From the NCBI RefSeq assembly GCF_900176645.1, contig NZ_FXAN01000094.1, forward strand, positions 1 to 64,000: a DNA stretch of 64,000 nt. Reading direction: 5' to 3'. A model generated the notes under the pieces. It did no database searches and had not been told where the DNA came from. It saw nothing but the letters and a program-made list of their open reading frames with translations. This document shows, in pieces, positions 1 to 64,000 of the stretch; the stretch's first letter is position 1; each line of letters begins with the position of its first letter. The position numbers and the translations under genes are program-made. The stretch comes from Burkholderia singularis. Its GTDB lineage: Bacteria > Pseudomonadota > Gammaproteobacteria > Burkholderiales > Burkholderiaceae.

Positions 1-89
1 TCCGATCACATCGCCGGCTGATCACCGTCCGAACAGGGTGGGGGAATTTTACTTCGACACTTCTGGGGAAATTACGTCCGACGTTGACA
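1..89. mobile_element. Terminus of an insertion sequence (IS21-like), element extends left of the window
   Basis: Two similar tandem units, each starting GGGGAA and followed by a TTAC-TCGAC-like core, lie at 39-64 and 65-89. Further left the motif GATCAC occurs twice (4-9 and 21-26). Multiple short terminal repeats and an outer TGT end (here the complement of ACA at 87-89) are typical of IS21-family ends. The adjacent RND gene loses all family similarity exactly at this boundary, which is what an insertion would produce. No transposase is visible because the element continues off the edge, so the family assignment is an inference. Confidence 0.5.
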
Positions 90-568
90 ACACGGGAGAT
101 GTAGTCCGCGACTTGCGGTATCGGAAGCTGCTTGCTCGAGAACGCGACGTACACCACGCTCGTAAAGCCGCCCGACGTCCGCTCGATAACCGGATCATAG
201 GCCCCTTCCGGCAGCCGGTATTTGACCTGATTCACCTTGGCCATGACTTCGGTCAATGCAGCGATCGAATTGCTATTCAATTGCATGCGGACCGTAACGA
301 CACTGCGCCCCTGCGTGGACGTCGACGACAGATAATCGATCCCCTCGACGGACGCGACGGCCTGACTGATCGGTTGGGTCACGAAACCCTGCATCAGATC
401 CGACGACGCGCCGGGATATTGAGTCGTAACCGTAATCGTGGAGGTTTCCAGCACCGGATATTGCCGTATCGGCAAATTCAATACCGAAATCACGCCTGCC
501 ATCAGTATCAGCGTGCTCACCACCAACGCAAGCACCGGCCTGCGCAGAAAAATATCGGTAAATTTCAT
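90..568 (-). pseudogene. RND (HAE1) multidrug efflux permease, N-terminal fragment interrupted by an IS end
   Basis: About 159 residues match the N-terminus of AcrB/MexB-type inner-membrane pumps: the opening MKFTDIFLRRPV, first membrane helix, the RQYP motif near residue 37, then a PN1 porter segment (TTQYPGASS, AKVNQVKYRLP) and ADYISRVV. Pumps normally continue with a QP.L..V.GV segment. Here the reading frame instead runs into the insertion-sequence repeats at 89. Full-length pumps have about 1,030 residues, so more than 80 percent is displaced or lost. The start ATG overlaps the stop of the adaptor gene (ATGA), so the pair formed one operon. The pump is probably non-functional unless transcription and translation somehow resume outside the window. 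Confidence 0.7.
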
Positions 569-1674
569 TTCACTGTACCGCCCGACTTGTTCAGAGCGAG
601 CGAATCGTCGCCTCGTTGTACCAATACTCCATCGGTCAGTTTCACCTGCCCCGACGTCACAACTTCGTCGCCGTCCTTCAAACCGGCTGCGACAACCACG
701 TAACCGTCCCTACGCTCACCGACCTTTACATTCACCCGGCGCACACGGCTGCGCTTGTGATCGTCCTTATAAACCTGAAACACGGTTTCCCCGTATGCGT
801 TGTAGGTAATCGCAGATTCGGGTATGACCAGTTCGTTACGCTGCTCAGCCGCCACCCGGACTCGCGCATACATACCGGGCCTCAACAGCTTTTCCTTGTC
901 GACGAGATCGGCTTGAACGCTGACGATATGCGAATCGTTCAACTGAGGATCGATTGCGTTGATCTTTCCCTCGAAAACTTTATCAGGATAACTATCTGTT
1001 ACGATCGTCACCGATTGACCGGGTCGGAGCTTTGAGTTATCGCTTTCCGACACATTGAAATCCACTCTGATGCCATTCGGATTCGTCAACGTCGTAATCG
1101 GATTACCGGCCTGCAAATACTGCCCGAGATGTACCTGCCGTATTCCCAACATTCCGTCAAAGGGAGCCCGAATCGTTTTCTGGTTGATGTTGGCCAGAAT
1201 TTTTTCGAGCCCCCCTCGCGCGGCGTCGTATTGAGCTTTTGCATCATCGTAAGCCCGACGGCTCTCCGCACCGGTCTTCTGCAACTCCTGCACCCGATCC
1301 AATTGAGCCTTGGCCGTCGCCAGCTCGCCTCTCAAACGAATCAGCTCGGCTTGTTCCGGTTCGTCATTGATGCGGACCAATACGTCGCCGGCCTTCACCA
1401 CCTTTCCGGAATCGAAATTGATGGATGCAACCCGACCGCCCACCTCCGCCGATAGCAAAGTCTGCTGTCTTGCTTCGAGCTTTCCGATGTTTTCCACATA
1501 GTAGACATATGGCGCAGACGCCACTTTTGCCATTGCAACCAGGGTGGCGGGCCCGCCGTTTTGACTGCCCTCCTGCGCTTGGGCGGCTGAGTGCTGAAGC
1601 GTCATGTACATACCGCCGGCAGCAATGGCAGATATGAGCACAAAACCAAAAATATAACTTCCTCGCTTCTTCAT
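565..1674 (-). CDS. RND efflux membrane-fusion (adaptor) protein
   Basis: A 369-residue periplasmic adaptor of the AcrA/MexA/MdtA type, linking the inner-membrane RND pump to an outer-membrane channel. An N-terminal membrane anchor or signal (about residues 8-26) is followed by a lipoyl half-motif (SAEVGGRV, residues about 75-82), an alpha-helical hairpin rich in Ala/Gln/Leu (about 105-160), the second lipoyl half (TIRAPFDGMLG) and beta-barrel domains. The start has a GGTCGG-like ribosome site. Its partner pump gene follows with a 4-bp overlap but is cut by an insertion sequence, so this adaptor may be orphaned. It sits downstream of a flavin monooxygenase in an apparent operon, which suggests the pump once exported the product of the neighbouring pathway. 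Confidence 0.88.
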   Translation of the reverse strand: MKKRGSYIFGFVLISAIAAGGMYMTLQHSAAQAQEGSQNGGPATLVAMAKVASAPYVYYVENIGKLEARQQTLLSAEVGGRVASINFDSGKVVKAGDVLVRINDEPEQAELIRLRGELATAKAQLDRVQELQKTGAESRRAYDDAKAQYDAARGGLEKILANINQKTIRAPFDGMLGIRQVHLGQYLQAGNPITTLTNPNGIRVDFNVSESDNSKLRPGQSVTIVTDSYPDKVFEGKINAIDPQLNDSHIVSVQADLVDKEKLLRPGMYARVRVAAEQRNELVIPESAITYNAYGETVFQVYKDDHKRSRVRRVNVKVGERRDGYVVVAAGLKDGDEVVTSGQVKLTDGVLVQRGDDSLALNKSGGTVK

Positions 1675-1733
1675 TTTCCGACCTCGAAGATTTTTATATA
1701 TCGCGCATCAAGGGCACGCATCCACATTCCGAC

Positions 1734-2873
1734 TTATTGCTTTTCAAGAAAAGCGTTTCCGATGCTGTAGAAATTCAACGGCGAAAGGGTAAAGTGCTTG
1801 GAACCGGTATGAATGTCCCGGAAGCAATGCTCAAGGTAGTTCCGTTTATAGACCGCACCGGCGCCAGCCAGGGTATAAATCTGATTGAGCGCAGCAACCG
1901 AATTCTCAGTCATCGTCGCAGCCGCCACCGCTACTCGCGGATGCGTGCCGACCACGTTCCCGTCGTTGGGAACCGCCGCTTGCTCGACAGCGTCGTCCAA
2001 AAGCAATCTCGCGGAATAAAGCAGCGACAACGAACGCCCAACTTTCTCATCGATCACCGGACCAACACTCGGATCGAGTGGTTTCTTTCGATTGTCACGG
2101 AAGAATTCGAGTGCCGATTTGGCAATCCCATAGACGGTTGCCATTGCGGCGATAGTGCCGAAATCGTAGTAACCCGTGAAATAGGCTAGCGTCGAACGCT
2201 CCTTCGGACGATATTTCAGAAGACTCGCGTCAACGCTCAGTTTTTTGTCGACCCATACGTCTTTGCACGTGAAATCATTGCTGCCCGTGCCTCGCATACC
2301 CAGCGTGTCCCAGGTATCCAATATCTGGCATTTGCTCGCCGGAACGAAGAACATCCGTGTTTCAGGCGTGGCGGCTGCATCGTCATTCTGAACGACTGCG
2401 GTACATACCAGCCAATCCGCGTGCGGAGAACCGCTCGCAAACGTCCATTGACCGCTCAATCGGTAGCCGTCCTTTTCAGGAACCGCTGTGCCGCCGGAGT
2501 GAATGGCGCCAATGACAAACCGGCGGGTATCGCTATAAATCTCGTGGGCGGCCTCTTCAGGCAAGTAGTCGGCCAAGCGCCCCATTGCAACCTGAACCGC
2601 GACCTGCCATGAAACCGAAGCGTCATATTTGGACAAGGTTTGCAGAATTTCCGCGATCGTCGCCAAAGGAACCTGACGCCCGCCAAAAGCCTTTGGAATC
2701 GACAATTTCCCCAGACCGGCCTTAAAAAGCTCATCCATCACCTCTGGATGGGTCGCCTTTTTTTGCTCGGAATACTCTCGATGTCCGGCGAGCATCTCTC
2801 CGAATGCATCTATTTTGTTGATCCAGCTACCAGCATCTTCGGAAAGATTCTTCCGCAGCATCAGCGTGTTCAT
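1734..2873 (-). CDS. Flavin-dependent monooxygenase with acyl-CoA dehydrogenase fold (group D / DszC-like)
   Basis: 379 residues with the ACAD fold, but the details fit two-component flavin hydroxylases (DszC, HsaA, amino-sugar N-oxygenases) better than true acyl-CoA dehydrogenases: a DGYRLSGQWTFASG-type segment near residues 134-147, HADW just after it, and a C-terminal FRDIHTGSKH stretch near 355-364. Such enzymes use reduced FMN/FAD from a separate reductase; an FMN reductase is encoded at 6999-7559. The ribosome site AAGGAG is 8 nt before the ATG. Promoter and palindrome lie about 120 bp upstream, and the adaptor and pump genes follow on the same strand. The substrate is unknown. N-oxidation of an amino sugar is one possibility given rmlAB nearby, but no sugar aminotransferase is seen. 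Confidence 0.75.
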   Translation of the reverse strand: MNTLMLRKNLSEDAGSWINKIDAFGEMLAGHREYSEQKKATHPEVMDELFKAGLGKLSIPKAFGGRQVPLATIAEILQTLSKYDASVSWQVAVQVAMGRLADYLPEEAAHEIYSDTRRFVIGAIHSGGTAVPEKDGYRLSGQWTFASGSPHADWLVCTAVVQNDDAAATPETRMFFVPASKCQILDTWDTLGMRGTGSNDFTCKDVWVDKKLSVDASLLKYRPKERSTLAYFTGYYDFGTIAAMATVYGIAKSALEFFRDNRKKPLDPSVGPVIDEKVGRSLSLLYSARLLLDDAVEQAAVPNDGNVVGTHPRVAVAAATMTENSVAALNQIYTLAGAGAVYKRNYLEHCFRDIHTGSKHFTLSPLNFYSIGNAFLEKQ

Positions 2874-3387
2874 TACCAGCTCCTTATAGCTAACGAAAAA
2901 CGGGTTCTTGCGAGAAGCAGTGACCGCGCCCTCTGACGCAGGTCTGGCCAGGGGCCGGAGCGTGGTGGCAGCGGGTCGTCGTTATCCAATTGTACGAAAA
3001 CAATAGTACAGTCGCAAGCGACTATTGCACTGTGCGGCAACCAAACCCGCCATCCTCTCTATCTCCGCACCAAACAGGCGGATAGGAGGCCGCGCATGAC
3101 CTTTCGGTGGGTTTATGAAATTTATTTTTAATTGGATAGTTTTTTAATTCAAAAAAACTATGAACAACCCTGAGCACTGGAACCCAGTCTCATCTGAGTT
3201 ATTCGTCGCGAAATAGGCAGATATCGCCACTGGTTGCTTCGTCCGTCACACATCACGAAGGAACACATGCCGATTCGCCGGAGCAAGCCGTTTTTACCGA
3301 AAACGACCCATCCGGCGCCCAAAAACGGAGTATGCAATAACCAGCCTCGGCACACCCAGCACGCGAAAAACGATCCGACAAGCAGAT
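2874..3387. other. Intergenic region between monooxygenase operon and XRE gene
   Basis: No convincing gene. It holds promoter/operator site A (2989-3017) and an A/T-rich run around 3110-3160. Short open frames here lack ribosome sites and family similarity. Confidence 0.5.
2989..3017 (-). promoter_or_regulatory. Promoter with embedded operator-like palindrome (site A)
   Basis: Reading leftward, -35 TTGCGA (3017-3012) and -10 TACAAT (2994-2989) are separated by 17 bp. The palindrome TGTAC-N10-GTACA (2991-3010) fills the spacer and overlaps the -10. The same geometry recurs at site B (5677-5705), and a third copy of the palindrome is at 14364-14383. A further inverted repeat, CAATAG...CTATTG, surrounds TCGC-AA-GCGA immediately beside it (3001-3026). 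Confidence 0.55.
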
Positions 3388-3684
3388 CTAAGACACCGCC
3401 CGATCGTTCTTTAGCACAGACGCCAATTCGCACTGAACTTGCAGCAACAATTGATCTGTCTGGTTAACGCTGCCATCCGCATAAGCCAATATCAGCAAAG
3501 TCAGCGGATGAATGTCCAGAACTTCGCAGAGTTCCGCCAACTTATTCAGAGTTGGGCACTTGAGATCTCGCTCTAACGAGCTCAGATACGTACGACTGGA
3601 CACATTTGAAAATGCCTCCTGGCTCAGCCCCCTGGCCTTCCGGAATATTCTCAACGATGCTGCCAGTGAATGTTTTGCCACCAT
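3388..3684 (-). CDS. XRE-family helix-turn-helix transcriptional regulator
   Basis: 98 residues, nearly all one Cro/C1-type DNA-binding domain. Helices about residues 6-65 include the classic segment LRIFRKARGLSQEAF, a recognition region SSRTYLSSLERDLK and PTLNKLAELCEVLDIHPLTLL. There is no C-terminal ligand or dimerisation domain of note, so it resembles small repressors. It lies alone between two leftward units of the island, with about 500 bp free on each side. It is a candidate regulator of the repeated TGTAC palindrome, but no copy of that palindrome precedes its own start, so the link is inference only. Confidence 0.85.
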   Translation of the reverse strand: MVAKHSLAASLRIFRKARGLSQEAFSNVSSRTYLSSLERDLKCPTLNKLAELCEVLDIHPLTLLILAYADGSVNQTDQLLLQVQCELASVLKNDRAVS

Positions 3685-4219
3685 TCAAAGGATCCCCGAA
3701 ATTCAAAATTACAACCGATTGCGACACACATGGCCGCAACCCATCGCACGCGCGCCACCGCTACCTTGCTTCCGCCATTTGGCATATGGCCATTGAAAAA
3801 AAGCTCTTCAGTTTGAGTCGGCATTTGCCGCATGCGTTACCGAATCACGTCAGCAGGCCAAACACACGCCGCCAAAGCGCCCTTGGCGAATACCAGAGCA
3901 CGCAGACGCATGGACTTAGACTGGCCGGGAACCCGATAACCATCGCAGTGCCGGGCACACGACACCTACGACATTCGAATATCTCGGACGAAATACAGCT
4001 GCCGCCAGATCGCGCATTGGTCGAAAAATACGCGCATCGCAGCCAAGCAAACTGCAAAAACAAGAAACCGGCATGACGACGTTACAGACGCCACCGCCAA
4101 TCAATTGACTGGTAAAAAGCCAACATCAAGCCTGGACAGTAAATGCAATCGCTACCGGGGGCACTACCGGTATGACACACCATACGCCCATATCGGCACC
4201 ATCACATCAAAACTGCAAA
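3685..4219. other. Gene-free region upstream of the XRE gene
   Basis: About 535 bp in which no frame gives recognisable protein similarity or a good ribosome site. It may hold the XRE promoter and decayed DNA. No palindrome of the shared type was found here. Confidence 0.4.
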
Positions 4220-4672
4220 TTACTTAGAAAATGCACCAGCATGCAAACGCTTTCCGATGCCCATGTAATCGTATGTTGCATACACCTCGGTCCTAAACCC
4301 TCCCCAAGCCGACTCTTCCAATACCCTATTGACTTCCCGTAATTTCCCCGGAGGTACCTTTAGAGTAATCACTTGCCCGACCCCCATCCATACGTACCAA
4401 GATACCACTTCAACATCTTTAGGTGGAAATTTATCGTAGAATCCTTGTTTTTTGACTTGATTAATAATATCCGGCAAAGGCTTGCTCTGATCATGCTTGA
4501 GAACGACAGTCAACAATACCGGCTGATTCGCGCGCCCGGCCTCTTCACTCTTATTCTTGCCGGATTGGTCTGCCGAATCGATTCCGGCAGCCATCGTTTG
4601 AGCGCCACAGGAATACGAAAGCGCCAATAAAATCAGCAACGCCCCTTTACGGACAATCGGAAAAATACCCAT
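4220..4672 (-). CDS. Small exported protein of unknown function
   Basis: The chosen start (ATG at 4672) follows a strong GGAGGAA site and gives 150 residues; a longer frame running back into the dehydrogenase gene is less likely. The N-terminus is a signal sequence (hydrophobic residues about 9-20, then SYSCGAQ), either a lipoprotein-like Cys near 22 or a type I cleavage after QTMA. The mature part has a polar linker, then a compact domain with SWYVWMGVGQVITLKVPP and a C-terminal TYDYMGIGKRL, conserved-looking but not assignable. It follows the dehydrogenase gene after 37 bp and is probably cotranscribed. The function is not known. Confidence 0.65.
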   Translation of the reverse strand: MGIFPIVRKGALLILLALSYSCGAQTMAAGIDSADQSGKNKSEEAGRANQPVLLTVVLKHDQSKPLPDIINQVKKQGFYDKFPPKDVEVVSWYVWMGVGQVITLKVPPGKLREVNRVLEESAWGGFRTEVYATYDYMGIGKRLHAGAFSK

Positions 4673-4709
4673 GCTTCCTCCAATGAATTCGACCTCAAAA
4701 GGCGCGGCA

Positions 4710-5585
4710 TCAATCCAGCGCCGCTCGCCGTCTTGCCACCTCAAATAGGGAAGCCCAATCGTGTTCGCCTTGCTCATGGGCCAGGCCATCGAGTAAGTTT
4801 TCTCTTAAAACGCCCGCAAAGGGCAATGGAACGCGTGCCGCCTCTCCCGCCTGCAAAGCAAGCCGGATATCTTTCAGACCCAACGCCAGCTTGAATCCAG
4901 CCGGTTGGTAATTTTTTTCGGCCATCAGCCGACCATATCCTTGATATACCGGAACGGAAAATAGCGTGGAGCCGATCAGCTCAATGAAATCCTCGGTGGA
5001 AATACCATGACTTTCGGCCAGGGCAGCGCCTTCGGCCATCGACTCAATAGCGGACGCGATCATGAGATTGACCGACAATTTGACGGCATTGGCCTGAGCC
5101 GGATTCTCTCCGAATTGCCAGATTTTTTGTCCTAAAGGTACTAATAGCGGCCGAACCTTATCGATCAAATCGAATCGCCCGGCGGCGAGAATATTCAGCT
5201 TTCCCGATGCGGCGACGTCGGGCCGCCCCAATACCGGCGCCGCGATATACCCGATTCCTCTTTGTTGATGCAATGACGTCTGCTCTGCGGCCAGTGCCAC
5301 CGAGACCGTAGCCATATTGACGTGAATCGCTCCGCTCTGCATTTCATCAATGACACGGCCGTCCACCAATATCGACCGAACCGCATCATCGTCGGACAAC
5401 ATCGAAAACAACACGTCAACCTTGGCTACGTCGGCAGGTGTTTCGGCGACTTCCGCTCCGAGCCTATTCAGTTCCTCGATAGCCGGTGATGAGCGATTCC
5501 AAACCCGGACCTCGTATCCGGCCTTGACGAGATTGGCAGCCATCGGCTTGCCCATGGTACCCAACCCGATAAACCCGAGCTTCAT
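4710..5585 (-). CDS. NAD(P)-dependent beta-hydroxyacid dehydrogenase (3-hydroxyisobutyrate dehydrogenase family)
   Basis: 291 residues, the usual length for the family. The N-terminal Rossmann motif GFIGLGTMGKPMAANL is complete, the dinucleotide-specificity turn reads WNRSS (an Arg after the second strand suggests NADP), and the catalytic Lys lies in NAVKLSVNLM near residue 170. Relatives reduce semialdehydes, tartronate semialdehyde or imines. Ribosome site GGGAG is 7 nt before ATG. It is the first gene of a leftward pair with the small exported protein, and its promoter region shares palindrome B with the divergent luciferase-like gene. The substrate cannot be read from the sequence; in this setting it may reduce a pathway intermediate. 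Confidence 0.85.
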   Translation of the reverse strand: MKLGFIGLGTMGKPMAANLVKAGYEVRVWNRSSPAIEELNRLGAEVAETPADVAKVDVLFSMLSDDDAVRSILVDGRVIDEMQSGAIHVNMATVSVALAAEQTSLHQQRGIGYIAAPVLGRPDVAASGKLNILAAGRFDLIDKVRPLLVPLGQKIWQFGENPAQANAVKLSVNLMIASAIESMAEGAALAESHGISTEDFIELIGSTLFSVPVYQGYGRLMAEKNYQPAGFKLALGLKDIRLALQAGEAARVPLPFAGVLRENLLDGLAHEQGEHDWASLFEVARRRAALD

Positions 5586-5676
5586 TCACATCTCCCGAAA
5601 ATCGATCATTCGTAGCTTCGCGCCGCCGGTAAACGGCCGGCGGACATGCCGTCGAGGCAATATTTCGTGCCGCTCG

Positions 5677-5705
5677 TTGTTATTGTACACGTATCAACGT
5701 ACAAT
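5677..5705 (+). promoter_or_regulatory. Promoter with embedded palindrome (site B), divergent region
   Basis: Rightward -35 TTGTTA (5677-5682) and -10 TACAAT (5700-5705) with 17-bp spacing. The perfect palindrome TTGTAC-N10-GTACAA (5683-5704) fills the spacer and overlaps the -10, exactly as at site A. On the other strand the opposite arm also forms a TACAAT -10 (5687-5682), so the site could control both the dehydrogenase (leftward) and luciferase-like (rightward) operons. Confidence 0.55.
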
Positions 5706-5833
5706 CGAACAATAGATCTGATGTTCTGCACTTGGCCGTGCACCGAGCAATTCGGGCGTCGGCGCGAATGGTGAAGGTGAGCCGTTCGGATGTTGGCTGC
5801 AGTGCCGTCAGGCCGTCATTTAACGGAGGCTAC

Positions 5834-6940
5834 ATGCAGTTCGGAATTTACAGCGTTGGCGATGTCACGCGCGACCCCACGAACAATACCGTTCCCACCG
5901 AAGCAGAGCGCATACAGGCCATGATTCAAATCGCGAAAAAGGCTGAAGAAATCGGCCTGGATGTATTCGCGAGCGGCGAGCATCACAATCCGCCTTTTGT
6001 CACGCCTGCTCCGCCAGTCACGCTGGCCTATATCGCTGCGGTAACCAAAAAAATCATTCTGTCGACATCGACGACCCTGATTACGACCAACGACCCCGTG
6101 CGCCTCGCCGAAGAATATGCACTGCTGCAGCATCTGGCCGGCGGCCGAGTCGACCTCATGCTTGGAAGGGGCAACACGGCGCCGGTCTATCCATGGTTCG
6201 GCAAGAATATTCTGGATGCGGTGCCGCTTGCATTGGAAAACTACGATTTGCTGTATCGCCTATGGCGTGAGGAATCCATTAATTGGCGTGGAAAATTCCG
6301 GACGCCGTTACAGAATTTCACCTCCATACCCCGGCCGCTGGACGATGTGCCGCCGTTCGTCTGGCACGGTTCCATTCGCACGCCGCAATTCGCCGAACAG
6401 GCCGCATATTATGGAGACGGATTTTTCGCGAGCCATATCCTCTGGCCACGCGAACACTTCATGCAACTCGTCAATTTTTATCGAGAACGCTATGCGCATT
6501 ATGGCCACGGTAAGCCTGAGCAGGCCATCGTCGGTCTCGGTGGGCATATTTACATCAGGCCCAATTCGCAAGACGCCAAGCGAGAGTTCCGCCCTTATTT
6601 CGACCATGCGCCGGTTTACGGCTACGGGCCTTCTCTCGAAGAATTCATGGAGGCCACGCCGCTGTCGGTCGGCAGCCCGCAGGAAATCATCGACAAAACG
6701 CTGACCTTCAGGGAGCACTTCGGCGACTATCAACGCCAGCTTTTTCTTTTCGATCATGCAGGGATACCGCTGAAAACCGTGCTCGACATGCTGGATCTGT
6801 TCGGCAGTCAGGTGCTCCCCGTGTTGAGAAAAGAAACCCAGAAGAATCGAAACCCTTTGGCTGCCGATCCGCCGACTCATGAAAACAGGAAAGCAGCACA
6901 TAAAAACAACGAAATTCTTAAAAGCTACGCAAGTTCTTGA
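5834..6940 (+). CDS. Luciferase-like FMN-dependent monooxygenase (CE1758 family)
   Basis: 368 residues from the ATG at 5834, which follows a GGAGGC site; an upstream in-frame start is less well placed. The TIM-barrel flavin monooxygenase pattern is clear: MQFGIYSVGDV start, SGEHHNPPF near residue 54, LSTSTTLITTNDPVRLAEEYA, a GGRVDLMLGRGN segment, and a C-terminal SPQEIIDK element. The paired FMN reductase directly downstream is the hallmark of the CE1758/CE1759 two-component systems, in which the reductase supplies FMNH2 and this enzyme oxygenates an unknown substrate. The tail after residue 340 is polar and probably disordered. Confidence 0.85.
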   Translation: MQFGIYSVGDVTRDPTNNTVPTEAERIQAMIQIAKKAEEIGLDVFASGEHHNPPFVTPAPPVTLAYIAAVTKKIILSTSTTLITTNDPVRLAEEYALLQHLAGGRVDLMLGRGNTAPVYPWFGKNILDAVPLALENYDLLYRLWREESINWRGKFRTPLQNFTSIPRPLDDVPPFVWHGSIRTPQFAEQAAYYGDGFFASHILWPREHFMQLVNFYRERYAHYGHGKPEQAIVGLGGHIYIRPNSQDAKREFRPYFDHAPVYGYGPSLEEFMEATPLSVGSPQEIIDKTLTFREHFGDYQRQLFLFDHAGIPLKTVLDMLDLFGSQVLPVLRKETQKNRNPLAADPPTHENRKAAHKNNEILKSYASS

Positions 6941-6998
6941 AATTCATTGATACGAAAACTCGATTTCCGATCCCTTCAACGAGCATGAGGTGACCCAA

Positions 6999-7559
6999 AT
7001 GAAAAGAATCGCCATCGTCACTGCCGGTGTGAGCTTTCCATCATCCACCGATTTTTTGGCATCCAGAATCATGGATGCCGTCAAGGAAGTATCCGGAGAA
7101 AACGGTGAACTGGAATTTGAATGGGTGGAGTTGAGAAAGCTAGCTGCTGAAATCAGTCAAGCTATTGTGACAGGGGAAAAAGGCGTCGCACTGCAAAACG
7201 CGATCGACTCCACCGTGGACTCGGATGCCTTGATCGTGGCAACCCCCGTCTATCAAGGATCGTACAGCGGGCTCTTCAAGATGTTCATCGATCTGCTGCG
7301 TCCGGACGGAATAACCGCCAAACCGGTATTACTGGCGGCCACGGGCGGCAGCGTCAGGCACTCGCTGATGCTGGACGGTGCAATGAGAACCCTCTTCGGC
7401 TATTTGCGTGCTTGGGTGGTACCTACCGCGATATTCGCCACGTCCAAGGATTGGACTCAGAAGGAAACCGAAGAGATCTTGAATGAAAGAATAAAATCGG
7501 CATCCAGCGAACTTTGGACCCTGACAGCCAATCAATCCCAACCAGCCTTGCTTCAATAA
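6999..7559 (+). CDS. NADPH-dependent FMN reductase (CE1759 / SsuE-MsuE type)
   Basis: 186 residues from ATG 6999, preceded by GAGGTG at good spacing; an upstream GTG at 6990 is possible. Flavodoxin-like fold: ribityl-phosphate loop near the N-terminus (TAGVSFPSSTDFL), TPVYQGSYSGLFKMFIDLL near residues 84-102, and ATGGSVRHSL later. It supplies reduced FMN to the adjacent luciferase-like monooxygenase and possibly to the ACAD-fold monooxygenase at 1734-2873. It is the second gene of a two-gene operon (58-bp gap). The region downstream converges on the terminator of the rml operon. Confidence 0.88.
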   Translation: MKRIAIVTAGVSFPSSTDFLASRIMDAVKEVSGENGELEFEWVELRKLAAEISQAIVTGEKGVALQNAIDSTVDSDALIVATPVYQGSYSGLFKMFIDLLRPDGITAKPVLLAATGGSVRHSLMLDGAMRTLFGYLRAWVVPTAIFATSKDWTQKETEEILNERIKSASSELWTLTANQSQPALLQ

Positions 7560-7876
7560 ACAAGCCACGATCGAGGCGATTGACGGTAAAAATTCAATTC
7601 AAATAAATCACCACTCCATTTTCAAACCCATCTCATGAAAAATATCTCAGGAGCACGATATGTTCCGCCATGAAAGCGGCCAGCGTGCAACTTCATTCAC
7701 GACATCATTCCCGGCAATACCCTTCTGCAAGCGCGCCAACAATAACGAGCCCAGGTGCCTGCACCCATACCGGGCCGAAGCACTCGCGCCACCGCGTCTC
7801 CGAACCTGCCGATCCAATAAAAAAGACCCAGGCAAGCTGCAATGCTTACCTGAGTCACAACCTGCCCAATGCTCTG
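7560..7876. other. Convergent intergenic region
   Basis: Between the FMN reductase (rightward) and rmlA (leftward). It holds the rmlA terminator at 7819-7856. A rightward frame beginning at 7660 has a fair AGGAG site but runs antisense into rmlA and has no recognisable similarity; it may be the start of a decayed third gene. Confidence 0.45.
7819..7856 (-). terminator. Rho-independent terminator of the five-gene rml operon
   Basis: Read leftward, an imperfect 13-bp stem (GACTCAGGTAAGC paired with GCTTGCCTGGGTC) with a 6-nt loop is followed by six T residues. It lies 20 bp beyond the rmlA stop codon. Confidence 0.8.
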
Positions 7877-8752
7877 TTATGCCAACAGCGTGGAAAGATA
7901 TTGTCCGTAGCTATTCTTGCTCAAAGACGATGCACGCTCATGCAACGCTTGTTGACTGATCCACCCTTTGGAGAAAGCGATTTCCTCCAAGCAAGCGACT
8001 TTCAACCCCTGCCGCTTTTCAATCGCTTGAACGAAGTTCGACGCCTCGAGCAAAGAATCATGGGTGCCAGTATCGAGCCACGCGAAGCCGCGCCCAAGCA
8101 TATTGACGTACAAATCCCCTCGCTCCAGATAGGCTCGATTGACATCCGTTATTTCCAGCTCGCCGCGTGCGGACGGCTTGATCGACGCGGCGATATCCAC
8201 TACATCGTTGTCGTAAAAATACAGGCCCGTAACGGCGAAATTCGATTTCGGTTCGCGCGGCTTTTCCTCCAGGCTGATCGCCCGGCCGGACGCATCGAAC
8301 TCCACCACGCCAAATCGCTCCGGATCGAGCACGTGATAGCCGAAAATCGTGGCGCCGGTTTCCCTGGATGTAGCGTCGCCCAGAATCCCCGACAAGCCGC
8401 TGCCATAGAAGATGTTGTCGCCGAGAATCAGGCAGACGTTGTCGTTTCCGATAAATTCTTTTCCGATCAAAAACGCCTGTGCCAAACCATCAGGGCTCGG
8501 CTGAACTGCATAGCTGAGCGAAACGCCAAATTGACTGCCGTCACCTAGCATTCGCTGAAAGCTACCAATGTCGTCCGGTGTGCTGATGATGAGTATGTCC
8601 CGGATATTCGCCAAAAGAAGCACGGACAGCGGATAGTAGACCATCGGCTTGTCGTAAACCGGAAGCGACTGCTTCGAAACACCGAAGGTTAGCGGATGCA
8701 GCCGCGTACCGCTGCCTCCGGCCAAAACGATTCCCTTATAAGTGGCCATCAT
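7877..8752 (-). CDS. rmlA: Glucose-1-phosphate thymidylyltransferase RmlA
   Basis: Makes dTDP-glucose from dTTP and glucose 1-phosphate, the first step to dTDP-deoxysugars. 291 residues, the family norm. The nucleotide-binding signature [15 protein letters not shown] opens the protein, followed by [11 protein letters not shown], the metal-binding GDNIFYGSG near residue 112, a VEFD...EEKP segment and the [13 protein letters not shown] motif near 225. Two adjacent ATG codons can start it (8752 or 8749). It is the last gene of a five-gene leftward operon, 36 bp after rmlB, with a terminator just downstream. RmlC and RmlD are absent, so the cluster by itself stops at dTDP-4-keto-6-deoxyglucose. 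Confidence 0.95.
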
Positions 8753-8788
8753 TCAATCTCATGAAATTTTATACTTTCGACCGGCGGC

Positions 8789-9844
8789 CTAGACCACACC
8801 GATCCGTTCGAGCCGGTAAGCGCCGGACAACACTCTTTCCCACCACCAGGAATGATTTAAATACCACTCGACCGTTTTTCGCAGCCCAGTGCTGAAACTT
8901 TCGACCGGCCGCCAACCGAGTTCCGACGTGATCTTCCGATGATCGATCGCATATCGGGCATCGTGCCCAGGCCGGTCCGCGACAAAGGTAATGAGATCGC
9001 GATAATGGTCGATCTCGCGCGCGGGCCGCAGTTCCTGCAGCAAATCACAGATCGATTCGACCACTTCTAGATTCGTCCGCTCATTCCCACCGCCGATGTT
9101 GTAGGTTTCGCCGACCGTTCCCTTGGTCACCACCAGATACAGCGCCCGTGCGTGATCCTCGACATACAGCCAATCTCGAATCTGCTGACCGTTGCCGTAT
9201 ACCGGCAATGGTTTTCCGCCCAAAGCACTGAGAATCATGTGCGGGATGAGCTTTTCGGGGAAGTGATAAGGGCCGTAGTTATTCGAGCAATTCGTAATAA
9301 CGACCGGCATCCCATAAGTGCGATGCCAAGCTCTGACCAAATGATCAGACGCCGCTTTCGATGCGGAATACGGCGAACTCGGCGCATAAGGCGTTTTCTC
9401 CGTAAACGGACTGTCGTCTTTCTCCAGATCGCCAAAGACCTCATCCGTCGAAATATGATGGAACCGGAACGCCTCCTTTTTGGCTGCCGGCAACCCCGAC
9501 CAATAACGGCGGCTGACTTCGAGCATCACGAACGTTCCGTTCACGTTGGTCTGGATAAAATCGGCCGGCCCGGTAATCGAGCGATCGACGTGCGACTCGG
9601 CTGCCAAATGCATGACTGCATCCGGCTTGAACTTTTCGAAGATCGACTGAATTTCTTCCGCATCGCAGATGTCGGCCTCGAAGAAAAAATACCGCCCCGA
9701 ACTCGACACGTCTTGCAGGGAGTCGATGTTTCCTGCGTAGGTAAGCTTGTCGATATTGCCGATCACGGCATCTGTCGACGTGGCCAAATATCGAATCAAA
9801 GCAGAACCGATAAAACCGGCTCCACCCGTCACGAGAATTCTCAT
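8789..9844 (-). CDS. rmlB: dTDP-glucose 4,6-dehydratase RmlB
   Basis: Converts dTDP-glucose to dTDP-4-keto-6-deoxyglucose. 351 residues of extended short-chain dehydrogenase fold: NAD-binding [15 protein letters not shown] at residues 6-20, the catalytic triad in STDEVFGDL (Thr-Asp-Glu) and [12 protein letters not shown] (Tyr-x3-Lys), the substrate region [17 protein letters not shown], and [13 protein letters not shown]. All key residues are present. It follows the toroid-protein gene by 32 bp and precedes rmlA by 36 bp. With no dedicated rmlC, rmlD or aminotransferase here, the final sugar is not predictable from this window. Confidence 0.95.
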
Positions 9845-9876
9845 AGCGTTGCCCTGCTCAATTTAACAAGCGATTT

Positions 9877-12030
9877 TCAGTTGACGACAGCAACCCAATA
9901 CGGAGTCAGTGAGCGCTGCAGAATCAAAAGGGTTTGGATACAGGTAAAGCTTTCGTCCGTCGTCGCGGAAGTCGTCCCTAATGGGCCGAAGCCGCCGTCC
10001 TCTTTCTGGTGCAAAGCCACCCACTGCTTGACCTCTTCGGGGAATTTCGGCTCCGAATCCAGCAGGTAAAGCGACGCGATCGCCATGTAAGTCCCGACCA
10101 GGCTGCGCGCACGCCCCGGCCGATACAGAAACGGGCCGCTGGGATCCTGGAGCGCGCGCAGCCAGTCGACCGTTGCCGTTGCATGAGCGAGCCGCTTGCC
10201 CAGCGCGCCAAGCGTCGACACCGCGCGGTACGTGGAAAAGGTATCCGGCGGTAAGCCCGGCATATTCGAGAATCCGCCGTCAGCGCAGCGGCACGCAAGC
10301 GCGAACGCGAACACACCATTCTTGTCGGCAGGCTCCGCCTCCAATGCATGCAGCGACAAGACGGCCAAATTCGTATGCCAGATATCCGAGCGCAAGCCAG
10401 GCACGTTTCCGAATCCGCCATCCGGGTTCTGGCAGCGATTGACATAGTCGATGCATGCCTGTGGATTCAGCGGCTCGCTATTGAGCAAGCGCAGCGAAAC
10501 CGTCGCGCAATACGTTGCGAACACATCGCTGAGCTGCCCCGGTTGCTCCGAAAATCCGCCGTCCGCGTTCTGGCAATTCCGTATCGATCTGACCAAGTCT
10601 TCCGCCGCGGCGATCGGCATATCGAGCGCGCGCAAATCGGACAGCACGTGCAACGCGGAAAACACTTGCCAAGTGCGATCGGCGCGAAATCCGAGCGGCG
10701 AGATCTCGGCAGTCAACCCATACGGCAACGACTTGGAAGGCCTTGCGCGATCCAGCCAGTTCAAATATTTGTCCACATTGACCGGAAGCGTCGGAACCGC
10801 GCCGGTGTGCGGATCTCGAAAATTACCGTTGAGCGCATGGTCAATCAGTTCACTGTCGATATCGGCTGCACCGGCACGTGGCGCTTCAGGCAATGCTTGC
10901 GCGACCTGCGCGCAAACGATCTGCGTCTCCAGCGTCTTGACGTGCAACGGCAGATAGCTGAGATTTCCGATCGTAAAGACACCCGGCTGGCGGGGCGCCG
11001 CCCAAAACTGACGTGCGAACGGCACCGTGGGATCTTCCGGCGTCGACCAGAAATATCCCATTCCAAGGAAAAAGCCGCCGGACTGAGCATCGCGGAAATG
11101 CGCGACAGCGTGGATCAATTCGTCCTCAACCGCGGCATCGGCATGGCCGGATTCGCGAACGGCCTTCAGCAGCAATGCCGCATCCATCGTCCGCTTGATC
11201 GGAAACGGCGATTCGTTCTTCACATACGAAACCTGCCAGTCCACCTTCACTTGTTCGCTCGCGTTGACGCGATCCCAGAAGCCGCCGTATCGCGTATCAC
11301 GATAAAGATCGATGGTTACTTTCAGGAACGAGCGAACTTTTCCGGCAAGTGCGTCGTCGGCATTCGCGCTGGCCCACTTCGCCAATGCAATAGCCGTTTT
11401 CGCCCGGACCTCGCATGAGAGAAACGCTCTCGACTGCCACTTGCCGGCGCCTGCCTCGAGGCGCTGCTTCAGCCGATCGACGAGCGCAGACAATACGTCG
11501 AGCCCTCGGTCAATGCCGAGCTTTTTCAGTGTTGCGGCAAGGCAAGTCGCACTGATCTCCAGATCGAGACCGCCTGCATCATCCAACGCAACGGTCCAAT
11601 CCGCGCTATAGATGCCGGCCAGTTCCCCTTGTTGCGCCAGCGTCCGCACCTTCTCAAGCAGATCGAATGCTCTCGTCGAATAAATTGGCTTTCCGAACTT
11701 TTCCGCATAAAGCAACAACGCCCTGGCAGTATTCAGTTGCACATGCAGCGTTCTCGCTCCTCCCACCGCTTGAGGATTCCAATAGCGGTCAGTCAATTCG
11801 GAAAAACCGCCCTGCTCCGGACGATACAGCTTGTCGAGCGCAGCAACGGCGAATTCTGCATTCGCCTCGTCGCCTTGCTCGATATACAAAATCGCCGCGT
11901 TGACCTGATCGATCAATCGCTTGTCCGTGCTGACAACGATTTTTCCTTCGCAGTCCGTAACGGGGAAATAGCCGCCGTATTCACCATCCTTGAGCCGAAG
12001 CTCGATGAACTTGAGCACGTCAGATTGCAT
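9877..12030 (-). CDS. Two-domain alpha/alpha-toroid protein, terpene cyclase / prenyltransferase-like
   Basis: 717 residues. The C-terminal half (about 440-717) carries five repeats of the QW/prenyltransferase-beta kind with cores such as QNADGGF, QNPDGGF, CADGGF, QDPSGPF and KEDGGF, each followed by a D...TY.A...L helix. The N-terminal half (1-400) also looks like an alpha/alpha barrel, with GG-F/GG-W turns as in epimerase and cellulase-type toroids. I do not see the DXDD acid motif of squalene-hopene cyclases, nor a clear DxC...H zinc site of protein prenyltransferases. The start overlaps the glycosyltransferase stop by 11 bp, implying translational coupling. Role unknown: a cyclase that has lost the acid motif, a sugar epimerase-like enzyme, or a binding protein in glycoside assembly. 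Confidence 0.7.
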   Translation of the reverse strand: MQSDVLKFIELRLKDGEYGGYFPVTDCEGKIVVSTDKRLIDQVNAAILYIEQGDEANAEFAVAALDKLYRPEQGGFSELTDRYWNPQAVGGARTLHVQLNTARALLLYAEKFGKPIYSTRAFDLLEKVRTLAQQGELAGIYSADWTVALDDAGGLDLEISATCLAATLKKLGIDRGLDVLSALVDRLKQRLEAGAGKWQSRAFLSCEVRAKTAIALAKWASANADDALAGKVRSFLKVTIDLYRDTRYGGFWDRVNASEQVKVDWQVSYVKNESPFPIKRTMDAALLLKAVRESGHADAAVEDELIHAVAHFRDAQSGGFFLGMGYFWSTPEDPTVPFARQFWAAPRQPGVFTIGNLSYLPLHVKTLETQIVCAQVAQALPEAPRAGAADIDSELIDHALNGNFRDPHTGAVPTLPVNVDKYLNWLDRARPSKSLPYGLTAEISPLGFRADRTWQVFSALHVLSDLRALDMPIAAAEDLVRSIRNCQNADGGFSEQPGQLSDVFATYCATVSLRLLNSEPLNPQACIDYVNRCQNPDGGFGNVPGLRSDIWHTNLAVLSLHALEAEPADKNGVFAFALACRCADGGFSNMPGLPPDTFSTYRAVSTLGALGKRLAHATATVDWLRALQDPSGPFLYRPGRARSLVGTYMAIASLYLLDSEPKFPEEVKQWVALHQKEDGGFGPLGTTSATTDESFTCIQTLLILQRSLTPYWVAVVN

Positions 12031-13279
12031 AGCTCACTTCCTCGTCCTTGTCCGTGACTTCAGCCGACTCAGCCAACTCCAATATCTTCACGGCGGCCCG
12101 ATCCGCCCCCTTCCAATCTGGCGAGGCAACCTTCGAGTGCGGCAGGAAATATTCGTCGGCCTTGCGGTCCTTCAATAGCTCGGCCTCGATGATCTCCGCC
12201 AATTCATCCTTGTCGTAACCGACATAGGTCGGGAACCCCAGCTCGCACAAGCGGCGCAGCGCTTCGACTTCGTGGTATTCCGAGTTGGACGGGAGAATGA
12301 AAAGCGTCGGGATGTTCAGCGCCGAGATTTCGGTCACCGTGATCCAACCTGGGGCCGACAGCAGCAGTTCCGCCTCTTTGAGCAACCCCATCCAGTTCGG
12401 ATAGTAAGGAACGGTGATGATGCCGTCGCCCGCCTTGACCTCGTCTCGCCCGAGCAGAACCATCTTGAGATCCGGACGTTGCTTCTTGAGGATTTCGTAG
12501 CTCTCGATATAGCCGTTAAGCAACCCTTGCTTGCTTTCGGCGAACATCGTGGTGCCGCTGATCGACGCGATAATGTACGGCGAATCGCCGATGCCCAGAT
12601 CCGCGCGAACCGTAGACACATCCTGATTCGCGGGCTCGCGAATCATCGGCCCGACAAAGTGCGCCCGACCGGAAATCAATGCGGCTTCGACCGGCGTGCC
12701 CGTATCGATGCTTTCGATGTAAGGCTTGTCGGTGAGAACCAGTTGACTGCTCTCGATCATCCATGCGAATTGCCGATGCAGCGCGACGCGCGCCCGTTGC
12801 AATTCGACTGCGTTGACATCGAATCCGCCACGCCCCAGCTCTTCGTCGGTCAATTGGCAAAGCGTGAAGTCATAACGCTCAGTCACGAAGACCAACGGTG
12901 TCCCGCTGAAGATAGCAGCCATGCAAGCAGCCATGTTGTAATCGGAGACTAGAACATCGGGCTTCAGCTCGTCGATCAATGCAAGATAAGACAGAACCCG
13001 CTCGCCGGACATGAAGGTATTGGCGATATAGCCGCCAATATAGTTCGTCCAGTCCAATGTCTTGGACAGGTTGCTTTTCTTCGAGTAATCGACGAGCCGT
13101 CCGGCAATGTCGATTACCTTGATTCCGGATTTTTCGAAGAGCGGCGTAAACGTCTGCTGAAGCGATCCCAGCGCCACCGCGAGTTCGGCGGTGCTGTTCT
13201 GCCGTTTGATCGCCTGACCGATGGAAAGAGCACGCATGTTGTGCCCGGAACCGGTCGGATTCGGTGCGAAGATGATCAT
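12020..13279 (-). CDS. GT-B glycosyltransferase (MurG/UGT-like)
   Basis: 419 residues from the ATG at 13279, preceded by AGGAG; longer frames would overlap the upstream gene fully. It opens with MIIFAPNPTGSGHNMRALSIG, the glycine-rich loop of GT1/GT28-type enzymes, and the C-terminal domain has SAPGWITVTEI and LPSNSEYHEVEALRRL, matching the NDP-sugar pocket. It probably transfers the sugar made by RmlA/RmlB (after modification) to an acceptor. It is sandwiched between the acyltransferase gene (2-bp gap) and the toroid-protein gene (11-bp overlap), so the three are very likely made together. Sugar and acceptor are unknown. Confidence 0.8.
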   Translation of the reverse strand: MIIFAPNPTGSGHNMRALSIGQAIKRQNSTAELAVALGSLQQTFTPLFEKSGIKVIDIAGRLVDYSKKSNLSKTLDWTNYIGGYIANTFMSGERVLSYLALIDELKPDVLVSDYNMAACMAAIFSGTPLVFVTERYDFTLCQLTDEELGRGGFDVNAVELQRARVALHRQFAWMIESSQLVLTDKPYIESIDTGTPVEAALISGRAHFVGPMIREPANQDVSTVRADLGIGDSPYIIASISGTTMFAESKQGLLNGYIESYEILKKQRPDLKMVLLGRDEVKAGDGIITVPYYPNWMGLLKEAELLLSAPGWITVTEISALNIPTLFILPSNSEYHEVEALRRLCELGFPTYVGYDKDELAEIIEAELLKDRKADEYFLPHSKVASPDWKGADRAAVKILELAESAEVTDKDEEVSYAI

Positions 13280-13281
13280 TT

Positions 13282-14277
13282 TTACTTCTCCTGTATTGAG
13301 ACTACGCCTCGAGATTGATGTCCTGCCTGAACGTCGCGAATCACGACCGAGTAGGGTTCTACCGTTGCGCCCTCGCCGATGTTCACTGGCCCCACGATTA
13401 CGCTTCCCTCTCCGATGGTGCACCCCGGCCCGATCGTTACGGGTGCCTCAACCCACGGAAGAGACCGAAAACGGTGGTCATGCGTAGACGTGACAATGGT
13501 CACGCCTCGACCGATCACACAACGTTCGCCGACGACGAGACCACCCGCGCCTTCGACGATCACGAGCGGCGCGATGTGCACGCCACTACCCAGGTGAATC
13601 CCGCCTTTTGGCGATACCCCGCCTTTTTTCGCACTCCGGCCGATCAGGATGCAGCCGTCGTCGATCGACACGTCCACGCCGCCCGTCAACTCCGCATCGA
13701 CGAAGGTGGAACCGGATACACGCCAGTTCTGCAAACCGCCTTCGGCGATCGCCCGCTGCGGGGACAACGACGATTCCTCGAGAAACGTCGGAAGCCCCAT
13801 TTGCGCTCGATGTCGCACCTTGCTCAATATCGGCGAAGGATCGGGGAAACCGTCCTCGGCCGCTTGCCGCTTCGATACGATCCGTGCCGGCCGACCGACC
13901 GCGATTTCGTCAGCCGCCACGTCCGTCATAACGAGCGCACCTGCCGCCACCACAGCGCCGTCGCCGATCGTCACACCGGCGGCAACGGTCACATTCGTAC
14001 CGAGCCAGACATTTCGCCCGATTCGAATTCTTCGCTCGCGCGTGCCGCGCAAATGCACGCGCGACGCGAACATGCTTCCCTCTTCAATATCGGCAAACTC
14101 CAAAATCGATCTAAACCCGACAAAGCAGGATTTTCCGATTTTCGTTTCCGTAACTGTCGAAGCAGCGCGCACCCATACCCCCGGCCCAATTTCCGAGCCG
14201 TTCGATATTTCCGAATGGATTTCGATAAGTGCGTCGCCAGACAGCACATCCTTTTCGGATGGTTGTCGAGTGGTCAT
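13282..14277 (-). CDS. Double left-handed beta-helix (hexapeptide) acyltransferase
   Basis: 331 residues from ATG 14277, with GGGGAA 9 nt upstream; ATG 14298 adds seven residues. Two separate hexapeptide-repeat domains are visible: residues about 10-135 (IGPGVWV, IGKSCFVG, IGRNVWLGTNVTV, IGDGAVVAAGALV, then VGRPARIV) and about 185-325 (IDDGCILIG, LGSGVHIAPLVIV, VGERCVIGRGVTI, STHDHRF, IGPGCTIGEGSVI). The second domain has the WbbJ/LacA-like HDH segment; the first ends with the usual PARIV exit. A linker of about 50 residues joins them. It is the first gene of the five-gene rml operon. It probably acylates a sugar; which domain is active is unclear. Confidence 0.78.
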   Translation of the reverse strand: MTTRQPSEKDVLSGDALIEIHSEISNGSEIGPGVWVRAASTVTETKIGKSCFVGFRSILEFADIEEGSMFASRVHLRGTRERRIRIGRNVWLGTNVTVAAGVTIGDGAVVAAGALVMTDVAADEIAVGRPARIVSKRQAAEDGFPDPSPILSKVRHRAQMGLPTFLEESSLSPQRAIAEGGLQNWRVSGSTFVDAELTGGVDVSIDDGCILIGRSAKKGGVSPKGGIHLGSGVHIAPLVIVEGAGGLVVGERCVIGRGVTIVTSTHDHRFRSLPWVEAPVTIGPGCTIGEGSVIVGPVNIGEGATVEPYSVVIRDVQAGHQSRGVVSIQEK

Positions 14278-14357
14278 ACTTGGAAATTCCCCGTACATGC
14301 CGACCCGTCACTCAAAGACGAATAGGCGGATTGCTGTGAACATGCGAGCAGCGATAG

Positions 14358-14383
14358 TTGTACTGTACGATAGTAATAGTACT
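14358..14383 (-). promoter_or_regulatory. Operator-like palindrome (site C) upstream of the five-gene operon
   Basis: TGTAC at 14364-14368 and GTACT at 14379-14383 are separated by 10 bp, with an extra TTGTAC directly abutting at 14358-14363. The spacer matches that of site A at 7 of 10 positions. It lies 87 bp upstream of the acyltransferase start. The -10/-35 assignment is less clear here than at sites A and B. Confidence 0.5.
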
Positions 14384-14893
14384 TTTCGTTTCGTATTGCA
14401 ATACCCCTTGGGTTACGTCGGGCATTATATGTAACTATTTGATTTTTAATACATACCTTGACTTGAAAACCCGAGAAGTCTACCGGCACAAGCTATTTTT
14501 CGCAATTTCCTTATTATGGCCACACAAAATGAACACTATAGAATTCAATGCTTATTATTTATGCCCAAATCGAGTGAATTCCTGTTCGAAATCAGTGATG
14601 ATTTTTCCCCATCGGAACGCATATACCCAAATCAAATCATTAATGCAAGTAATTTTTTTACAGAAAAATATGCCAATCATTCCGGTAAAAAAATTTTGAT
14701 TAAGCATCTTCTTAATTGAATTGTCACAGAAATCCGTGCCGCCCTCAGCGTATTTGTGCGCGTGGAATTCTTGCGATCGCCAGGTATCGCATCGCGAATA
14801 CAGCAACGCTCGTCCCGGTACGGATAACGTGTCGTTATGCGGCCAATCCTTTGACGGAAAAAGCGCCACCGACTCCAACATGCAGAGATCTTG
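14384..14893. other. A/T-rich gene-free region between island and carnitine operon
   Basis: About 500 bp of markedly A/T-rich DNA marking the edge of the low-GC island. On the minus strand between about 14881 and 14700 a frame contains KDWPHNDTL...RALLY...FHAHKY, vaguely like YjlB-type cupins, and may be a decayed gene end. A rightward 67-codon frame (14516-14719) has no ribosome site. Neither is called as a gene. Confidence 0.35.
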
Positions 14894-15823
14894 TTAAAAG
14901 CGTTTTGCCCGAACGAGAAAATCGCAGACGATCTGATGCATCCGCGCCGCCTGCGGACTCGTGTCGAGCGCTCGCCACGCGCCGTGCACCAGCCCCCTGC
15001 CGAGCCAATAGCTCGCGTCAGCGCCTGCCGAACGAATGCGGCAAACATATGCATATGCATCATCCCGCAGCGGATCATGTTCGGCGCCGATCGCAAGCAC
15101 CGGTGGTAAGCCGTCCAAACGATGCGCATCAAGCGGCATGGCACCGTGTGGCGGCGGCACATCGCCCCAATAAAGCCGAAGATATGCACGGACGTCCGCG
15201 AGCGTCAACATTGATGCATGGGCTTCCGTCTCGCGAGCCGGCAGCTGCGGCTCGAAGCCCAGCATCGGATAGACAAGTGCGATAGCACAAATGCCATCAC
15301 GCCCGGCATCGCGCAACGATGCGGCAACCCATGCGGCGAGCGTGCCGCCCGCACTGTCGCCAACCAAACGAAAAGGCCCCGAGGTCGAATCGAAAGGCAA
15401 ATAGCCGCCAAGTGCGGCGCCGGCGATGCACAGGCAATCGTCGACTGCGGCGGGCGCGCGATGCTCGGGTGCAAGCCGATAATCGACAACGATCACGTCG
15501 AGCCCAGTATCAGCCGCGATTCTGGCTGCGATCGGCGCATGGCTATCCAGCGAACCGACGACAAAGCCGCCGCCGTGAAAATACAGGACCGTCCCACGCG
15601 CAACGCGGCAGTGCGATCGATAACGGCGTAACCGTATCGCTCGGCCGTCGGCGGCGATGAATCTGGCATCGGATACGGTAACGCCGATCGGCAGCGGCCG
15701 CGTAAAAGCCGCAGCAAATCGATCGTAAAGCGCGCGTTGCTCAATGATCGGCCGCGATGACGCATCGCCTGGATACCATGCGGCAGCCCGAGCAATAAAA
15801 GCTTCAATTTCCGGCTCCAGCAT
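14894..15823 (-). CDS. hocS: Alpha/beta hydrolase, probable short-chain acylcarnitine hydrolase HocS
   Basis: 309 residues of the hormone-sensitive-lipase family: oxyanion motif YFHGGGFVVGS near residue 81, nucleophile elbow GDSAGGTLA near 154, acid in EHDPLRDD near 248 and the catalytic His in GLVHGAWR near 280. It is the last gene of a leftward carnitine operon. In Pseudomonas aeruginosa the operon caiX-cdhCAB-hocS ends with a hydrolase that frees carnitine from short acylcarnitines; the order here is the same, which supports the name. Function by position rather than by a diagnostic residue. Confidence 0.75.
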   Translation of the reverse strand: MLEPEIEAFIARAAAWYPGDASSRPIIEQRALYDRFAAAFTRPLPIGVTVSDARFIAADGRAIRLRRYRSHCRVARGTVLYFHGGGFVVGSLDSHAPIAARIAADTGLDVIVVDYRLAPEHRAPAAVDDCLCIAGAALGGYLPFDSTSGPFRLVGDSAGGTLAAWVAASLRDAGRDGICAIALVYPMLGFEPQLPARETEAHASMLTLADVRAYLRLYWGDVPPPHGAMPLDAHRLDGLPPVLAIGAEHDPLRDDAYAYVCRIRSAGADASYWLGRGLVHGAWRALDTSPQAARMHQIVCDFLVRAKRF

Positions 15824-15864
15824 GATTTACCTGGATCTGAAACGATTTGTCGATCAGAAGCGGG

Positions 15865-16362
15865 TCAGCGTGGGGCCGGCAAGCCGATCAAGCGTCCCGC
15901 GTAAGCCGGAGCCGCATATCGGCGCTGCATGGCATGCAACTGCGCGATACGCTCGGCGACATCATCGTCGAACGGTACGGCTTTGGGGCCGCTCGTATCC
16001 ACGTGCAACAACATCTGCTCGCTCGCCGACACGGCTTCATCGGCTCCATTCGCGAACATTTCGAGATATAAGTGCAGCCGCTTCGCGTCGTGTGCAAGCA
16101 CGCGGACATCCACTCGCACACTCGCGCCTTCCTTGATTTCGCGCAGGTAATTGATATGTGCCTCGAGCGTATAAACGGATCGGCCGCGCGATCTGCGCGC
16201 AGCATCGTCAAGGCCGATCGCGTCGAGCAACGCATCGGTGGCGAAGCTGAAGATCAGCAGATAAAACGCGTCACGCAAGTGCCCGTTGTAATCTGTCCAA
16301 TCCGAACGCACCGTATCGCGGTAAATCGTCAGCTCCGTCCCATGCATTGACACCGTCGTCAT
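15865..16362 (-). CDS. cdhB: Betainyl-CoA thioesterase CdhB
   Basis: 165 residues from ATG 16362, which follows GAGGAG and lies 2 bp after the cdhA stop. Hot-dog fold thioesterase: TVRSDWTDYNGHLRDAFYL contains the catalytic-type Asp and the substrate-facing NGH turn, followed by TLEAHINYLREIKEG and a C-terminal strand with SASEQMLLHVD. In carnitine breakdown it hydrolyses betainyl-CoA (made by CdhC) to glycine betaine and CoA. The operon position between cdhA and hocS is diagnostic. Confidence 0.85.
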   Translation of the reverse strand: MTTVSMHGTELTIYRDTVRSDWTDYNGHLRDAFYLLIFSFATDALLDAIGLDDAARRSRGRSVYTLEAHINYLREIKEGASVRVDVRVLAHDAKRLHLYLEMFANGADEAVSASEQMLLHVDTSGPKAVPFDDDVAERIAQLHAMQRRYAAPAYAGRLIGLPAPR

Positions 16363-16364
16363 CG

Positions 16365-17330
16365 TCACTCCTCGTAGCGCATTCCGTGACGCGCTTTCAC
16401 CGCGGCAATCGTCGCAATCACTTCTGTAATGCACTCGTCCCGGTAGCGTTCGAGCGACTTGATGCTCCGCTGTCCCCGCTGTTTCTCCGTACCCTCGACA
16501 ATGCGATCGACCAGCGCGTCGGTCAAGCGCGGCGCGACCAATTTGGTCCACGGCAATTCCAGTGCGGGACCGAATTGCTGCATGAAATGGCGCATGCCCG
16601 CTTCGCCGCCCGCCAGGGTATACGTCAGAAAGGTCCCCATGAACGACCAGCGTATTCCCGCGCCGAAACGGATTGCGTCATCGATCTCGCCTGTCGTCGC
16701 AACGCCTTCATCGACAAGATGCAATGCTTCTCGCCACAGTGCTTCGAGCAGACGATCCGCGATAAAGCCTGGCACTTCCTTACGCACCCTTAATGGCCGC
16801 ATTCCAAGTGAGCGGTAGATATCGATCGCCGCGTCGATGGTTTCCGATGCGGTTCGCACACCGCCAAGCACCTCAACCAGCGGAAGCAGATAGACCGGAT
16901 TGAACGGATGCCCGACCACGCATCGTTCTGGCCGGAGCGCGCGCGCATGAAAATCGGTCGGCAACAAGCCGGACGTCGACGAGCCAATGATTGCATCGGG
17001 CTTCGCCGCACGACTGATTTTCTCATGCAGATCAAGCTTCAGCGTTTGCCGTTCCGGCGCGCTTTCCTGAATGAAATCCGCATCGGCGACGCACGCTTCA
17101 ATCGTCGAGACAAAATGCAATCGCTGTTGCGATGCACCAGGCTTCAACCCGATGCGCTCGAGCGCGGGCCACGCGTTTTCGACATTCGCCCGCAATTGCT
17201 GCTCTGCATCTTTTCCGGGGTCCCAAGCAATGACGTCGATCCCGTTTGCCAGTGCGCGCGCCACCCAGCCACTGCCGATGACACCGGTGCCGACCGCCGC
17301 GAACGTATTGATTTTAGTGATGACAGCCAT
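16365..17330 (-). CDS. cdhA: L-carnitine 3-dehydrogenase CdhA
   Basis: Oxidises L-carnitine to 3-dehydrocarnitine with NAD. 321 residues of the 3-hydroxyacyl-CoA dehydrogenase fold: Rossmann motif [17 protein letters not shown] near the N-terminus, WDPGKD at the adenosine loop, and the substrate/catalytic region [38 protein letters not shown] near 117-155 with the catalytic His in GHPFNP. A later [20 protein letters not shown] segment matches carnitine dehydrogenases. In many bacteria this protein is fused to the thioesterase; here they are separate and adjacent. Confidence 0.92.
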
Positions 17331-17381
17331 GGACGATCTACCCTTGGTGAAAAATGAAACTAAATCAAGCAGTCCGATGCA

Positions 17382-18311
17382 TTACGCATAGTCAGTGATC
17401 GCCCGCCGTTCGAGCTGCCGTTCGCCGCGCGGCGCAAGCCCCAGGTTGCGCCGCCCTTCAGCCGGATCCAGCACACGCCCGCCCAATCGTTCAACGATCT
17501 CCCGCGCACGCTCGACGAGTGAACCGTTCGATGCATGAACTCCGCGATCAAGCCATAGATTGTCTTCGAGACCGACCCGCACATGTCCTCCAAGCAGCAT
17601 CGCCTGCGCAACCATCGGCATCTGCATCCTGCCGATCCCGAAGCCGGCCCAATGCGCGCCGGGGGGCAAATTGTCGACCATCGCCTTCATCGTGCCTGTA
17701 TCGGCGGGCGCCCCCCATGGAATACCCAGGCAAAGCTGGAAAAGTGGCGGATCATCGAGGAGCCCTTCCTTCAGTAATTGCTTCGCGAACCACAAATGGC
17801 CCGTATCGAAAATTTCCAGTTCGGGCTTCACGCCAAGCGCCTGGATTTTCTTCGCACCCACGCGTAATTGCGCGGGCGTCGACACGTAAATAAAGTCTCC
17901 GTCGCCAAAATTCAGCGTTCCGCAATCCAACGTGCAAATCTCAGGCAGCAATTCCTCGACGTGCGCGAGTCTCGTCAGTCCGCCCACGAGATCCGTACCT
18001 TTGCCAAAGCGCATTGGATCCTCGCCGGGACCGATCTCGAGATCGCCACCCATGCCCGCAGTCAGGTTGATGATGATATCGACGTCGGCTGAGCGAATCC
18101 GGTCCACCACTTCCCGATACAATTCCGGATCACGACTGCCGCGGCCGGTTTGCGGATCGCGTACATGGCAATGCGCAACCGTCGCGCCCGCTTTCGCCGC
18201 CTCGATCGCCGCGTCGGCAATCTGCTTCGGCGTCACGGGAATCGCCGGATGCCTGCCGACCGTATCGCCGGCCCCCGTCACTGCACAAGTCACTATGACT
18301 TCCTGATTCAT
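17382..18311 (-). CDS. cdhC: 3-dehydrocarnitine:acetyl-CoA trimethylamine transferase CdhC (BKACE family)
   Basis: 309 residues from ATG 18311 (AAGGTG ribosome site). Beta-keto acid cleavage enzyme fold (formerly DUF849). It opens with [24 protein letters not shown] and has the zinc-binding [13 protein letters not shown] near residue 49. It also has the metal/substrate segment NLTAGMGGD, plus [14 protein letters not shown] and the C-terminal [12 protein letters not shown]. It condenses 3-dehydrocarnitine with acetyl-CoA to give betainyl-CoA and acetoacetate. It lies between caiX and cdhA in the conserved operon order. Confidence 0.92.
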
Positions 18312-18370
18312 CGCGCCCACCTTGTTCGAATGAAAATGAGTATGCTCGATGACAACCGTCAACTCGCCGC

Positions 18371-19321
18371 TCAAAGCCCGAGATAAGCCTTCACTGCAAG
18401 TAAACCGTCCTTGCCATCATAGGTTTTCACCCCTGCAAGCCACGCATCGAGCACTTGCGGGTTCTGTTTGATGTATTCCTTCGCCGCATCCACTGGCTTG
18501 ACTTTGTTCATCACGGACAGCATCAGCCGGTTTTCCATTTGCGTCGTAAAGCGCAGATTGCCGACGAGCTTGCCTGCATTCGGGCAACGCACCATATAAT
18601 CAGGTGCGGTAAGCGTATAGACCCGCGCCTCGCCATAGTTCGCCCCGAATGCCGCATCGCCGCCCGACAGATAATTCATGTTGATCTGGATATTCATCGG
18701 ATGCGGTTCCCACCCGAGGAATACGATCCATTTCTGGTTACGAATCGCCCGATTCACTTCAACGAGCATCCCCGCCTCACTCGATTCAACGAGCTTGAAA
18801 CCGCCAAGCCCATACTGATTCGTATCGATCATCTTTTGGATCGTCGCATTCGCGCTGCTGCCTGGTTCGATGCCGTAGATCGTGCCGCCGAGTTCGGCGC
18901 GATGCTTCGCGATATCGTCGAATGTTTTCAAACCCGCCTGATAAACATAGGCTGGCACCGCGAGGGTCGCTTTCGCCCCCGACAGATTCGGCGGCTCGAC
19001 GACCGTGATCGACTTCGAGTCGATAAACGACTGAATCTGATGTTGTTGCACCGGCCACCAATAACCTAGCGAAACGTCGAGTTGTCTATTCTTCAGGCCT
19101 GCAAATGAAATCGGCACGGACGCGATCGTTGTCGTCGGCTTGTAACCGAGGCCAGCGAAGAGTAGCGACGCGAGCGCCGTGGTCGACGTAATGTCAGTCC
19201 AGCCAATATCCGCGAACCGCACATTTCGGCATGCGGCCGAATCCTGCGCGAACGACGGCTGTGGGAGCAAGCCGACTGCGAAAAGCGTTACACCGGCTGC
19301 AAGTGTTTCGATCGGCTTCAT
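18371..19321 (-). CDS. caiX: Carnitine-binding ABC transporter periplasmic protein CaiX
   Basis: 316 residues from ATG 19321 with an AGGAGG site; the longer frame upstream overlaps cdhR and is spurious. Signal peptide about 1-24 (ends PSFAQD). OpuAC-type ligand-binding domain: [42 protein letters not shown] and [10 protein letters not shown] supply the aromatic residues that cage trimethylammonium groups. In Pseudomonas CaiX feeds the shared CbcWV transporter; no permease or ATPase is encoded here, so it must use a core encoded elsewhere. It is the first gene of the carnitine operon, divergent from cdhR. Confidence 0.88.
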
Positions 19322-19586
19322 CGTTCCCTCCTGATTCGACGGATCATGCATGCCGATTCCGGTAAAACCGTTCGGTCTGCATCGTGGAATCAAAGGTAAC
19401 GAGTCATATTCGTGGTGAAGCGACCAGCGGCGACGTTCCCTTGCCTGTTTGCGACTCTTCGTAAAAACCACTAGGTGACCGAAAGATCGAATGAAATGGC
19501 GCTTTTCCGGCATTTTTAGAAAACCTGCCTTGCCTCGGTGCGCCTTGCTTGATACGCTCAGTCGCAATCGGTCAGATGCGCGAGCC

Positions 19587-20531
19587 ATGCCAGAAGATTT
19601 CTATTTCTTGTTGCTGCCTGGCTTTTCCGCGCTGGGCTTCATGTCGGCAGTCGAGCCGCTGCGTGTCGCGAACCGCTTCAAGCCCGATCTGTACCGATGG
19701 CGCATCATCAGCAGCGACGGTATGCCGGTTGTCGCGAGCAATGGCATTTTGCTGAATGCAGATGCCGCGTTTGCACAAATCACGCGTGCAAGCACGATTT
19801 TCGTCGTGGCGGGCTTCGATCCGCTTGCTTGCTATACGCGCGCGCTCGGCGACTGGCTGAAACGTGAATACCGGCACGGCGCGACGCTCGGCGGGATCGA
19901 TACGGGCAGCTTCGTGCTCGCGCAAGCCGGCCTGTTCGATCCGTCGCACGTGCTGACGCTGCACTGGGAAGCGCTTGCAGCATTCCGCGAACGCTACCCC
20001 AACCTGAAGACGACCCAGGAGCTGTTCGAGATCGACGGGCGGCGCATCACCTGTGCCGGCGGCACGGCATCGATCGATATGATGCTCGCCCTGATCGCGC
20101 GCCGGCACGGTGCCGAGCTAGCCGCCACGATTTCCGAGCAGTTCGTGCTGGGCCGCATTCGCCAGCATTCCGATCGCCAGCGCCTCGAAATCGCCGCGCG
20201 GTACGGCGTACACAATCGCAAGTTGATTCAAGTGATCAGCATGATGGAGCGGCACATCGACAGTCCGCTGACGTCCGCCATGCTCGCTCGGGAAGTCGGC
20301 GTAACGCGCCGTCAACTCGAACGTCTATTCAACTCGACCTTGAACGATACGCCGGCGCGTTTCTATCAGCGTCTACGGCTTGAACGTGCACGCGAATTCA
20401 TTCAGCAGACCGATATGACGGTCGCCGCCGTCTGTGCGGCCTGCGGCTTCGAATCACCTTCTCATTTCTCACGAACCTATCGCACGCAATTCGGCTTGAG
20501 CCCGACAGACGATCGGCGTGCCCGGCGTTGA
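19587..20531 (+). CDS. cdhR: Carnitine-responsive AraC/GlxA-family activator CdhR
   Basis: 314 residues from ATG 19587. N-terminal DJ-1/PfpI-like (GATase1-like) sensor domain: FLLLPGFSALGFMSAVEPLRVAN, GGIDTGSFVLAQAGLF near 110-125, CAGGTASIDMMLALI. C-terminal AraC DNA-binding domain from about residue 215, with VTRRQLERLFNSTLNDTPARFY and the second helix-turn-helix CAACGFESPSHFSRTYRTQFGLSP. CdhR activates the carnitine operon in Pseudomonas; its divergent position next to caiX supports the same here. The 265-bp gap between the starts would hold its binding sites. Confidence 0.9.
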   Translation: MPEDFYFLLLPGFSALGFMSAVEPLRVANRFKPDLYRWRIISSDGMPVVASNGILLNADAAFAQITRASTIFVVAGFDPLACYTRALGDWLKREYRHGATLGGIDTGSFVLAQAGLFDPSHVLTLHWEALAAFRERYPNLKTTQELFEIDGRRITCAGGTASIDMMLALIARRHGAELAATISEQFVLGRIRQHSDRQRLEIAARYGVHNRKLIQVISMMERHIDSPLTSAMLAREVGVTRRQLERLFNSTLNDTPARFYQRLRLERAREFIQQTDMTVAAVCAACGFESPSHFSRTYRTQFGLSPTDDRRARR

Positions 20532-20734
20532 ATTTTTGCATCGCATCACCTGACTGTGCACCACCTTACTGATCTTGCACGCCGAGTCCGTTATCGAAAA
20601 TACATCGAAATAGCATTGAAAATATTCTGTAACATGGCTACAAATAGATGGTCACGCTGACAACTCGAGGCTCTACACGAGGGGTCCGTGAATAGAAAAG
20701 CCGCATATCGAATATCGATTCCGAGGGGCTTATT

Positions 20735-20836
20735 ATGACGATGCACGATCTATTCTCGCCGCACCTGTCTGTCGATTCGCACGCCGTCCTGCACGTCCCC
20801 TTCCATCCATCGCCCGGCTCGCGCCACTTGCGCTGA
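20735..20836 (+). CDS. Possible 33-residue leader peptide ahead of the metalloprotease
   Basis: ATG 20735 has a good GAGGGG site 6 nt upstream and opens a His- and Pro-rich peptide (MTMHDLFSPHLS start; six His, five Pro) ending in TGA. It lies 140 bp before the protease gene, and a GC-rich hairpin follows it. There is no recognisable family. It may be a chance frame; the His content is reminiscent of metal- or translation-responsive leaders, but that is speculation. Confidence 0.25.
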   Translation: MTMHDLFSPHLSVDSHAVLHVPFHPSPGSRHLR

Positions 20837-20880
20837 TATCCAGCGGCGACACGCCGCTTCACTCTTTTATCTGTCCAATT

Positions 20881-20913
20881 GCGTCGGCTCGATCTAGCCG
20901 GCGCAGGGGTTTT
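20881..20913 (+). terminator. GC-rich hairpin upstream of the metalloprotease (possible attenuator)
   Basis: A 9-bp stem (GCGTCGGCT with AGCCGGCGC, one G-T pair) and a 6-nt loop, then AGGGG and TTTT. The T run is short and offset, so termination would be weak. Confidence 0.35.
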
Positions 20914-20975
20914 GTCGTCCGAGAATTTTCTCGTGTTTGTTTCGCTATCCAAATCTTTTTAGATCAGGAGAGATG

Positions 20976-22679
20976 ATGCTGACATCCCTAAAAGCACTGC
21001 CGTTCGCATTGAGCCTCGCCGTCGGTTTCGGCACCGCATCGACGGCCTGGGCAGATTCGAAAGCACCGAATCCACAAGAAGAAAGCCGCCGTGCCAGTCT
21101 GACACGTGGCATCGTCGCTCCCATCGACCAAACAAGCAAAACTGGGCAAATCCGCCCTGGAGTAGTTTCGATTACGTTGCCAAGCCCAGCATTTCGTGCA
21201 AAGAAAGCCGATGCCGTGACGATGGCACGCGAATTTATCGCCGCGCACGCCGCTCAACTCGGGATCGATCAGAGCTCAGTCGCCAATCTGGCGGTTGCGG
21301 CCGAGCGACGCGATGACACTTTTACCGTCGTGCGCTTCCAGCAACGCGCAGCAGGGCTTCCCGTCTACGACAGCGACATCGCAGTCACGGTCGCGCCGGA
21401 CGGCCGCGTCTTATACGTCGCCAGCAATGCGGTGAACGGCGTCACGCTTGTATCGAGCAAATCGCAAGCCGTCGATAGTCAACAAGCACTCGATCGCGCA
21501 CGCGCCTATCTAGGCATTGGCGGATTCGCGAACGTTCGGTCACAACTCGTCGCGTTCGTTGACGGTAACGGCACGCACACGGCATGGAAGGTGCGCGGCA
21601 AACCGCAAGACAGCCTGCATGGTGATTGGGAGTTGATCATCGATGCAAACAGCGGCGAAGTGCTGCGCGCAGAAGACAAGGCGTCCTACGCAACGGACGG
21701 TGCAGGGTTCGTCTTTTTGCCCGATCCCCTCTCGTCGACAAGAAGCAGTTACGGTAGTACCGGCTTCAAGGACAACAACAATGCGGATTCGACGCAATTA
21801 ACCGCAGCACGGGTGCGTGTGACGCTCAAGGATCTCACTCAGTCGGGAACGAATTACAAACTCGCTGGCCCCTACGCGGTATGTGTCGATTTCGATGCGC
21901 CCAATGACAATGCATGCCCGGCCCAAACATCGACAACATTCGATTTCACACGCTCCAGCCCGTATTTCGAAGCGGTGAATGCGTACTACCATATCGATAC
22001 GTTCCTGCGTTATGTGAACCTGGATCTGGGTATCAAGGCAACGCCGTATCAGTATGTCGGGGGCGTGCAATACGATCCGCACGGTCAATCTGGCGCGGAT
22101 AATTCGTCATACTCACCGAGTTCCGGAAAGCTGTCGTTCGGTCAGGGCGGCGTTGACGATGCGGAAGACGCGGACGTCGTCATTCACGAGCTGGGACACG
22201 GCATCCATGACTGGATCACGAACGGCGGACTCTCGCAAGTCGAAGGACTGTCCGAAGGCACAGGCGACTACCTCGCGGCTGGATACAACCGCGATCACGG
22301 CCGCTGGAGCTCGTCCGATGCGCAATACAACTGGGTGTTCGTCTGGGACGGTCACAACGAATACTGGGCCGGCCGCGTGACGAACTACAACGTAGGGCGT
22401 ACCTACACCCAGATTCGTAACGAGGAAATCCATTCCGCCGGACAATACTGGGCTTCGTGCAACCTCGTCGCGCGCGATGCGATCGGCGGCGCTGCCATGG
22501 ACAAGGCATTCCTCAAAGGACTGTCGATGACCAACAACTCGACCAGCCAGAAATCCGCAGCCCAAGCCGTGCTGACTGCGGCGGCGGCACTCGGCTACAG
22601 CAGCACACAGATCAATGCGATCGGCAACGCATACAACAAGAGCTGTACATATGGCGTGACCGTGCCTAAGGCAATGTAA
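20976..22679 (+). CDS. Secreted zinc metalloprotease with FTP propeptide (M4/M36-like)
   Basis: 567 residues from the second of two adjacent ATGs (AGGAG lies 5 nt upstream). Signal peptide about 1-25 (ends STAWADS). The N-terminal FTP/PepSY-like inhibitory propeptide (about 40-235) includes RFQQRAAGLPVYDSDIAV and WELIIDANSGEVLRAED. The catalytic domain has the zinc motif HELGH near residues 403-407 followed by the third-ligand helix VEGLSEGTGDYLA near 419-431, as in fungalysin/thermolysin relatives. Three Cys occur late and may form a disulphide. It is transcribed alone, between cdhR and a convergent porin gene; a link to carnitine use is not evident. It probably scavenges peptides or acts as a virulence factor. 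Confidence 0.85.
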   Translation: MLTSLKALPFALSLAVGFGTASTAWADSKAPNPQEESRRASLTRGIVAPIDQTSKTGQIRPGVVSITLPSPAFRAKKADAVTMAREFIAAHAAQLGIDQSSVANLAVAAERRDDTFTVVRFQQRAAGLPVYDSDIAVTVAPDGRVLYVASNAVNGVTLVSSKSQAVDSQQALDRARAYLGIGGFANVRSQLVAFVDGNGTHTAWKVRGKPQDSLHGDWELIIDANSGEVLRAEDKASYATDGAGFVFLPDPLSSTRSSYGSTGFKDNNNADSTQLTAARVRVTLKDLTQSGTNYKLAGPYAVCVDFDAPNDNACPAQTSTTFDFTRSSPYFEAVNAYYHIDTFLRYVNLDLGIKATPYQYVGGVQYDPHGQSGADNSSYSPSSGKLSFGQGGVDDAEDADVVIHELGHGIHDWITNGGLSQVEGLSEGTGDYLAAGYNRDHGRWSSSDAQYNWVFVWDGHNEYWAGRVTNYNVGRTYTQIRNEEIHSAGQYWASCNLVARDAIGGAAMDKAFLKGLSMTNNSTSQKSAAQAVLTAAAALGYSSTQINAIGNAYNKSCTYGVTVPKAM

Positions 22680-22707
22680 CGAGAGCCGGGCTGCGCCGGG
22701 ACTCCAT

Positions 22708-22736
22708 CGGGGCGTGCGGATTACACCGCACGCCCG
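22708..22736. terminator. Shared hairpin between convergent protease and porin genes
   Basis: A stem of at least 10 bp (GGGCGTGCGG with CCGCACGCCC) with a 6-nt loop sits between the two stop codons. No T run follows on either side, so it may be a bidirectional, Rho-assisted or mRNA-stabilising structure. Confidence 0.45.
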
Positions 22737-22738
22737 AA

Positions 22739-23887
22739 TCAGAACGAATGCCGCATCCCGATTCGGATGTCGGCCTGCGTTTGCGTCGTAGACGGCGTAA
22801 AGCTGTAGCCGATCACCGCATCGACGCCATTCGACGCGCGCAGATAATCGCCGGATACATAGACATCGGTCCGCTTCGACAACAAGTAGTGGAACCCCGC
22901 CGAGCCCTGGTTCCAGTGGTGCCCCTCAAAACGTGTGTGCTGATAGCCGCCGATGAAGCTGAACGCAGGCGTAATCTGGTAGCTCGCCCCGCCTTCGTAG
23001 ACTTGCATGTGCGACGATTGGCCGAACCCTTTGATCGTCGTGTAAGTGAAATTGCCGATCAGCGTCAAATCCTTGATCGTATAGCTTCCGCCGACGCCCA
23101 ACGTGCTCTGGCTATCCACGTCCATCGGCCTGCTCGAAAACAAATCGGAAACTTGCCCTGTAACCGGATCGACGCGAACCGTCGGCTGACCGAGAAAAGT
23201 CTTCACGCCGAGCATTGCATAAGGATCGAATGCATAGATACCGTTCGGATTGTTCAGACGCGTATACGCGGCACCCACCGACAGATCGCCTTGCGTATAG
23301 TTGGCGCCGACGCTGTATGCGCTGTTGCGGTGAAAGTTTCCGGCAACGTTGCCGAACGAGTACATTGCGCCGAACTTGAAGCCTCCAAACGTATTCGACA
23401 GAAACTTCACGGAGTTCGGCAACCGGTCGCCGTTGAACCGGTCGAAATCGCCCTGGTGAATCGCATAGCCGCTTGCCCATGCGGATACGTTGGTCAGGAA
23501 GACCATCTCCTCCGTCATGTCGAGCTGATTGCCGAACGATAGCGTGCCCCAATCGTTTTGTAATCCGACATATGCCTGCCGACCAAATTCCGATCCATTG
23601 AAACCGAGCGCGCCGGTTCCGAGCCGGAAGCCGGTTTCGAGTGTAAACACCGCTTTCAAGCCGCCACCGAGATCCTCGGTGCCTTTGAAGCCGATTCGGT
23701 TTCCATACGAGACGCCATCGTCGAACTTGAAGACGTGCGAGCCACCCGAATTATTCACGTAGGTCACGCCCCCATCAACGATGCCGTACAGTGTGACGCT
23801 GCTTTGTGCACGGACCGCAGCCGGCATACCGGCCATTGCGACCGCGACCGGAATCGCGCTCAGCCAAGCGACATTCGAGCTTTTCAT
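22739..23887 (-). CDS. General porin (Burkholderiales OmpC-like)
   Basis: 382 residues from the second ATG of a pair, after a GGGGAGGG site. Signal peptide about 1-28, cleaved before QSSVTLYG, the usual mature start of beta-proteobacterial trimeric porins. The beta-strand pattern is continuous: GYGN-like FKGTEDLGGGLKAVFTLETGF, FGRQAYVGL, LSFGNQ, and the C-terminal strand ending in RHSF with terminal Phe for BAM recognition. It probably admits small solutes; its place between carnitine and betaine genes suggests but does not prove a role in quaternary-ammonium uptake. Confidence 0.9.
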   Translation of the reverse strand: MKSSNVAWLSAIPVAVAMAGMPAAVRAQSSVTLYGIVDGGVTYVNNSGGSHVFKFDDGVSYGNRIGFKGTEDLGGGLKAVFTLETGFRLGTGALGFNGSEFGRQAYVGLQNDWGTLSFGNQLDMTEEMVFLTNVSAWASGYAIHQGDFDRFNGDRLPNSVKFLSNTFGGFKFGAMYSFGNVAGNFHRNSAYSVGANYTQGDLSVGAAYTRLNNPNGIYAFDPYAMLGVKTFLGQPTVRVDPVTGQVSDLFSSRPMDVDSQSTLGVGGSYTIKDLTLIGNFTYTTIKGFGQSSHMQVYEGGASYQITPAFSFIGGYQHTRFEGHHWNQGSAGFHYLLSKRTDVYVSGDYLRASNGVDAVIGYSFTPSTTQTQADIRIGMRHSF

Positions 23888-24122
23888 CATCACCCTCCCC
23901 AAGCCATCGGAAAATTTCACGCGCGGTTCACGCGCCCGCGAGCACAGTCGAATGACGCCAAGCCACGGCGTCGCTCGCTGATACTGTTCGCGAAAAATAC
24001 AAACCCATATTTCATTCAACCCGCGTAAACGCGACAGCGAATGTTCCACACGCGACTGCAAGCGTCGCGTGCTCCAATCGAACAGATATGGGAAAGGAAG
24101 TGAGATGGCCGCGACGAGCGCC

Positions 24123-25778
24123 TTAGCGGCCCCACGCAACGTAATAAGAAATGCCGATGGTCAGCACTGCACCAACCAGCGCAGCATAAGGCGCGATATC
24201 GAACCAGCGGCTGCGCTGCGATATCGTCAGCGAAATATCACGGTCCATTTGCTCAGGGAAACGACCACGGTCCTGCCAGTAATGGCGATAGACGAAAACC
24301 GGCACGATCAGCAGCATTGCAATCAAACCGTTACGCAGCGTACCTTTTCCTTGCAGATCCGCCCCGACGCCTACATAGACAAGATTCGCGTAGCCGCATA
24401 CGGCACCAAGCACAAGCAACCATGTCGGGCACCGGAACGGCCGCGCCCGGTCGCCACGATCCATTCGATGAATCCATCCCGACTGCAAATTCAGGAAGAC
24501 GAACAGCATGTAGCAGACATTCGAGACCGACAGCACAGTCATGTAGTCGGACATCATCAGCAGCACGAGATTGAAACCGAGATCGGTCCACATCGCGCGC
24601 GTCGGCGCACCATGCTCGTTGACGTGCGAAAGGTATTTCGGCAGCCAGCCATCAACGGACGCTTGATAGAGCGTGCGGGACGAGCCCATCATCGACGTCA
24701 TCACGATCAGCAGGATCGACAGCATCAGCATCACGACGATCGCATTGGCCGCCCATGCACCGCCGCCGACGATACGCGCCATCGCAGCAGCAACACCCGT
24801 GCCATCCCCGATATGTGGATCGAGCATTGCCGCAGTGCCTAGTGCCCCCTGAAACGCCATTGGCACGAGTGTCATGACGATCAGGCACAGCGCGCCCGAC
24901 CAGAAGATCGCCTTCGCGGTATCGCGGCGCGGATCGCGAAATTCGCGGGTGTAACACACTGCCGTTTCAAAACCGTATGACGCCCAGCCGGCCATAAACA
25001 TCGCGCCGAGCGCCATCACGACACCCTGCCCATTCCAACTTCCGAACGAAGCCGCGGTCAGGTTGCCGTGTGCATCGCGTCCGAGCGGTAACAAAGGCAG
25101 CAGATTCGATATCGGCACATCGCCCGTGACGAACGGCACGATGCCGACGATCAAAAGCGGCGTCAATGACGCGATGCCGAGGATGCGCTGAGTACGCGCG
25201 GCTTTCGACGCACCGCTATGCTGCAGTCTGAAAGTGACAAGCAACAGAATTGCCGCGATCACAAAAGTTGCGTCGACACGCAGAGTAAGACCGGACTTGA
25301 TGAAGCCGAGATCGAAGAGCGTCCACTTCCAATTGAGGATAGCCGCGTCGGCAGGAAACAAGCTGGTGAGTGCATAGCTCGCGGCAAGACCGCAGCCGAG
25401 CGCCAGCATCGGCGACCACGCGAGCCAGTTGCACCACACCGAAACGGGTGCGATCAACTTGCTGTAACGCACCCAACCCATCGCACCGTATACCGATGCG
25501 CCGCCCGATTTATGGGGAAATAGCCCGGAAATTTCCGCATAAGTCGCGCTTTGAATCAAACCCATCGTGATCGCGGCGATCCAGATCGCCCACGCGGGTT
25601 GGCCGACCGTCGCACATACGCCGCCGATCGTGAACAGCACACCCGCAGGCACACCGCTCGTTACCCAAAAAGCATCCTTCCAATCCAAGCCGCGATGCAG
25701 CGTGCGGCCTTCTTCTTCATGTGAGATCGTTGATTCGATATCGCTGGTGCTGCGCGTACGCAGTCCTGCTTGACTCAT
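24123..25778 (-). CDS. APC-superfamily amino acid/amine permease
   Basis: 551 residues from ATG 25778 (GGAGGG site). A soluble N-terminal tail of about 45 residues precedes about 12 membrane helices. APC signatures: FWVTSGVPAGVLFTIGGV in helix 1 with the small-residue unwinding turn, YAEISGLFPHKSGGASVYGAMGWVRY in helices 2-3, and AGWASYGFETAVCYTREFRDPRRDTAKA. A late conserved MMGSSRTLYQASVDGWLPKYLS segment is typical of amino-acid and amine exchangers. Neighbours break down carnitine and betaine, so a betaine, dimethylglycine, sarcosine or related substrate is plausible; the sequence itself does not settle it. Confidence 0.82.
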   Translation of the reverse strand: MSQAGLRTRSTSDIESTISHEEEGRTLHRGLDWKDAFWVTSGVPAGVLFTIGGVCATVGQPAWAIWIAAITMGLIQSATYAEISGLFPHKSGGASVYGAMGWVRYSKLIAPVSVWCNWLAWSPMLALGCGLAASYALTSLFPADAAILNWKWTLFDLGFIKSGLTLRVDATFVIAAILLLVTFRLQHSGASKAARTQRILGIASLTPLLIVGIVPFVTGDVPISNLLPLLPLGRDAHGNLTAASFGSWNGQGVVMALGAMFMAGWASYGFETAVCYTREFRDPRRDTAKAIFWSGALCLIVMTLVPMAFQGALGTAAMLDPHIGDGTGVAAAMARIVGGGAWAANAIVVMLMLSILLIVMTSMMGSSRTLYQASVDGWLPKYLSHVNEHGAPTRAMWTDLGFNLVLLMMSDYMTVLSVSNVCYMLFVFLNLQSGWIHRMDRGDRARPFRCPTWLLVLGAVCGYANLVYVGVGADLQGKGTLRNGLIAMLLIVPVFVYRHYWQDRGRFPEQMDRDISLTISQRSRWFDIAPYAALVGAVLTIGISYYVAWGR

Positions 25779-25955
25779 CAAAAGCCCTCCCGTGAGGAGC
25801 CCGAACAAGATTACATTCTACCAACAATTTTAAACAAAACTAAAAAAATGCTGATTTTTCCGCTTAAAAGTTCAATTTTTTGTTAATTAGTTCGGATAAC
25901 TGTATATTTTATTTACCCTCCCAATGCACGCCTGAGCAGGCTCGCACGGGGTTCG

Positions 25956-26819
25956 TCAGGGCATTGAGCCGAGCCAATCGGCTACCCGATCGCGATGCGC
26001 CGCGATCCATGCATCGGCTGCGGCGGCCGGTTTCGTACCGTTCTGAATCGCGAGCATTACGGTGTCGATCTCGCCTGGCTTCCACTGAAATTTCTTCAGG
26101 AACGCGACAACCGGTTTAGCCTTCACCTCGAGGCCTGGGTTCGCGACGCTATCGACATGCTCTGCCGCGCCGTAAACCCTTTTGGGGTCGTCGAGAAAGC
26201 GCAATTTCCACTTCGCGAACATCCAATGAGGCGCCCATCCGGTCACGACGATCGCTTTGTTCGCGTGAATCGCGCGTGCCAGCTCCGCAGTCATCGCACT
26301 ACCCGAACTCGGCATCAGCGTGTAGTCAAGGCGGTATGCCTTGAGCGCATCGTCGGTCTTGCGCATCAGGCCCGCACCCGCATCGATACCGACGATGCGG
26401 GCGCCAAATTCGGCTTTATTGGCGTTCAAATCCTCGACCGTCTTCGCATTCACGTAGGCAGGCACCACCAGGCCAAGCCGCGCATCCGGAAAATTCACGC
26501 CGAGATTGACGACCTTAGCTTTGAACTGATCCCAATACGCACCCTGCGTGGTGGGTAACCATGCAGACAACGTCGCATCGAGATCGCCGCGCGCAACGCC
26601 CTGCCACATTACGCCGGCTGCAACAGGAACAAGTTGGACGGGGTAGCCCAGCCGCGTCTCGATGACCCGTGCGGCGACATTGGACGTCGCAACACTATCG
26701 TCCCAGCCTTCGACATAACCAATTTTCAATATCGGCTTCGTATCAGCAAATGTCGATGAAGCCGCAAACAAAAACATCGACAGCACACCGCCGCTCACCC
26801 ATTTTGCAAAGCGCTTCAT
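25956..26819 (-). CDS. Betaine/choline-type ABC transporter substrate-binding protein
   Basis: 287 residues from ATG 26819 (GGGGAG site 8 nt upstream). Signal peptide 1-25 (ends SSTFADT). OpuAC-like domain: GYVEGWDDSVATSNVA, ATLSAWLPTTQGAYWDQF, GARIVGIDAGAGLMRKTDDAL, and VTGWAPHWMFAKWKLRFL, with Trp residues suited to hold a trimethylammonium head. No permease or ATP-binding gene adjoins, so it is a second orphan binding protein in the window after CaiX, probably serving the same shared transporter with glycine betaine or choline specificity. It lies 114 bp after gbcB on the same strand. Confidence 0.85.
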   Translation of the reverse strand: MKRFAKWVSGGVLSMFLFAASSTFADTKPILKIGYVEGWDDSVATSNVAARVIETRLGYPVQLVPVAAGVMWQGVARGDLDATLSAWLPTTQGAYWDQFKAKVVNLGVNFPDARLGLVVPAYVNAKTVEDLNANKAEFGARIVGIDAGAGLMRKTDDALKAYRLDYTLMPSSGSAMTAELARAIHANKAIVVTGWAPHWMFAKWKLRFLDDPKRVYGAAEHVDSVANPGLEVKAKPVVAFLKKFQWKPGEIDTVMLAIQNGTKPAAAADAWIAAHRDRVADWLGSMP

Positions 26820-26933
26820 GCTCGATCTCCCCGAGGTTTTCAAGACGCGAATGACCTCTTCAGATTCGTCGATCAGAAATCCCCGGTACTCCGTCTTTGC
26901 GACATGCATTTGCCCAACCACGACGCAGCGTGC

Positions 26934-28100
26934 CTATTTATCGACGACCAGATCGGACAGCGGCTTGCTGCAACATAGCAACACCATGCCTTGATCGATT
27001 TCCCTCTGACGGATGCCACCGTTGTGCTTCATGTCTACCTGTCCGGAGACCAGCTTCACCTTGCAGGTGCCGCACATTCCCTGGGTACACGACGCGGCTA
27101 AGCGCACGCCTGCCAACCGCGCGGCGTCCAGTACGTTTTGATCCGGATTACAGATGATTTCGCGCCCGCTTTTCGCAAAACTGACCGCATACTGCCGGGC
27201 TTGGGTGCCGCCTGCGCTCCCCGGCTCAGCACTGCACGGCTCACCTTGCACATTGCCGCCGCTCGTCGGCCCGTCCTCTTCGATAAGCGTTTCGAACGAA
27301 AAACTCTCCTCGTGATAACGGCTGCGATCGAATCCCGCTTCGTCTAGTAGATCCCGAACAGCTTTCATATACGGCGCCGGCCCGCAAGTGAAAATTTCCC
27401 GATCGAGAAAATCCGGGGCGATCAGCTTCAATAGCGGCAGGGACAAATAACCGGTTACGCCGTGCCAGTTAGTACGCGCGCCAAGCCGCTCGCAAACGAA
27501 CGCCGTGCGGAAATTCGCCTGAGACGCGGCAATCAGATCGAGTTCGCGCGCAAAGATGATGTCGTCCGGCGTGCGTGCGCTGTGCACGAACACAATGTCG
27601 CGATCTTCGGCAAGGTCGTGATGCGCTCGACTCATCGACATCAGCGGTGTGATGCCTGAGCCCGCAGACAAAAACAGATACTTGCGAGCGGGATGCCTGG
27701 CGCAACTGAATACGCCCGCTGGCCCGAGCACACGGATCGCCGCGCCGGGCCGCAGATTGTCGTGCAGCCAGTTCGACACCCTTCCGCCGGGCACGCGCTT
27801 CACCGTGATCGAAATCGTATGCGGCCGTGCCGGCGACGATGAAATCGTATAGCAGCGGTTAAGCGTTTCGCCGTCGATGTCCAGTTCCAGCGTGACGAAC
27901 TGCCCCGGCTCGAACGAAAATGCCCGCCCTTGACGTGAACGAAAGAAGAAGCTTTTGACATCGTGCGTTTCCTGCCGCACCTGGCAGCAGACGAGCGATT
28001 CCTCGACATCGCTCGTCCAGCGTTCCGGCAATTCCCGCCAGAACGCCGGACGCGTCACGCGGCTGTCGACGGGCTCGAAATTCTCGGTATCTCGCATCAT
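26934..28100 (-). CDS. gbcB: Glycine betaine monooxygenase reductase subunit GbcB
   Basis: Passes electrons from NAD(P)H to the Rieske oxygenase GbcA. 388 residues from ATG 28100 (GGAG site). Order of domains: FAD-binding barrel (FEPGQFVTLELDIDGETLNRCYTISSSP, with RCYTISS for flavin near 85), NAD-binding domain (LFLSAGSGITPLMSM and FTCGPAPYMKAV), then a C-terminal plant-type [2Fe-2S] ferredoxin with CTQGMCGTCKVKLVSG and LLCC near the end supplying four Cys. It lies 19 bp after gbcA. Confidence 0.92.
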   Translation of the reverse strand: MMRDTENFEPVDSRVTRPAFWRELPERWTSDVEESLVCCQVRQETHDVKSFFFRSRQGRAFSFEPGQFVTLELDIDGETLNRCYTISSSPARPHTISITVKRVPGGRVSNWLHDNLRPGAAIRVLGPAGVFSCARHPARKYLFLSAGSGITPLMSMSRAHHDLAEDRDIVFVHSARTPDDIIFARELDLIAASQANFRTAFVCERLGARTNWHGVTGYLSLPLLKLIAPDFLDREIFTCGPAPYMKAVRDLLDEAGFDRSRYHEESFSFETLIEEDGPTSGGNVQGEPCSAEPGSAGGTQARQYAVSFAKSGREIICNPDQNVLDAARLAGVRLAASCTQGMCGTCKVKLVSGQVDMKHNGGIRQREIDQGMVLLCCSKPLSDLVVDK

Positions 28101-28119
28101 GTTGCACTCCGTCGCCGCG

Positions 28120-29361
28120 CTAGATGCCAATATAGGCGGCCAGCCGGTCGATATACCATTCTGAGAATTTCTCGACATACCCTTCGGTGTACGGAGAATA
28201 TGGGCCCGGCTCATAGGCACTGCTCGATGCGCCTCGCTGGGAAAACTCGACGAGCGCACGATCCTGGTCGTTCGTCGCGTTCCAGACGGCAGTCAGATTT
28301 TTCACGTCGTAATCGACACCTTCCTGCGCATCCTTGTGTACGAGCCATTTCGTTCGCACGAGCGTTTCGCCAGGCGACAACGGAATGACCGAAAAAGTCA
28401 CGATATGGTCACTCATGAAGTGATGCCATGAATTGGGTTGCGTCCAGAAAGACAAGCCACCAAGATCAGCGCGGCGGAATTCGCCAAGCAGCTTCTTCGA
28501 CGCGATCCTTGCATCGAGCGTTTGGGATTCGCCGCTGCGATCGAGCGGCAGGCGCTGCGTGCGAAAACCGGTCACGTCGGTCAGGCGCTCGATTTCGACG
28601 GACGGCAGATTCAGCGCCTCCCACTGCGCGGCGCGCTCGACGCAGACACGTTCGAACTCGGCCATGCCTTGCGCATTGGTCGGCGACGGCTGATAGCCGA
28701 ATCCATATTCGTACAGCGAAACGACCAGTTCCGGATGGTTCGCGATGCAGTGGTAGCATTCGCGATTGTTCTCCATCGTCAGCTTCCAGTTACCTTTCTC
28801 GACGATATCGACCTGTGCCGCAATTTTCGTGTTCGGCAAATCATGCGGCAGCATGTACGGCTCCATCGCCGCGCGCATCCTGGCGAAATCGGCAGGGGGT
28901 TCATCGGCGAGACAAACGAACAAAAGCCCCGCCAGATTTTGCAGATGCACCGGCTTGAGGCTGTGCTTGCAACGATCGAATTGCTCGCCCATGTGCTCGG
29001 CAAACATGAGTTTGCCGGTCAAATTGTAGGTCCAGCTATGATATGGGCAGACGATATTGCCGACCGATCCCTTCTCCTCGTTACACAATCGCGCGCCCCG
29101 GTGGCGACAGACGTTGTGAAATGCGCGGATCTCCATATCGTCGTCGCGCACGATCAAAATCGAATCCGATCCAATCTCGATCGTTACGTAGTCTCCCGGC
29201 TCGGGCACGTCCGGTTCGACCGCCACCTGGATCCAGTGCCTACGAAATATCGCGTCGATATCAAGTGCGAAAACCTCGTCGCTCAGATAAAACGGCGCCT
29301 CCAAGCTATGGCCTGCTTTGCGCCGCGCCACCAGCGCGCGGATGTCTGCCGATACTGTCAT
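28120..29361 (-). CDS. gbcA: Glycine betaine monooxygenase oxygenase subunit GbcA (Rieske)
   Basis: Demethylates glycine betaine to dimethylglycine and formaldehyde. 413 residues. Rieske [2Fe-2S] motif CRHRG near residues 86-90 and CPYHSW near 106-111. The catalytic non-heme iron region is NWKLTMENNRECYHCIANHPEL near 190-212 with two His, and a downstream Asp completes the facial triad. The ribosome site GGAG is 7 nt before ATG. It is the seventh of eight pathway genes downstream of glyA in the long leftward betaine operon. In Pseudomonas gbcA and gbcB are divergently arranged; here both are in one direction. Confidence 0.94.
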   Translation of the reverse strand: MTVSADIRALVARRKAGHSLEAPFYLSDEVFALDIDAIFRRHWIQVAVEPDVPEPGDYVTIEIGSDSILIVRDDDMEIRAFHNVCRHRGARLCNEEKGSVGNIVCPYHSWTYNLTGKLMFAEHMGEQFDRCKHSLKPVHLQNLAGLLFVCLADEPPADFARMRAAMEPYMLPHDLPNTKIAAQVDIVEKGNWKLTMENNRECYHCIANHPELVVSLYEYGFGYQPSPTNAQGMAEFERVCVERAAQWEALNLPSVEIERLTDVTGFRTQRLPLDRSGESQTLDARIASKKLLGEFRRADLGGLSFWTQPNSWHHFMSDHIVTFSVIPLSPGETLVRTKWLVHKDAQEGVDYDVKNLTAVWNATNDQDRALVEFSQRGASSSAYEPGPYSPYTEGYVEKFSEWYIDRLAAYIGI

Positions 29362-29406
29362 CTTTTGCTCCGGATTCCTTGGTTTTTGCCGACAGGCATC
29401 GTCGAT

Positions 29407-30192
29407 TCAATAGTCGATAAGCCGATGCTCGCGCAAATACGCGAGAATCACTTGTGCTTTTTCGACCGAACTCCCTTCAATTACGACGTTTCCGCCACGG
29501 CTCTCGGTGGTCGTCGCGCTCAGCATCCGTGCATGGCCCGAACGCTTATCCGTCGCCGCGAGCTTCACCGGCTGGCGAGTCGCGGTGCGCTTCGTCCATT
29601 GCGCGGCCTCGGTCAATGCGTCCACCGTAACGCGCCCCGCGCGCACGGCGCCCGCACGCAATCGTGCATACGCGTAGCGCGGCGCAGCGTTCGCAAGCGG
29701 ATGCACGGCGACGACAGCGGGCAACGCCGCGTCGACACGTCTTCGCAGACCTTTCGGCAAGAACTGACGCAGCGTCGCCCTGCCCGCCTCGACGCCAACA
29801 TCGACCGCCGCCCCGGCAAATCGCCAGCCCAGTGATGTCGCCAAGCGATATGGCAACATGCCGGAGTCATACGCCCCTTCCGCTCGGGTTCCGGTCAGCA
29901 CGAGATCGCAACCACGCACGCGTGCGGCAAGCGCGGCGATCGCATCGTCACTGTCCGCGCATTCGAGCACTTCGATCTCTGCCGCACCGAGCGCAAGATA
30001 ATCGGCAAGCGCCGGATTGCCCGGATCGCCCGCATGGATCACGTCGAGCCGCGCGCCATGCTCCGCGGCAAGCGCGCGACCGATGTCGAGCGCCGCCGCG
30101 TCGTTGCGGCTGTAGCGCGGCACCCCTGATACCGGGTTGCGCCCGATCGACACCAGCACCGCGATAGTTTCGAGCCGGCGATACGAGTTCAT
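29407..30192 (-). CDS. etfB: Electron transfer flavoprotein beta subunit, dimethylglycine pathway
   Basis: 261 residues, ETF-beta fold with diverged ends: AVLVSIGRNPVSG instead of the usual VKRVPD start, SRNDAAALDIGRAL, CDLVLTGTRAEGAYDSGMLPYRLATSLGWRFAGAAVDV, the region binding AMP and the alpha subunit. It overlaps etfA by 4 bp (ATGA) and follows dgcB, so it is the dedicated electron acceptor of the DgcAB dehydrogenase rather than the general fatty-acid ETF. AAGGAG ribosome site. Confidence 0.85.
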   Translation of the reverse strand: MNSYRRLETIAVLVSIGRNPVSGVPRYSRNDAAALDIGRALAAEHGARLDVIHAGDPGNPALADYLALGAAEIEVLECADSDDAIAALAARVRGCDLVLTGTRAEGAYDSGMLPYRLATSLGWRFAGAAVDVGVEAGRATLRQFLPKGLRRRVDAALPAVVAVHPLANAAPRYAYARLRAGAVRAGRVTVDALTEAAQWTKRTATRQPVKLAATDKRSGHARMLSATTTESRGGNVVIEGSSVEKAQVILAYLREHRLIDY

Positions 30193-31361
30193 GCAATCAC
30201 TCCTTCCTGCTCATGCGAATGCCGCACGACGCCTGCCTGTGCATTCGCCGCGCGTGCGGCACCTACCGCCTCGGTCAATGCGGCGATCGTTTGCTGAGCA
30301 TCACCGACGATAGTCAGGTTCGCGCGCTTGACGATCGGTGCGCTGCCGTCGAGATTCACCGCAATCACATGTCGGCAGTCCTTGATTCCTTGCAAGTGTT
30401 GGACGGCCCCCGAAATGCCGAACGCGATATAGACACTCGCTTCGACCGTCTTGCCCGTCGCGCCAACCTGCTTGTCACGTGCGAAGTGGCCGTTGTCGAC
30501 CGCGACGCGGCTTGCGCCGATCGCCGCGCCGAAGGCCGTTGCCAGCTGCTCGAATGCCGCGATATCGGTCACGCCGTTGCCGGCCGACACGATGAAATCC
30601 GCCTCTTCGAGCGCGACTTGAGCCGCATCGATCGCTTCAATGCCGAAATCCCGATATGCATCGCCAGCAGCCGAACTGAAGCCGGAGGACGAATCGATCG
30701 CGAGCGCACGCGCCGCGCCCGAGAACGGGAGTTTCGTTTCAACGGCATTCGGTGCAAGCAGCACGACGTCGGGCAGCGAGCGCGTCGCGAAACTGCGTTT
30801 TGCGTCGGTATAGACACCCACGTGCCTGGCGTCGATCTCGACAACATGCGTCGCGACGCTCGCATTCATTGCGGCGGCATAGCGGCGTCCGAGATCGCCG
30901 CTACCTGACGCGTCGTCAGGCATGAACACGTGCCGCGGCGATAATACGGCAGCACACGTTCGCAATGCGTCGAGTTCGCGCTCGGGGTCAAACGTCCGGC
31001 GATCGAAATCAGGCAAGACGATCAGCGCATCGGCGCCAAGCGCTCCTGCGTCGTCGATCAATGCGCCGAAAACGACGAGCACGACTTCGGTTTGCGCGTC
31101 GGCAATCAGCGCAGCCGCCGCGATCGCCTGGCGTGCGTGATCATCGAGCGTGCCGCGCTCACTGTGGCACGCAACCAGCAACACGCTTTTTGCATCGCGC
31201 ACTTCGCGCAGCGGCTTCGCCGATTCCACGTGCCCGGCGCGCGGCTGCCACTGCGCGGCATCGGCCGGTATGCCGCCCGTCTCGCCAAGCGTGATGCGCC
31301 TGAGCCCTGCCGCCGTCACAACGAACGGCCGGCGTGGATCGATTCTTTTGAGCAGCGTCAT
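30189..31361 (-). CDS. etfA: Electron transfer flavoprotein alpha subunit, dimethylglycine pathway
   Basis: 390 residues. C-terminal FAD domain: DFIVSAGNGVTD, LATAFGAAIGASRVAVDNGHFARDKQVGATGKTV with the conserved QVGxTGK, YIAFGISGAVQHLQGI and IAVNLDGSAPIVKRANLTIVGD, all in ETF-alpha order. The N-terminal domain is longer and more variable than in housekeeping ETF. It starts 3 bp after dgcB (GGAG site) and overlaps etfB. Confidence 0.9.
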   Translation of the reverse strand: MTLLKRIDPRRPFVVTAAGLRRITLGETGGIPADAAQWQPRAGHVESAKPLREVRDAKSVLLVACHSERGTLDDHARQAIAAAALIADAQTEVVLVVFGALIDDAGALGADALIVLPDFDRRTFDPERELDALRTCAAVLSPRHVFMPDDASGSGDLGRRYAAAMNASVATHVVEIDARHVGVYTDAKRSFATRSLPDVVLLAPNAVETKLPFSGAARALAIDSSSGFSSAAGDAYRDFGIEAIDAAQVALEEADFIVSAGNGVTDIAAFEQLATAFGAAIGASRVAVDNGHFARDKQVGATGKTVEASVYIAFGISGAVQHLQGIKDCRHVIAVNLDGSAPIVKRANLTIVGDAQQTIAALTEAVGAARAANAQAGVVRHSHEQEGVIA

Positions 31362-31364
31362 GGG

Positions 31365-33287
31365 TTACTCCAACGATGCGGCGACCAGTTCTGCGATGTC
31401 GAGCACGTCGGGCCGTGGGCCGACGACGCCTTCGAGCATCGCGGTGCAATTCGGGCAGCCCACCGCGACTACTTCGGCGCCCACCGCCTGCGCGTCGGCA
31501 ATCCGAATGTCTGGAATCCGCTGCTTGCCGGGAATATCGGTAAGCGGCGCGCCGCCACCGCCGCCGCAACAGCGGCCGCGCACGCCATGCCGCTCCATTT
31601 CGACGATTTGGATGCCGATCGTCTTCAGAAGCTTGCGCGGCGCATCGATCTGCCCGTTGTAGCGGCCGAGATAGCAAGGGTCGTGATAGGTAATACGCTT
31701 GTCACGCAGCGCTTCGGCCGCGCGCGGCGAAATTTTGCCCGCTGCGACCAGTTCCTCGATGAACGCCGTATGGTGCTTCACGGTATATCGCACGCCAAGT
31801 GCCCGATATTCGTTTTGCAGGCTGTGCATCACGTGTGGATCGGCCGTCACGATCTGCCTGAACGAAAGTTTGCCGAGCGTATCGATCAGGCGCGTCGCGC
31901 TTTGCATAAACGTCGCCTCGTCGCCAAGCCGGCGTGCGACGTCGCCCGTATCCGTTTCCGCCGCACCAAGCACCGCATAGTTGACACCTGCGCGATTCAG
32001 CACTTTTACGAGCGCGCGCAGCGTGCGCTGATAGCGCATGTCGAACGCGCCTTCGCCCGCGACGATCAGCACATCGACAGGATGTGCCGGTTGGGCGATG
32101 CGTGCGCCAAGATCGACCGCCCAGTCGTAGCGCGCTGCCACGTCATAACCGCCCATCGTGCCTGTTTCGCGCAGATTCGCGAGCACTTGCGCCCCCTTGC
32201 CAGGCACCGCTCCGTGAACGAGCGTCTGGTTGCGGCGCATGTCGACGATCGCGTCGACATGCTCGATCAGCATCGGACATTCGTGCACGCAGGCACGGCA
32301 TGTCGTGCACGACCACAACGTATCGGCCTCGATCAGTTCGGGCACGATCGCGCGTTGCGGCGCACCGCCATGCTTGCCGACCGGAATGCCCGGCGTGGGG
32401 CTGCCTGCATAGGCCGAATCGGTGCCGCCCGCCATCCCGACGACGAGATCCTGGATCAGCTTCTTCGGATTGAGCGGCTGACCGGCCGCGAACGCGGGAC
32501 ACGCGGCTTCGCATTTGCCGCACTGCACGCATGCATCGAAGCTCAATAGCTGATTCCAGCGGAATTCCACGGGTCTCGCGACGCCGAATTCGTTATGTTC
32601 GACATCGGCAGGCTTCAGCGCGTTCGGCGGTATCGCAGGGCCACCCGCATACGCGGTGCGCGTCGCATCGAAGCGCTCCTGACGCGGATGAAACGCAAGG
32701 TGCAGCAGACCGGCAACCGCATGCTTCATCGGGCCACCGCGCGCCGCGCCCACTGTCATCGCGAACGCGCCCGCGCCGGTCATCAGCGCACAGAGCAACG
32801 CGAATCCGCCCGACATCACCGACGCTGGCACGAACACCAGCAGCATGAGACCGAGCGAGAATGCCCCGAGCAACCACGGCAGCCTATTCCAGGGGCCGCG
32901 CGACAGTCTGGTCGGCACGTCCTTCGCATGCCGCCGGCGCCAAACGTACACCGCGCCGACGAACATCGCGAGCGCTGCAATGAAGATCAACACATCGAGC
33001 CACGGCGAATAGAGTGCCAGCCCGTAGTTGACGAACACGAGCATGAGCGCGGCTATCGCGCCGCCGGCAGTCGCGACATGCGTTTTCGCGATATACGGAT
33101 CACGGGCGACGACATGATGCAAATCGACGAAATAGCGCTTCGGAATCGTCAACAAGTGGGTAATTCCGAACGTGCCGGGCACGCTCGCGCGGCCAAGCCG
33201 CCAATATGCCGCCCGCTTCGCAACGGCAAACGCGAGCCCTATGATCGACAGCCACAGCAGCACGGTAATCAGAATGGCCGGATTCAT
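31365..33287 (-). CDS. dgcB: Dimethylglycine dehydrogenase iron-sulfur subunit DgcB
   Basis: 640 residues. Several N-terminal membrane helices (residues about 3-20, 75-115 and 135-195) anchor the protein. Two [4Fe-4S] clusters follow: CVQCGKCEAACPAFAAGQ near 258-275 and CTTCRACVHECPMLIEH near 332-348. Two CCG-type cysteine-rich domains end the protein, with HDPCYLGRYNG and RGRCCGGGGG near 580. It probably carries electrons from DgcA towards the ETF or quinone pool. It starts 3 bp after dgcA. Confidence 0.9.
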   Translation of the reverse strand: MNPAILITVLLWLSIIGLAFAVAKRAAYWRLGRASVPGTFGITHLLTIPKRYFVDLHHVVARDPYIAKTHVATAGGAIAALMLVFVNYGLALYSPWLDVLIFIAALAMFVGAVYVWRRRHAKDVPTRLSRGPWNRLPWLLGAFSLGLMLLVFVPASVMSGGFALLCALMTGAGAFAMTVGAARGGPMKHAVAGLLHLAFHPRQERFDATRTAYAGGPAIPPNALKPADVEHNEFGVARPVEFRWNQLLSFDACVQCGKCEAACPAFAAGQPLNPKKLIQDLVVGMAGGTDSAYAGSPTPGIPVGKHGGAPQRAIVPELIEADTLWSCTTCRACVHECPMLIEHVDAIVDMRRNQTLVHGAVPGKGAQVLANLRETGTMGGYDVAARYDWAVDLGARIAQPAHPVDVLIVAGEGAFDMRYQRTLRALVKVLNRAGVNYAVLGAAETDTGDVARRLGDEATFMQSATRLIDTLGKLSFRQIVTADPHVMHSLQNEYRALGVRYTVKHHTAFIEELVAAGKISPRAAEALRDKRITYHDPCYLGRYNGQIDAPRKLLKTIGIQIVEMERHGVRGRCCGGGGGAPLTDIPGKQRIPDIRIADAQAVGAEVVAVGCPNCTAMLEGVVGPRPDVLDIAELVAASLE

Positions 33288-33290
33288 CTG

Positions 33291-35354
33291 TCAGAAATCC
33301 TTAGCAAGTCGCAGTGCATCGTAGATTGCGCCGTGGATGTTGTGCATCGAGATGCAATCGCCGACGCGAAACAACAGGAAACGGCCGTCGCCCAGCGCTT
33401 CGGCCAAACACGGCTGAGGTTGCGCAGCGAAAAGCTTATGAACGTCGATCTGCCCGCGGTTCACCGATTCCGGTTTCAGTTGCCAGTACAGCGCATCGTT
33501 CGGCGCGATGCCGTTCTCGATCACGACTTGATCGACCACGCGCTCCTCCTGCTCTTCCGTGTATTCGTTGCGCAACACGGCGATCTTCTTGCCGTCTTCC
33601 TCATACACGCGATCGAGCCAATAATTCGGCGTATGGATCACGCCTTGCGCATACAACCTGCGATAGAAGATCGGGAATGTCGTGCCGCCGCAATCGTCAG
33701 CAACTTTCACGTCCGGCGTGACGATCTCGACCTGGGAGTCGCGGCTCGCGATGAAATCCGCCACACCCGCGCCTGCGTGCGTGCTGACCCCGTCGTAAAC
33801 CAGCACGTTGCGCTTCGGCTCAACGCGGCCCGACAGGATGTCCCACGCGCTGACCGCGAGACCGTCGGCGACGCCCCATGCGCTCACCTGCGAAGTGAAA
33901 CTCGCGCCGCCGGTCGCAAGCACGACAATATCCGGCTTCTCGGCGAGAATCGCTTTCATGTCGGCTTCGACGCCGAGCCGCCGATCGACGCCCAAGCGCT
34001 TCGTCTCCAGATCGAACCAGCGCACGATGCCCGCCATCTGTTCGCGCTGCGGCGCCTTGGCCGCCAGCAGGATCTGCCCGCCGACTTCGCGATTCTTTTC
34101 GAACAACACGACATCGTGACCGCGCGCACGCGCGACGCGCGACGCTTCGAGTCCAGCCGGCCCCGCGCCGACGACGACAACCTTGCGTTTCGGACCGCGC
34201 GATTTCTCGATCACGTGCGGCATCGTCGCTTCGCGCGACGTCGCCGCATTCTGCACACACAGCACGTCGAGCCCGTTGTACTGACGGTCAATGCAATAGT
34301 TCGCACCGACGCACTGCTTGATCTCGTCCTCACGGCCATCGCGAATCTTGATGACCATATGCGGATCGGCAATCTGCGCACGCGTCATCCCGACGAGGTC
34401 GACCATCCCGTTCGCGAGCAGCCGCTCGGCCTGCCCCGCGTCGCGAATGCTCTGTGCATGCATCACCGGCACCTTGACGACCGATTTGATGCCTGCCGCG
34501 AGGTGCACAAACGGCTCCGGCGGCAATGCCATCGGCGGCATGCAATTCGCGAGCGTATTGTGTGTATCTGCTCCCGAACCGATTACGCCGAGATAATCGA
34601 TGAGGCCCGTGTCGGACATCGCATGCGCGATCTCCTTCAACTGCACGTGATCGAGGCCGTCCTCATGAAATTCGTCACCGCACATCCGCAAGCCGACGCA
34701 GAAATCGCTGCCGACCGCTTCGCGCACCGCACGCAGTACCTCCAGACCGAAGCGCAGGCGGTTCTCGAGGCTGCCGCCCCATTCGTCGGTCCGGAAATTC
34801 GTGCGCGGGCTCCAGAACTGATCGATCAGATGCTGGTGCGCAGCGGAAATCTCAATGCCATCCATGCCGGCGTCTTTCACACGCTTGGCGGCCGCGGCAA
34901 AATCGCCGATGATGCGGCGGATCTCCTCCGGTTCGATCACTTTCGCATTGCCGCGATGGACAGGCTCACGCACACCGGACGGTGACATGAGATGCGGCCA
35001 ATGCTCGCCATGGAACGCCGATCGACGGCCCATGTGGGTGGCCTGAATCATGATCTTCGCACCATGCCGATGCATCGCTTCGGCAAGGCGAGCGAGCGGC
35101 TCTATCACTTTGTCGGTCGACAAATTGACCGATTTCCACCAGCCTTGCGGGCTGTCGATCGATACCGGGCTCGATCCTCCACAGACAGCAAGGCCAACAC
35201 CGCCTTTCGCTTTTTCCTCGTAATAGCGAATATAGCGCTCGCCCGGCAACCCGCCCGGCTCGGCATAGACTTCGGCATGCGCGGTGCTGACGATCCGGTT
35301 GCGCAGCGTGAGCTGGTTCAGCGTCAGTGGTTTGAACAAGTGGGGGTAACGCAT
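33291..35354 (-). CDS. dgcA: Dimethylglycine dehydrogenase catalytic subunit DgcA
   Basis: Converts dimethylglycine to sarcosine and formaldehyde. 687 residues of the trimethylamine-dehydrogenase/2,4-dienoyl-CoA reductase type: an N-terminal FMN TIM barrel (NRIVSTAHAEVYAEPGG, IMIQATHMGRRS, GIEISAAHQHLIDQFWSPRTN), a cluster-binding segment, and C-terminal flavin/NAD-like domains (VVVVGAGPAGLEASRVARARGHDVVLFE near 390). The Cys segment reads CVGANYCID...LCVQN; the second of the usual four ligands is Ala here. That may be typical of the betaine branch. It overlaps nothing but sits 3 bp before dgcB, so the two are coupled. Confidence 0.92.
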   Translation of the reverse strand: MRYPHLFKPLTLNQLTLRNRIVSTAHAEVYAEPGGLPGERYIRYYEEKAKGGVGLAVCGGSSPVSIDSPQGWWKSVNLSTDKVIEPLARLAEAMHRHGAKIMIQATHMGRRSAFHGEHWPHLMSPSGVREPVHRGNAKVIEPEEIRRIIGDFAAAAKRVKDAGMDGIEISAAHQHLIDQFWSPRTNFRTDEWGGSLENRLRFGLEVLRAVREAVGSDFCVGLRMCGDEFHEDGLDHVQLKEIAHAMSDTGLIDYLGVIGSGADTHNTLANCMPPMALPPEPFVHLAAGIKSVVKVPVMHAQSIRDAGQAERLLANGMVDLVGMTRAQIADPHMVIKIRDGREDEIKQCVGANYCIDRQYNGLDVLCVQNAATSREATMPHVIEKSRGPKRKVVVVGAGPAGLEASRVARARGHDVVLFEKNREVGGQILLAAKAPQREQMAGIVRWFDLETKRLGVDRRLGVEADMKAILAEKPDIVVLATGGASFTSQVSAWGVADGLAVSAWDILSGRVEPKRNVLVYDGVSTHAGAGVADFIASRDSQVEIVTPDVKVADDCGGTTFPIFYRRLYAQGVIHTPNYWLDRVYEEDGKKIAVLRNEYTEEQEERVVDQVVIENGIAPNDALYWQLKPESVNRGQIDVHKLFAAQPQPCLAEALGDGRFLLFRVGDCISMHNIHGAIYDALRLAKDF

Positions 35355-35414
35355 TTCGGTCGACCTCTGACGTTTATGCTAGCGAAATGTGATGTTGTCC
35401 TGACGAATACCGTG

Positions 35415-35948
35415 TCAGCACGCGAGCGGCGACACTTCGAAAACGCAATAGTCGTGCCCTTCGGCCGCACATTGCGTCTCGCGAGACCACGCGCGCGGCG
35501 CGTTATTGTTTTCCGGTGTCGTATCGTTGACCCAGTCCATCGCACCGGCGAACCAGCCCGCGAACATATAGCAGAGCTTGCCTTCCTTGCCTGGCTGCGC
35601 GAGTACGAACGACGAGTGGCGCAGTTCGATGCGGGCGCGCGCCTGAATGGGGTCGGCGTCGACGATCGAAAACAGCCCCCAGCCGCGCTGAGACAGCCTT
35701 TTCAGGTAATGCTCGAACACCGCAAGCCCGGCGAGCCCGTGCTGTTTCGCTTCCTTGTCGCACCAGTGATAGGCTGACTTGTAGCCGGCCCGATAGAGAA
35801 TCTGCGCGTACACGTCGCGGCCAAGCGCCTCCTCAACCGCCGTGTGATTGTTCGTGAAAAAATGACGCGGCACGTACAGCATCGGCAGCGCGTCGGTGGT
35901 CCAGACGCCGGTGGTCGGATCGACGTCGATCGGCAATTGCGGTTGCAT
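35415..35948 (-). CDS. V4R-domain protein of the betaine operon (DUF5943-like)
   Basis: 177 residues. The C-terminal part matches the 4-vinyl reductase (V4R) small-molecule-binding fold, ending in a Cys-rich segment CAAEGHDYCVFEVSPLAC (three Cys). The N-terminal half has MLYVPRHFFTNNHTAVEEALGRDVYAQILYRAGYKSAYHWC. The homologous position in Pseudomonas (next to dgcA) is held by a conserved protein of unknown function. It is cotranscribed with dgcAB, so a role in binding methylglycines, iron or a cofactor is plausible. CGGAG ribosome site, 8 nt before ATG. Confidence 0.7.
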   Translation of the reverse strand: MQPQLPIDVDPTTGVWTTDALPMLYVPRHFFTNNHTAVEEALGRDVYAQILYRAGYKSAYHWCDKEAKQHGLAGLAVFEHYLKRLSQRGWGLFSIVDADPIQARARIELRHSSFVLAQPGKEGKLCYMFAGWFAGAMDWVNDTTPENNNAPRAWSRETQCAAEGHDYCVFEVSPLAC

Positions 35949-36080
35949 CGTGTGGCTCCGAAAGAATTGCGTGCGCCGCGGCGGCTTGTGCGCGGCACTT
36001 ATCCATCTGCCGTGGCGAATCGCGGCTTATTGAATCAAGTGATCCAATACACGGGAATTCGGATATCTGATCGCCTGAAA

Positions 36081-37052
36081 CTAGGCACCCCAAACTTCCT
36101 TGAACACGCGCACCCAGTTTTCGCCCATGATCTTGCGGATGCGCGTCTCCTTCCAGCCTGCGCGCTCCATCGCGGCCGTCAAATTTGGAAATTCGCCGAT
36201 CGTGCGGATACCTTCAGGGTTCACGACTTTCCCGAAATTCGTGAGCCGCCGGTAACGTCCCTTGTCGTGAGTGAGCCAATCGAAAAATTCGACGCTATAG
36301 CCCTGCGTAAAATCGGTGCCGATGCCAACCGTATCCTCGCCGATCAGATTTACGACATAGTCGATTGCTTCGATATAGTCATCGATCGTCGCTTCGATCC
36401 CACGTTTCAGGAACGGCGCGAACATCGTCACGCCGACGAATCCGCCGGCATCGGCGATTTCCTTCAACTGCGCATCGCTTTTATTGCGCGGATGTTCCTT
36501 GAGCCCGGACGGCAGGCAATGCGAATAGCAAACGGGCTTCTTCGAGAACGCGATCGCCTCCGACGACGTGTTGCCACCCACATGCGAGAGATCGACCATG
36601 ATCCCGACGCGATTCATCTCGGTAATCACTTCGCGGCCGAAATCGGACAATCCGCCGTCGCGCTCGTAGCAGCCGGTGCCGACAAGATTTTGCGTGTTGT
36701 AGCAAAGTTGAACGACGCGCACGCCCATGTCGGCAAACGCCTCGATATAGCCAAGGTTGTCCTCGAATGCATGCGCATTCTGAAAACCGAGGATCACGCC
36801 GGTACGGCCCTCCCGCTTGGCCCGCAGGATGTCGTCCGTCGTGCGCACGAGCGTCAGCAGTTCACTGTTGTCGCGAATCTGCTTTTTCATCTGCGCGATG
36901 TTGTCGACCGTCTTCGCGAAGTTCTCCCACACCGACACCGTGCAGTTCGCGGCCGTCACGCCGCCTTTGCGCATATCTTCGAATACTGAACGGTCGAATT
37001 TCGAGATATTCAGGCCGTCGATGACGATGCTGTCTTCGTGCAGCGTACTCAT
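36081..37052 (-). CDS. Peptidase M19-like (membrane dipeptidase family) protein with altered active site
   Basis: 323 residues with the overall M19 fold: a start resembling VIDG, MRKGGVTAANCTVSVWENF, DLSHVGGNTSSEAIAFSKKPVCYSHC, and VGIGTDF near 233. In true dipeptidases the first strand carries an HxD zinc pair and a later Glu bridges both metals. Here the first motif reads DGLNIS and the Glu segment reads LGFQN, so key ligands are absent, while the later His pair remains. It probably has another substrate or reaction in the betaine operon; proteins like this sit beside dgcA in Pseudomonas too. Confidence 0.75.
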   Translation of the reverse strand: MSTLHEDSIVIDGLNISKFDRSVFEDMRKGGVTAANCTVSVWENFAKTVDNIAQMKKQIRDNSELLTLVRTTDDILRAKREGRTGVILGFQNAHAFEDNLGYIEAFADMGVRVVQLCYNTQNLVGTGCYERDGGLSDFGREVITEMNRVGIMVDLSHVGGNTSSEAIAFSKKPVCYSHCLPSGLKEHPRNKSDAQLKEIADAGGFVGVTMFAPFLKRGIEATIDDYIEAIDYVVNLIGEDTVGIGTDFTQGYSVEFFDWLTHDKGRYRRLTNFGKVVNPEGIRTIGEFPNLTAAMERAGWKETRIRKIMGENWVRVFKEVWGA

Positions 37053-37125
37053 GGGTTGAAGGCTCCAGTCTCAGTTTATTTCGCGCGTAATCCGGTTCGG
37101 CGGTGCAGCGGCCGGGGTACGATTT

Positions 37126-38400
37126 TCAATAGATCGGAAAACGTTCGCAGAGCGCGAAGATCTCCCGACGCACTCGTTGTTCAGTCGCACGGTCCCCTTC
37201 GGGATTTGCGCGCAATGCGTCGAGCACCTCGACGATCAGCCTACCGACCTCACGAAACTCCGTGACGCCGAAACCGCGCGTCGTACCAGCCGGCGTGCCG
37301 AGACGAACGCCAGAGGTGACCGTCGGCTTTTCCGTATCGAACGGAATCCCGTTCTTATTGCACGTGATGCCTGCACGTTCGAGCGCCTGCTCGACCTGCA
37401 TGCCTTTCAACCCTTTGGGCCGCAAATCGACAAGCAGTAGATGATTGTCGGTGCCGCCCGTCACGAGATCGACACCGCCTGCCTTGAGCACGTCACCGAG
37501 TGCTTGCGCGTTCGCGAGTACTGCATCAATGTAGGTCTTGAAGCTGCCCTCCAGCACTTCGCCGAACGCCACCGCTTTACCGGCAATCACGTGCATCAGC
37601 GGGCCACCTTGCAGACCGGGAAACACCGCCGAATTAATCTTCTTCGCAATCTCGTCTTCATTGGTGAGCACGAAGCCACCGCGCGGGCCGCGCAGCGTTT
37701 TGTGCGTCGTCGACGTGACGACATGCGCATGCTCGACCGGATTCGAATGCCGCCCCGCAGCGATCACGCCGGCGATGTGCGCCATGTCGACCATCAGCTT
37801 TGCACCGACGGCATCGGCAATTGCGCGGAAGCGGGCAAAATCGAGCTTGCGCGGATACGCGGAAAAACCCGCGATAATGAGGGCAGGCCGATGCTGACGC
37901 GCGAGTTCATCGATCTCGTCGTAATCAATCAACATCGTGTCGCGATTGACGCCGTACTGAACCGCGTTGAACCATTTGCCGGACAGCGCGGGTTTCGCCC
38001 CGTGCGTCAGGTGCCCTCCCGCGTCGAGCGACATTCCAAGCACCGTGTCGCCCGGCTTCGCGAGCGCCAGCATCACGGCGCCGTTCGCCTGTGCGCCCGA
38101 GTGCGGCTGCACGTTCGCATGCGCCGCACCGAAAATGCGCTTCACGCGCTCGATCGCCAGCACCTCGATTTCATCCACGCATTCGCAGCCGCCGTAATAG
38201 CGCTTGCCGGGGTAGCCCTCCGCATACTTGTTCGTCAGCACCGAACCTTGTGCTTCGAGCACCGCTCGGGACACGATGTTTTCCGATGCGATCAATTCGA
38301 CCTGAGACTGCTGCCTTTCGAGTTCCTTGACGATTGCGCCCCGCACGGACGCGTCGCGCTGCGCAAGCGATTGCGAAAAGAATGGGTTGGCGTTCGACAT
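37126..38400 (-). CDS. glyA: Serine hydroxymethyltransferase GlyA
   Basis: Interconverts glycine plus methylene-tetrahydrofolate and serine with PLP, absorbing the glycine and one-carbon units made by betaine demethylation. 424 residues from ATG 38400 (GGAAAG site). Motifs: [19 protein letters not shown] near residue 32, [44 protein letters not shown], and the PLP lysine in [16 protein letters not shown] near 230. It is the first gene of the leftward betaine operon and is likely a pathway-specific second copy rather than the housekeeping enzyme. The intergenic region upstream (38401-38833) also holds the gbdR promoter. Confidence 0.95.
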
Positions 38401-38833
38401 CGAGCTTTCCGTGACTGGAGTGGAGAATGGCCGCAAGACCCGGCCAAGCCCGTCTCGCGGCGTTCCGGCGTGCCTTCGAAGCAAGCGCCGACGGCTCTAT
38501 TCTTGTCGTTCGGATTTTTTGCCTATTGATGAATTCAGACGCTTTCTTTTCCTTTTCCGACATCCCCGTCCGTTTTGAACAAGTAGCGCTCGGCTAGCCG
38601 ATCCGACCACTAAAAAATGGCGTTCGTACTGCGTGCGGCACTGACACGGTGCCGCTGCTGCACCCGTGTCGAGCCACGGCTCCCGCACACGGTGCAATGC
38701 AGCAACGCGCATGTGTGCGCCGGACGCTTCGATCTAGGGTTTAGCCGTATGGCACGCTTGTTGCGCTCGCTCCCACAATACGCGAGCCGAGTGCCCCGGC
38801 GTCGCATCGAGCTCAAATAAGGAACGTTCCCCC
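38401..38833. other. Divergent regulatory region between glyA and gbdR
   Basis: About 430 bp with no credible gene. It holds the sigma-54 promoter of gbdR (38750-38764) and presumably GbdR-binding sites for the glyA operon. Open frames here lack ribosome sites. Confidence 0.6.
38750..38764 (+). promoter_or_regulatory. Sigma-54 (-24/-12) promoter of gbdR
   Basis: TGGCACG-CTTG-TTGC matches the RpoN consensus TGGCACG-N4-TTGC exactly, with GG and GC ten bases apart, 70 bp before the gbdR ATG on the coding strand. Nitrogen- or carbon-control activators (NtrC/CbrB type) would bind further upstream. Confidence 0.75.
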
Positions 38834-39859
38834 ATGTCGCCCGACCGCACCGCGTCGATGTCACATTTCGCGTTCATGCCGCTGCCGAACTTCACGATGA
38901 TCGCGTTCACCAATGCGATCGAAGTCCTCAGGATGGCAAACTATTTGAGCGGTCAGTCGCTTTATCGCTGGTCGATCATCAGTCCGAACGGCGGCACGAT
39001 CACCGCAAGCAATGGGCTCTCGGTCGATACCGGCCCGGCCGAATGCGTCGGGCAGCCGGATGCCGTATTTGTCTGCGGGGGCGTCGACGTGCAGCACTCG
39101 ACGCTGCCCGAACACTTGGCCACGCTGCGCCGCTTCGCCCGCGCCGGCGTCACGCTCGGCAGCCTGTGCACCGGCACCTATGCGCTTGCGAAAGCGGGTC
39201 TGCTGGTCGGCTACGCGTGCGCGATCCACTGGGAAAATCTGTCGGCCCTGAAGGAGGAATTTCCCGAAACGCGCTTCCTGAAGGAATTGTTCGTGATCGA
39301 CCGCGACCGCATCACCTGCACGGGCGGCGTCGCGCCGCTGGATATGATGCTGAACCTGATCGCCGCGCGCGTGGGCACCGCACGCGTCACACAGATCGCC
39401 GAGCAGTTCATCGTCGAGCACGTGCGCGACACGCATGCGCAGCAGCGGATGCCGCTTGTCGCCCGACTGGGTTCCGCGAACAAATCGCTGTTCGAAGTAA
39501 TCTCGCTGATGGAAAACAACATTGAGGAGCCGCTGTCGCGCGAGGAACTCGCTCGGCTCGCAAACATGTCGCAGCGGCAGTTGCAGCGACTCTTTCGCGA
39601 GCACCTCGGCATGACGCCGACGCATTATTACTTGACCCTGCGCCTGCGCCGCGCCCGCGAATTGCTGCTGCAGACCGACATGTCGATCATGCACATCACG
39701 ATGGCCTGCGGCTTCCAGTCCGCCTGCCACTTCAGCAAGAGCTATCGTGATGCGTTCGGCACCGCGCCGACGCGCGAACGCCGCAAGCAGGTTGCCCCGC
39801 TCGCTCAATCCGCGCTGCCGGGCAGCGCAACCGCGTCGCCGCTGTTGCTTCACGCATGA
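38834..39859 (+). CDS. gbdR: Glycine betaine/dimethylglycine-responsive activator GbdR
   Basis: 341 residues, AraC/GlxA family. The DJ-1-like sensor domain (FAFMPLPNFTMIAFTNAIEVLRMANYLSG, GSLCTGTYALAKAGLL, CTGGVAPLDMMLNLI) is followed by an AraC DNA-binding domain from about residue 225 (ELARLANMSQRQLQRLF, ITMACGFQSACHFSKSYRDAFG). It is divergent from glyA and next to the betaine genes, as GbdR is in Pseudomonas, where it activates gbc, dgc and related operons on sensing betaine or dimethylglycine. AAGGAA site 8 nt before ATG; a sigma-54 promoter lies 70 bp upstream. Confidence 0.92.
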   Translation: MSPDRTASMSHFAFMPLPNFTMIAFTNAIEVLRMANYLSGQSLYRWSIISPNGGTITASNGLSVDTGPAECVGQPDAVFVCGGVDVQHSTLPEHLATLRRFARAGVTLGSLCTGTYALAKAGLLVGYACAIHWENLSALKEEFPETRFLKELFVIDRDRITCTGGVAPLDMMLNLIAARVGTARVTQIAEQFIVEHVRDTHAQQRMPLVARLGSANKSLFEVISLMENNIEEPLSREELARLANMSQRQLQRLFREHLGMTPTHYYLTLRLRRARELLLQTDMSIMHITMACGFQSACHFSKSYRDAFGTAPTRERRKQVAPLAQSALPGSATASPLLLHA

Positions 39860-39904
39860 GACTGCGCTCGGCACCCGCTCGGACTTCCGAATAATTTGAT
39901 GCCT

Positions 39905-39928
39905 GCCGCTCCCCCGCGAAGGAGCGGC
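39905..39928. terminator. Hairpin between convergent gbdR and fdhA
   Basis: An 8-bp perfect stem (GCCGCTCC with GGAGCGGC) and an 8-nt loop between the two stop codons. No T run on either strand, so a weak or Rho-assisted bidirectional terminator. Confidence 0.4.
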
Positions 39929-39985
39929 GCAACGCTGCCGGCACGCTCGATTGCACCGGCAGCCCGCGCACCGCGAAAACGAATA

Positions 39986-41185
39986 TCAAGCCGCTTTCAG
40001 CATTCCATGCGGATCGATGACGAATTTGCGCGGCGCGCCGCCGTCGAACTTCCGGTAGCCTTCAGGCGCCTGATCGAGCGAGATCACCGTTACATTGACG
40101 ATTTGCGCGATCGGCAACCGGTCGAACAAGATCGCCTGCATCAGATTGCGATTGTATTTGAGCACGGGCGTCTGGCCGGTATGGAACGTGTGCGACTTCG
40201 CCCAGCCCAGACCGAAACGGATACTCAGGCTGCCGTGCTTCGCGGCGGTGTCGACCGCGCCCGGATCGTCGGTCACGTAAAGGCCCGGAATCCCGATCGC
40301 GCCAGCCGGCCGCGTGATCTCCATCAGCGCGTTCAGCACCGTTGCGGGCGCCTCCGCTTCGTGGGCGGACGAACCATGACCGTGGGCCTCGAAGCCGACG
40401 CAATCGATCGCGCAATCGATCTCCGGCTTGCCGAGAATCTGCTCGATCTGCTCACCGAGCGTCGCGTCCTGCGACAAATCGACAACTTCGAATCCCATCG
40501 CCTTTGCGTGCGCGAGGCGCTCGGCATTCATGTCGCCGACGATCGTGCATGCCGCGCCAAGCAGGCGCGCCGACGCGGCGGCCGCCATCCCGACCGGCCC
40601 CGCGCCTGCGACGTACACGGTCGACCCCGGCTTCACGCCCGCAGACACGGCGCCGTGATAGCCCGTCGGCAGGATGTCGGACAGGCACGTGAGATCGCGA
40701 ATCTTCGCCATTGCCTGATCTCGATCGGGAAATTTCAGCAGATTGAAATCGGCATAGGGAACAAGCACGTATTCGGCCTGACCGCCGATCCAGCCGCCCA
40801 TGTCGACATAGCCGTATGCGCCGCCCGCGCGCGCGGGGTTGACGTTCAGGCACACGCCCGTGTGCTGTTCGCGACACATCGCACAGCGACCGCACGCGAC
40901 GTTGAACGGCACCGACACCAGATCGCCGATCTTCAGCGTCTCGACATCGCGCCCCACCTCGATCACCTCGCCCGTGATCTCGTGGCCAAGCACGAGGCCG
41001 ACGGGCGCTGTCGTGCGGCCCCGCACCATGTGCTGATCGGAGCCGCAAATATTCGTGCTGACCACTTTCAGAATGACGCCATGACCAATCGCACGGCCGC
41101 TCGGATCGACCATTTTCGGATAGTCGATGCTCTGCACTTCGACACTGCCTGGCCCTTGATACACGACACCTCGGTTGCTGCTCAT
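39986..41185 (-). CDS. fdhA: Glutathione-independent formaldehyde dehydrogenase FdhA
   Basis: Oxidises to formate the formaldehyde released by GbcAB and DgcAB. 399 residues from ATG 41185, the length of Pseudomonas putida FdhA. Zinc-dependent alcohol dehydrogenase family: catalytic zinc in NICGSDQHMVRG and GLVLGHEITGEV, structural zinc Cys cluster CGRCAMCREQHTGVC near 97-111, NAD loop VYVAGAGPVGMAAAASARLLGA, then GDMNAERL. The long insert around GHGSSAHEAEAPATVLNALME is typical of the dismutase-type enzyme that keeps its NAD bound. It is convergent with gbdR. Confidence 0.93.
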   Translation of the reverse strand: MSSNRGVVYQGPGSVEVQSIDYPKMVDPSGRAIGHGVILKVVSTNICGSDQHMVRGRTTAPVGLVLGHEITGEVIEVGRDVETLKIGDLVSVPFNVACGRCAMCREQHTGVCLNVNPARAGGAYGYVDMGGWIGGQAEYVLVPYADFNLLKFPDRDQAMAKIRDLTCLSDILPTGYHGAVSAGVKPGSTVYVAGAGPVGMAAAASARLLGAACTIVGDMNAERLAHAKAMGFEVVDLSQDATLGEQIEQILGKPEIDCAIDCVGFEAHGHGSSAHEAEAPATVLNALMEITRPAGAIGIPGLYVTDDPGAVDTAAKHGSLSIRFGLGWAKSHTFHTGQTPVLKYNRNLMQAILFDRLPIAQIVNVTVISLDQAPEGYRKFDGGAPRKFVIDPHGMLKAA

Positions 41186-41397
41186 CGCATTGTCTCCATG
41201 TCTCGTTGGCATTGCGCCGCGCGCCGCCGGGCCGGCGCCCAGGCATCAGCCGGCGTCGCGCACGCCTATCGAGCGTAGCTTGCAAGCCGGTGGACCAAGC
41301 AGCCAAAACCGACACCGGCTTGACGATGCCCGCCATCGCCGATGCTGCGGCGCAACGTCAACAAGAAGGGACAATAGGATGGGATGCGGCGCATGCG

Positions 41398-42420
41398 TCA
41401 TGCCGCGGCATCGTCCTCAGCAAGTTGGAACAGGCAATCGCCGCGCTGCACCTGAGCGGGTACGCGCTTGCAGATCACCTCGCCGTCGCTGTCGAAACAT
41501 TGCGTGACCGGCTCGCGCAGCGGCGTGTCCGGAAAATGGATCAACGCCGCCGGCTGACCTGCCCGCACCCGCTCGCCGAGTTCGACGAGCGGCTCGTAGA
41601 GCCCCTTGTCGTATGCGTAGACATAATGCCGAGCGCCGGCCACCCGCATGAAGCGCGTCTGGGCCGGCGGGCCGTCCGGCACCAGAGGGCCGTGTAGCGC
41701 GCCGACGAAGCCGAGAAAATGCAGCAGCCCCCGGCGCGCGTCGCGAATCAGCGCGGAATCGGACATCCCGCCGCCGCCAAGCTCGGTCAGGATCGAGATT
41801 GCGCCTTGCCGGCGCGCGGCAGACGACGCATGCACCGGATTAGGCGCATGCACGAACGCGCGCGGCAAGCCAAACGCGGCGAGCAGCGCGCGCACGCGCG
41901 CGCGTTCGGCAGCGTCGCGCGGTTCGAGCGCAAGCATGTTACCGCCGTGATATAGCAGCGAGCTGCCGCCCGAATGCAAATCGACGAGATACTGCGCGCG
42001 CGGCAGCAGCGTGTGCTCGATGTAGTCGGCGATCACCGCAGTCGGCGAGCCCATCGGGTCGCCGGGGAAACTGCGGTTCAGATTTCCGCCATCGAGCGGC
42101 GACACGCGCAATCCGGCCTCCGCCGCCGGAAAATTCGCCATCGGCAAAACGATGAGCTGCCCGTCGACCATTTGAGGATCGATTTCGATCACAAGCCGCG
42201 ACGCAACAATCTGCCCTTCGTACTCGTCGCCATGATTGCCCGCCAGCACGAGCACCGTCGGGCCGCTACCGTTGCGAATCGACACGATCGGCAACGGGAT
42301 CCATCCGTATGCCGAACGATGGACCGAATGCGGCAAACGCAGATAGCCTGCGTGCTTGCCGTCGGCATCGAGATCGATTTCACAGTGGATCGGGTTGCGA
42401 AAGCCAGGGGTATCGGTCAT
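41398..42420 (-). CDS. Succinylglutamate desuccinylase/aspartoacylase-family zinc deacylase
   Basis: 340 residues from ATG 42420 (ATG 42429 possible; ribosome site weak either way). Zinc carboxypeptidase-like fold: VLVLAGNHGDEYEGQ gives the HxxE zinc pair, VDLHSGG the third His, and LNRSFPGDP the substrate Arg; TELGGGG supplies the catalytic Glu region. A C-terminal beta domain completes it. The relatives deacylate N-acetyl or N-succinyl amino acids, and the overall pattern is close to DoeB-type N-acetyl-diaminobutyrate deacetylases of ectoine use, but no other ectoine gene is present. The substrate is therefore unassigned. Confidence 0.75.
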   Translation of the reverse strand: MTDTPGFRNPIHCEIDLDADGKHAGYLRLPHSVHRSAYGWIPLPIVSIRNGSGPTVLVLAGNHGDEYEGQIVASRLVIEIDPQMVDGQLIVLPMANFPAAEAGLRVSPLDGGNLNRSFPGDPMGSPTAVIADYIEHTLLPRAQYLVDLHSGGSSLLYHGGNMLALEPRDAAERARVRALLAAFGLPRAFVHAPNPVHASSAARRQGAISILTELGGGGMSDSALIRDARRGLLHFLGFVGALHGPLVPDGPPAQTRFMRVAGARHYVYAYDKGLYEPLVELGERVRAGQPAALIHFPDTPLREPVTQCFDSDGEVICKRVPAQVQRGDCLFQLAEDDAAA

Positions 42421-42429
42421 GATCGGCAT

Positions 42430-42809
42430 CGGCCGGCGACGGCCACAGGGCAAACGAGGCGATGCGAAAAAGCTTACTCGGAATCGTTCTCGCGTGGACG
42501 GCGCACAGCTCACGGACGACAGGATCGTAACGCGCCGCCATACCGGCTGAAACCATGGAAGCGTCCGATCGTTATCCGCATCGTGTTGCTTTGGATAGCG
42601 GACGAACGGGATTGCCGCCGCACGAATAGCCGCAATCCGCCGATTCTGCTAACGTGGTCCTGCGTCGCAGGCAATGCACGCGCAATGGGCAAAATAGGAG
42701 AATCGAGCAAGCGCAATGCGCACTGTCGCATGCGCCGAGGCAATCGCGGCCGTCGGTGCGCCTCGCCGGCTCCGGCGGCGAGAGCTCTCCCTCCCACGGA
42801 GATCGACGT
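42430..42809. other. Intergenic region between divergent deacylase and small-protein genes
   Basis: About 380 bp without a supported gene. It must contain both promoters; no strong consensus or hairpin stood out. Confidence 0.4.
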
Positions 42810-43046
42810 ATGGCAACGGAATATCAGTTCGACGTGTTCGGCAAGCAAATCTGGGTCGAGCGTGTACAAGATCGCTGGGTGCCGTTCTATCCCGGCAACG
42901 ACGGCAAGCGCCGCCCCGCACATTTCGTGATCCCCGATTTTCTCGACGCCGCCGAGCTGGGCCAGTACCTCGGCGATCTGTTCCATGAGAGCGCGACCCC
43001 TGACAAAGGCAACGTCAAGCGCCTCGATCTTCCGGAACCGGACTGA
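42810..43046 (+). CDS. Small conserved protein, function unknown
   Basis: 78 residues with a GGAG site 8-9 nt before ATG. The sequence (ATEYQFDVFGKQIWVERVQDRW, then PFYPGNDGKRRPAHFVIPDF) is acidic and compact, with no signal or membrane helix, and resembles short conserved beta-proteobacterial proteins (DUF7661-like). It stands alone, upstream of yihY on the same strand with a 165-bp gap. Confidence 0.65.
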   Translation: MATEYQFDVFGKQIWVERVQDRWVPFYPGNDGKRRPAHFVIPDFLDAAELGQYLGDLFHESATPDKGNVKRLDLPEPD

Positions 43047-43211
43047 TCCGGCCCGTCCCGATTCCGCATGGCCGCCGGCCGCAAGGACCGGCCCGGCCGC
43101 CGCCTGCTGCTCCGCCATGCGCAATCCGAATAAACTTTTCGTGCCGAATGGCGTCCGAACGCAGGATAGCCAATCACACCAGCGCCGCCCGCGCGCCGGT
43201 ACGCATATTCG

Positions 43212-44132
43212 ATGAAACTTCAGATTCCTCAGCAATCGGACAAACTCGTGCGCCATAACGTCAACTGGGTGCTGAACGCCTTCAAACGCTTCTCAGCCGA
43301 CCGTTGTCCGGCCATGGCGGCAAGCATCGCGTTTTACGCAGCGTTTTCGCTTGCGCCCACGCTCGTGATGGTGATCGCCGTCGCAGGCTGGTTCTTCGGC
43401 GCCGACGCCGCGCGCGGCGAAGTGTTCAACCACGTGCACGAGCTGATCGGCAACGAAGCCGCGGCCGGCGTGCAGACGATCGTCGAGAATGCTCACCGCA
43501 GCGGCAGCCGCGGCGGCATAGCGGCCTTGATCTCGTTCGCCATGCTCGCAATCGGCGCATCCGCGACGTTCGCGTCGCTGAACACAGCGCTGAGCATCAT
43601 CTGGCCTGCCGATGGCGAGCGCGCGTCGTCAGTGCTCGGGCTCGTGCGGGTCCGGCTGATTTCGTTCGGGCTGGTACTCGGCGTCGCGTTCCTGTTGATC
43701 GTCTCGCTCGTGCTTGATACGGCGATCACGTTCATCGGCCACTGGCTGTGGGGCAATTCGCCGTATGTCGTCATCGGCAATGCGTTGCAATTCTCAGTTG
43801 GCATTGCCGTACTCGCCGCTGCGTTCGGCACGCTGATGAAGTTCCTGCCGGACGCGCGCGTACCGTTTCGCGACGCGATGACGGGCGGCATCGTCTCTGC
43901 CGTGCTGTTCTCGGCGGGCAAGAAACTCTTCGCGCTGTATCTCGCGCATGCGGGCACCGCTAGCGCATTCGGCGCAGCGGGTTCGTTCGCAGTGCTGCTG
44001 ATGTGGCTGTACTTTTCGGCCGCCGTGCTGCTGCTCGGCGCGGAATTCGCTGCAGCGCGCAACGCCACGCATCTTCACGCCCAAAACGAGACTTCCTCCC
44101 CAGCCGCAATGCGCGATCGTTCATCCAGTTAA
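43212..44132 (+). CDS. YihY/BrkB family inner-membrane protein
   Basis: 306 residues with about six membrane helices. Family features: RFSADRCPAMAASIAFYAAFSLAPTLVMVIAVAGWFFG at the first helices, ASATFASLNTALSIIWPA, LKFLPDARVPFRDAMTGGIVSAVLFSAGKKLFALYLA, and the final YGAAGSF-like helix FGAAGSFAVLLMWLYFSAAVLLLGAEFAAA. Once taken for ribonuclease BN, now regarded as a transporter-like protein of unknown substrate. The ribosome site is weak. Confidence 0.88.
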   Translation: MKLQIPQQSDKLVRHNVNWVLNAFKRFSADRCPAMAASIAFYAAFSLAPTLVMVIAVAGWFFGADAARGEVFNHVHELIGNEAAAGVQTIVENAHRSGSRGGIAALISFAMLAIGASATFASLNTALSIIWPADGERASSVLGLVRVRLISFGLVLGVAFLLIVSLVLDTAITFIGHWLWGNSPYVVIGNALQFSVGIAVLAAAFGTLMKFLPDARVPFRDAMTGGIVSAVLFSAGKKLFALYLAHAGTASAFGAAGSFAVLLMWLYFSAAVLLLGAEFAAARNATHLHAQNETSSPAAMRDRSSS

Positions 44133-44527
44133 TTCGATGGCCATGCGATCCCAGAATCGCAATATCCCTTCGAATTCCATACTGTTTTATTTATTTTAAC
44201 TTTCTCGGATTCTTCTTATCGCGCACTCGGCTGGGAAAGCGCGCCCATATCTCGCGCGCAAACGTTTGCTCGCTCATTTTTTTACATCAAACGAGCGAAA
44301 ACACGCAGCGCCGCAAACAATCCCTGCTTGCCGAAACAATCGCAGAACGGCACCTGGAATTCCCACAACAAATAGAAACAATTCATTATGTATTTGATGC
44401 AAAAGGGATTTATAGCGACTGTCACCTTTATGAGACACTTTTTGTTTTTATGATTTCTTACGTTGGGTGCATTACGCTATTCTGCAAATCGCAACAAAAA
44501 CGATTGACTCGCGTGGAGAAAAACCCA
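44133..44527. other. A/T-rich leader region of the porin gene
   Basis: About 395 bp between yihY and the porin start. It is A/T-rich around 44170-44215 and 44370-44470, as expected for a strong porin promoter and a long 5' leader. No coding frame has support. The leader could be a target of small-RNA control. Confidence 0.4.
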
Positions 44528-45700
44528 ATGAAAAAGCTCACTTTGTCGACTCTGTCTCTTGCACTCCTAAGCGCTGCCGGCGCAGCTCATGCGCAAAGCA
44601 GCGTTACGCTGTACGGCGTCATCGACACGTCGATCACTTACGTTCACGGTGTCGACGGTCAGTCCAAGAATCTCTGGGCAATGGGTAGCGGCAACCTGCA
44701 AGGCAGCCGTTGGGGCCTGAAGGGCGTCGAGGACATCGGCGGCGGCTTGAAGGCGATCTTCCAGTTGGAAAACGGCTTTGATTCGTCCAATGGCCGACTC
44801 AATCAGGGGGGCCGTATCTTCGGCCGTCAAGCGTTCGTCGGGTTGCAAAGCAACCAGCTCGGTACGCTCACGCTCGGCCGTCAATACGATCCGCTCGTCG
44901 ACCTCGTCCAGCCGATCACTGCCGACAACTACTTCGGCTCGCTGTTCGCCACCCCGGGCGATGTCGACAACAACGACAACAGCCTGCGCGTGAACAACGC
45001 GGTCAAGTACACGTCGCCCGTGTATGCCGGCCTCCAATTCGAAGCCATGTATTCGTTCGGCGGCATCGCGGGCCGCGCCGGTTCGGGCCTCACGTATTCG
45101 GTGGCGGCGGCTTACAACAACGGTCCGTTCAGTATCGCAGGCGGCTACTTCAACGCAAACAACCTGCTCACCGCGGATCGCCCGAACAACGCATGGACCG
45201 CGCCATCGGCGGACGCGCTGTTCGACAGCCACATCAACGACGCCTACATGAGCGCGCGCAGCGTAGCGATCGCGCAAGTGGCCGCGCAATACGTGTATGG
45301 TCCGTTCACGTTTGGCGCCGGCTATGCGAACTCGGAATTCGACCGCGACGGATACTCGGTGGCGGGCTTCCACAAGAGCCAATACTATGACACCGGCCGC
45401 GGCTTCGTGATCTATCAGGCCACGCCGGCGCTGATGCTCGGCCTTGGCTATATCTTCACGAAGGCGCGTGGCGACGCGGACGCGAAGTATCACCAAGTTT
45501 CGGTGGGTGCCGACTACTCGCTGTCCAAGCGCACGGACGTCTATTTGGCAGGCGCGTACCAGCACGCCAGCGGTACACAGCTGATCAATGCCGGCGGCAC
45601 GCTGGTTTCGCAGCCGGCGCAAGCATCGATCGGCTCGTATGGCTACAACGGCACGAAGAACCAGGAAATGGTCGCGGTCGGCCTGCGCCACAAGTTCTAA
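44528..45700 (+). CDS. General porin (Burkholderiales OmpC-like)
   Basis: 390 residues from ATG 44528. Signal peptide 1-22 (ends AGAAHA), mature start QSSVTLYGVIDTSI. Trimeric 16-strand porin pattern: SRWGLKGVEDIGGGLKAIFQLENGF, FGRQAFVGLQSNQLGTLTLGRQYDP, ADYSLSKRTDVYLAGAYQHASG and a terminal strand ending in RHKF with C-terminal Phe. It is a different paralogue from the porin at 22739-23887. It is followed by a strong bidirectional terminator. Confidence 0.93.
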   Translation: MKKLTLSTLSLALLSAAGAAHAQSSVTLYGVIDTSITYVHGVDGQSKNLWAMGSGNLQGSRWGLKGVEDIGGGLKAIFQLENGFDSSNGRLNQGGRIFGRQAFVGLQSNQLGTLTLGRQYDPLVDLVQPITADNYFGSLFATPGDVDNNDNSLRVNNAVKYTSPVYAGLQFEAMYSFGGIAGRAGSGLTYSVAAAYNNGPFSIAGGYFNANNLLTADRPNNAWTAPSADALFDSHINDAYMSARSVAIAQVAAQYVYGPFTFGAGYANSEFDRDGYSVAGFHKSQYYDTGRGFVIYQATPALMLGLGYIFTKARGDADAKYHQVSVGADYSLSKRTDVYLAGAYQHASGTQLINAGGTLVSQPAQASIGSYGYNGTKNQEMVAVGLRHKF

Positions 45701-45847
45701 ACGCGGCACCGCCTGCACGTACTTCGGCTTCGCGGCAGCACATTCGTGCGTCGCGAAGCCGAAACCGCGCACTTAACCCCGCAGTCAACCCGATACGTAC
45801 ACCGACGGCTGTTTTTCTACATCCTTCGAACGATTCGGCAGACGGAC

Positions 45848-45883
45848 AAAAAAACCCCGCGCTTTCACACGCGGGGTTTTTTT
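45848..45883. terminator. Strong bidirectional rho-independent terminator
   Basis: Seven A residues, a 7-bp stem CCCCGCG/CGCGGGG with an 8-nt loop, then seven T residues. It works in both directions and separates the porin from the convergent HU-like gene. Confidence 0.9.
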
Positions 45884-45929
45884 CGGACTTATCGCAAGCC
45901 GGACGACTCCGGCAAACCGCACGCCGTCC

Positions 45930-46373
45930 TTACGCTGCTGCGTCCTTCAGCTTCTTCAGCGCACGCGCCTTGACGCGAACGCTCGCCGGCTTGGCCGGGA
46001 ACCAGCGCTCTTCACCAGTGAACGGGTCCTTGCCGAAGCGCTTCTTTTTCGCTGCCACGGCTTGTGCGGTGATCTTCAGCAGGCCCGGCAGCGTGAACTC
46101 GCCCGCACCCTTCTTGTGGATCGAACCGAGGATCGTGTTCTCGAGCGCTGCCAGCACTGCCTTCACGGTTTTCAGCTCGACCTCGGCGCGCTCGGCGATG
46201 TGAGCGGCGAGCGATGCCTTGGTGAACGAATCCTTGATCGGCGTCGGAGCGGCGGGCGCCTTCGCGACGGCCTTCTTGGCTACGACTTTTTTCACGGGCG
46301 CTGCTTTCTTGGCAGCCACTTTCTTGGCCGGTGCGGCAGCCTTCTTGGCTACCTTTTTTGCGGAAGTCGCCAT
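45930..46373 (-). CDS. HU-family DNA-binding protein with Ala/Lys-rich N-terminal tail
   Basis: 147 residues from ATG 46373 (AGGAG site). The first 50 residues are repeats of the KKAAAP/KKVVAKKA kind, like eukaryotic histone H1 tails. The HU domain follows: FTKASLAAHIAERAEVELKTVKAVLAALENTI, then GAGEFTLPGLLKITAQAVAAKK, and the arm tip with GKDPFTGEE. Such tailed HU proteins are typical of Burkholderiales and bind and compact DNA. There is a terminator just downstream. Confidence 0.93.
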   Translation of the reverse strand: MATSAKKVAKKAAAPAKKVAAKKAAPVKKVVAKKAVAKAPAAPTPIKDSFTKASLAAHIAERAEVELKTVKAVLAALENTILGSIHKKGAGEFTLPGLLKITAQAVAAKKKRFGKDPFTGEERWFPAKPASVRVKARALKKLKDAAA

Positions 46374-47273
46374 GTTTCTCCTACCAGGTGTGGTCATTGG
46401 ATACACGAAGCGCGCAACATGCGAGCTTCAACGCCGGATTCTACAAGCGCCGCGTCGCTTCGTGCAGCACTTTTGTGCGTATTTAGCGGGTTTCCCGCAG
46501 ATTTTGTTGCGCGCCGCCGACTACGATCCCGCATTCGCCCGTGTAGGCAAAGGTTTTCGTACCGCGCTCAAGCCTGCGGCGACCGGGAATCATGCTCGGG
46601 ATTTGCATTCCTATGCTTTGCGCCAATATCGCATCGCTCGGAACCTGGATTGCGCGAACTCCGCTACGTGAGGGATCTTGACGGTATACATGCTGCCGCC
46701 GTCACATCCGCTTTCGTCGCTCATCGAGCGGCGTGCCCGCTCGGCCGATGCAGTCAAGCTCCGCGTCCAAGGTAATTTTCCCGATCAACGGCGCGCTGAT
46801 CGTGGGCCAGCCCACCGCAGTCGGCGCACGATCGGGCCCGGTGTGCCAGGCTGGCGCGACCCGTTTCCGGCTGGCGAACAGGTCAGCATTCGGTCGAGAA
46901 GCTGCGCGAAGAAGCGGGCCGATCGACGATCACGGTAGCGTCGGCTACGGTTTCCGCATCCGCCACCCTCTGATTGCAGCGCATTCCGGCGTGATACAGG
47001 CAGCCCGCCAGAGGCTGCACATACTGCCGCCGCTACGCGCCCCCTTCGGAATCCTGCCATTGCGGCTCGCAGCAGTGCTTGTCCAACTACGACGCAGTAC
47101 CGAATGTGCGCTCGACTACCAGGAACCGCTCAATGCCGCATTGCGCGATCGCTACGCGACGCGAAAAGCAGGGCTTCCGATCCCCCTCTCTACCGACTCG
47201 CCGCGCGCCGCCGAACGCATCATTCCGCGACTTCGCCCGCACCGCCGCCCGTGCCTGCAATGGCGCATCGAAC
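46374..47273. other. Long gene-free region
   Basis: About 900 bp with no frame that has both a ribosome site and recognisable similarity. Several overlapping GC-rich frames exist on both strands but look random. It may be a decayed gene; I could not identify a parent. The galU terminator bounds it on the right. Confidence 0.4.
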
Positions 47274-47303
47274 AAAATCCCCGTCTCGAGAGAACCGGGG
47301 ATT
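47274..47303 (-). terminator. Terminator of galU
   Basis: Read leftward: stem AATCCCCG/CGGGGATT (8 bp), 12-nt loop, then a TTTTGTT run, 53 bp past the galU stop codon. Confidence 0.65.
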
Positions 47304-47355
47304 ATGGAACCATCGCCACACACCGCGACATTTCAGAATTCAGAACAAAGCGCCG

Positions 47356-48243
47356 TCATGCAGCCGATGCGGCCACCGGCAAACAGGTTCGTAAATAAGC
47401 TTCGAAATCGCGGCCCACTTCCGGATGCTGAAGCGCAAGCTCGACAGTCGCCTTCAGATAGCCGAGCTTGCTGCCGCAGTCGAAGCGCGTGCCGTAATAG
47501 CGGTACGCGAGCACCTGCTCCTCGGTCAGCAGCGACTGCACCGCGTCCGTCAGTTCCATTTCGCCGCCCGCGCCCGGCTTGATCCTGCGCAGATGATCGA
47601 AGATGCTCGGCATCAGTATGTAGCGCCCGACGACGCCCAGATTCGACGGTGCCTGCTCCGGCGCAGGCTTCTCGACGATGCCCGACAGCTTGATGATGTC
47701 CTCTTCCCACTCGCGCCCCTCGACGACGCCATACGAACGGCTATCTTCGCGCTCGATGGTTTCGACGCCGATCACCGTGCTGTGATAGTGATTGAAAACG
47801 TCGACAAGTTGCTTGAGCACGGGTCGATCGCCGTACAGCAAATCGTCGGCGAGAATCACGGCAAACGGCTCGCCGTGCACGAGCTTTTCCGCGCACTGCA
47901 CCGCATGGCCCAGCCCGAGTGCGGAGGGCTGACGCACATAAAAGCAATCGACATGGCTCGGTTTGATGCTGCGCACGAGTGCGAGAAGTTTTTCCTTGCC
48001 GCGCGCCTCCAGCTCGGATTCGATTTCGAACGACTTGTCGAAATGATCCTCAATCGCACGCTTGCTGCGGCCCGTCACGAAGATCATTTCGGTGATGCCT
48101 GCATTGATCGCCTCCTCGACCGCATACTGGATCAGCGGTTTGTCGACTACCGGCAGCATCTCCTTGGGACTCGCCTTGGTCGCCGGCAAAAACCGTGTGC
48201 CTAGGCCGGCAACGGGAAACACGGCTTTGGTGACTTTCAACAT
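47356..48243 (-). CDS. galU: UTP-glucose-1-phosphate uridylyltransferase (BceT-like)
   Basis: Makes UDP-glucose for polysaccharide synthesis. 295 residues from ATG 48243. Motifs: [39 protein letters not shown] at the N-terminus (nucleotide loop and Lys), [18 protein letters not shown] near 105-122, ILADDLLYG, and [24 protein letters not shown] with the sugar-phosphate Lys. By neighbourhood it corresponds to bceT of the cepacian bce-II cluster. It has its own terminator. Confidence 0.92.
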
Positions 48244-48465
48244 GATCACATCCCGAATATTTGGAGGTAACCCGGCTATCGGATGTCGATATCCGGAAAG
48301 CATCACACTAAATTTAGCACCCGACAATTAAATCTTTTGTTATTCGATATGAGACGTCCGGATTCACTTTCATACGCTCGAGCTTATAATTTCCAAAAGG
48401 CCGGTCAATCCCTCCGCCGCGCCACTTGCTTTTCGATAGCTTGCCGATTCGATCCTACGCTCCAT

Positions 48466-48618
48466 TTACCGGTACTGCTCGAACTCCTCCGAATAACGCG
48501 CATCGCGCCGCCCCAAGCCACGGCCATTGATCGGTTCGTTCTTCAGCGCATCCCGATAAGCCGACAAAACGGCCATTACGAGCAATATGGCACCGATCGC
48601 GATCCAATGAATATCCAT
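48466..48618 (-). CDS. Small single-helix membrane protein
   Basis: 50 residues from ATG 48618 with a GGGGAG site 7-8 nt upstream. One membrane helix (about residues 5-20, IAIGAILLVMAVLSAY) is followed by a charged C-terminal tail with paired Arg residues. No known family. It lies between galU and the divergent acyltransferase gene. The good ribosome site and helix support it as a gene. Confidence 0.5.
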   Translation of the reverse strand: MDIHWIAIGAILLVMAVLSAYRDALKNEPINGRGLGRRDARYSEEFEQYR

Positions 48619-48841
48619 TGCAAACTCCCCACCCCGTTCGGTTGAAGTCACAAGCTAACAGAAAAAAATCGGCAAATAATTAATTATATGTCGGCGCTTG
48701 CGTCAATTTTGCAAACCCATGAGATTATTTGTACTCGTCTGATTTCATATTTTTTATTCCCCGCTCGAATTTATTGCGATTTACGATCGGCCGTCGTCTT
48801 TAGCGCGTTTCTCATTTTGTCATTGCAAGGAGCCGGATCGA

Positions 48842-50008
48842 ATGGATGCGTGGAGCGAGGCACCGGACACACGGCCGGCCATCGCCGAGAAAGAACATCT
48901 GATCGATGCGCTGCGCGGCTTCGCGGCGCTCGCCGTCGCATATTTTCATTGCCGGCAGGTCGTATGGGTCGGCATGCAGAGCTTTTACCGCGCACACGGC
49001 CATTCGTTCGCGCCCGACGTATTGCTCGGCTATCTGACGTTTCCGTTCGCGTGGGGCAGCGCGGGCGTGCCGATCTTTTTCGTGCTCAGCGGCTACTGCA
49101 TTCACCGCAACGCAGCGCTGCGATTCGCCGCCGATCCGTCGTACCGGCTCGACACGCCGAACTTTTGGGCCCGCCGCTTCGTGCGGATCTACCCGGTGCT
49201 GCTCGCCGCGCTCGTGCTCACGCTCGCGCTAGATGCAATCAGCCTGCAATTCGAGCCCGTCAGCCATAAGATCCGCGATATCGGACCGACTGCGTTCGTC
49301 GTCAACCTGTTATCGTTGCAAGGGGTAGCCGGCTATACCTATGGGTCCAACGGCGCATTGTGGACGTTGTCGCTTGAAGTGCAGTTCTACGCTGTTTATC
49401 CGCTGCTGTTCGCGACACGCCGGCGTTTCGGCATCCTGCCGATCGTTATCACGATCTCGCTCGTCAACCTGGTATCCGCATGGGTGTGCATACGTCACGA
49501 TATCCAGTTCTTCACATCGTACTGGCTGTCGTGGACGCTCGGCGCGTGGATTGCCGACGGACGCGCGCAGCGACGGATGACCTGCACCATGCCGTCAAGG
49601 CTTTGGTATGCGGCGGCAGCCACCGGCACCGCGCTCGGCTGTATCGCGTTCCATTTTGGGCAGTACGGCGCATTCCAGCTCTGGGCCGCCGGTTTCGCAT
49701 GCTATCTGTACGCGGCGCTGGCGCGGCCCGGCTCGGCGTCCTTACCGATGCGCGTGCTGTCGTGGTTCGGCAACTTCAGCTATTCGCTATATCTGATCCA
49801 TTTACCGCTTTTCGTATGCATCGGCTCGGTGCTCTATCGGTCGGCGCTGCAGATGTCGATCTGGCCATCGTTTGCGTTCATCGCAGCCGTCGTGCCGCTC
49901 GCGTATCTGTTCTATCTGGCGGTCGAGCGGCCGGCGATACGTTGGTCGGCCAGTCTGAAGCCGAAGCGGGCCGCCACGGCTGCCGCGCGACAACGAATAC
50001 CGGTGTGA
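48842..50008 (+). CDS. Membrane O-acyltransferase, acyltransferase-3 family (BceS-like)
   Basis: 388 residues, AAGGAG site before ATG. About ten membrane helices. Signatures of the family: IDALRGFAALAVAYFHC with the catalytic-type His in helix 1, WGSAGVPIFFVLSGYCI, FWARRFVRIYPVLL with paired Arg, LWTLSLEVQFYAVYPLL, and a late YSLYLIHLPLF. It probably adds acetyl groups to the exopolysaccharide. It is convergent with the double glycosyltransferase gene, and in the bce-II order it would be bceS. Confidence 0.85.
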   Translation: MDAWSEAPDTRPAIAEKEHLIDALRGFAALAVAYFHCRQVVWVGMQSFYRAHGHSFAPDVLLGYLTFPFAWGSAGVPIFFVLSGYCIHRNAALRFAADPSYRLDTPNFWARRFVRIYPVLLAALVLTLALDAISLQFEPVSHKIRDIGPTAFVVNLLSLQGVAGYTYGSNGALWTLSLEVQFYAVYPLLFATRRRFGILPIVITISLVNLVSAWVCIRHDIQFFTSYWLSWTLGAWIADGRAQRRMTCTMPSRLWYAAAATGTALGCIAFHFGQYGAFQLWAAGFACYLYAALARPGSASLPMRVLSWFGNFSYSLYLIHLPLFVCIGSVLYRSALQMSIWPSFAFIAAVVPLAYLFYLAVERPAIRWSASLKPKRAATAAARQRIPV

Positions 50009-50252
50009 ATCCGGCAATCGTTCCCCAAAATGGGAAGGCAGCCAACGCGGAATGCATGACCGCACTGCCCACGCGCGTTTCCGGGTCCAGCCGCATCGAT
50101 GCGCCGCCGGTGCGCGCAAAACGGTAAATCGGCCTCGGAAAAGCGACGATTCCGCGGTCACCGAGCGCGGCTGCCGAACTGCGGCCCATGCGGCCACTGC
50201 GGAACGCGCGGCCGATCACCGTATCCGTCACGACCTTCACGCCCGCTGCCGC

Positions 50253-52700
50253 TCACGCGCTGTCGCACGGACGGCCTGCGCGCCGTTGCGCCGTCTCGAC
50301 CAGCATCCGCTCGACCTGCTCGACATACCGCCGCACGCCAAAGCGATTTAGCGCGGTTTCATAGCCGTTCCGGACGAGCCGATTGCACAGCACGGCATCG
50401 GTTCGCAGCGCGGCGAGCGCGTCGGCAAGCGCGTGTGCGTCGCCGGGCTCGCATAGCAGACCGTTTACGTCGTCGTCGACGATCTCGAGGACGCCGCCCG
50501 CACGGGCCGCGACGACCGGCCGCTTCGCGAGCATCCCCTCGACGATCACTCGTCCAAACGGCTCCGGCATGATCGACGTATGCGCAACGACATCGACTGC
50601 CTTCATGCAAGCCGGGATGTCGCGCTGAAAGCCCAGGAAATGCACGCGCTCCGCGAGCCCGCGCTCGACGACATACTCATTAAGCCAAGCCGCGTAATCG
50701 TCCTCGCCGAACAGCGGCGCGCCGACGAGCACGACATGCATGTCCCGATAGAGCCGGGCCGCTTCGAGCAAAACGTGCTGGCCTTTCCAGTGCGCGAGCC
50801 GGCTGAACGACCCGACGATCCACGCATCGCGCGGCAGCCCGAAGCGCACGCGCAGCGCAGCCTGGCGCACCGGTTCCAACTTGACGAACGGCTCGGCCGA
50901 AATACCGTTGAAGACAACCTGCACCGCGTCGCGATCGAAACCGCTCAGTGCGACAAACGCCTGCGCGGAAGCCTCCGAGTTCGCGATCACACGCGTCACG
51001 CCGAACCGCGCGCAATACCGAATCGCCGCGCGCTGCTTCGGCCCGAAATGCGCTTGGCTGACGATGTCGCGCAGATGCCAGACGACCGGCTTGCGTGCGA
51101 GCCGTCCGGCGATCGCGCCGACCACCATCGCACGCTGCGTGTTCGCGTAGATCACGTCGAAACCGCGCGCGCGGCGCGCGATATCGCGCACGAGCGCCAG
51201 CAAACTGCCTGCGGTGCGCAACGACATGCCACCCTGCTTGCGCACACCCGCGAGCGCACGCTCACCGACCACCTCGACGCGCACGCTCGCTTCGATCAGC
51301 GCGTCGCGAAATGGGCCGTCGCCGAACAGCACAACATCGGCGGCATCGCGCAATTGCATCATCGCCTCGAGCAACGACAACTCGGCGCCCCCCAGAACGC
51401 CGGCCTGATCGAGCACGAGCGCCTTCAACCCGCTTGACTTCAACGACACGGCAGGCGGCTCAGTGCGCCGCGTGAACCTCGCTCGCGCCTGCGCATCGGG
51501 CAATAGCGTATCGATCTGCGCGAGGAAACGGCGCCGGAAGTGCGCAGCGGAAAACCGCTCCGCGTTCGCTCGGCAATCCTGCGGATCGAAACATTGCGGC
51601 GCGCGCTCGAAATCACCCACGGCATCCATGATCGCACGCACGCTCTGCTCGCCGAAAAACACACCGGTCGGACGCTCATGCGGCACGTCGCGCACCGTCT
51701 CGAGCGCGCCGCCCTTGCCATACGCAATCACGGGCGTACCGCACGCCTGCGCCTCGACAACCGAAATTCCGAAATCCTCTTCGGCCGCGAAGACGAACGC
51801 TTTTGCCCGACGCATCCTGTCGTGCAGCACCGGGAACGGCTGATAACCCATGATCTCGACATTTGACGTCGCCTTCGCACGGATCTTGGCAATGTCCGGT
51901 CCATCGCCGATCACGACGAGCCGCCGCTCGGGCATCTGCGCGAACGCGTCGACGATCAGATCGATCTTCTTATACGGCACCATGCGCGACGCCGTGACAT
52001 AAAAATCCTCTTTTTGCGCGCACAGCGCGAATCCGTCGACGTCGACCGGCGGAAACACCACCGCCGCATCGCGCCGATACACCTTGCGAATCCGCCGCGC
52101 GACAAACGCCGAATTCGCGATGAACCGGTCGACCGAATTTGCCGTGCGCACGTCCCAGTTCCGCATGTAATGCAGAATCAGCCGCGCGAGCACCGATTTG
52201 ACGCCGCGGGTCAACTGAGTCTGTTCGAGGTACTGATGTTGCAGATCCCATGCGTAACGAATCGGCGAGTGCACGTAGCTGACGTGCACTTGGTCAGGGC
52301 CGGTCAAAATCCCCTTGGCAACCGCATGGCTGCTGGAAATCACGAGATCGTAAGACGATACGTCGAGCTGCTCGATCGCGATCGGCATCAGCGGCAAATA
52401 GCTGCGGTACTGAGTACGGGCGAACGGCAGCCGCTGGATGAACGAGGTTTTCACCGGCTTGCCGCGCAGGAACGTACGGTCGCCGAGAAAATCGACGACG
52501 CTGAACAAATCGGCGTCCGGAAAGCACGCGACGATCTGTTCGAGCACACGCTCGGCGCCTGCATAGGTGACGAGCCAGTCGTGCACGATCGCCACGCGCA
52601 ACGCCCGTGCAGTAGCACTCGCACGCGGCGGCGTGAGCCGCGCGCCGCACGCATCGCGTGCGATGCGCCGCGCCGCCTGTTCGGCAAGATCTCGTTTCAT
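50253..52700 (-). CDS. bceR: Fused double GT4 glycosyltransferase (BceR-like)
   Basis: 815 residues from ATG 52700; a longer upstream frame is antisense-like and rejected. First GT-B unit about 35-415: AIVHDWLVTYAGAERVLEQI acceptor loop, VSYVHSPIRYAWDL, SRMVPYKKIDLIVDAF, and the donor motif EEDFGISVVEAQACGTPVIAY. Second unit about 440-800: LVLDQAGVLGGAELSLLEAM, SFSRLAHWKGQHVLLEAA, and PEPFGRVIVEGMLAKRPVVAA with the E-x7-E pair. Two complete transferases in one chain could add two sugars in succession. The start overlaps the flippase stop (ATGA). A two-domain transferase at this position is known as BceR in cepacian producers. Confidence 0.88.
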   Translation of the reverse strand: MKRDLAEQAARRIARDACGARLTPPRASATARALRVAIVHDWLVTYAGAERVLEQIVACFPDADLFSVVDFLGDRTFLRGKPVKTSFIQRLPFARTQYRSYLPLMPIAIEQLDVSSYDLVISSSHAVAKGILTGPDQVHVSYVHSPIRYAWDLQHQYLEQTQLTRGVKSVLARLILHYMRNWDVRTANSVDRFIANSAFVARRIRKVYRRDAAVVFPPVDVDGFALCAQKEDFYVTASRMVPYKKIDLIVDAFAQMPERRLVVIGDGPDIAKIRAKATSNVEIMGYQPFPVLHDRMRRAKAFVFAAEEDFGISVVEAQACGTPVIAYGKGGALETVRDVPHERPTGVFFGEQSVRAIMDAVGDFERAPQCFDPQDCRANAERFSAAHFRRRFLAQIDTLLPDAQARARFTRRTEPPAVSLKSSGLKALVLDQAGVLGGAELSLLEAMMQLRDAADVVLFGDGPFRDALIEASVRVEVVGERALAGVRKQGGMSLRTAGSLLALVRDIARRARGFDVIYANTQRAMVVGAIAGRLARKPVVWHLRDIVSQAHFGPKQRAAIRYCARFGVTRVIANSEASAQAFVALSGFDRDAVQVVFNGISAEPFVKLEPVRQAALRVRFGLPRDAWIVGSFSRLAHWKGQHVLLEAARLYRDMHVVLVGAPLFGEDDYAAWLNEYVVERGLAERVHFLGFQRDIPACMKAVDVVAHTSIMPEPFGRVIVEGMLAKRPVVAARAGGVLEIVDDDVNGLLCEPGDAHALADALAALRTDAVLCNRLVRNGYETALNRFGVRRYVEQVERMLVETAQRRAGRPCDSA

Positions 52701-54163
52701 ATGATTTTCGTCACATTCAGGCGCACGAGTGCGGCGCGTGCGAGCATCCGGATGCCAGGCGTCATCGCAATCGACCAGCCGGCGTTCAACGCGAGTGCCG
52801 CCGCACACGCGACGATCGCGGCGGGCAATCCCGGCAGCGCATGCGCGGCATACAGGCTCGCGAGCAGGCATGCGAGATGCGCGCTCATATCGAGCGCGAT
52901 GGCACGAATCCGGATCGCGCATAACAACAGCAGCAACCCGTAATCGACGAGTGCGCGCACCGCGACGGCAACCACCGCGCCGACCAGCCCGAAATGATGG
53001 ATGCCGATCCATAGCGCCCCGATGAAGAGCGGCATCTGCACGAGGCCGGCCGCAGCTGCGCGTGCAGGATTGAGTTGCGATTGGATCAGGATGCGCGCGA
53101 CGCTCGCCTGCCCGGCCAACCACACACTGATGACGAGCACGCCGCCGACGGGCGACGACAGATTTGCAAGATCGCGGCCGACCCATAGAGAAAGGAATGG
53201 ATCGAGCGCAAAAATCGCGACGATCGCGACCGGCGTGAACACGGCATTCAAAAATTCCAGCGACTGCTCGACGAGCGTGTCGGCCGCATCGCGACCGAGC
53301 GCCGACAACCGCGGAAACAGCGTGCGCACGAACGCGTTGGGCAACATGCTCAACCGCGTGACGAGATTTTGTGGCACCGCGTAATACGTCACATACTTCG
53401 CGCCGAGCCCCGCGCCCAGCATCACGCGATCGAGGGTATCGGCAATCATGCCCGTGGCGCTCGCGATCAGCATCCAGCCACCGAAATTGAAAAGCCCTTT
53501 CGCAATGCCGAACCGGGGCGGTTCGATCGAGCGGATACCCAGTACCTTGATGCTCGCCGAACCCAGCATCACGGCCGCGATCAAGCGCGCGACGACCGCA
53601 GCGGCGAGCACGGCCTGCAACGTCGGCGCGACAGACCATGCGGTGATCAAGGGCAGCAATTGAAACAGGAACGTGCCGATTGTTTGGTTCGCGTTATAGA
53701 CGCCGAAACGCTCCGCACCATTGATCGCCCCGGCGAACACCCACGATACGTTCGCAAGCGGAACCGCAAACGCGAGCCACGGCAGCGCGAGATATACCTC
53801 GTGCCGCAACCCGGCCGATACCTTCGCGAAGTACGCGGTATAGGCAAACGCGCCGGAATAGATCAGCAAGCCCCCAGCCACCCCGGTTCCGAGATTGAGC
53901 CAGAACGCACTCCAATACACGCGCGCGCTCAGCGCACTGTCGCCGCTCGCGAACGCCTTCGAGATGTGACACTGAGCGGCCATGCTCATCCCGAGATCCA
54001 GGATTCCGAAATAGCCTATCAGCGTCCACACGAGGCTCACGACGCCGTAACGTTCGACGCCCAGCGTGTGAATATAGGCTGGCACGGTAACGAGCGAAAC
54101 GAATGTCGGCAAGACCATGCCGACGAAATTGATTGCAACGTTCCTCAAAATGAGTTTATCCAT
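52697..54163 (-). CDS. bceQ: Repeat-unit flippase (Wzx, BceQ-like)
   Basis: 488 residues from ATG 54163 (ATG 54184 adds seven residues). 12-14 membrane helices of the polysaccharide-transport MATE/Wzx superfamily: NVAINFVGMVLPTFVSLVTVPAYIHTLGVERYGVVSLVWTLIGYFGILDLGMSMAAQ at the N-terminus is the classic start, and FNFGGWMLIASATGMIADTLDRVMLG marks the second half. It flips lipid-linked repeat units across the inner membrane. Overlap with the double glycosyltransferase gene (ATGA) implies coupled expression. Confidence 0.87.
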   Translation of the reverse strand: MDKLILRNVAINFVGMVLPTFVSLVTVPAYIHTLGVERYGVVSLVWTLIGYFGILDLGMSMAAQCHISKAFASGDSALSARVYWSAFWLNLGTGVAGGLLIYSGAFAYTAYFAKVSAGLRHEVYLALPWLAFAVPLANVSWVFAGAINGAERFGVYNANQTIGTFLFQLLPLITAWSVAPTLQAVLAAAVVARLIAAVMLGSASIKVLGIRSIEPPRFGIAKGLFNFGGWMLIASATGMIADTLDRVMLGAGLGAKYVTYYAVPQNLVTRLSMLPNAFVRTLFPRLSALGRDAADTLVEQSLEFLNAVFTPVAIVAIFALDPFLSLWVGRDLANLSSPVGGVLVISVWLAGQASVARILIQSQLNPARAAAAGLVQMPLFIGALWIGIHHFGLVGAVVAVAVRALVDYGLLLLLCAIRIRAIALDMSAHLACLLASLYAAHALPGLPAAIVACAAALALNAGWSIAMTPGIRMLARAALVRLNVTKII

Positions 54164-54184
54164 GATTGCATCGCGTGGCCGCAT

Positions 54185-54663
54185 GTCTGCTCGTGACCGA
54201 CCGTGCGTCGCTCATGCCAGATTCCGCCGCCATAACCAGAGGTATTGCCGCTCCCATCAGCATCGGACGTCGCAAAACGCCATCTCCTTTCGAACCTCGC
54301 TGACGACGCGAGCCTGCGCGGTGCCGAGCACATCGCAAAATATGTTTCAAATCGATTTCAAACGATGAAACGCAGGTTACAAGCAAAAATATTCATAAGA
54401 AATTGGAAATATTCACGAATAAATCCCCACGGAATACCGTTGTGCAATTTCTCACTCAACTTTTTTCCTGTGTGTAATAACGACCGGCCGCCAGCGGGCT
54501 ATTCAAGTAGAACTTGCAGTGCAGTCCGGCGCACCGTATGCCACTCCATAGCGGCACCGTGCCTCGAAGGCAATCCGAATTCGTCGAATTAATATGTGTT
54601 TTTTACCAATTTATTTTGTCTAAAATTGACTAAAGATCGAATTTTTTATTTATCGGCATATCG
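54185..54663. other. A/T-rich divergent promoter region
   Basis: About 480 bp between the flippase and acyltransferase genes, A/T-rich in 54340-54480 and 54590-54660. It probably holds divergent promoters of the polysaccharide units. No gene supported. Confidence 0.45.
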
Positions 54664-55743
54664 ATGACCGTCGCGATCAATTCCAGCATACCCGACATGC
54701 CTGCCGCTTCGCCTGGTCAGGCCGGCCGCATCGTTCAGCTCGACGGCCTGCGTGCATTCGCGGTGCTGTCGGTATTTTTTCATCATGCGCTGAAAGTGCC
54801 GCTGTGGATCGGCGTCGATCTTTTCTTCGTGCTGAGCGGCTTTTTGATTACCGGCATCCTGCTCGAACGCAAGGCATGCGGCCAGTCGTATTTCGGCTAT
54901 TTCTACGCGCGCCGCGCGCGCCGCATCTTGCCTCCGTATCTATTGCTGCTGGCCGTTTCGTCACTGCTGTTCGGTGTCGAATGGGTTCGCCATTGGCCGT
55001 GGTATGCATTTTTTTTGACGAACCTGGGGCTATCGCTCGGCAGCATCGGGCACGACAGTCTGAACGTGCTGTGGTCGCTCGCGGTTGAAGAGCAGTTCTA
55101 CCTACTCTGGCCATTCGTCGTGCTGCTTTGCCCGATACGCGTGCTGGCATGGATCGCCGGTGCGCTGATCGTCGCCGCGCCGGCAATGCGCGCAATCGTA
55201 ACGCCATGGTTCAGTTCGTCTTGGCCCGTCTATTATTTGACGCCGTTCCGAATGGACTTGCTTGCCGCCGGCGCGCTGCTCGCGATCGCCATCACGCGCG
55301 ACCGGCACGCACTCGAGCCGTATTACGGCGCGGCCGCCGCGCTCGCGCTAGCGGCGCTGGCAGCGCTCGTGTGCCTGCATCTATCGTATCCGCGCCTGCG
55401 TGCGGCGCACACGCCGCTATCGAATGCGGCGCTCTATAGCATCTCAGTCGCGCTTTGCACGTCGATCGTCGTGATCGCGCTGCGTGGTCGCGGCATGGTT
55501 CAGCGCGTTCTGACGCACCCCGTGCTCGTCTACATCGGCAGCGTCAGCTACTCGATTTATCTCGTTCACGTGAGCATGTTGTACGCGCTCTGGCCGCTGC
55601 ACTGGAATCGCTATCTGACGACGTTGCTCGCACTGGCGGCCACGCTCACGTATGCCACCGTGAGCTGGTACGGCTTCGAGCGGCGCTTGGTGCTCAATGC
55701 GGCGCGGCAGACGGCCGCAAGCGCCATGCGCGCGTCCACATGA
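54664..55743 (+). CDS. Membrane O-acyltransferase, acyltransferase-3 family (BceO-like)
   Basis: 359 residues with about ten membrane helices: LDGLRAFAVLSVFFHHALKVPLWIGVDLFFVLSGFLITGILLE, YFYARRARRILPPYLLLL, LWSLAVEEQFYLLWPFVVL and YSIYLVHVSMLYAL. It is the second acyltransferase of the locus, on the side of the deoxysugar reductase. It probably acetylates the exopolysaccharide. Its stop codon overlaps the start of a 65-codon frame (ATGA). Confidence 0.87.
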   Translation: MTVAINSSIPDMPAASPGQAGRIVQLDGLRAFAVLSVFFHHALKVPLWIGVDLFFVLSGFLITGILLERKACGQSYFGYFYARRARRILPPYLLLLAVSSLLFGVEWVRHWPWYAFFLTNLGLSLGSIGHDSLNVLWSLAVEEQFYLLWPFVVLLCPIRVLAWIAGALIVAAPAMRAIVTPWFSSSWPVYYLTPFRMDLLAAGALLAIAITRDRHALEPYYGAAAALALAALAALVCLHLSYPRLRAAHTPLSNAALYSISVALCTSIVVIALRGRGMVQRVLTHPVLVYIGSVSYSIYLVHVSMLYALWPLHWNRYLTTLLALAATLTYATVSWYGFERRLVLNAARQTAASAMRAST

Positions 55744-55937
55744 TCTACAACATGCACTCCATTCATCTTTCGTTCGATCGATCCGGAACGGCCGCACGAC
55801 GCATCGCTGCCCGCGCGTTGAACCTGCCCGAAGCGGTACGCGCCGTGAATCTGAAGACGCGGGGCCATCGAACGCTGGCCTTGGAGAAGTTCTGCAACGT
55901 GCGAGCGGTTTCACAAAACGGGAGTACCCCGCACTAA
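55740..55937 (+). CDS. Possible 65-residue coupled small protein
   Basis: The start ATG overlaps the acyltransferase stop (ATGA) and its stop overlaps the next start (TAATG), so it fits exactly between two genes. The product (MIYNMHSIHLSFDRSG start, central ARALNLPEAVRAVNLKTRGHR) is basic, has no membrane helix, and shows no family I recognise. Both junctions are of the kind found in tightly coupled operons, which is unlikely by chance, but it could also be the remnant of a larger gene. Confidence 0.45.
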   Translation: MIYNMHSIHLSFDRSGTAARRIAARALNLPEAVRAVNLKTRGHRTLALEKFCNVRAVSQNGSTPH

Positions 55938-56914
55938 TGAAATTTTCTGAATGCCACGCGCGGCGCGCGCTCATTACTGGCATCGCCGGTTTTACCGGGC
56001 GGCATCTCGCACAACGGCTCGACGCGGCTGGCTACGAAGTCTGGGGAATCGTCGCGCCCGGCACGAACGTAAGCGGTGATCCGCTGCTGCAGCGATACCG
56101 CTGCATTCAAGCCGACCTGCTGGACCTCGATTCGCTGCACGTGGCCGCGGCCGACGCGCAGCCGCATGCAGTCGCTCATCTCGCGGCGCGCGCGCACGTC
56201 GTGCACGACAACCCATACGACACGTATATCGTCAACGTCATCGGTACGCGCAATCTACTCGCAGCGCTCGCCGGTCTTGGCACACGCCCCGACGCAGTGC
56301 TGCTCGCCAGCAGCGCGAGCGTCTACGGCAATCTGTGTAATGAAGCGCTCAATGAAACCGTGCCGCCGCAACCGGTAGATGATTACTCGGTCAGCAAGCT
56401 ATCGATGGAATATCTGGCGCAGCTGTGGCTCGATCGATTGCCGATCGTGATCGTGCGGCCATTCGACTATACGGGCGTCGGCCAGCGCGAACGGCGTGAT
56501 ATGTGGCGGCTGCCCAACCTCGTCGCGCACTATGCGAGCGGCGCGCGTCGAATCTCGCTCGGCAATCTGCATGCGAGCCGCGATATCTCCGACGTGCGCG
56601 ACGTCGTCGACGCATATGCAAGGCTCATCGATGCCGCCCCGGCTGGCGAAACGTTCAACGTCTGCTCGGCACGCGGTTATACGCCGAAGGAAGTGCTCGC
56701 GATGCTCGCGCGCATCGCCGGATATGTGATCGATGTCAGCGTCGATCCGTGTTTTGCGCGCGAGAACGAAGCGAAGAAGTTCGTCGGTTCGCGACGCAAG
56801 TTGAACGAGGCGATCGGCGACACGCGCATCACGCCGCTCGAAGAAACGTTGCGCTGGATGTACGACGAGATGCGCAGCGCACCGCCGAAGCACGCCAACC
56901 TCCTAGTGCGCTGA
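55937..56914 (+). CDS. rmd: GDP-6-deoxy-4-keto-D-mannose reductase (Rmd/BceM-like)
   Basis: 325 residues of extended short-chain dehydrogenase fold: RALITGIAGFTGRHLAQRL for NAD(P), HLAARAHVVHDNPYDTYIVNVIGTRNLL, SSASVYGNL, catalytic YSVSK near 152, and the RMD-type RPFDYTGVGQRERRDMWRLPNLV. It reduces GDP-4-keto-6-deoxymannose to GDP-D-rhamnose, a cepacian sugar. The partner GDP-mannose 4,6-dehydratase is not adjacent here. The GGGAG ribosome site is far (12 nt), consistent with coupling to the preceding frame. Confidence 0.85.
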   Translation: MKFSECHARRALITGIAGFTGRHLAQRLDAAGYEVWGIVAPGTNVSGDPLLQRYRCIQADLLDLDSLHVAAADAQPHAVAHLAARAHVVHDNPYDTYIVNVIGTRNLLAALAGLGTRPDAVLLASSASVYGNLCNEALNETVPPQPVDDYSVSKLSMEYLAQLWLDRLPIVIVRPFDYTGVGQRERRDMWRLPNLVAHYASGARRISLGNLHASRDISDVRDVVDAYARLIDAAPAGETFNVCSARGYTPKEVLAMLARIAGYVIDVSVDPCFARENEAKKFVGSRRKLNEAIGDTRITPLEETLRWMYDEMRSAPPKHANLLVR

Positions 56915-57077
56915 GTATCTACGCACTTGCGTCCACCGCCTGACCGAAGCGGTCGTGCGTCAAGTCCCGAGCATCCCGCCACGCCTAAGCACATACGAAG
57001 CGCGATGCAGCAAACACGGCAACTATTCGCGGCGGGCGCGGCGAGCCGACACAAAATCACGCCCGCCACCCGCGCGG

Positions 57078-58037
57078 CTATTCGCGAAGCGCTTCGCCTA
57101 GGCGCCGGCCCGCATGCCGCATCCATTCGCGAGCAGATTTCGAATGCGCTTGCAGCCGGGCGAATCCATGCGTCATGTCGACCGCGTCGATCAATTCGAC
57201 CCGACCGCGCGCGTTCCCGATAAACCGGGCAATCGCCCATGCGTCGTCATACAGCGGATCGACGCGCGCGGCGACTATGATCGTGCGGCACGGCCTGTCC
57301 AGCGGTGCGCGCGCGAGCGGAAACGCACGCACGTCGTCGCATGCGGGCGCGTGCGCCGACAGAAACTGTGCCCAGTACCAGCGCATTTCGTCAGCGCTCA
57401 ACCCCGGAGAATGCGCGTGCATCCGGGCACTCCCCCCAAAAGCGAGCGCACGGGCAACCGGATAGAGCAGCAGTTGCGCGCGAACCGCCAGCCGATCGCG
57501 CTCGGCCGCCATGCGCGCCGCCCCCATCGCCAGATGCCCACCTGCGCTGTCGCCACCGACGCCAATGCGCCGTGCGGCAAAGCCCAGCCGCGATGCGTGC
57601 CGCGCGAGCCAGCCGAGCGCATCCACCGCATCGTCGACAGGCGCGGGAAACGGATGCTCGGGCGCGAGCCGGTATTCGACGCTCGCGACACCGCACCGCG
57701 CATCCAGCGCCAGGTTTGACGCGATGGCCTCGTGCGTCGACGCATCACCGACCACCCATCCGCCACCATGAAAATAAACGAGCAACGGCAAGTTACGCGC
57801 GCCTGCCGCAGGACGATAGAGATTAGCCGACAACGTTCTGCGTTCGAGCGGAATGCGGATTCGCTCGCGCCGGACGCCAGCAGAAAGCGGCACGCTGAAC
57901 GCGGCCGCCACTCGCTCGAATCGCGCGCGAACGGCTGCCGCACCCGCCGTCCTGGGCACCGGAGCAAACGCACGGCTCGCCGCTGCGTAATAATCGATCA
58001 GCGCCCGATCGATCCCATCTGTACGCGTCGAAATCAT
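57078..58037 (-). CDS. Alpha/beta hydrolase (hormone-sensitive lipase family)
   Basis: 319 residues from ATG 58037. Motifs: YFHGGGWVVGDAS near residue 95, nucleophile GDSAGGHLAMGA near 165, acid in ARVDPLYDDAW, and the His in DMTHGFARL. It resembles HocS (14894-15823) but sits at the end of the amino-acid/siderophore-type operon, 13 bp after cysE. It may release an ester or act as an editing thioesterase/esterase for the product, such as a ferric-siderophore esterase. That role is inferred only from position. Confidence 0.82.
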   Translation of the reverse strand: MISTRTDGIDRALIDYYAAASRAFAPVPRTAGAAAVRARFERVAAAFSVPLSAGVRRERIRIPLERRTLSANLYRPAAGARNLPLLVYFHGGGWVVGDASTHEAIASNLALDARCGVASVEYRLAPEHPFPAPVDDAVDALGWLARHASRLGFAARRIGVGGDSAGGHLAMGAARMAAERDRLAVRAQLLLYPVARALAFGGSARMHAHSPGLSADEMRWYWAQFLSAHAPACDDVRAFPLARAPLDRPCRTIIVAARVDPLYDDAWAIARFIGNARGRVELIDAVDMTHGFARLQAHSKSAREWMRHAGRRLGEALRE

Positions 58038-58050
58038 CGTTGCCGCACCC

Positions 58051-58677
58051 TCATTCGAACTCGGCATGATGCGGCCCGTCGACTGCCGCCCGCGCACGCG
58101 CCAGCGCCTCGCCCGCCGCAGCAGCATCGCGAACCTCCGGCCCGCTGCCCTTGAACGGCGGCCGCGCGACAGCACGCGCCGCGCTTGCAGTCACCCGCTC
58201 GCCGGGCGCGACAGCTTCCATCACCACCGCGTTCGGCCCAACCTTCGCGCCAGCGCCAACCGTAAATGGCCCGAGAATCTTGGCGCCCGCGCCGACGACG
58301 ACGCCATCGCCCAACGTCGGATGGCGTTTGGTGCCGCGCCGCAGCGACGTTCCCCCGAGCGTCGCGCCCTGGTAGATCGTGCAATCGTCGCCCACTACGG
58401 CCGTCTCGCCGATCACGACACCCATCCCGTGATCGATCAGCACTCTGCGCCCGATCACTGCCCCCGGATGAATCTCGATTCCGGTTAGCAGTCTGCCCAG
58501 ATAACCGATAAAACGTGCCGGCCAGTGAATGCGCATGCGCCACAATCGATGGGCCATCCGATGCAGTATCACCGCGTGCAATCCGGGGTAGCACGTCAAT
58601 ACTTCGAAACGGCCGCGCGCAGCCGGATCCCGCCGCCGGATTGCGTCAATGTCTTCTCTCAACCTAGCCAATAACAT
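58051..58677 (-). CDS. cysE: Serine O-acetyltransferase CysE
   Basis: 208 residues: N-terminal helical region, then a left-handed beta-helix with [46 protein letters not shown] (Asp and His of the active site in IDHGMG) and [14 protein letters not shown]-like turns. GGAG site before ATG. It makes O-acetyl-L-serine, an activated serine. Placed with SbnA/SbnB, it may feed 2,3-diaminopropionate synthesis, although SbnA proper uses O-phosphoserine. It is likely an extra, pathway copy. Confidence 0.88.
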
Positions 58678-58761
58678 GATCGTCTCCGTTGATAGTCATC
58701 GAGTAATGGCTGTTTATTTGCTTTTTTTTCGCTGGCCGCCTGCCGCCCGCACGGCGCCGGG

Positions 58762-59385
58762 TCATCCAAACTCGCGCAATCCGCAGCGGCGGGCCAGCGT
58801 GCTCATTGCATCGAAAAGCTCGTGATAGTCGCGGCATACGCCGATCTCCGGATGCGCCGCTGCAATCAATTCGGGCACGTTGATGAAACGCGCAGCGTCG
58901 GCCGCCTTCAACATACCGATGTCGTTGAACGAATCGCCGGCCGCAAATACGGAGTAACCGAGATCCTGCATCGCCCGCACTACTTTCGGTTTCTGATCGT
59001 CCAGACGCGCAGCCCAGCCCGTGACCCTGCCGGCCGCATCGAGCGTCAAGCGGTGGCAGATCGCCGGCGCACAACCGAGCTTCGCGGCGAGCGGCCCGAG
59101 AAAGTCCCGATACGAATCGGATACGAGCAGCGTGGGCCAGCGCGCGCGAACCTCGTCAAGAAATTCGCGCGCGCCGGGCAAAAGCTCGACCTCGCGCACG
59201 ATCGACACCAGGCGCTCGATCGACAAGCCATGCTCGTTCAGGCTGCGGATGCGCGCGGCCATCAACGCGTGATAGTCGGGCTCGTCCCGCGTCGTGATGC
59301 GCAGTGCCGCAATTCCCGTGGCTTCAGCGATTTTGCCCCACAGCTCCGGCAAAAGCGTTCCTTCGATATCCAAACAAACTAGCAT
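58762..59385 (-). CDS. thrH: ThrH-like HAD phosphatase (phosphoserine phosphatase / homoserine phosphotransferase)
   Basis: 207 residues from ATG 59385, the length of ThrH; a longer upstream frame is antisense to the neighbour. HAD motif I CLDIEGTLLPELW (ThrH has DxEG...PE.W rather than DxDGT), motif II LLVSDSYRDF, motif III Lys in DDQKPKVVRAM, motif IV AAGDSFNDIGML. ThrH dephosphorylates phosphoserine and can move the phosphate to homoserine. Here it could tune phosphoserine for SbnA. It lies 16 bp after the FAD/NAD(P) protein gene. Confidence 0.83.
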   Translation of the reverse strand: MLVCLDIEGTLLPELWGKIAEATGIAALRITTRDEPDYHALMAARIRSLNEHGLSIERLVSIVREVELLPGAREFLDEVRARWPTLLVSDSYRDFLGPLAAKLGCAPAICHRLTLDAAGRVTGWAARLDDQKPKVVRAMQDLGYSVFAAGDSFNDIGMLKAADAARFINVPELIAAAHPEIGVCRDYHELFDAMSTLARRCGLREFG

Positions 59386-59401
59386 CGGTATCCTCGACAG
59401 T

Positions 59402-61267
59402 TCAGGCGGTTTGCATCGCGGCGACGCCGTCGATACAGCAAAGCACGGCCCGGTGAGCATCGCTGACGGCACGCGATGGCGCACCCGGCGACGGCACGTA
59501 ATGGTTGTAGTAAGACGCGCCTTCGACGCACGGGCCGAAAATCCACAGGTTGGACGCAACCTCGCCGGCAATGCCGATCGGATGACCGTCACTGTCCGTG
59601 CGCACGCCGTCCAGCCCCATCGCCGGCTGTACCGGCGTGACGATTCCCTTTACGTGCAGCGAGGCCAGCAGTGCGGAGCCGGACTCATGCACGCCGGAGC
59701 TGTCCACCCGCGCGGCAAGCACTCGCGACACGACACGCGGCCGTATATCGGCAGCGGCGGCGTCGCGGCTTGCGATCGTGTACGAGCCGGTTCGTTCGTC
59801 GCGCCGCACGTCCGGATTCACGCCGGGGAAAATCTCGACGATTCCGGCGTCGATCAACGCGACCAGATCTTCGTGCCGCTCTTTCTGCGGGCCGGCAACC
59901 ATCCGGTTGATCAACGCACTGTACGGCCCATAGAAAAGCGCGTGCGATTGTGCCGAGAATCCGCCGTAATTCGCGAGATCGCGCAATGCATCGCGCAAAT
60001 CGCGCCAGACTTCGAGTGCCGCTTTGCGGGGGCTCGCAGCGAGCCCCTTGCGGCTTTCCGCGATGTCGTCTTTCAAAAAACTCAGCAACCATTCCGGATA
60101 GCGCTGCCCCGTGCCGCACGCGGGCACACTCAAACGCAGCAGCGTGTCAGGATCGAACGGTCCGAAACGCGACGCGCATGCGCTGAAGATGCGCTCGATC
60201 GACGCCTGCCCCTGCGCGCCGGTCATTTGCCCGCGCAGTGCGACCACGCTGGCAGGTTCCGCCAGCATCGCAGCCGTCAAATAAAACGCGGCTCGCATTT
60301 CATCCTTCATGATCGGCAGCACGTCTCGCACGAAATCGAGCGATCCCGCCCGCCGTCTCAACATCGCCACTCGCTCGGCAGTCAGGAAAACGGGCTTGTG
60401 CCGCTCGCGCGTGAGCGTCGTGTCCGGCCGGCTGAAAAAAGGCAGCCCCGAGCGCGAATAGACCAGCATCCGCGGCTCACGTCCCGAGCGGACATAGCGA
60501 AGCCCATTATCCGCACATCGGACAAAACGGCCGCCACGACCGAGCGTCAACGCCGAAATCAAATCCGCGCTGGTCAACCCAAGGCCCGCTATCGCGATAC
60601 GTTCGCCGGCCGAAACATCGGCCAGCAGCGTCTGGGTCGCAGTGCAACCGACAGGTCCGGGGATCACATCGATGAATGCGTCGCCGCTCTTGCGCTTTCG
60701 CCCCGTGTGGCCGATGGTGACGAACGCATGCGCGACCTTGCAACGCTCACCGTCGGCGCCGTGCAGCGTCAATCCGCTTGCATCATCCAACGCAACGATA
60801 TCGATCACCTTCTGCCGATGCAGCACGATCCGCAGATTCGGTGGTGCGAGCGTGCACAAATGCTCGAACGACCATGCGAGATATTGGCCGAGCCGCCGCC
60901 GCGGCAAGTAGTCGAGTTCCGATGCCCTGCGTTCGGCGCAGTGCGCATCCCGGTCCTCGCGCATCCGGACGTCGCGTGTGACGCACCACTCATGGAAGGT
61001 CGGCCCTAGGCGCTCAAGCCGGCCGCCGGCTGCGCCGAAATCCGCGAAGATGCTCAACTGCCCGGCAATCGTGTTGAGCATCAGGTAATCGGGCTGATCC
61101 GGCGAGTGCACGCCTACCCCAGGCACGCCGGGCTCGAAGATGACGGCCGTGACCGAACGATGCGGCCGCTGCCTGGCCGCCCAAACCAGGCGTTCGAGCA
61201 CGACGAGCCCGCGCGGGCCCAGACCGACGATGCCGATCGCCGTTTCCGAATCCGCGCGGTCTACCAT
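59402..61267 (-). CDS. FAD/NAD(P)-binding oxidoreductase, 621 residues, function unknown
   Basis: N-terminal dinucleotide motif GIVGLGPRGLVVLERL near residues 12-27 and a second nucleotide site IAIAGLGLTSADLISALTLGRGGRF near 225-250, typical of the FAD-NAD(P)-binding (HI0933/Pfam13454-like) group. The C-terminal IFGPCVEGASYYNHYVPSPG is conserved in that group. Such proteins appear beside SbnA/SbnB genes in amino-acid and siderophore clusters but have no settled reaction. The gene overlaps the stop of sbnB by 7 bp. It probably oxidises an amino-acid or diamino-acid intermediate. Confidence 0.75.
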   Translation of the reverse strand: MVDRADSETAIGIVGLGPRGLVVLERLVWAARQRPHRSVTAVIFEPGVPGVGVHSPDQPDYLMLNTIAGQLSIFADFGAAGGRLERLGPTFHEWCVTRDVRMREDRDAHCAERRASELDYLPRRRLGQYLAWSFEHLCTLAPPNLRIVLHRQKVIDIVALDDASGLTLHGADGERCKVAHAFVTIGHTGRKRKSGDAFIDVIPGPVGCTATQTLLADVSAGERIAIAGLGLTSADLISALTLGRGGRFVRCADNGLRYVRSGREPRMLVYSRSGLPFFSRPDTTLTRERHKPVFLTAERVAMLRRRAGSLDFVRDVLPIMKDEMRAAFYLTAAMLAEPASVVALRGQMTGAQGQASIERIFSACASRFGPFDPDTLLRLSVPACGTGQRYPEWLLSFLKDDIAESRKGLAASPRKAALEVWRDLRDALRDLANYGGFSAQSHALFYGPYSALINRMVAGPQKERHEDLVALIDAGIVEIFPGVNPDVRRDERTGSYTIASRDAAAADIRPRVVSRVLAARVDSSGVHESGSALLASLHVKGIVTPVQPAMGLDGVRTDSDGHPIGIAGEVASNLWIFGPCVEGASYYNHYVPSPGAPSRAVSDAHRAVLCCIDGVAAMQTA

Positions 61268-62277
61268 CTCGCGACCTCCGGAAAGAAACCGGGCACGGAC
61301 AGTGCCAAATTGTCGGCCACCGCGATGTCATAGACCTGCTTGCCGATCGCGAGATCGAGAACGCCCAGACCGAACGGCGAAAACACCGTGGCTCGCGCCG
61401 GGTCCAGCGCAATCTCGCCACGAATCAATTGCGCGATCGTTCCGTTGATGAACGTGCGGCCGCCCGACATTTTTTCCGCGAGATGCGGCGACGTGTCGGC
61501 TTTCAGGCAATGGTCGACGTCGTCGACGACGTTGTTGGCCTCCATGAGTAACGAGGGCGCAAGATCGCGCAGCGAGATGTTGAGGATCGTCTGGCCGGCG
61601 CGCAAGCGGGTCGGCGTATCGACGTATGGCGTGCCAGCGTTCGTCGCGAACACGACCAAATCGGCATCCAGTGCCGCCGACAGCGTGTCGACGCGAACCT
61701 TGGCGGCAATACGTCTTGCCGCATGTGCGCTCAACGATTCGGAAGACTGAAGATCGCGATCATGGACCACTACCTCGTCGAACGTCCATTCGTCCGCCAC
61801 GAACATGTCGAAGATGTTCTTCGCAATGACGCCTGCGCCGATGAAAGCAACCGACGCCGCACGGCGCACATGCCCGGTACACCAGTTCGCGGCAAGTACG
61901 GCCGAGGCGGCCGTGCGCACCGCGCTGATCTGCGACGCCTCGAGAAACGCAAACGGATAGCCGGTGGCCGGATCGTTCAATACCAACGTGGCGGACGCAC
62001 GAGCGAGACCCTTGCCGAGATTCGACGGATAGCTGGCAATCCACTTGATGCCGGTGACGTTGATCGAACCGTCGACCGCTGCGGGCAATGCAATGATCCG
62101 ATCCGACGGCCGCTGCGGGAAGCGCAGAAAATAGCTGTCCGGATTGATCGTCTGTCCGTCATGATGCGCAAGGTACGCTTGCTCGACCGACGTGATCGCG
62201 CGTCGCAACGTCCGGTCCAGAATGCGGCGCACGCTTACGCCTGTTACGACGTGAAACGGCAATGAATCATGTGTCAT
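61261..62277 (-). CDS. sbnB: SbnB-type N-(2-amino-2-carboxyethyl)-L-glutamate dehydrogenase
   Basis: 338 residues from ATG 62277 (AGAGGAG site); the ornithine cyclodeaminase/mu-crystallin family. GIKWIASYPSNLGKGLARASATLVLNDPATGYPFAFLEASQISAVRTAASAVLAA is the family core with the substrate Lys/Arg, and NAD is bound at ASVAFIGAGVIAKNIFDMF. SbnB oxidatively hydrolyses the product of SbnA to L-2,3-diaminopropionate, 2-oxoglutarate and NADH. It lies 13 bp after sbnA. Confidence 0.88.
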   Translation of the reverse strand: MTHDSLPFHVVTGVSVRRILDRTLRRAITSVEQAYLAHHDGQTINPDSYFLRFPQRPSDRIIALPAAVDGSINVTGIKWIASYPSNLGKGLARASATLVLNDPATGYPFAFLEASQISAVRTAASAVLAANWCTGHVRRAASVAFIGAGVIAKNIFDMFVADEWTFDEVVVHDRDLQSSESLSAHAARRIAAKVRVDTLSAALDADLVVFATNAGTPYVDTPTRLRAGQTILNISLRDLAPSLLMEANNVVDDVDHCLKADTSPHLAEKMSGGRTFINGTIAQLIRGEIALDPARATVFSPFGLGVLDLAIGKQVYDIAVADNLALSVPGFFPEVARW

Positions 62278-62290
62278 TGACGCAACTCCT

Positions 62291-63322
62291 CTACGAATGT
62301 GCCAACAGTGAATGAAAAGACGGAATCTGCGAAATATCGCCGTCAAGCGGAGCCGCGCCGAATCGCTCGCGGACCCAGTCGTCGTCATAAACCGTGTCGA
62401 GATATCGCTCGCCGAAATCCGGTGAAATGGCAACCACGGTCGCGCCACGCGCGATACGCTCACGCCAGCCGAAGAGCCCGGCCAGCACGGTGCCGGTCGA
62501 CGCGCCGACCAGCAGCCCGCGCGTGCGCGCGAGATAGCGGCACATCGCAATCGTGTGCGACTCGGGAATCTGTTCCATCGCAAAGATGCCGTCTGCCTTG
62601 AAAATCGGCGGCATCCGGCTCGAGCCCAGCCCCGGCAAATAGCGTTTGCTTGCCGGCTGACCAAACGTCACCGAGCCGATGCTATCGACCGCGACGATCC
62701 GGGTGCCGGGCCGGTACGCACGGAAGTAGTCGACGCAGCCCATCAGCGTGCCGGTCGTACCCGCGCCGACGAATAGATAGTCGATTTCCGGAAACGCGTT
62801 CGCGATAGACGCAGCGGTCAGGCGCCGATGAATCGCCGCATTCGCGGGATTCGAATATTGATTCAGCCATACGTATCGAGCGTCCCGCGCGAGGCAGTCC
62901 TGGACATAGGCAATTCGCGTGCCGAGGTAGCCGCCGTTCGCATCCTTTTGCTCGACCATCACGATGGTCGCCCCATATGCCGCCATGATCTTCTTGTTGT
63001 GCGCAGACGTGTTCGGATCGACCACGCATGTAAAGCGCAAGCCGCGCGATGCACACACCATGCTCAGCGCAACGCCCAGATTTCCGGACGACGATTCGAT
63101 CAATACGGTATCCTGATTGATCAATCCCCGCTCATCCAGACTTTCGAGCAAACCCAACGCGGTCTTTAGCTTGATGGAGCCGGCCAGGTTCAGTCCTTCG
63201 AGCTTCAGATGCACGTCGGCGGAAACGAGGCCCGCCAGCGTCAGGAACGCGCCGTCGTCGACGAATTCGGCCACCGAGGCGCGCGAGCGGCGCGCGACGA
63301 CGTCCATGCTCGCAATCAACAT
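62291..63322 (-). CDS. sbnA: SbnA-type N-(2-amino-2-carboxyethyl)-L-glutamate synthase
   Basis: 343 residues from ATG 63322 with a very strong AGGAGGT site. PLP enzyme of the cysteine-synthase fold: Lys in LNLAGSIKLKTALGLL near residue 48, phosphate/substrate loop ESSSGNLGVALS near 77, GAGTTGTLMGCV as the PLP-phosphate cup, VGASTGTVLAGL at the end. SbnA joins O-phosphoserine and glutamate. It overlaps the N-hydroxylase stop by 7 bp, so the two are translationally coupled. Confidence 0.88.
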   Translation of the reverse strand: MLIASMDVVARRSRASVAEFVDDGAFLTLAGLVSADVHLKLEGLNLAGSIKLKTALGLLESLDERGLINQDTVLIESSSGNLGVALSMVCASRGLRFTCVVDPNTSAHNKKIMAAYGATIVMVEQKDANGGYLGTRIAYVQDCLARDARYVWLNQYSNPANAAIHRRLTAASIANAFPEIDYLFVGAGTTGTLMGCVDYFRAYRPGTRIVAVDSIGSVTFGQPASKRYLPGLGSSRMPPIFKADGIFAMEQIPESHTIAMCRYLARTRGLLVGASTGTVLAGLFGWRERIARGATVVAISPDFGERYLDTVYDDDWVRERFGAAPLDGDISQIPSFHSLLAHS

Positions 63323-64000
63323 GATCGCACCTCCTGCGGCTGCTCGTTGGGCTCCAGCAGCGACGCGAGTATCCGCTCGGCCCGCATCGCCATCAGCGAG
63401 AAAGACTGCCCGTCGCCGATACCGTGCGCGCGCTCCGACAAGCCGTTCGCAAAAATTTCGACATCGGCATTTTCCGTCTCGATCCGATAGTCGCGGCCGA
63501 TCGTGATGCCGCCGTCGCCATCGATCGCAAGCCACGGCTGCAACTCGGCAAGCAGGGGTGGAATCAGCGGTTGCTCGTAACCGGTCGCAATGACGATCGC
63601 GTCCACGTTCAACCATGTCACGCTGCCGTTGAACACATCACGCACCGCCACGCGATAAGCCGCGCCATCCCGCTTGATCTCGATTGCCTCCTGAAACACC
63701 TGCACATTCAGGCGCTCGCGTCCCGCCAGTTGGTCTTCGTAGACCAGCGAATACAGCGCGAGACTTTCGTCGGGGTCGATACCCGAGTAGTTGGTCGCCT
63801 TCACTTCGGCGAGCAGACGTCGCCGCGCGTCGGGCTCGAGATCGTGGAAGTAATCGACGCGCTCCGGTGAAAACGCCAGATTCGGGAAATGGCCAAGCTG
63901 CGTGATCTTGAAGCCGCTCGACCGATGCAGCGACTCGATCAAGGCGTCCGGATGACGGCGCAGCAGATCGGCAATGGCCTCACTCGCGCTCTGCCCCGAG
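63316..64000 (-). CDS. Ornithine/lysine N-monooxygenase (SidA/IucD/PvdA family), C-terminal part
   Basis: Partial: the C-terminal 227 residues, the start lies beyond 64000. The NADPH-site motif GQSASEAIADLL is at the window edge, then LAFSPERVDYFHDL, TNYSGIDPDESLALY (the conserved TNYS), VDAIVIATGYEQPLIPPLL (ATGY motif of flavin N-hydroxylases), and a C-terminal GIGDGQSFSLMAMRAERIL. It makes N-hydroxy-ornithine, -lysine or possibly N-hydroxy-diaminopropionate for a hydroxamate or N-O natural product. It is the most upstream gene seen of the operon. Confidence 0.88.
   Translation of the reverse strand, partial: SGQSASEAIADLLRRHPDALIESLHRSSGFKITQLGHFPNLAFSPERVDYFHDLEPDARRRLLAEVKATNYSGIDPDESLALYSLVYEDQLAGRERLNVQVFQEAIEIKRDGAAYRVAVRDVFNGSVTWLNVDAIVIATGYEQPLIPPLLAELQPWLAIDGDGGITIGRDYRIETENADVEIFANGLSERAHGIGDGQSFSLMAMRAERILASLLEPNEQPQEVRSC

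What the first reader, a model, noticed from the sequence alone, without database searches (positions are those of the whole stretch)
2989..14383. A repeated TGTAC-N10-GTACW palindrome marks promoter regions across the left island
Three copies occur (2991-3010, 5684-5703, 14364-14383) and nowhere else that I noticed in the window. Two of them sit inside a -35/N17/-10 promoter with identical geometry: the downstream arm overlaps the TACAAT -10. The central spacers of sites A and C match at 7 of 10 positions. They precede the monooxygenase/efflux operon, the dehydrogenase pair and the luciferase-like pair (divergent), and the five-gene rml operon. This ties four transcription units into one regulon under an unidentified repressor.
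Basis: seen in the sequence. Interest (0 to 1): 0.8.

Follow-up and report, generated by a model that had tools for sequence, protein, structure and literature searches.

The report
Operator sites of an ArsR repressor
Three matching DNA palindromes in a Burkholderia gene island look like the landing sites of one small ArsR-type repressor, encoded just past the left edge of the window, that would switch an export pump and several enzymes together; the same arrangement recurs in Pseudomonas.

Summary
TGTAC-N10-GTACW occurs at 2991, 5684 and 14364, and at one other place in the 5.54 Mb genome, inside an ORF. Each copy covers predicted promoter boxes. The one-regulon reading is supported, and a regulator can be named: not the XRE protein but a 116-aa ArsR-family protein on contig C12, which adjoins the window's left end in the relative TSV86. 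It lies in the operon fed by site A and has a weaker site of its own. The island recurs in 21 Pseudomonas genomes with sites before the same operons although gene order differs. ArsR is the only regulator found in all lineages. A matrix made from island sites was applied to 24 loci of other ArsR relatives (40-53% identical): 28 sites, all directly upstream of the ArsR gene (20 of 24 loci), none elsewhere in 77,770 bp; none of 300 permuted matrices reached 20 loci. Binding, repression and inducer are inferred. Kind: new member of a known kind, with an operator rule for this ArsR branch.

The parts
2990..3011 (-). Operator A, upstream of the operon monooxygenase-MFP-RND-OMF-ArsR-chorismate lyase (from the RND gene on, across the contig break or on contig C12)
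   Evidence: matrix score 25.3; site at the same place in 22 of 22 islands that have the monooxygenase gene
2989..3017 (-). Predicted promoter A: TTGCGA-N17-TACAAT, the -10 overlapped by the operator arm
   Evidence: in 16 full P. fluorescens-type islands the spacer is 17 in 8 and 18 in 8
5683..5704 (.). Operator B, between the divergent dehydrogenase and luciferase-like genes
   Evidence: score 19.8; directly upstream of the luciferase-like gene in 19 of 23 islands
5677..5705 (+). Predicted promoter B of the luciferase-like gene: TTGTTA-N17-TACAAT
   Evidence: TTGCGA-N17-TACATT in 16 of 16 full P. fluorescens-type islands
14363..14384 (-). Operator C, upstream of the acyltransferase-glycosyltransferase-toroid protein-rmlB-rmlA operon
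   Evidence: score 22.9
14377..14398 (-). Weaker overlapping operator C2
   Evidence: score 15.5; not in the training set; also in TSV86; tandem sites also before this operon in the P. entomophila-type islands
14373..14401 (-). Predicted promoter C: TTGCAA-N17-TATTAC, its -10 inside operator C
   Evidence: TTGCAA-N17-TATAAC in 16 of 16 full P. fluorescens-type islands
1734..2873 (-). Flavin monooxygenase of the acyl-CoA dehydrogenase fold
565..1674 (-). RND efflux periplasmic adaptor (MFP)
   Evidence: TIGR01730, 259.9 bits, cut-off 94.9
4710..5585 (-). 3-hydroxyisobutyrate dehydrogenase-like oxidoreductase
5834..6940 (+). CE1758-family luciferase-like monooxygenase
   Evidence: TIGR04036, 651.7 bits, cut-off 479.1
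6990..7559 (+). CE1759-family FMN reductase
   Evidence: TIGR04037, 206.8 bits, cut-off 175.9
7877..14298 (-). Operon C: hexapeptide acyltransferase, glycosyltransferase, prenyltransferase-toroid protein, RmlB, RmlA
3388..3684 (-). XRE-type HTH protein; not the likely regulator of these sites
   Evidence: not found in any Pseudomonas island

Best explanation
The palindromes are operators of one ArsR-family (winged-helix) repressor encoded in the same island, in the operon fed by site A but on the far side of an assembly break (contig C12:9435-9782, minus strand). A dimer binds a 22-bp dyad of two half-sites of the form TTGTACGA, placed between or over the -35 and -10 boxes, and so blocks RNA polymerase at operon A, at the divergent promoters of site B, at operon C and, through a further site, at its own gene. 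An inducer releases it, most likely a small organic compound that the pump exports or the oxygenases act on, and the units come on together. Shown here: the sites, their conservation, their overlap with predicted promoter boxes, the co-occurrence with this ArsR gene, and the shared operator form across ArsR relatives. Inferred: binding, repression, inducer.
For: Own genome: one ArsR relative at E 0.001, on C12; C12:4-14001 and C83:83-2216 align to adjoining stretches of one TSV86 contig. Islands: 23; of the 22 other than the own one, no two are alike at 98% or more over 3 kb. Of these 22, the 9 found through the luciferase-like gene all have ArsR; 13 were found through ArsR itself. Sites upstream of the monooxygenase in 22 of 22 and of the luciferase-like gene in 19 of 23, and of the acyltransferase operon wherever that start was held. 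All 84 hits at score 15 or more in 24 stretches lie outside the 18 reference genes. Sites not used for training were found upstream of ArsR (own, TSV86, 4 of 4 P. entomophila-type) and of the flavin reductase. Transfer test on 24 loci of other ArsR relatives: 28 sites at score 11 or more, all in the 200 bp upstream of ArsR, none elsewhere; 300 permuted matrices averaged 0.6 upstream and 1.8 elsewhere, none reached 20 loci. The divergent neighbours differ: OYE-family reductase, SDR, MFS transporter. In 71 actinobacterial loci the luciferase-like gene occurs without ArsR and without the motif. R26 and K50, needed for DNA binding in RexT (PMC8960804, passages), are kept.
Against: No binding or expression data. 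Four of 24 relatives gave no site at the threshold (L102, L118, L124, L128); L118, at 53% the most similar one tested, has nothing like the motif (best 4.8). The transfer test was not fully blind: I had seen palindromes upstream of these genes before I scored them with the matrix. The relatives belong to a few clades and the islands to three lineages, so counts of loci are not counts of independent events. For the 13 islands found through ArsR its presence proves nothing. The reduced island L137 keeps only site B. The same outer arms lie beside a TetR gene in two other Burkholderia genomes. The extra sites score lower (14-18) than A, B and C. The predicted structure is of low confidence (pLDDT 67) and its fold matches are weak.
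Confidence: 0.86

Rival explanations
1. A TetR-family regulator binds the palindromes; dyads with arms of this size are common for TetR dimers.
For: In two other Burkholderia genomes TTGTACTGAGCGTTCAGTACAA lies between an aldehyde dehydrogenase gene and a TetR gene (families tested for L008). The four P. entomophila-type islands have a TetR gene next to the flavin reductase site.
Against: No relative of the island TetR was found in the Burkholderia stretches or the 17 P. fluorescens-type islands. The matrix finds sites before ArsR relatives with other neighbours. Inner bases differ: TTGTACTGA beside TetR, mostly TTGTACGA or TTGTACTA here.
Confidence: 0.06
2. The XRE protein at 3388-3684 is the regulator.
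For: It lies between sites A and B.
Against: Found only in the window genome and TSV86; not in the 21 Pseudomonas islands that carry sites.
Confidence: 0.02
3. The ArsR protein binds these sites but works as an activator or anti-repressor, as HlyU is said to do.
For: The ArsR-family protein HlyU is linked to transcriptional activation (PMC10509353, title and passages seen).
Against: The sites cover predicted -35/-10 boxes at A, B and C, where bound protein would block polymerase.
Confidence: 0.05
4. Chance or promoter-derived likeness: TGTAC/GTACA comes from TACAAT-like -10 boxes.
For: Arms overlap -10 boxes; background of the pattern is not zero (167 of 382 Pseudomonas genomes without the island have at least one match).
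Against: Expected 0.03 in the window; conservation across 23 islands; transfer test.
Confidence: 0.01

Closest known systems
RexT, ArsR-SmtB redox regulator of Nostoc sp. PCC 7120 (PDB 7txm, 7txn, 7txo)
   Same: Best match among solved structures by sequence (E 8.6e-20; named); R26 and K50 kept; palindromic operator with TTCG/CGAA arms (PMC8960804, passages).
   Different: RexT operator is ATTCG-N15-CGAAT. The vicinal pair Cys40-Cys41 is missing here (one Cys, at 41), and of the peroxide tetrad Cys41, Arg61, Thr68, Asn77 only Cys41 and Arg61 are kept.
PyeR (PA4354), non-classical ArsR repressor of Pseudomonas aeruginosa
   Same: PMC7950407 (passages) states that PyeR is an ArsR-family repressor that autorepresses pyeRM-xenB, with an MFS transporter and a xenobiotic reductase. 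Recalled, from no call: it has no metal motif and binds a palindrome kept among its orthologues.
   Different: Its sequence and operator were not tested here; the 2012 paper is not held. The island genes differ from pyeM and xenB.
ArsR genes divergent from an OYE-family reductase (Pseudomonas), an SDR (L152) or an MFS transporter (Burkholderia)
   Same: 40-50% identical; same 22-bp dyad with half-sites TWGTWCGA (neighbours of five loci read, four of them tested).
   Different: TAGTTCGA-N6-TCGAACTA or close to it in Pseudomonas and L152; paired mixed sites in Burkholderia. The four Pseudomonas proteins aligned keep Thr68 and Asn77.

Membership tests
ArsR/SmtB family (winged helix) | Family HTH domain above a curated cut-off | tested here: met
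   PF12840 HTH_20 31.9 bits, cut-off 27; the NCBIfam metalloregulator model is below its cut-off, 39.6 against 55
ArsR/SmtB family (winged helix) | Binds a dyad operator of about 20 bp at target promoters | tested here: inconclusive
   Conserved dyads at the promoters; binding itself not testable here
ArsR/SmtB family (winged helix) | Fold of the family | tested here: inconclusive
Classical ArsR metalloregulator | CXC metal site in helix alpha 3 | tested here: not met
   Only one Cys in that region, EHNCGSILK / EHPCGRILK
RexT-type peroxide sensor | Vicinal Cys40-Cys41 | tested here: not met
   N or P at position 40
RexT-type peroxide sensor | Tetrad Cys41, Arg61, Thr68, Asn77 | tested here: not met
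   Cys41 and Arg61 kept; Gln68 and Leu77 instead
PyeR | Operon with MFS transporter and xenobiotic reductase | tested here: not met
   Neighbours here are pump genes and a chorismate lyase-like gene
PyeR | Sequence and operator of PA4354 | not tested

The most novel reading that the evidence does not exclude
A branch of ArsR repressors that once sensed peroxide has been recruited as the dedicated, metabolite-sensing master switch of a mobile biosynthesis-and-export island (chorismate lyase, two flavin oxygenase systems, dTDP-sugar genes, glycosyltransferase, RND pump). It lost half of the peroxide tetrad but kept the ancestral operator frame, so that one half-site rule, TWGTWCGA, reads the operators of the whole branch.
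Probability: 0.3. Interest if true: 0.6.

Novelty: new member of a known kind. Interest (0 to 1): 0.47.

Why it matters
It ties a motif, a regulator and four transcription units together and gives a directly testable operator for an island, shared by Burkholderia and Pseudomonas, that I found described in none of the searches. It also suggests a general operator rule (22-bp dyad, half-site TWGTWCGA) for an ArsR branch whose members sit beside reductases, transporters and this island; that would let targets be predicted from sequence. The inducer would point to the compound that the island makes or exports.

Tried and rejected
XRE as regulator: rejected by its absence from the Pseudomonas islands. 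LysR (P. fluorescens-type only, 16 of 17; not found in L137) and TetR (P. entomophila-type only): each confined to one lineage. I first took the nearest solved structure for PyeR from memory; one search showed that 7txm-7txo are RexT, so what I say of PyeR is marked as recalled or as read in PMC7950407.

Rows dropped before counts: L119 (partial ArsR) and L153 (TSV86 again) before the transfer test, which otherwise used all non-island ArsR loci returned (searches returned loci only for their best matches). L103, L104, L145 and L146 before the site table; L145 and L146 hold ArsR relatives without an island and without the motif. At threshold 9 the transfer test gives 29 upstream hits in 21 loci and 1 elsewhere.
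Full report
Observation. TGTAC-N10-GTAC occurs at three places in the window (2991, 5684, 14364) against a shuffled mean of 0.03 matches. In the whole genome (5,538,112 bases, 135 contigs) TGTAC-N10-GTACW occurs at four places; the fourth lies inside a called ORF of 465 codons. The genome is probably Burkholderia singularis LMG 28154: its description lists accessions FXAN01000001-FXAN01000135, that is 135 contigs (PMC5592201, passages); this identity is an inference. Sites A and B lie in boxes TTGCGA-N17-TACAAT and TTGTTA-N17-TACAAT, with an operator arm over the -10.

Surroundings. Going left from site A on the minus strand: a flavin monooxygenase of acyl-CoA dehydrogenase fold, then the RND adaptor, then the contig end. 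Site B separates a 3-hydroxyisobutyrate dehydrogenase-like gene from a CE1758/CE1759 luciferase-like monooxygenase and FMN reductase pair. Site C precedes a hexapeptide acyltransferase, a glycosyltransferase (no Pfam hit; weak NCBIfam hits), a 717-aa prenyltransferase-toroid protein, RmlB and RmlA. G+C is 53-57% over the first 16 kb and 57-65% beyond.

The regulator. A search for relatives of the luciferase-like protein (best 80 loci kept of at least 577) brought Burkholderia sp. TSV86 and eight Pseudomonas islands; a small HTH gene lies beside the pump genes. Its relative in the window's genome is on contig C12:9435-9773 (72% identity to the Pseudomonas query, the only match at E 0.001), and the genomes of all nine of those loci have it too. 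C12:4-14001 and C83:83-2216 align to positions 16089-2123 and 2135-1 of one TSV86 stretch, so the two contigs very probably adjoin, within the RND gene. The order is monooxygenase, MFP, RND, OMF, ArsR, chorismate lyase-like. The protein matches HTH_20 above its cut-off. In the genus, 14 of 65 genomes match at E 1e-10; two are near-identical, own and G042 (same contig number and coordinates as TSV86), the other twelve at most 49%. In 369 genomes of the class only the own genome and a 49% relative match at E 1e-25. In 398 genomes of the genus of Pseudomonas sp. ANT_J12, 160 match at E 1e-15: 16 at 76% or more, one at 54%, one partial at 67%, and the others shown at about 40-50% (the match list is cut).

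Islands. I compared 23: own, TSV86, 17 of P. fluorescens type (one reduced, L137) and 4 of P. entomophila type. The type names are mine. Nine apart from the own one were found through the luciferase-like gene, 13 through ArsR, so for those 13 the presence of ArsR is by construction. No two of these 22 are alike at 98% or more over 3 kb. Sites stand upstream of the monooxygenase in 22 of 22 islands that have it, and directly upstream of the luciferase-like gene in 19 of 23; in the four P. entomophila-type islands the nearest strong site is the monooxygenase one, with a weaker site (12.4-13.3) before the luciferase-like gene. Site C is kept in 16 of 16 P. fluorescens-type islands with the acyltransferase, in own and in TSV86. 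In the P. entomophila-type islands the acyltransferase-glycosyltransferase-toroid genes lie elsewhere in the island and a tandem pair of sites stands before the acyltransferase in 3 of 3 flanks fetched (L165-L167); the fourth, L144, shows the same pair at the end of its stretch. In the 16 full P. fluorescens-type islands the promoter boxes are kept: B TTGCGA-N17-TACATT 16 of 16, dehydrogenase TTGAAA-N16-TACAAT 16 of 16, C TTGCAA-N17-TATAAC 16 of 16, A with spacer 17 in 8 and 18 in 8. Within this type the sites are almost identical, so the weight comes from three lineages, not from 23 counts.

Matrix. From eight site families I built a half-site matrix. In leave-one-out each held-out family scored 16.3-24.1. 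In the 49 kb of the rest of the window no position reached 11; shuffled window: 0.075 hits at 15 or more against 4 observed. New sites: upstream of ArsR in own and TSV86 (16.4) and in 4 of 4 P. entomophila-type islands (15.1-16.2); upstream of the flavin reductase in the P. fluorescens-type islands where the flank was held (14.1-18.2; 12 of 12: 11, one); C2 at 14377 (15.5). P. fluorescens-type islands have no separate site before ArsR. All 84 hits at 15 or more in the 24 stretches lie outside the 18 reference genes; other genes were not screened.

Transfer test. The matrix was applied to 24 loci of other ArsR relatives (40-53% identical), 77,770 bases. I had already noticed palindromes before these genes, but the matrix was made from island sites only. 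It gave 28 hits at 11 or more, all within 200 bp upstream of the ArsR gene, in 20 loci, none elsewhere; at 9 or more, 29 upstream and 1 elsewhere. With 300 column-permuted matrices the mean was 0.6 upstream and 1.8 elsewhere; the best reached 14 loci. The misses are L102, L124 and L128, which have a decayed form (8.9-10.9) at the same place, and L118 (53% identity), which has none (4.8). I read out the divergent neighbours of five loci: OYE-family reductase in L101 and L122, SDR in L152, MFS transporter in L155 and L158; Pfam agrees for L101, L152, L155 and L158 (L122 named by likeness to L101). Pseudomonas sites read TAGTTCGA-N6-TCGAACTA or close to it, Burkholderia ones TTGTACGA-N6-TCGAACTA with a mirror copy, island ones TTGTACGA-type on both sides. 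So the operator goes with the ArsR gene, not with the neighbour. The loci are related by descent, so the 20 are not 20 independent trials.

Genome-wide specificity. NTGTACN9CGTACW matches in 183 of 398 Pseudomonas genomes: 16 of 16 with the island and 167 of 382 without. For the ten island genomes whose matches were listed, 28 of 31 places fall in the island. The motif alone is therefore no proof of a site; clustering and position are what count.

Control from the luciferase-like gene. Of the 80 loci, nine carry the island and the motif; the other 71, all actinobacterial by title, have no match. In these 71, tblastn at E 1e-8 finds the luciferase-like gene in 71, the FMN reductase in 49, remote RND and dehydrogenase relatives in 20 and 4, and no ArsR or monooxygenase.

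Mechanism. A bound dimer over -35/-10 would block polymerase, so repression is the natural reading. R26 and K50, needed for DNA binding in RexT (PMC8960804, passages), are kept. The peroxide tetrad is half lost (Gln68, Leu77) and Cys40 is missing, while four Pseudomonas relatives outside the island (L120, L125, L127, L129) keep Cys41, Arg61, Thr68 and Asn77. I infer that the island repressor senses something other than peroxide, perhaps a phenolic product or toxin, since chorismate lyase, flavin oxygenases and a pump are its targets. The island's product is unknown.

Verdict. Observation confirmed, regulon reading supported, regulator identified with good confidence; biochemical proof is lacking.

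Noticed in passing
L154-L161, about 90-150 bp upstream of the ArsR match: Burkholderia ArsR relatives have a long double palindrome made of two mixed operators (TTGTACGA-N6-TCGAACTA and its mirror); in two tested, L155 and L158, the divergent neighbour is an MFS transporter. It contains TTCG-N15-CGAA, like the published RexT site.
   Followed up: partly
L008 and L010, 1501-1522: In two other Burkholderia genomes TTGTACTGAGCGTTCAGTACAA lies between an aldehyde dehydrogenase gene and a TetR gene (Pfam tested for L008); a possible unrelated TetR operator with the same outer arms.
   Followed up: partly
L011:14042-15743 (TSV86) against window 9877-14298: In TSV86 the acyltransferase and the first parts of the glycosyltransferase and toroid protein were not found, although operator C is kept; gene decay or an assembly fault.
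   Followed up: no
L137 (G309): Reduced island: monooxygenase, dehydrogenase and rml-operon genes not found, while luciferase-like gene, pump, ArsR and site B remain.
   Followed up: no
window 9877-12030: 717-aa protein with a prenyltransferase/squalene cyclase-like toroid at its C-terminal end and a weak GlcNAc 2-epimerase match at its N-terminal end, in an rml operon.
   Followed up: partly
L118 / L145 (G144): An ArsR relative of 53-54% identity without island or motif; a perfect 22-bp palindrome GTGCAAACTTTAAAGTTTGCAC lies on the 3' side of its gene.
   Followed up: no
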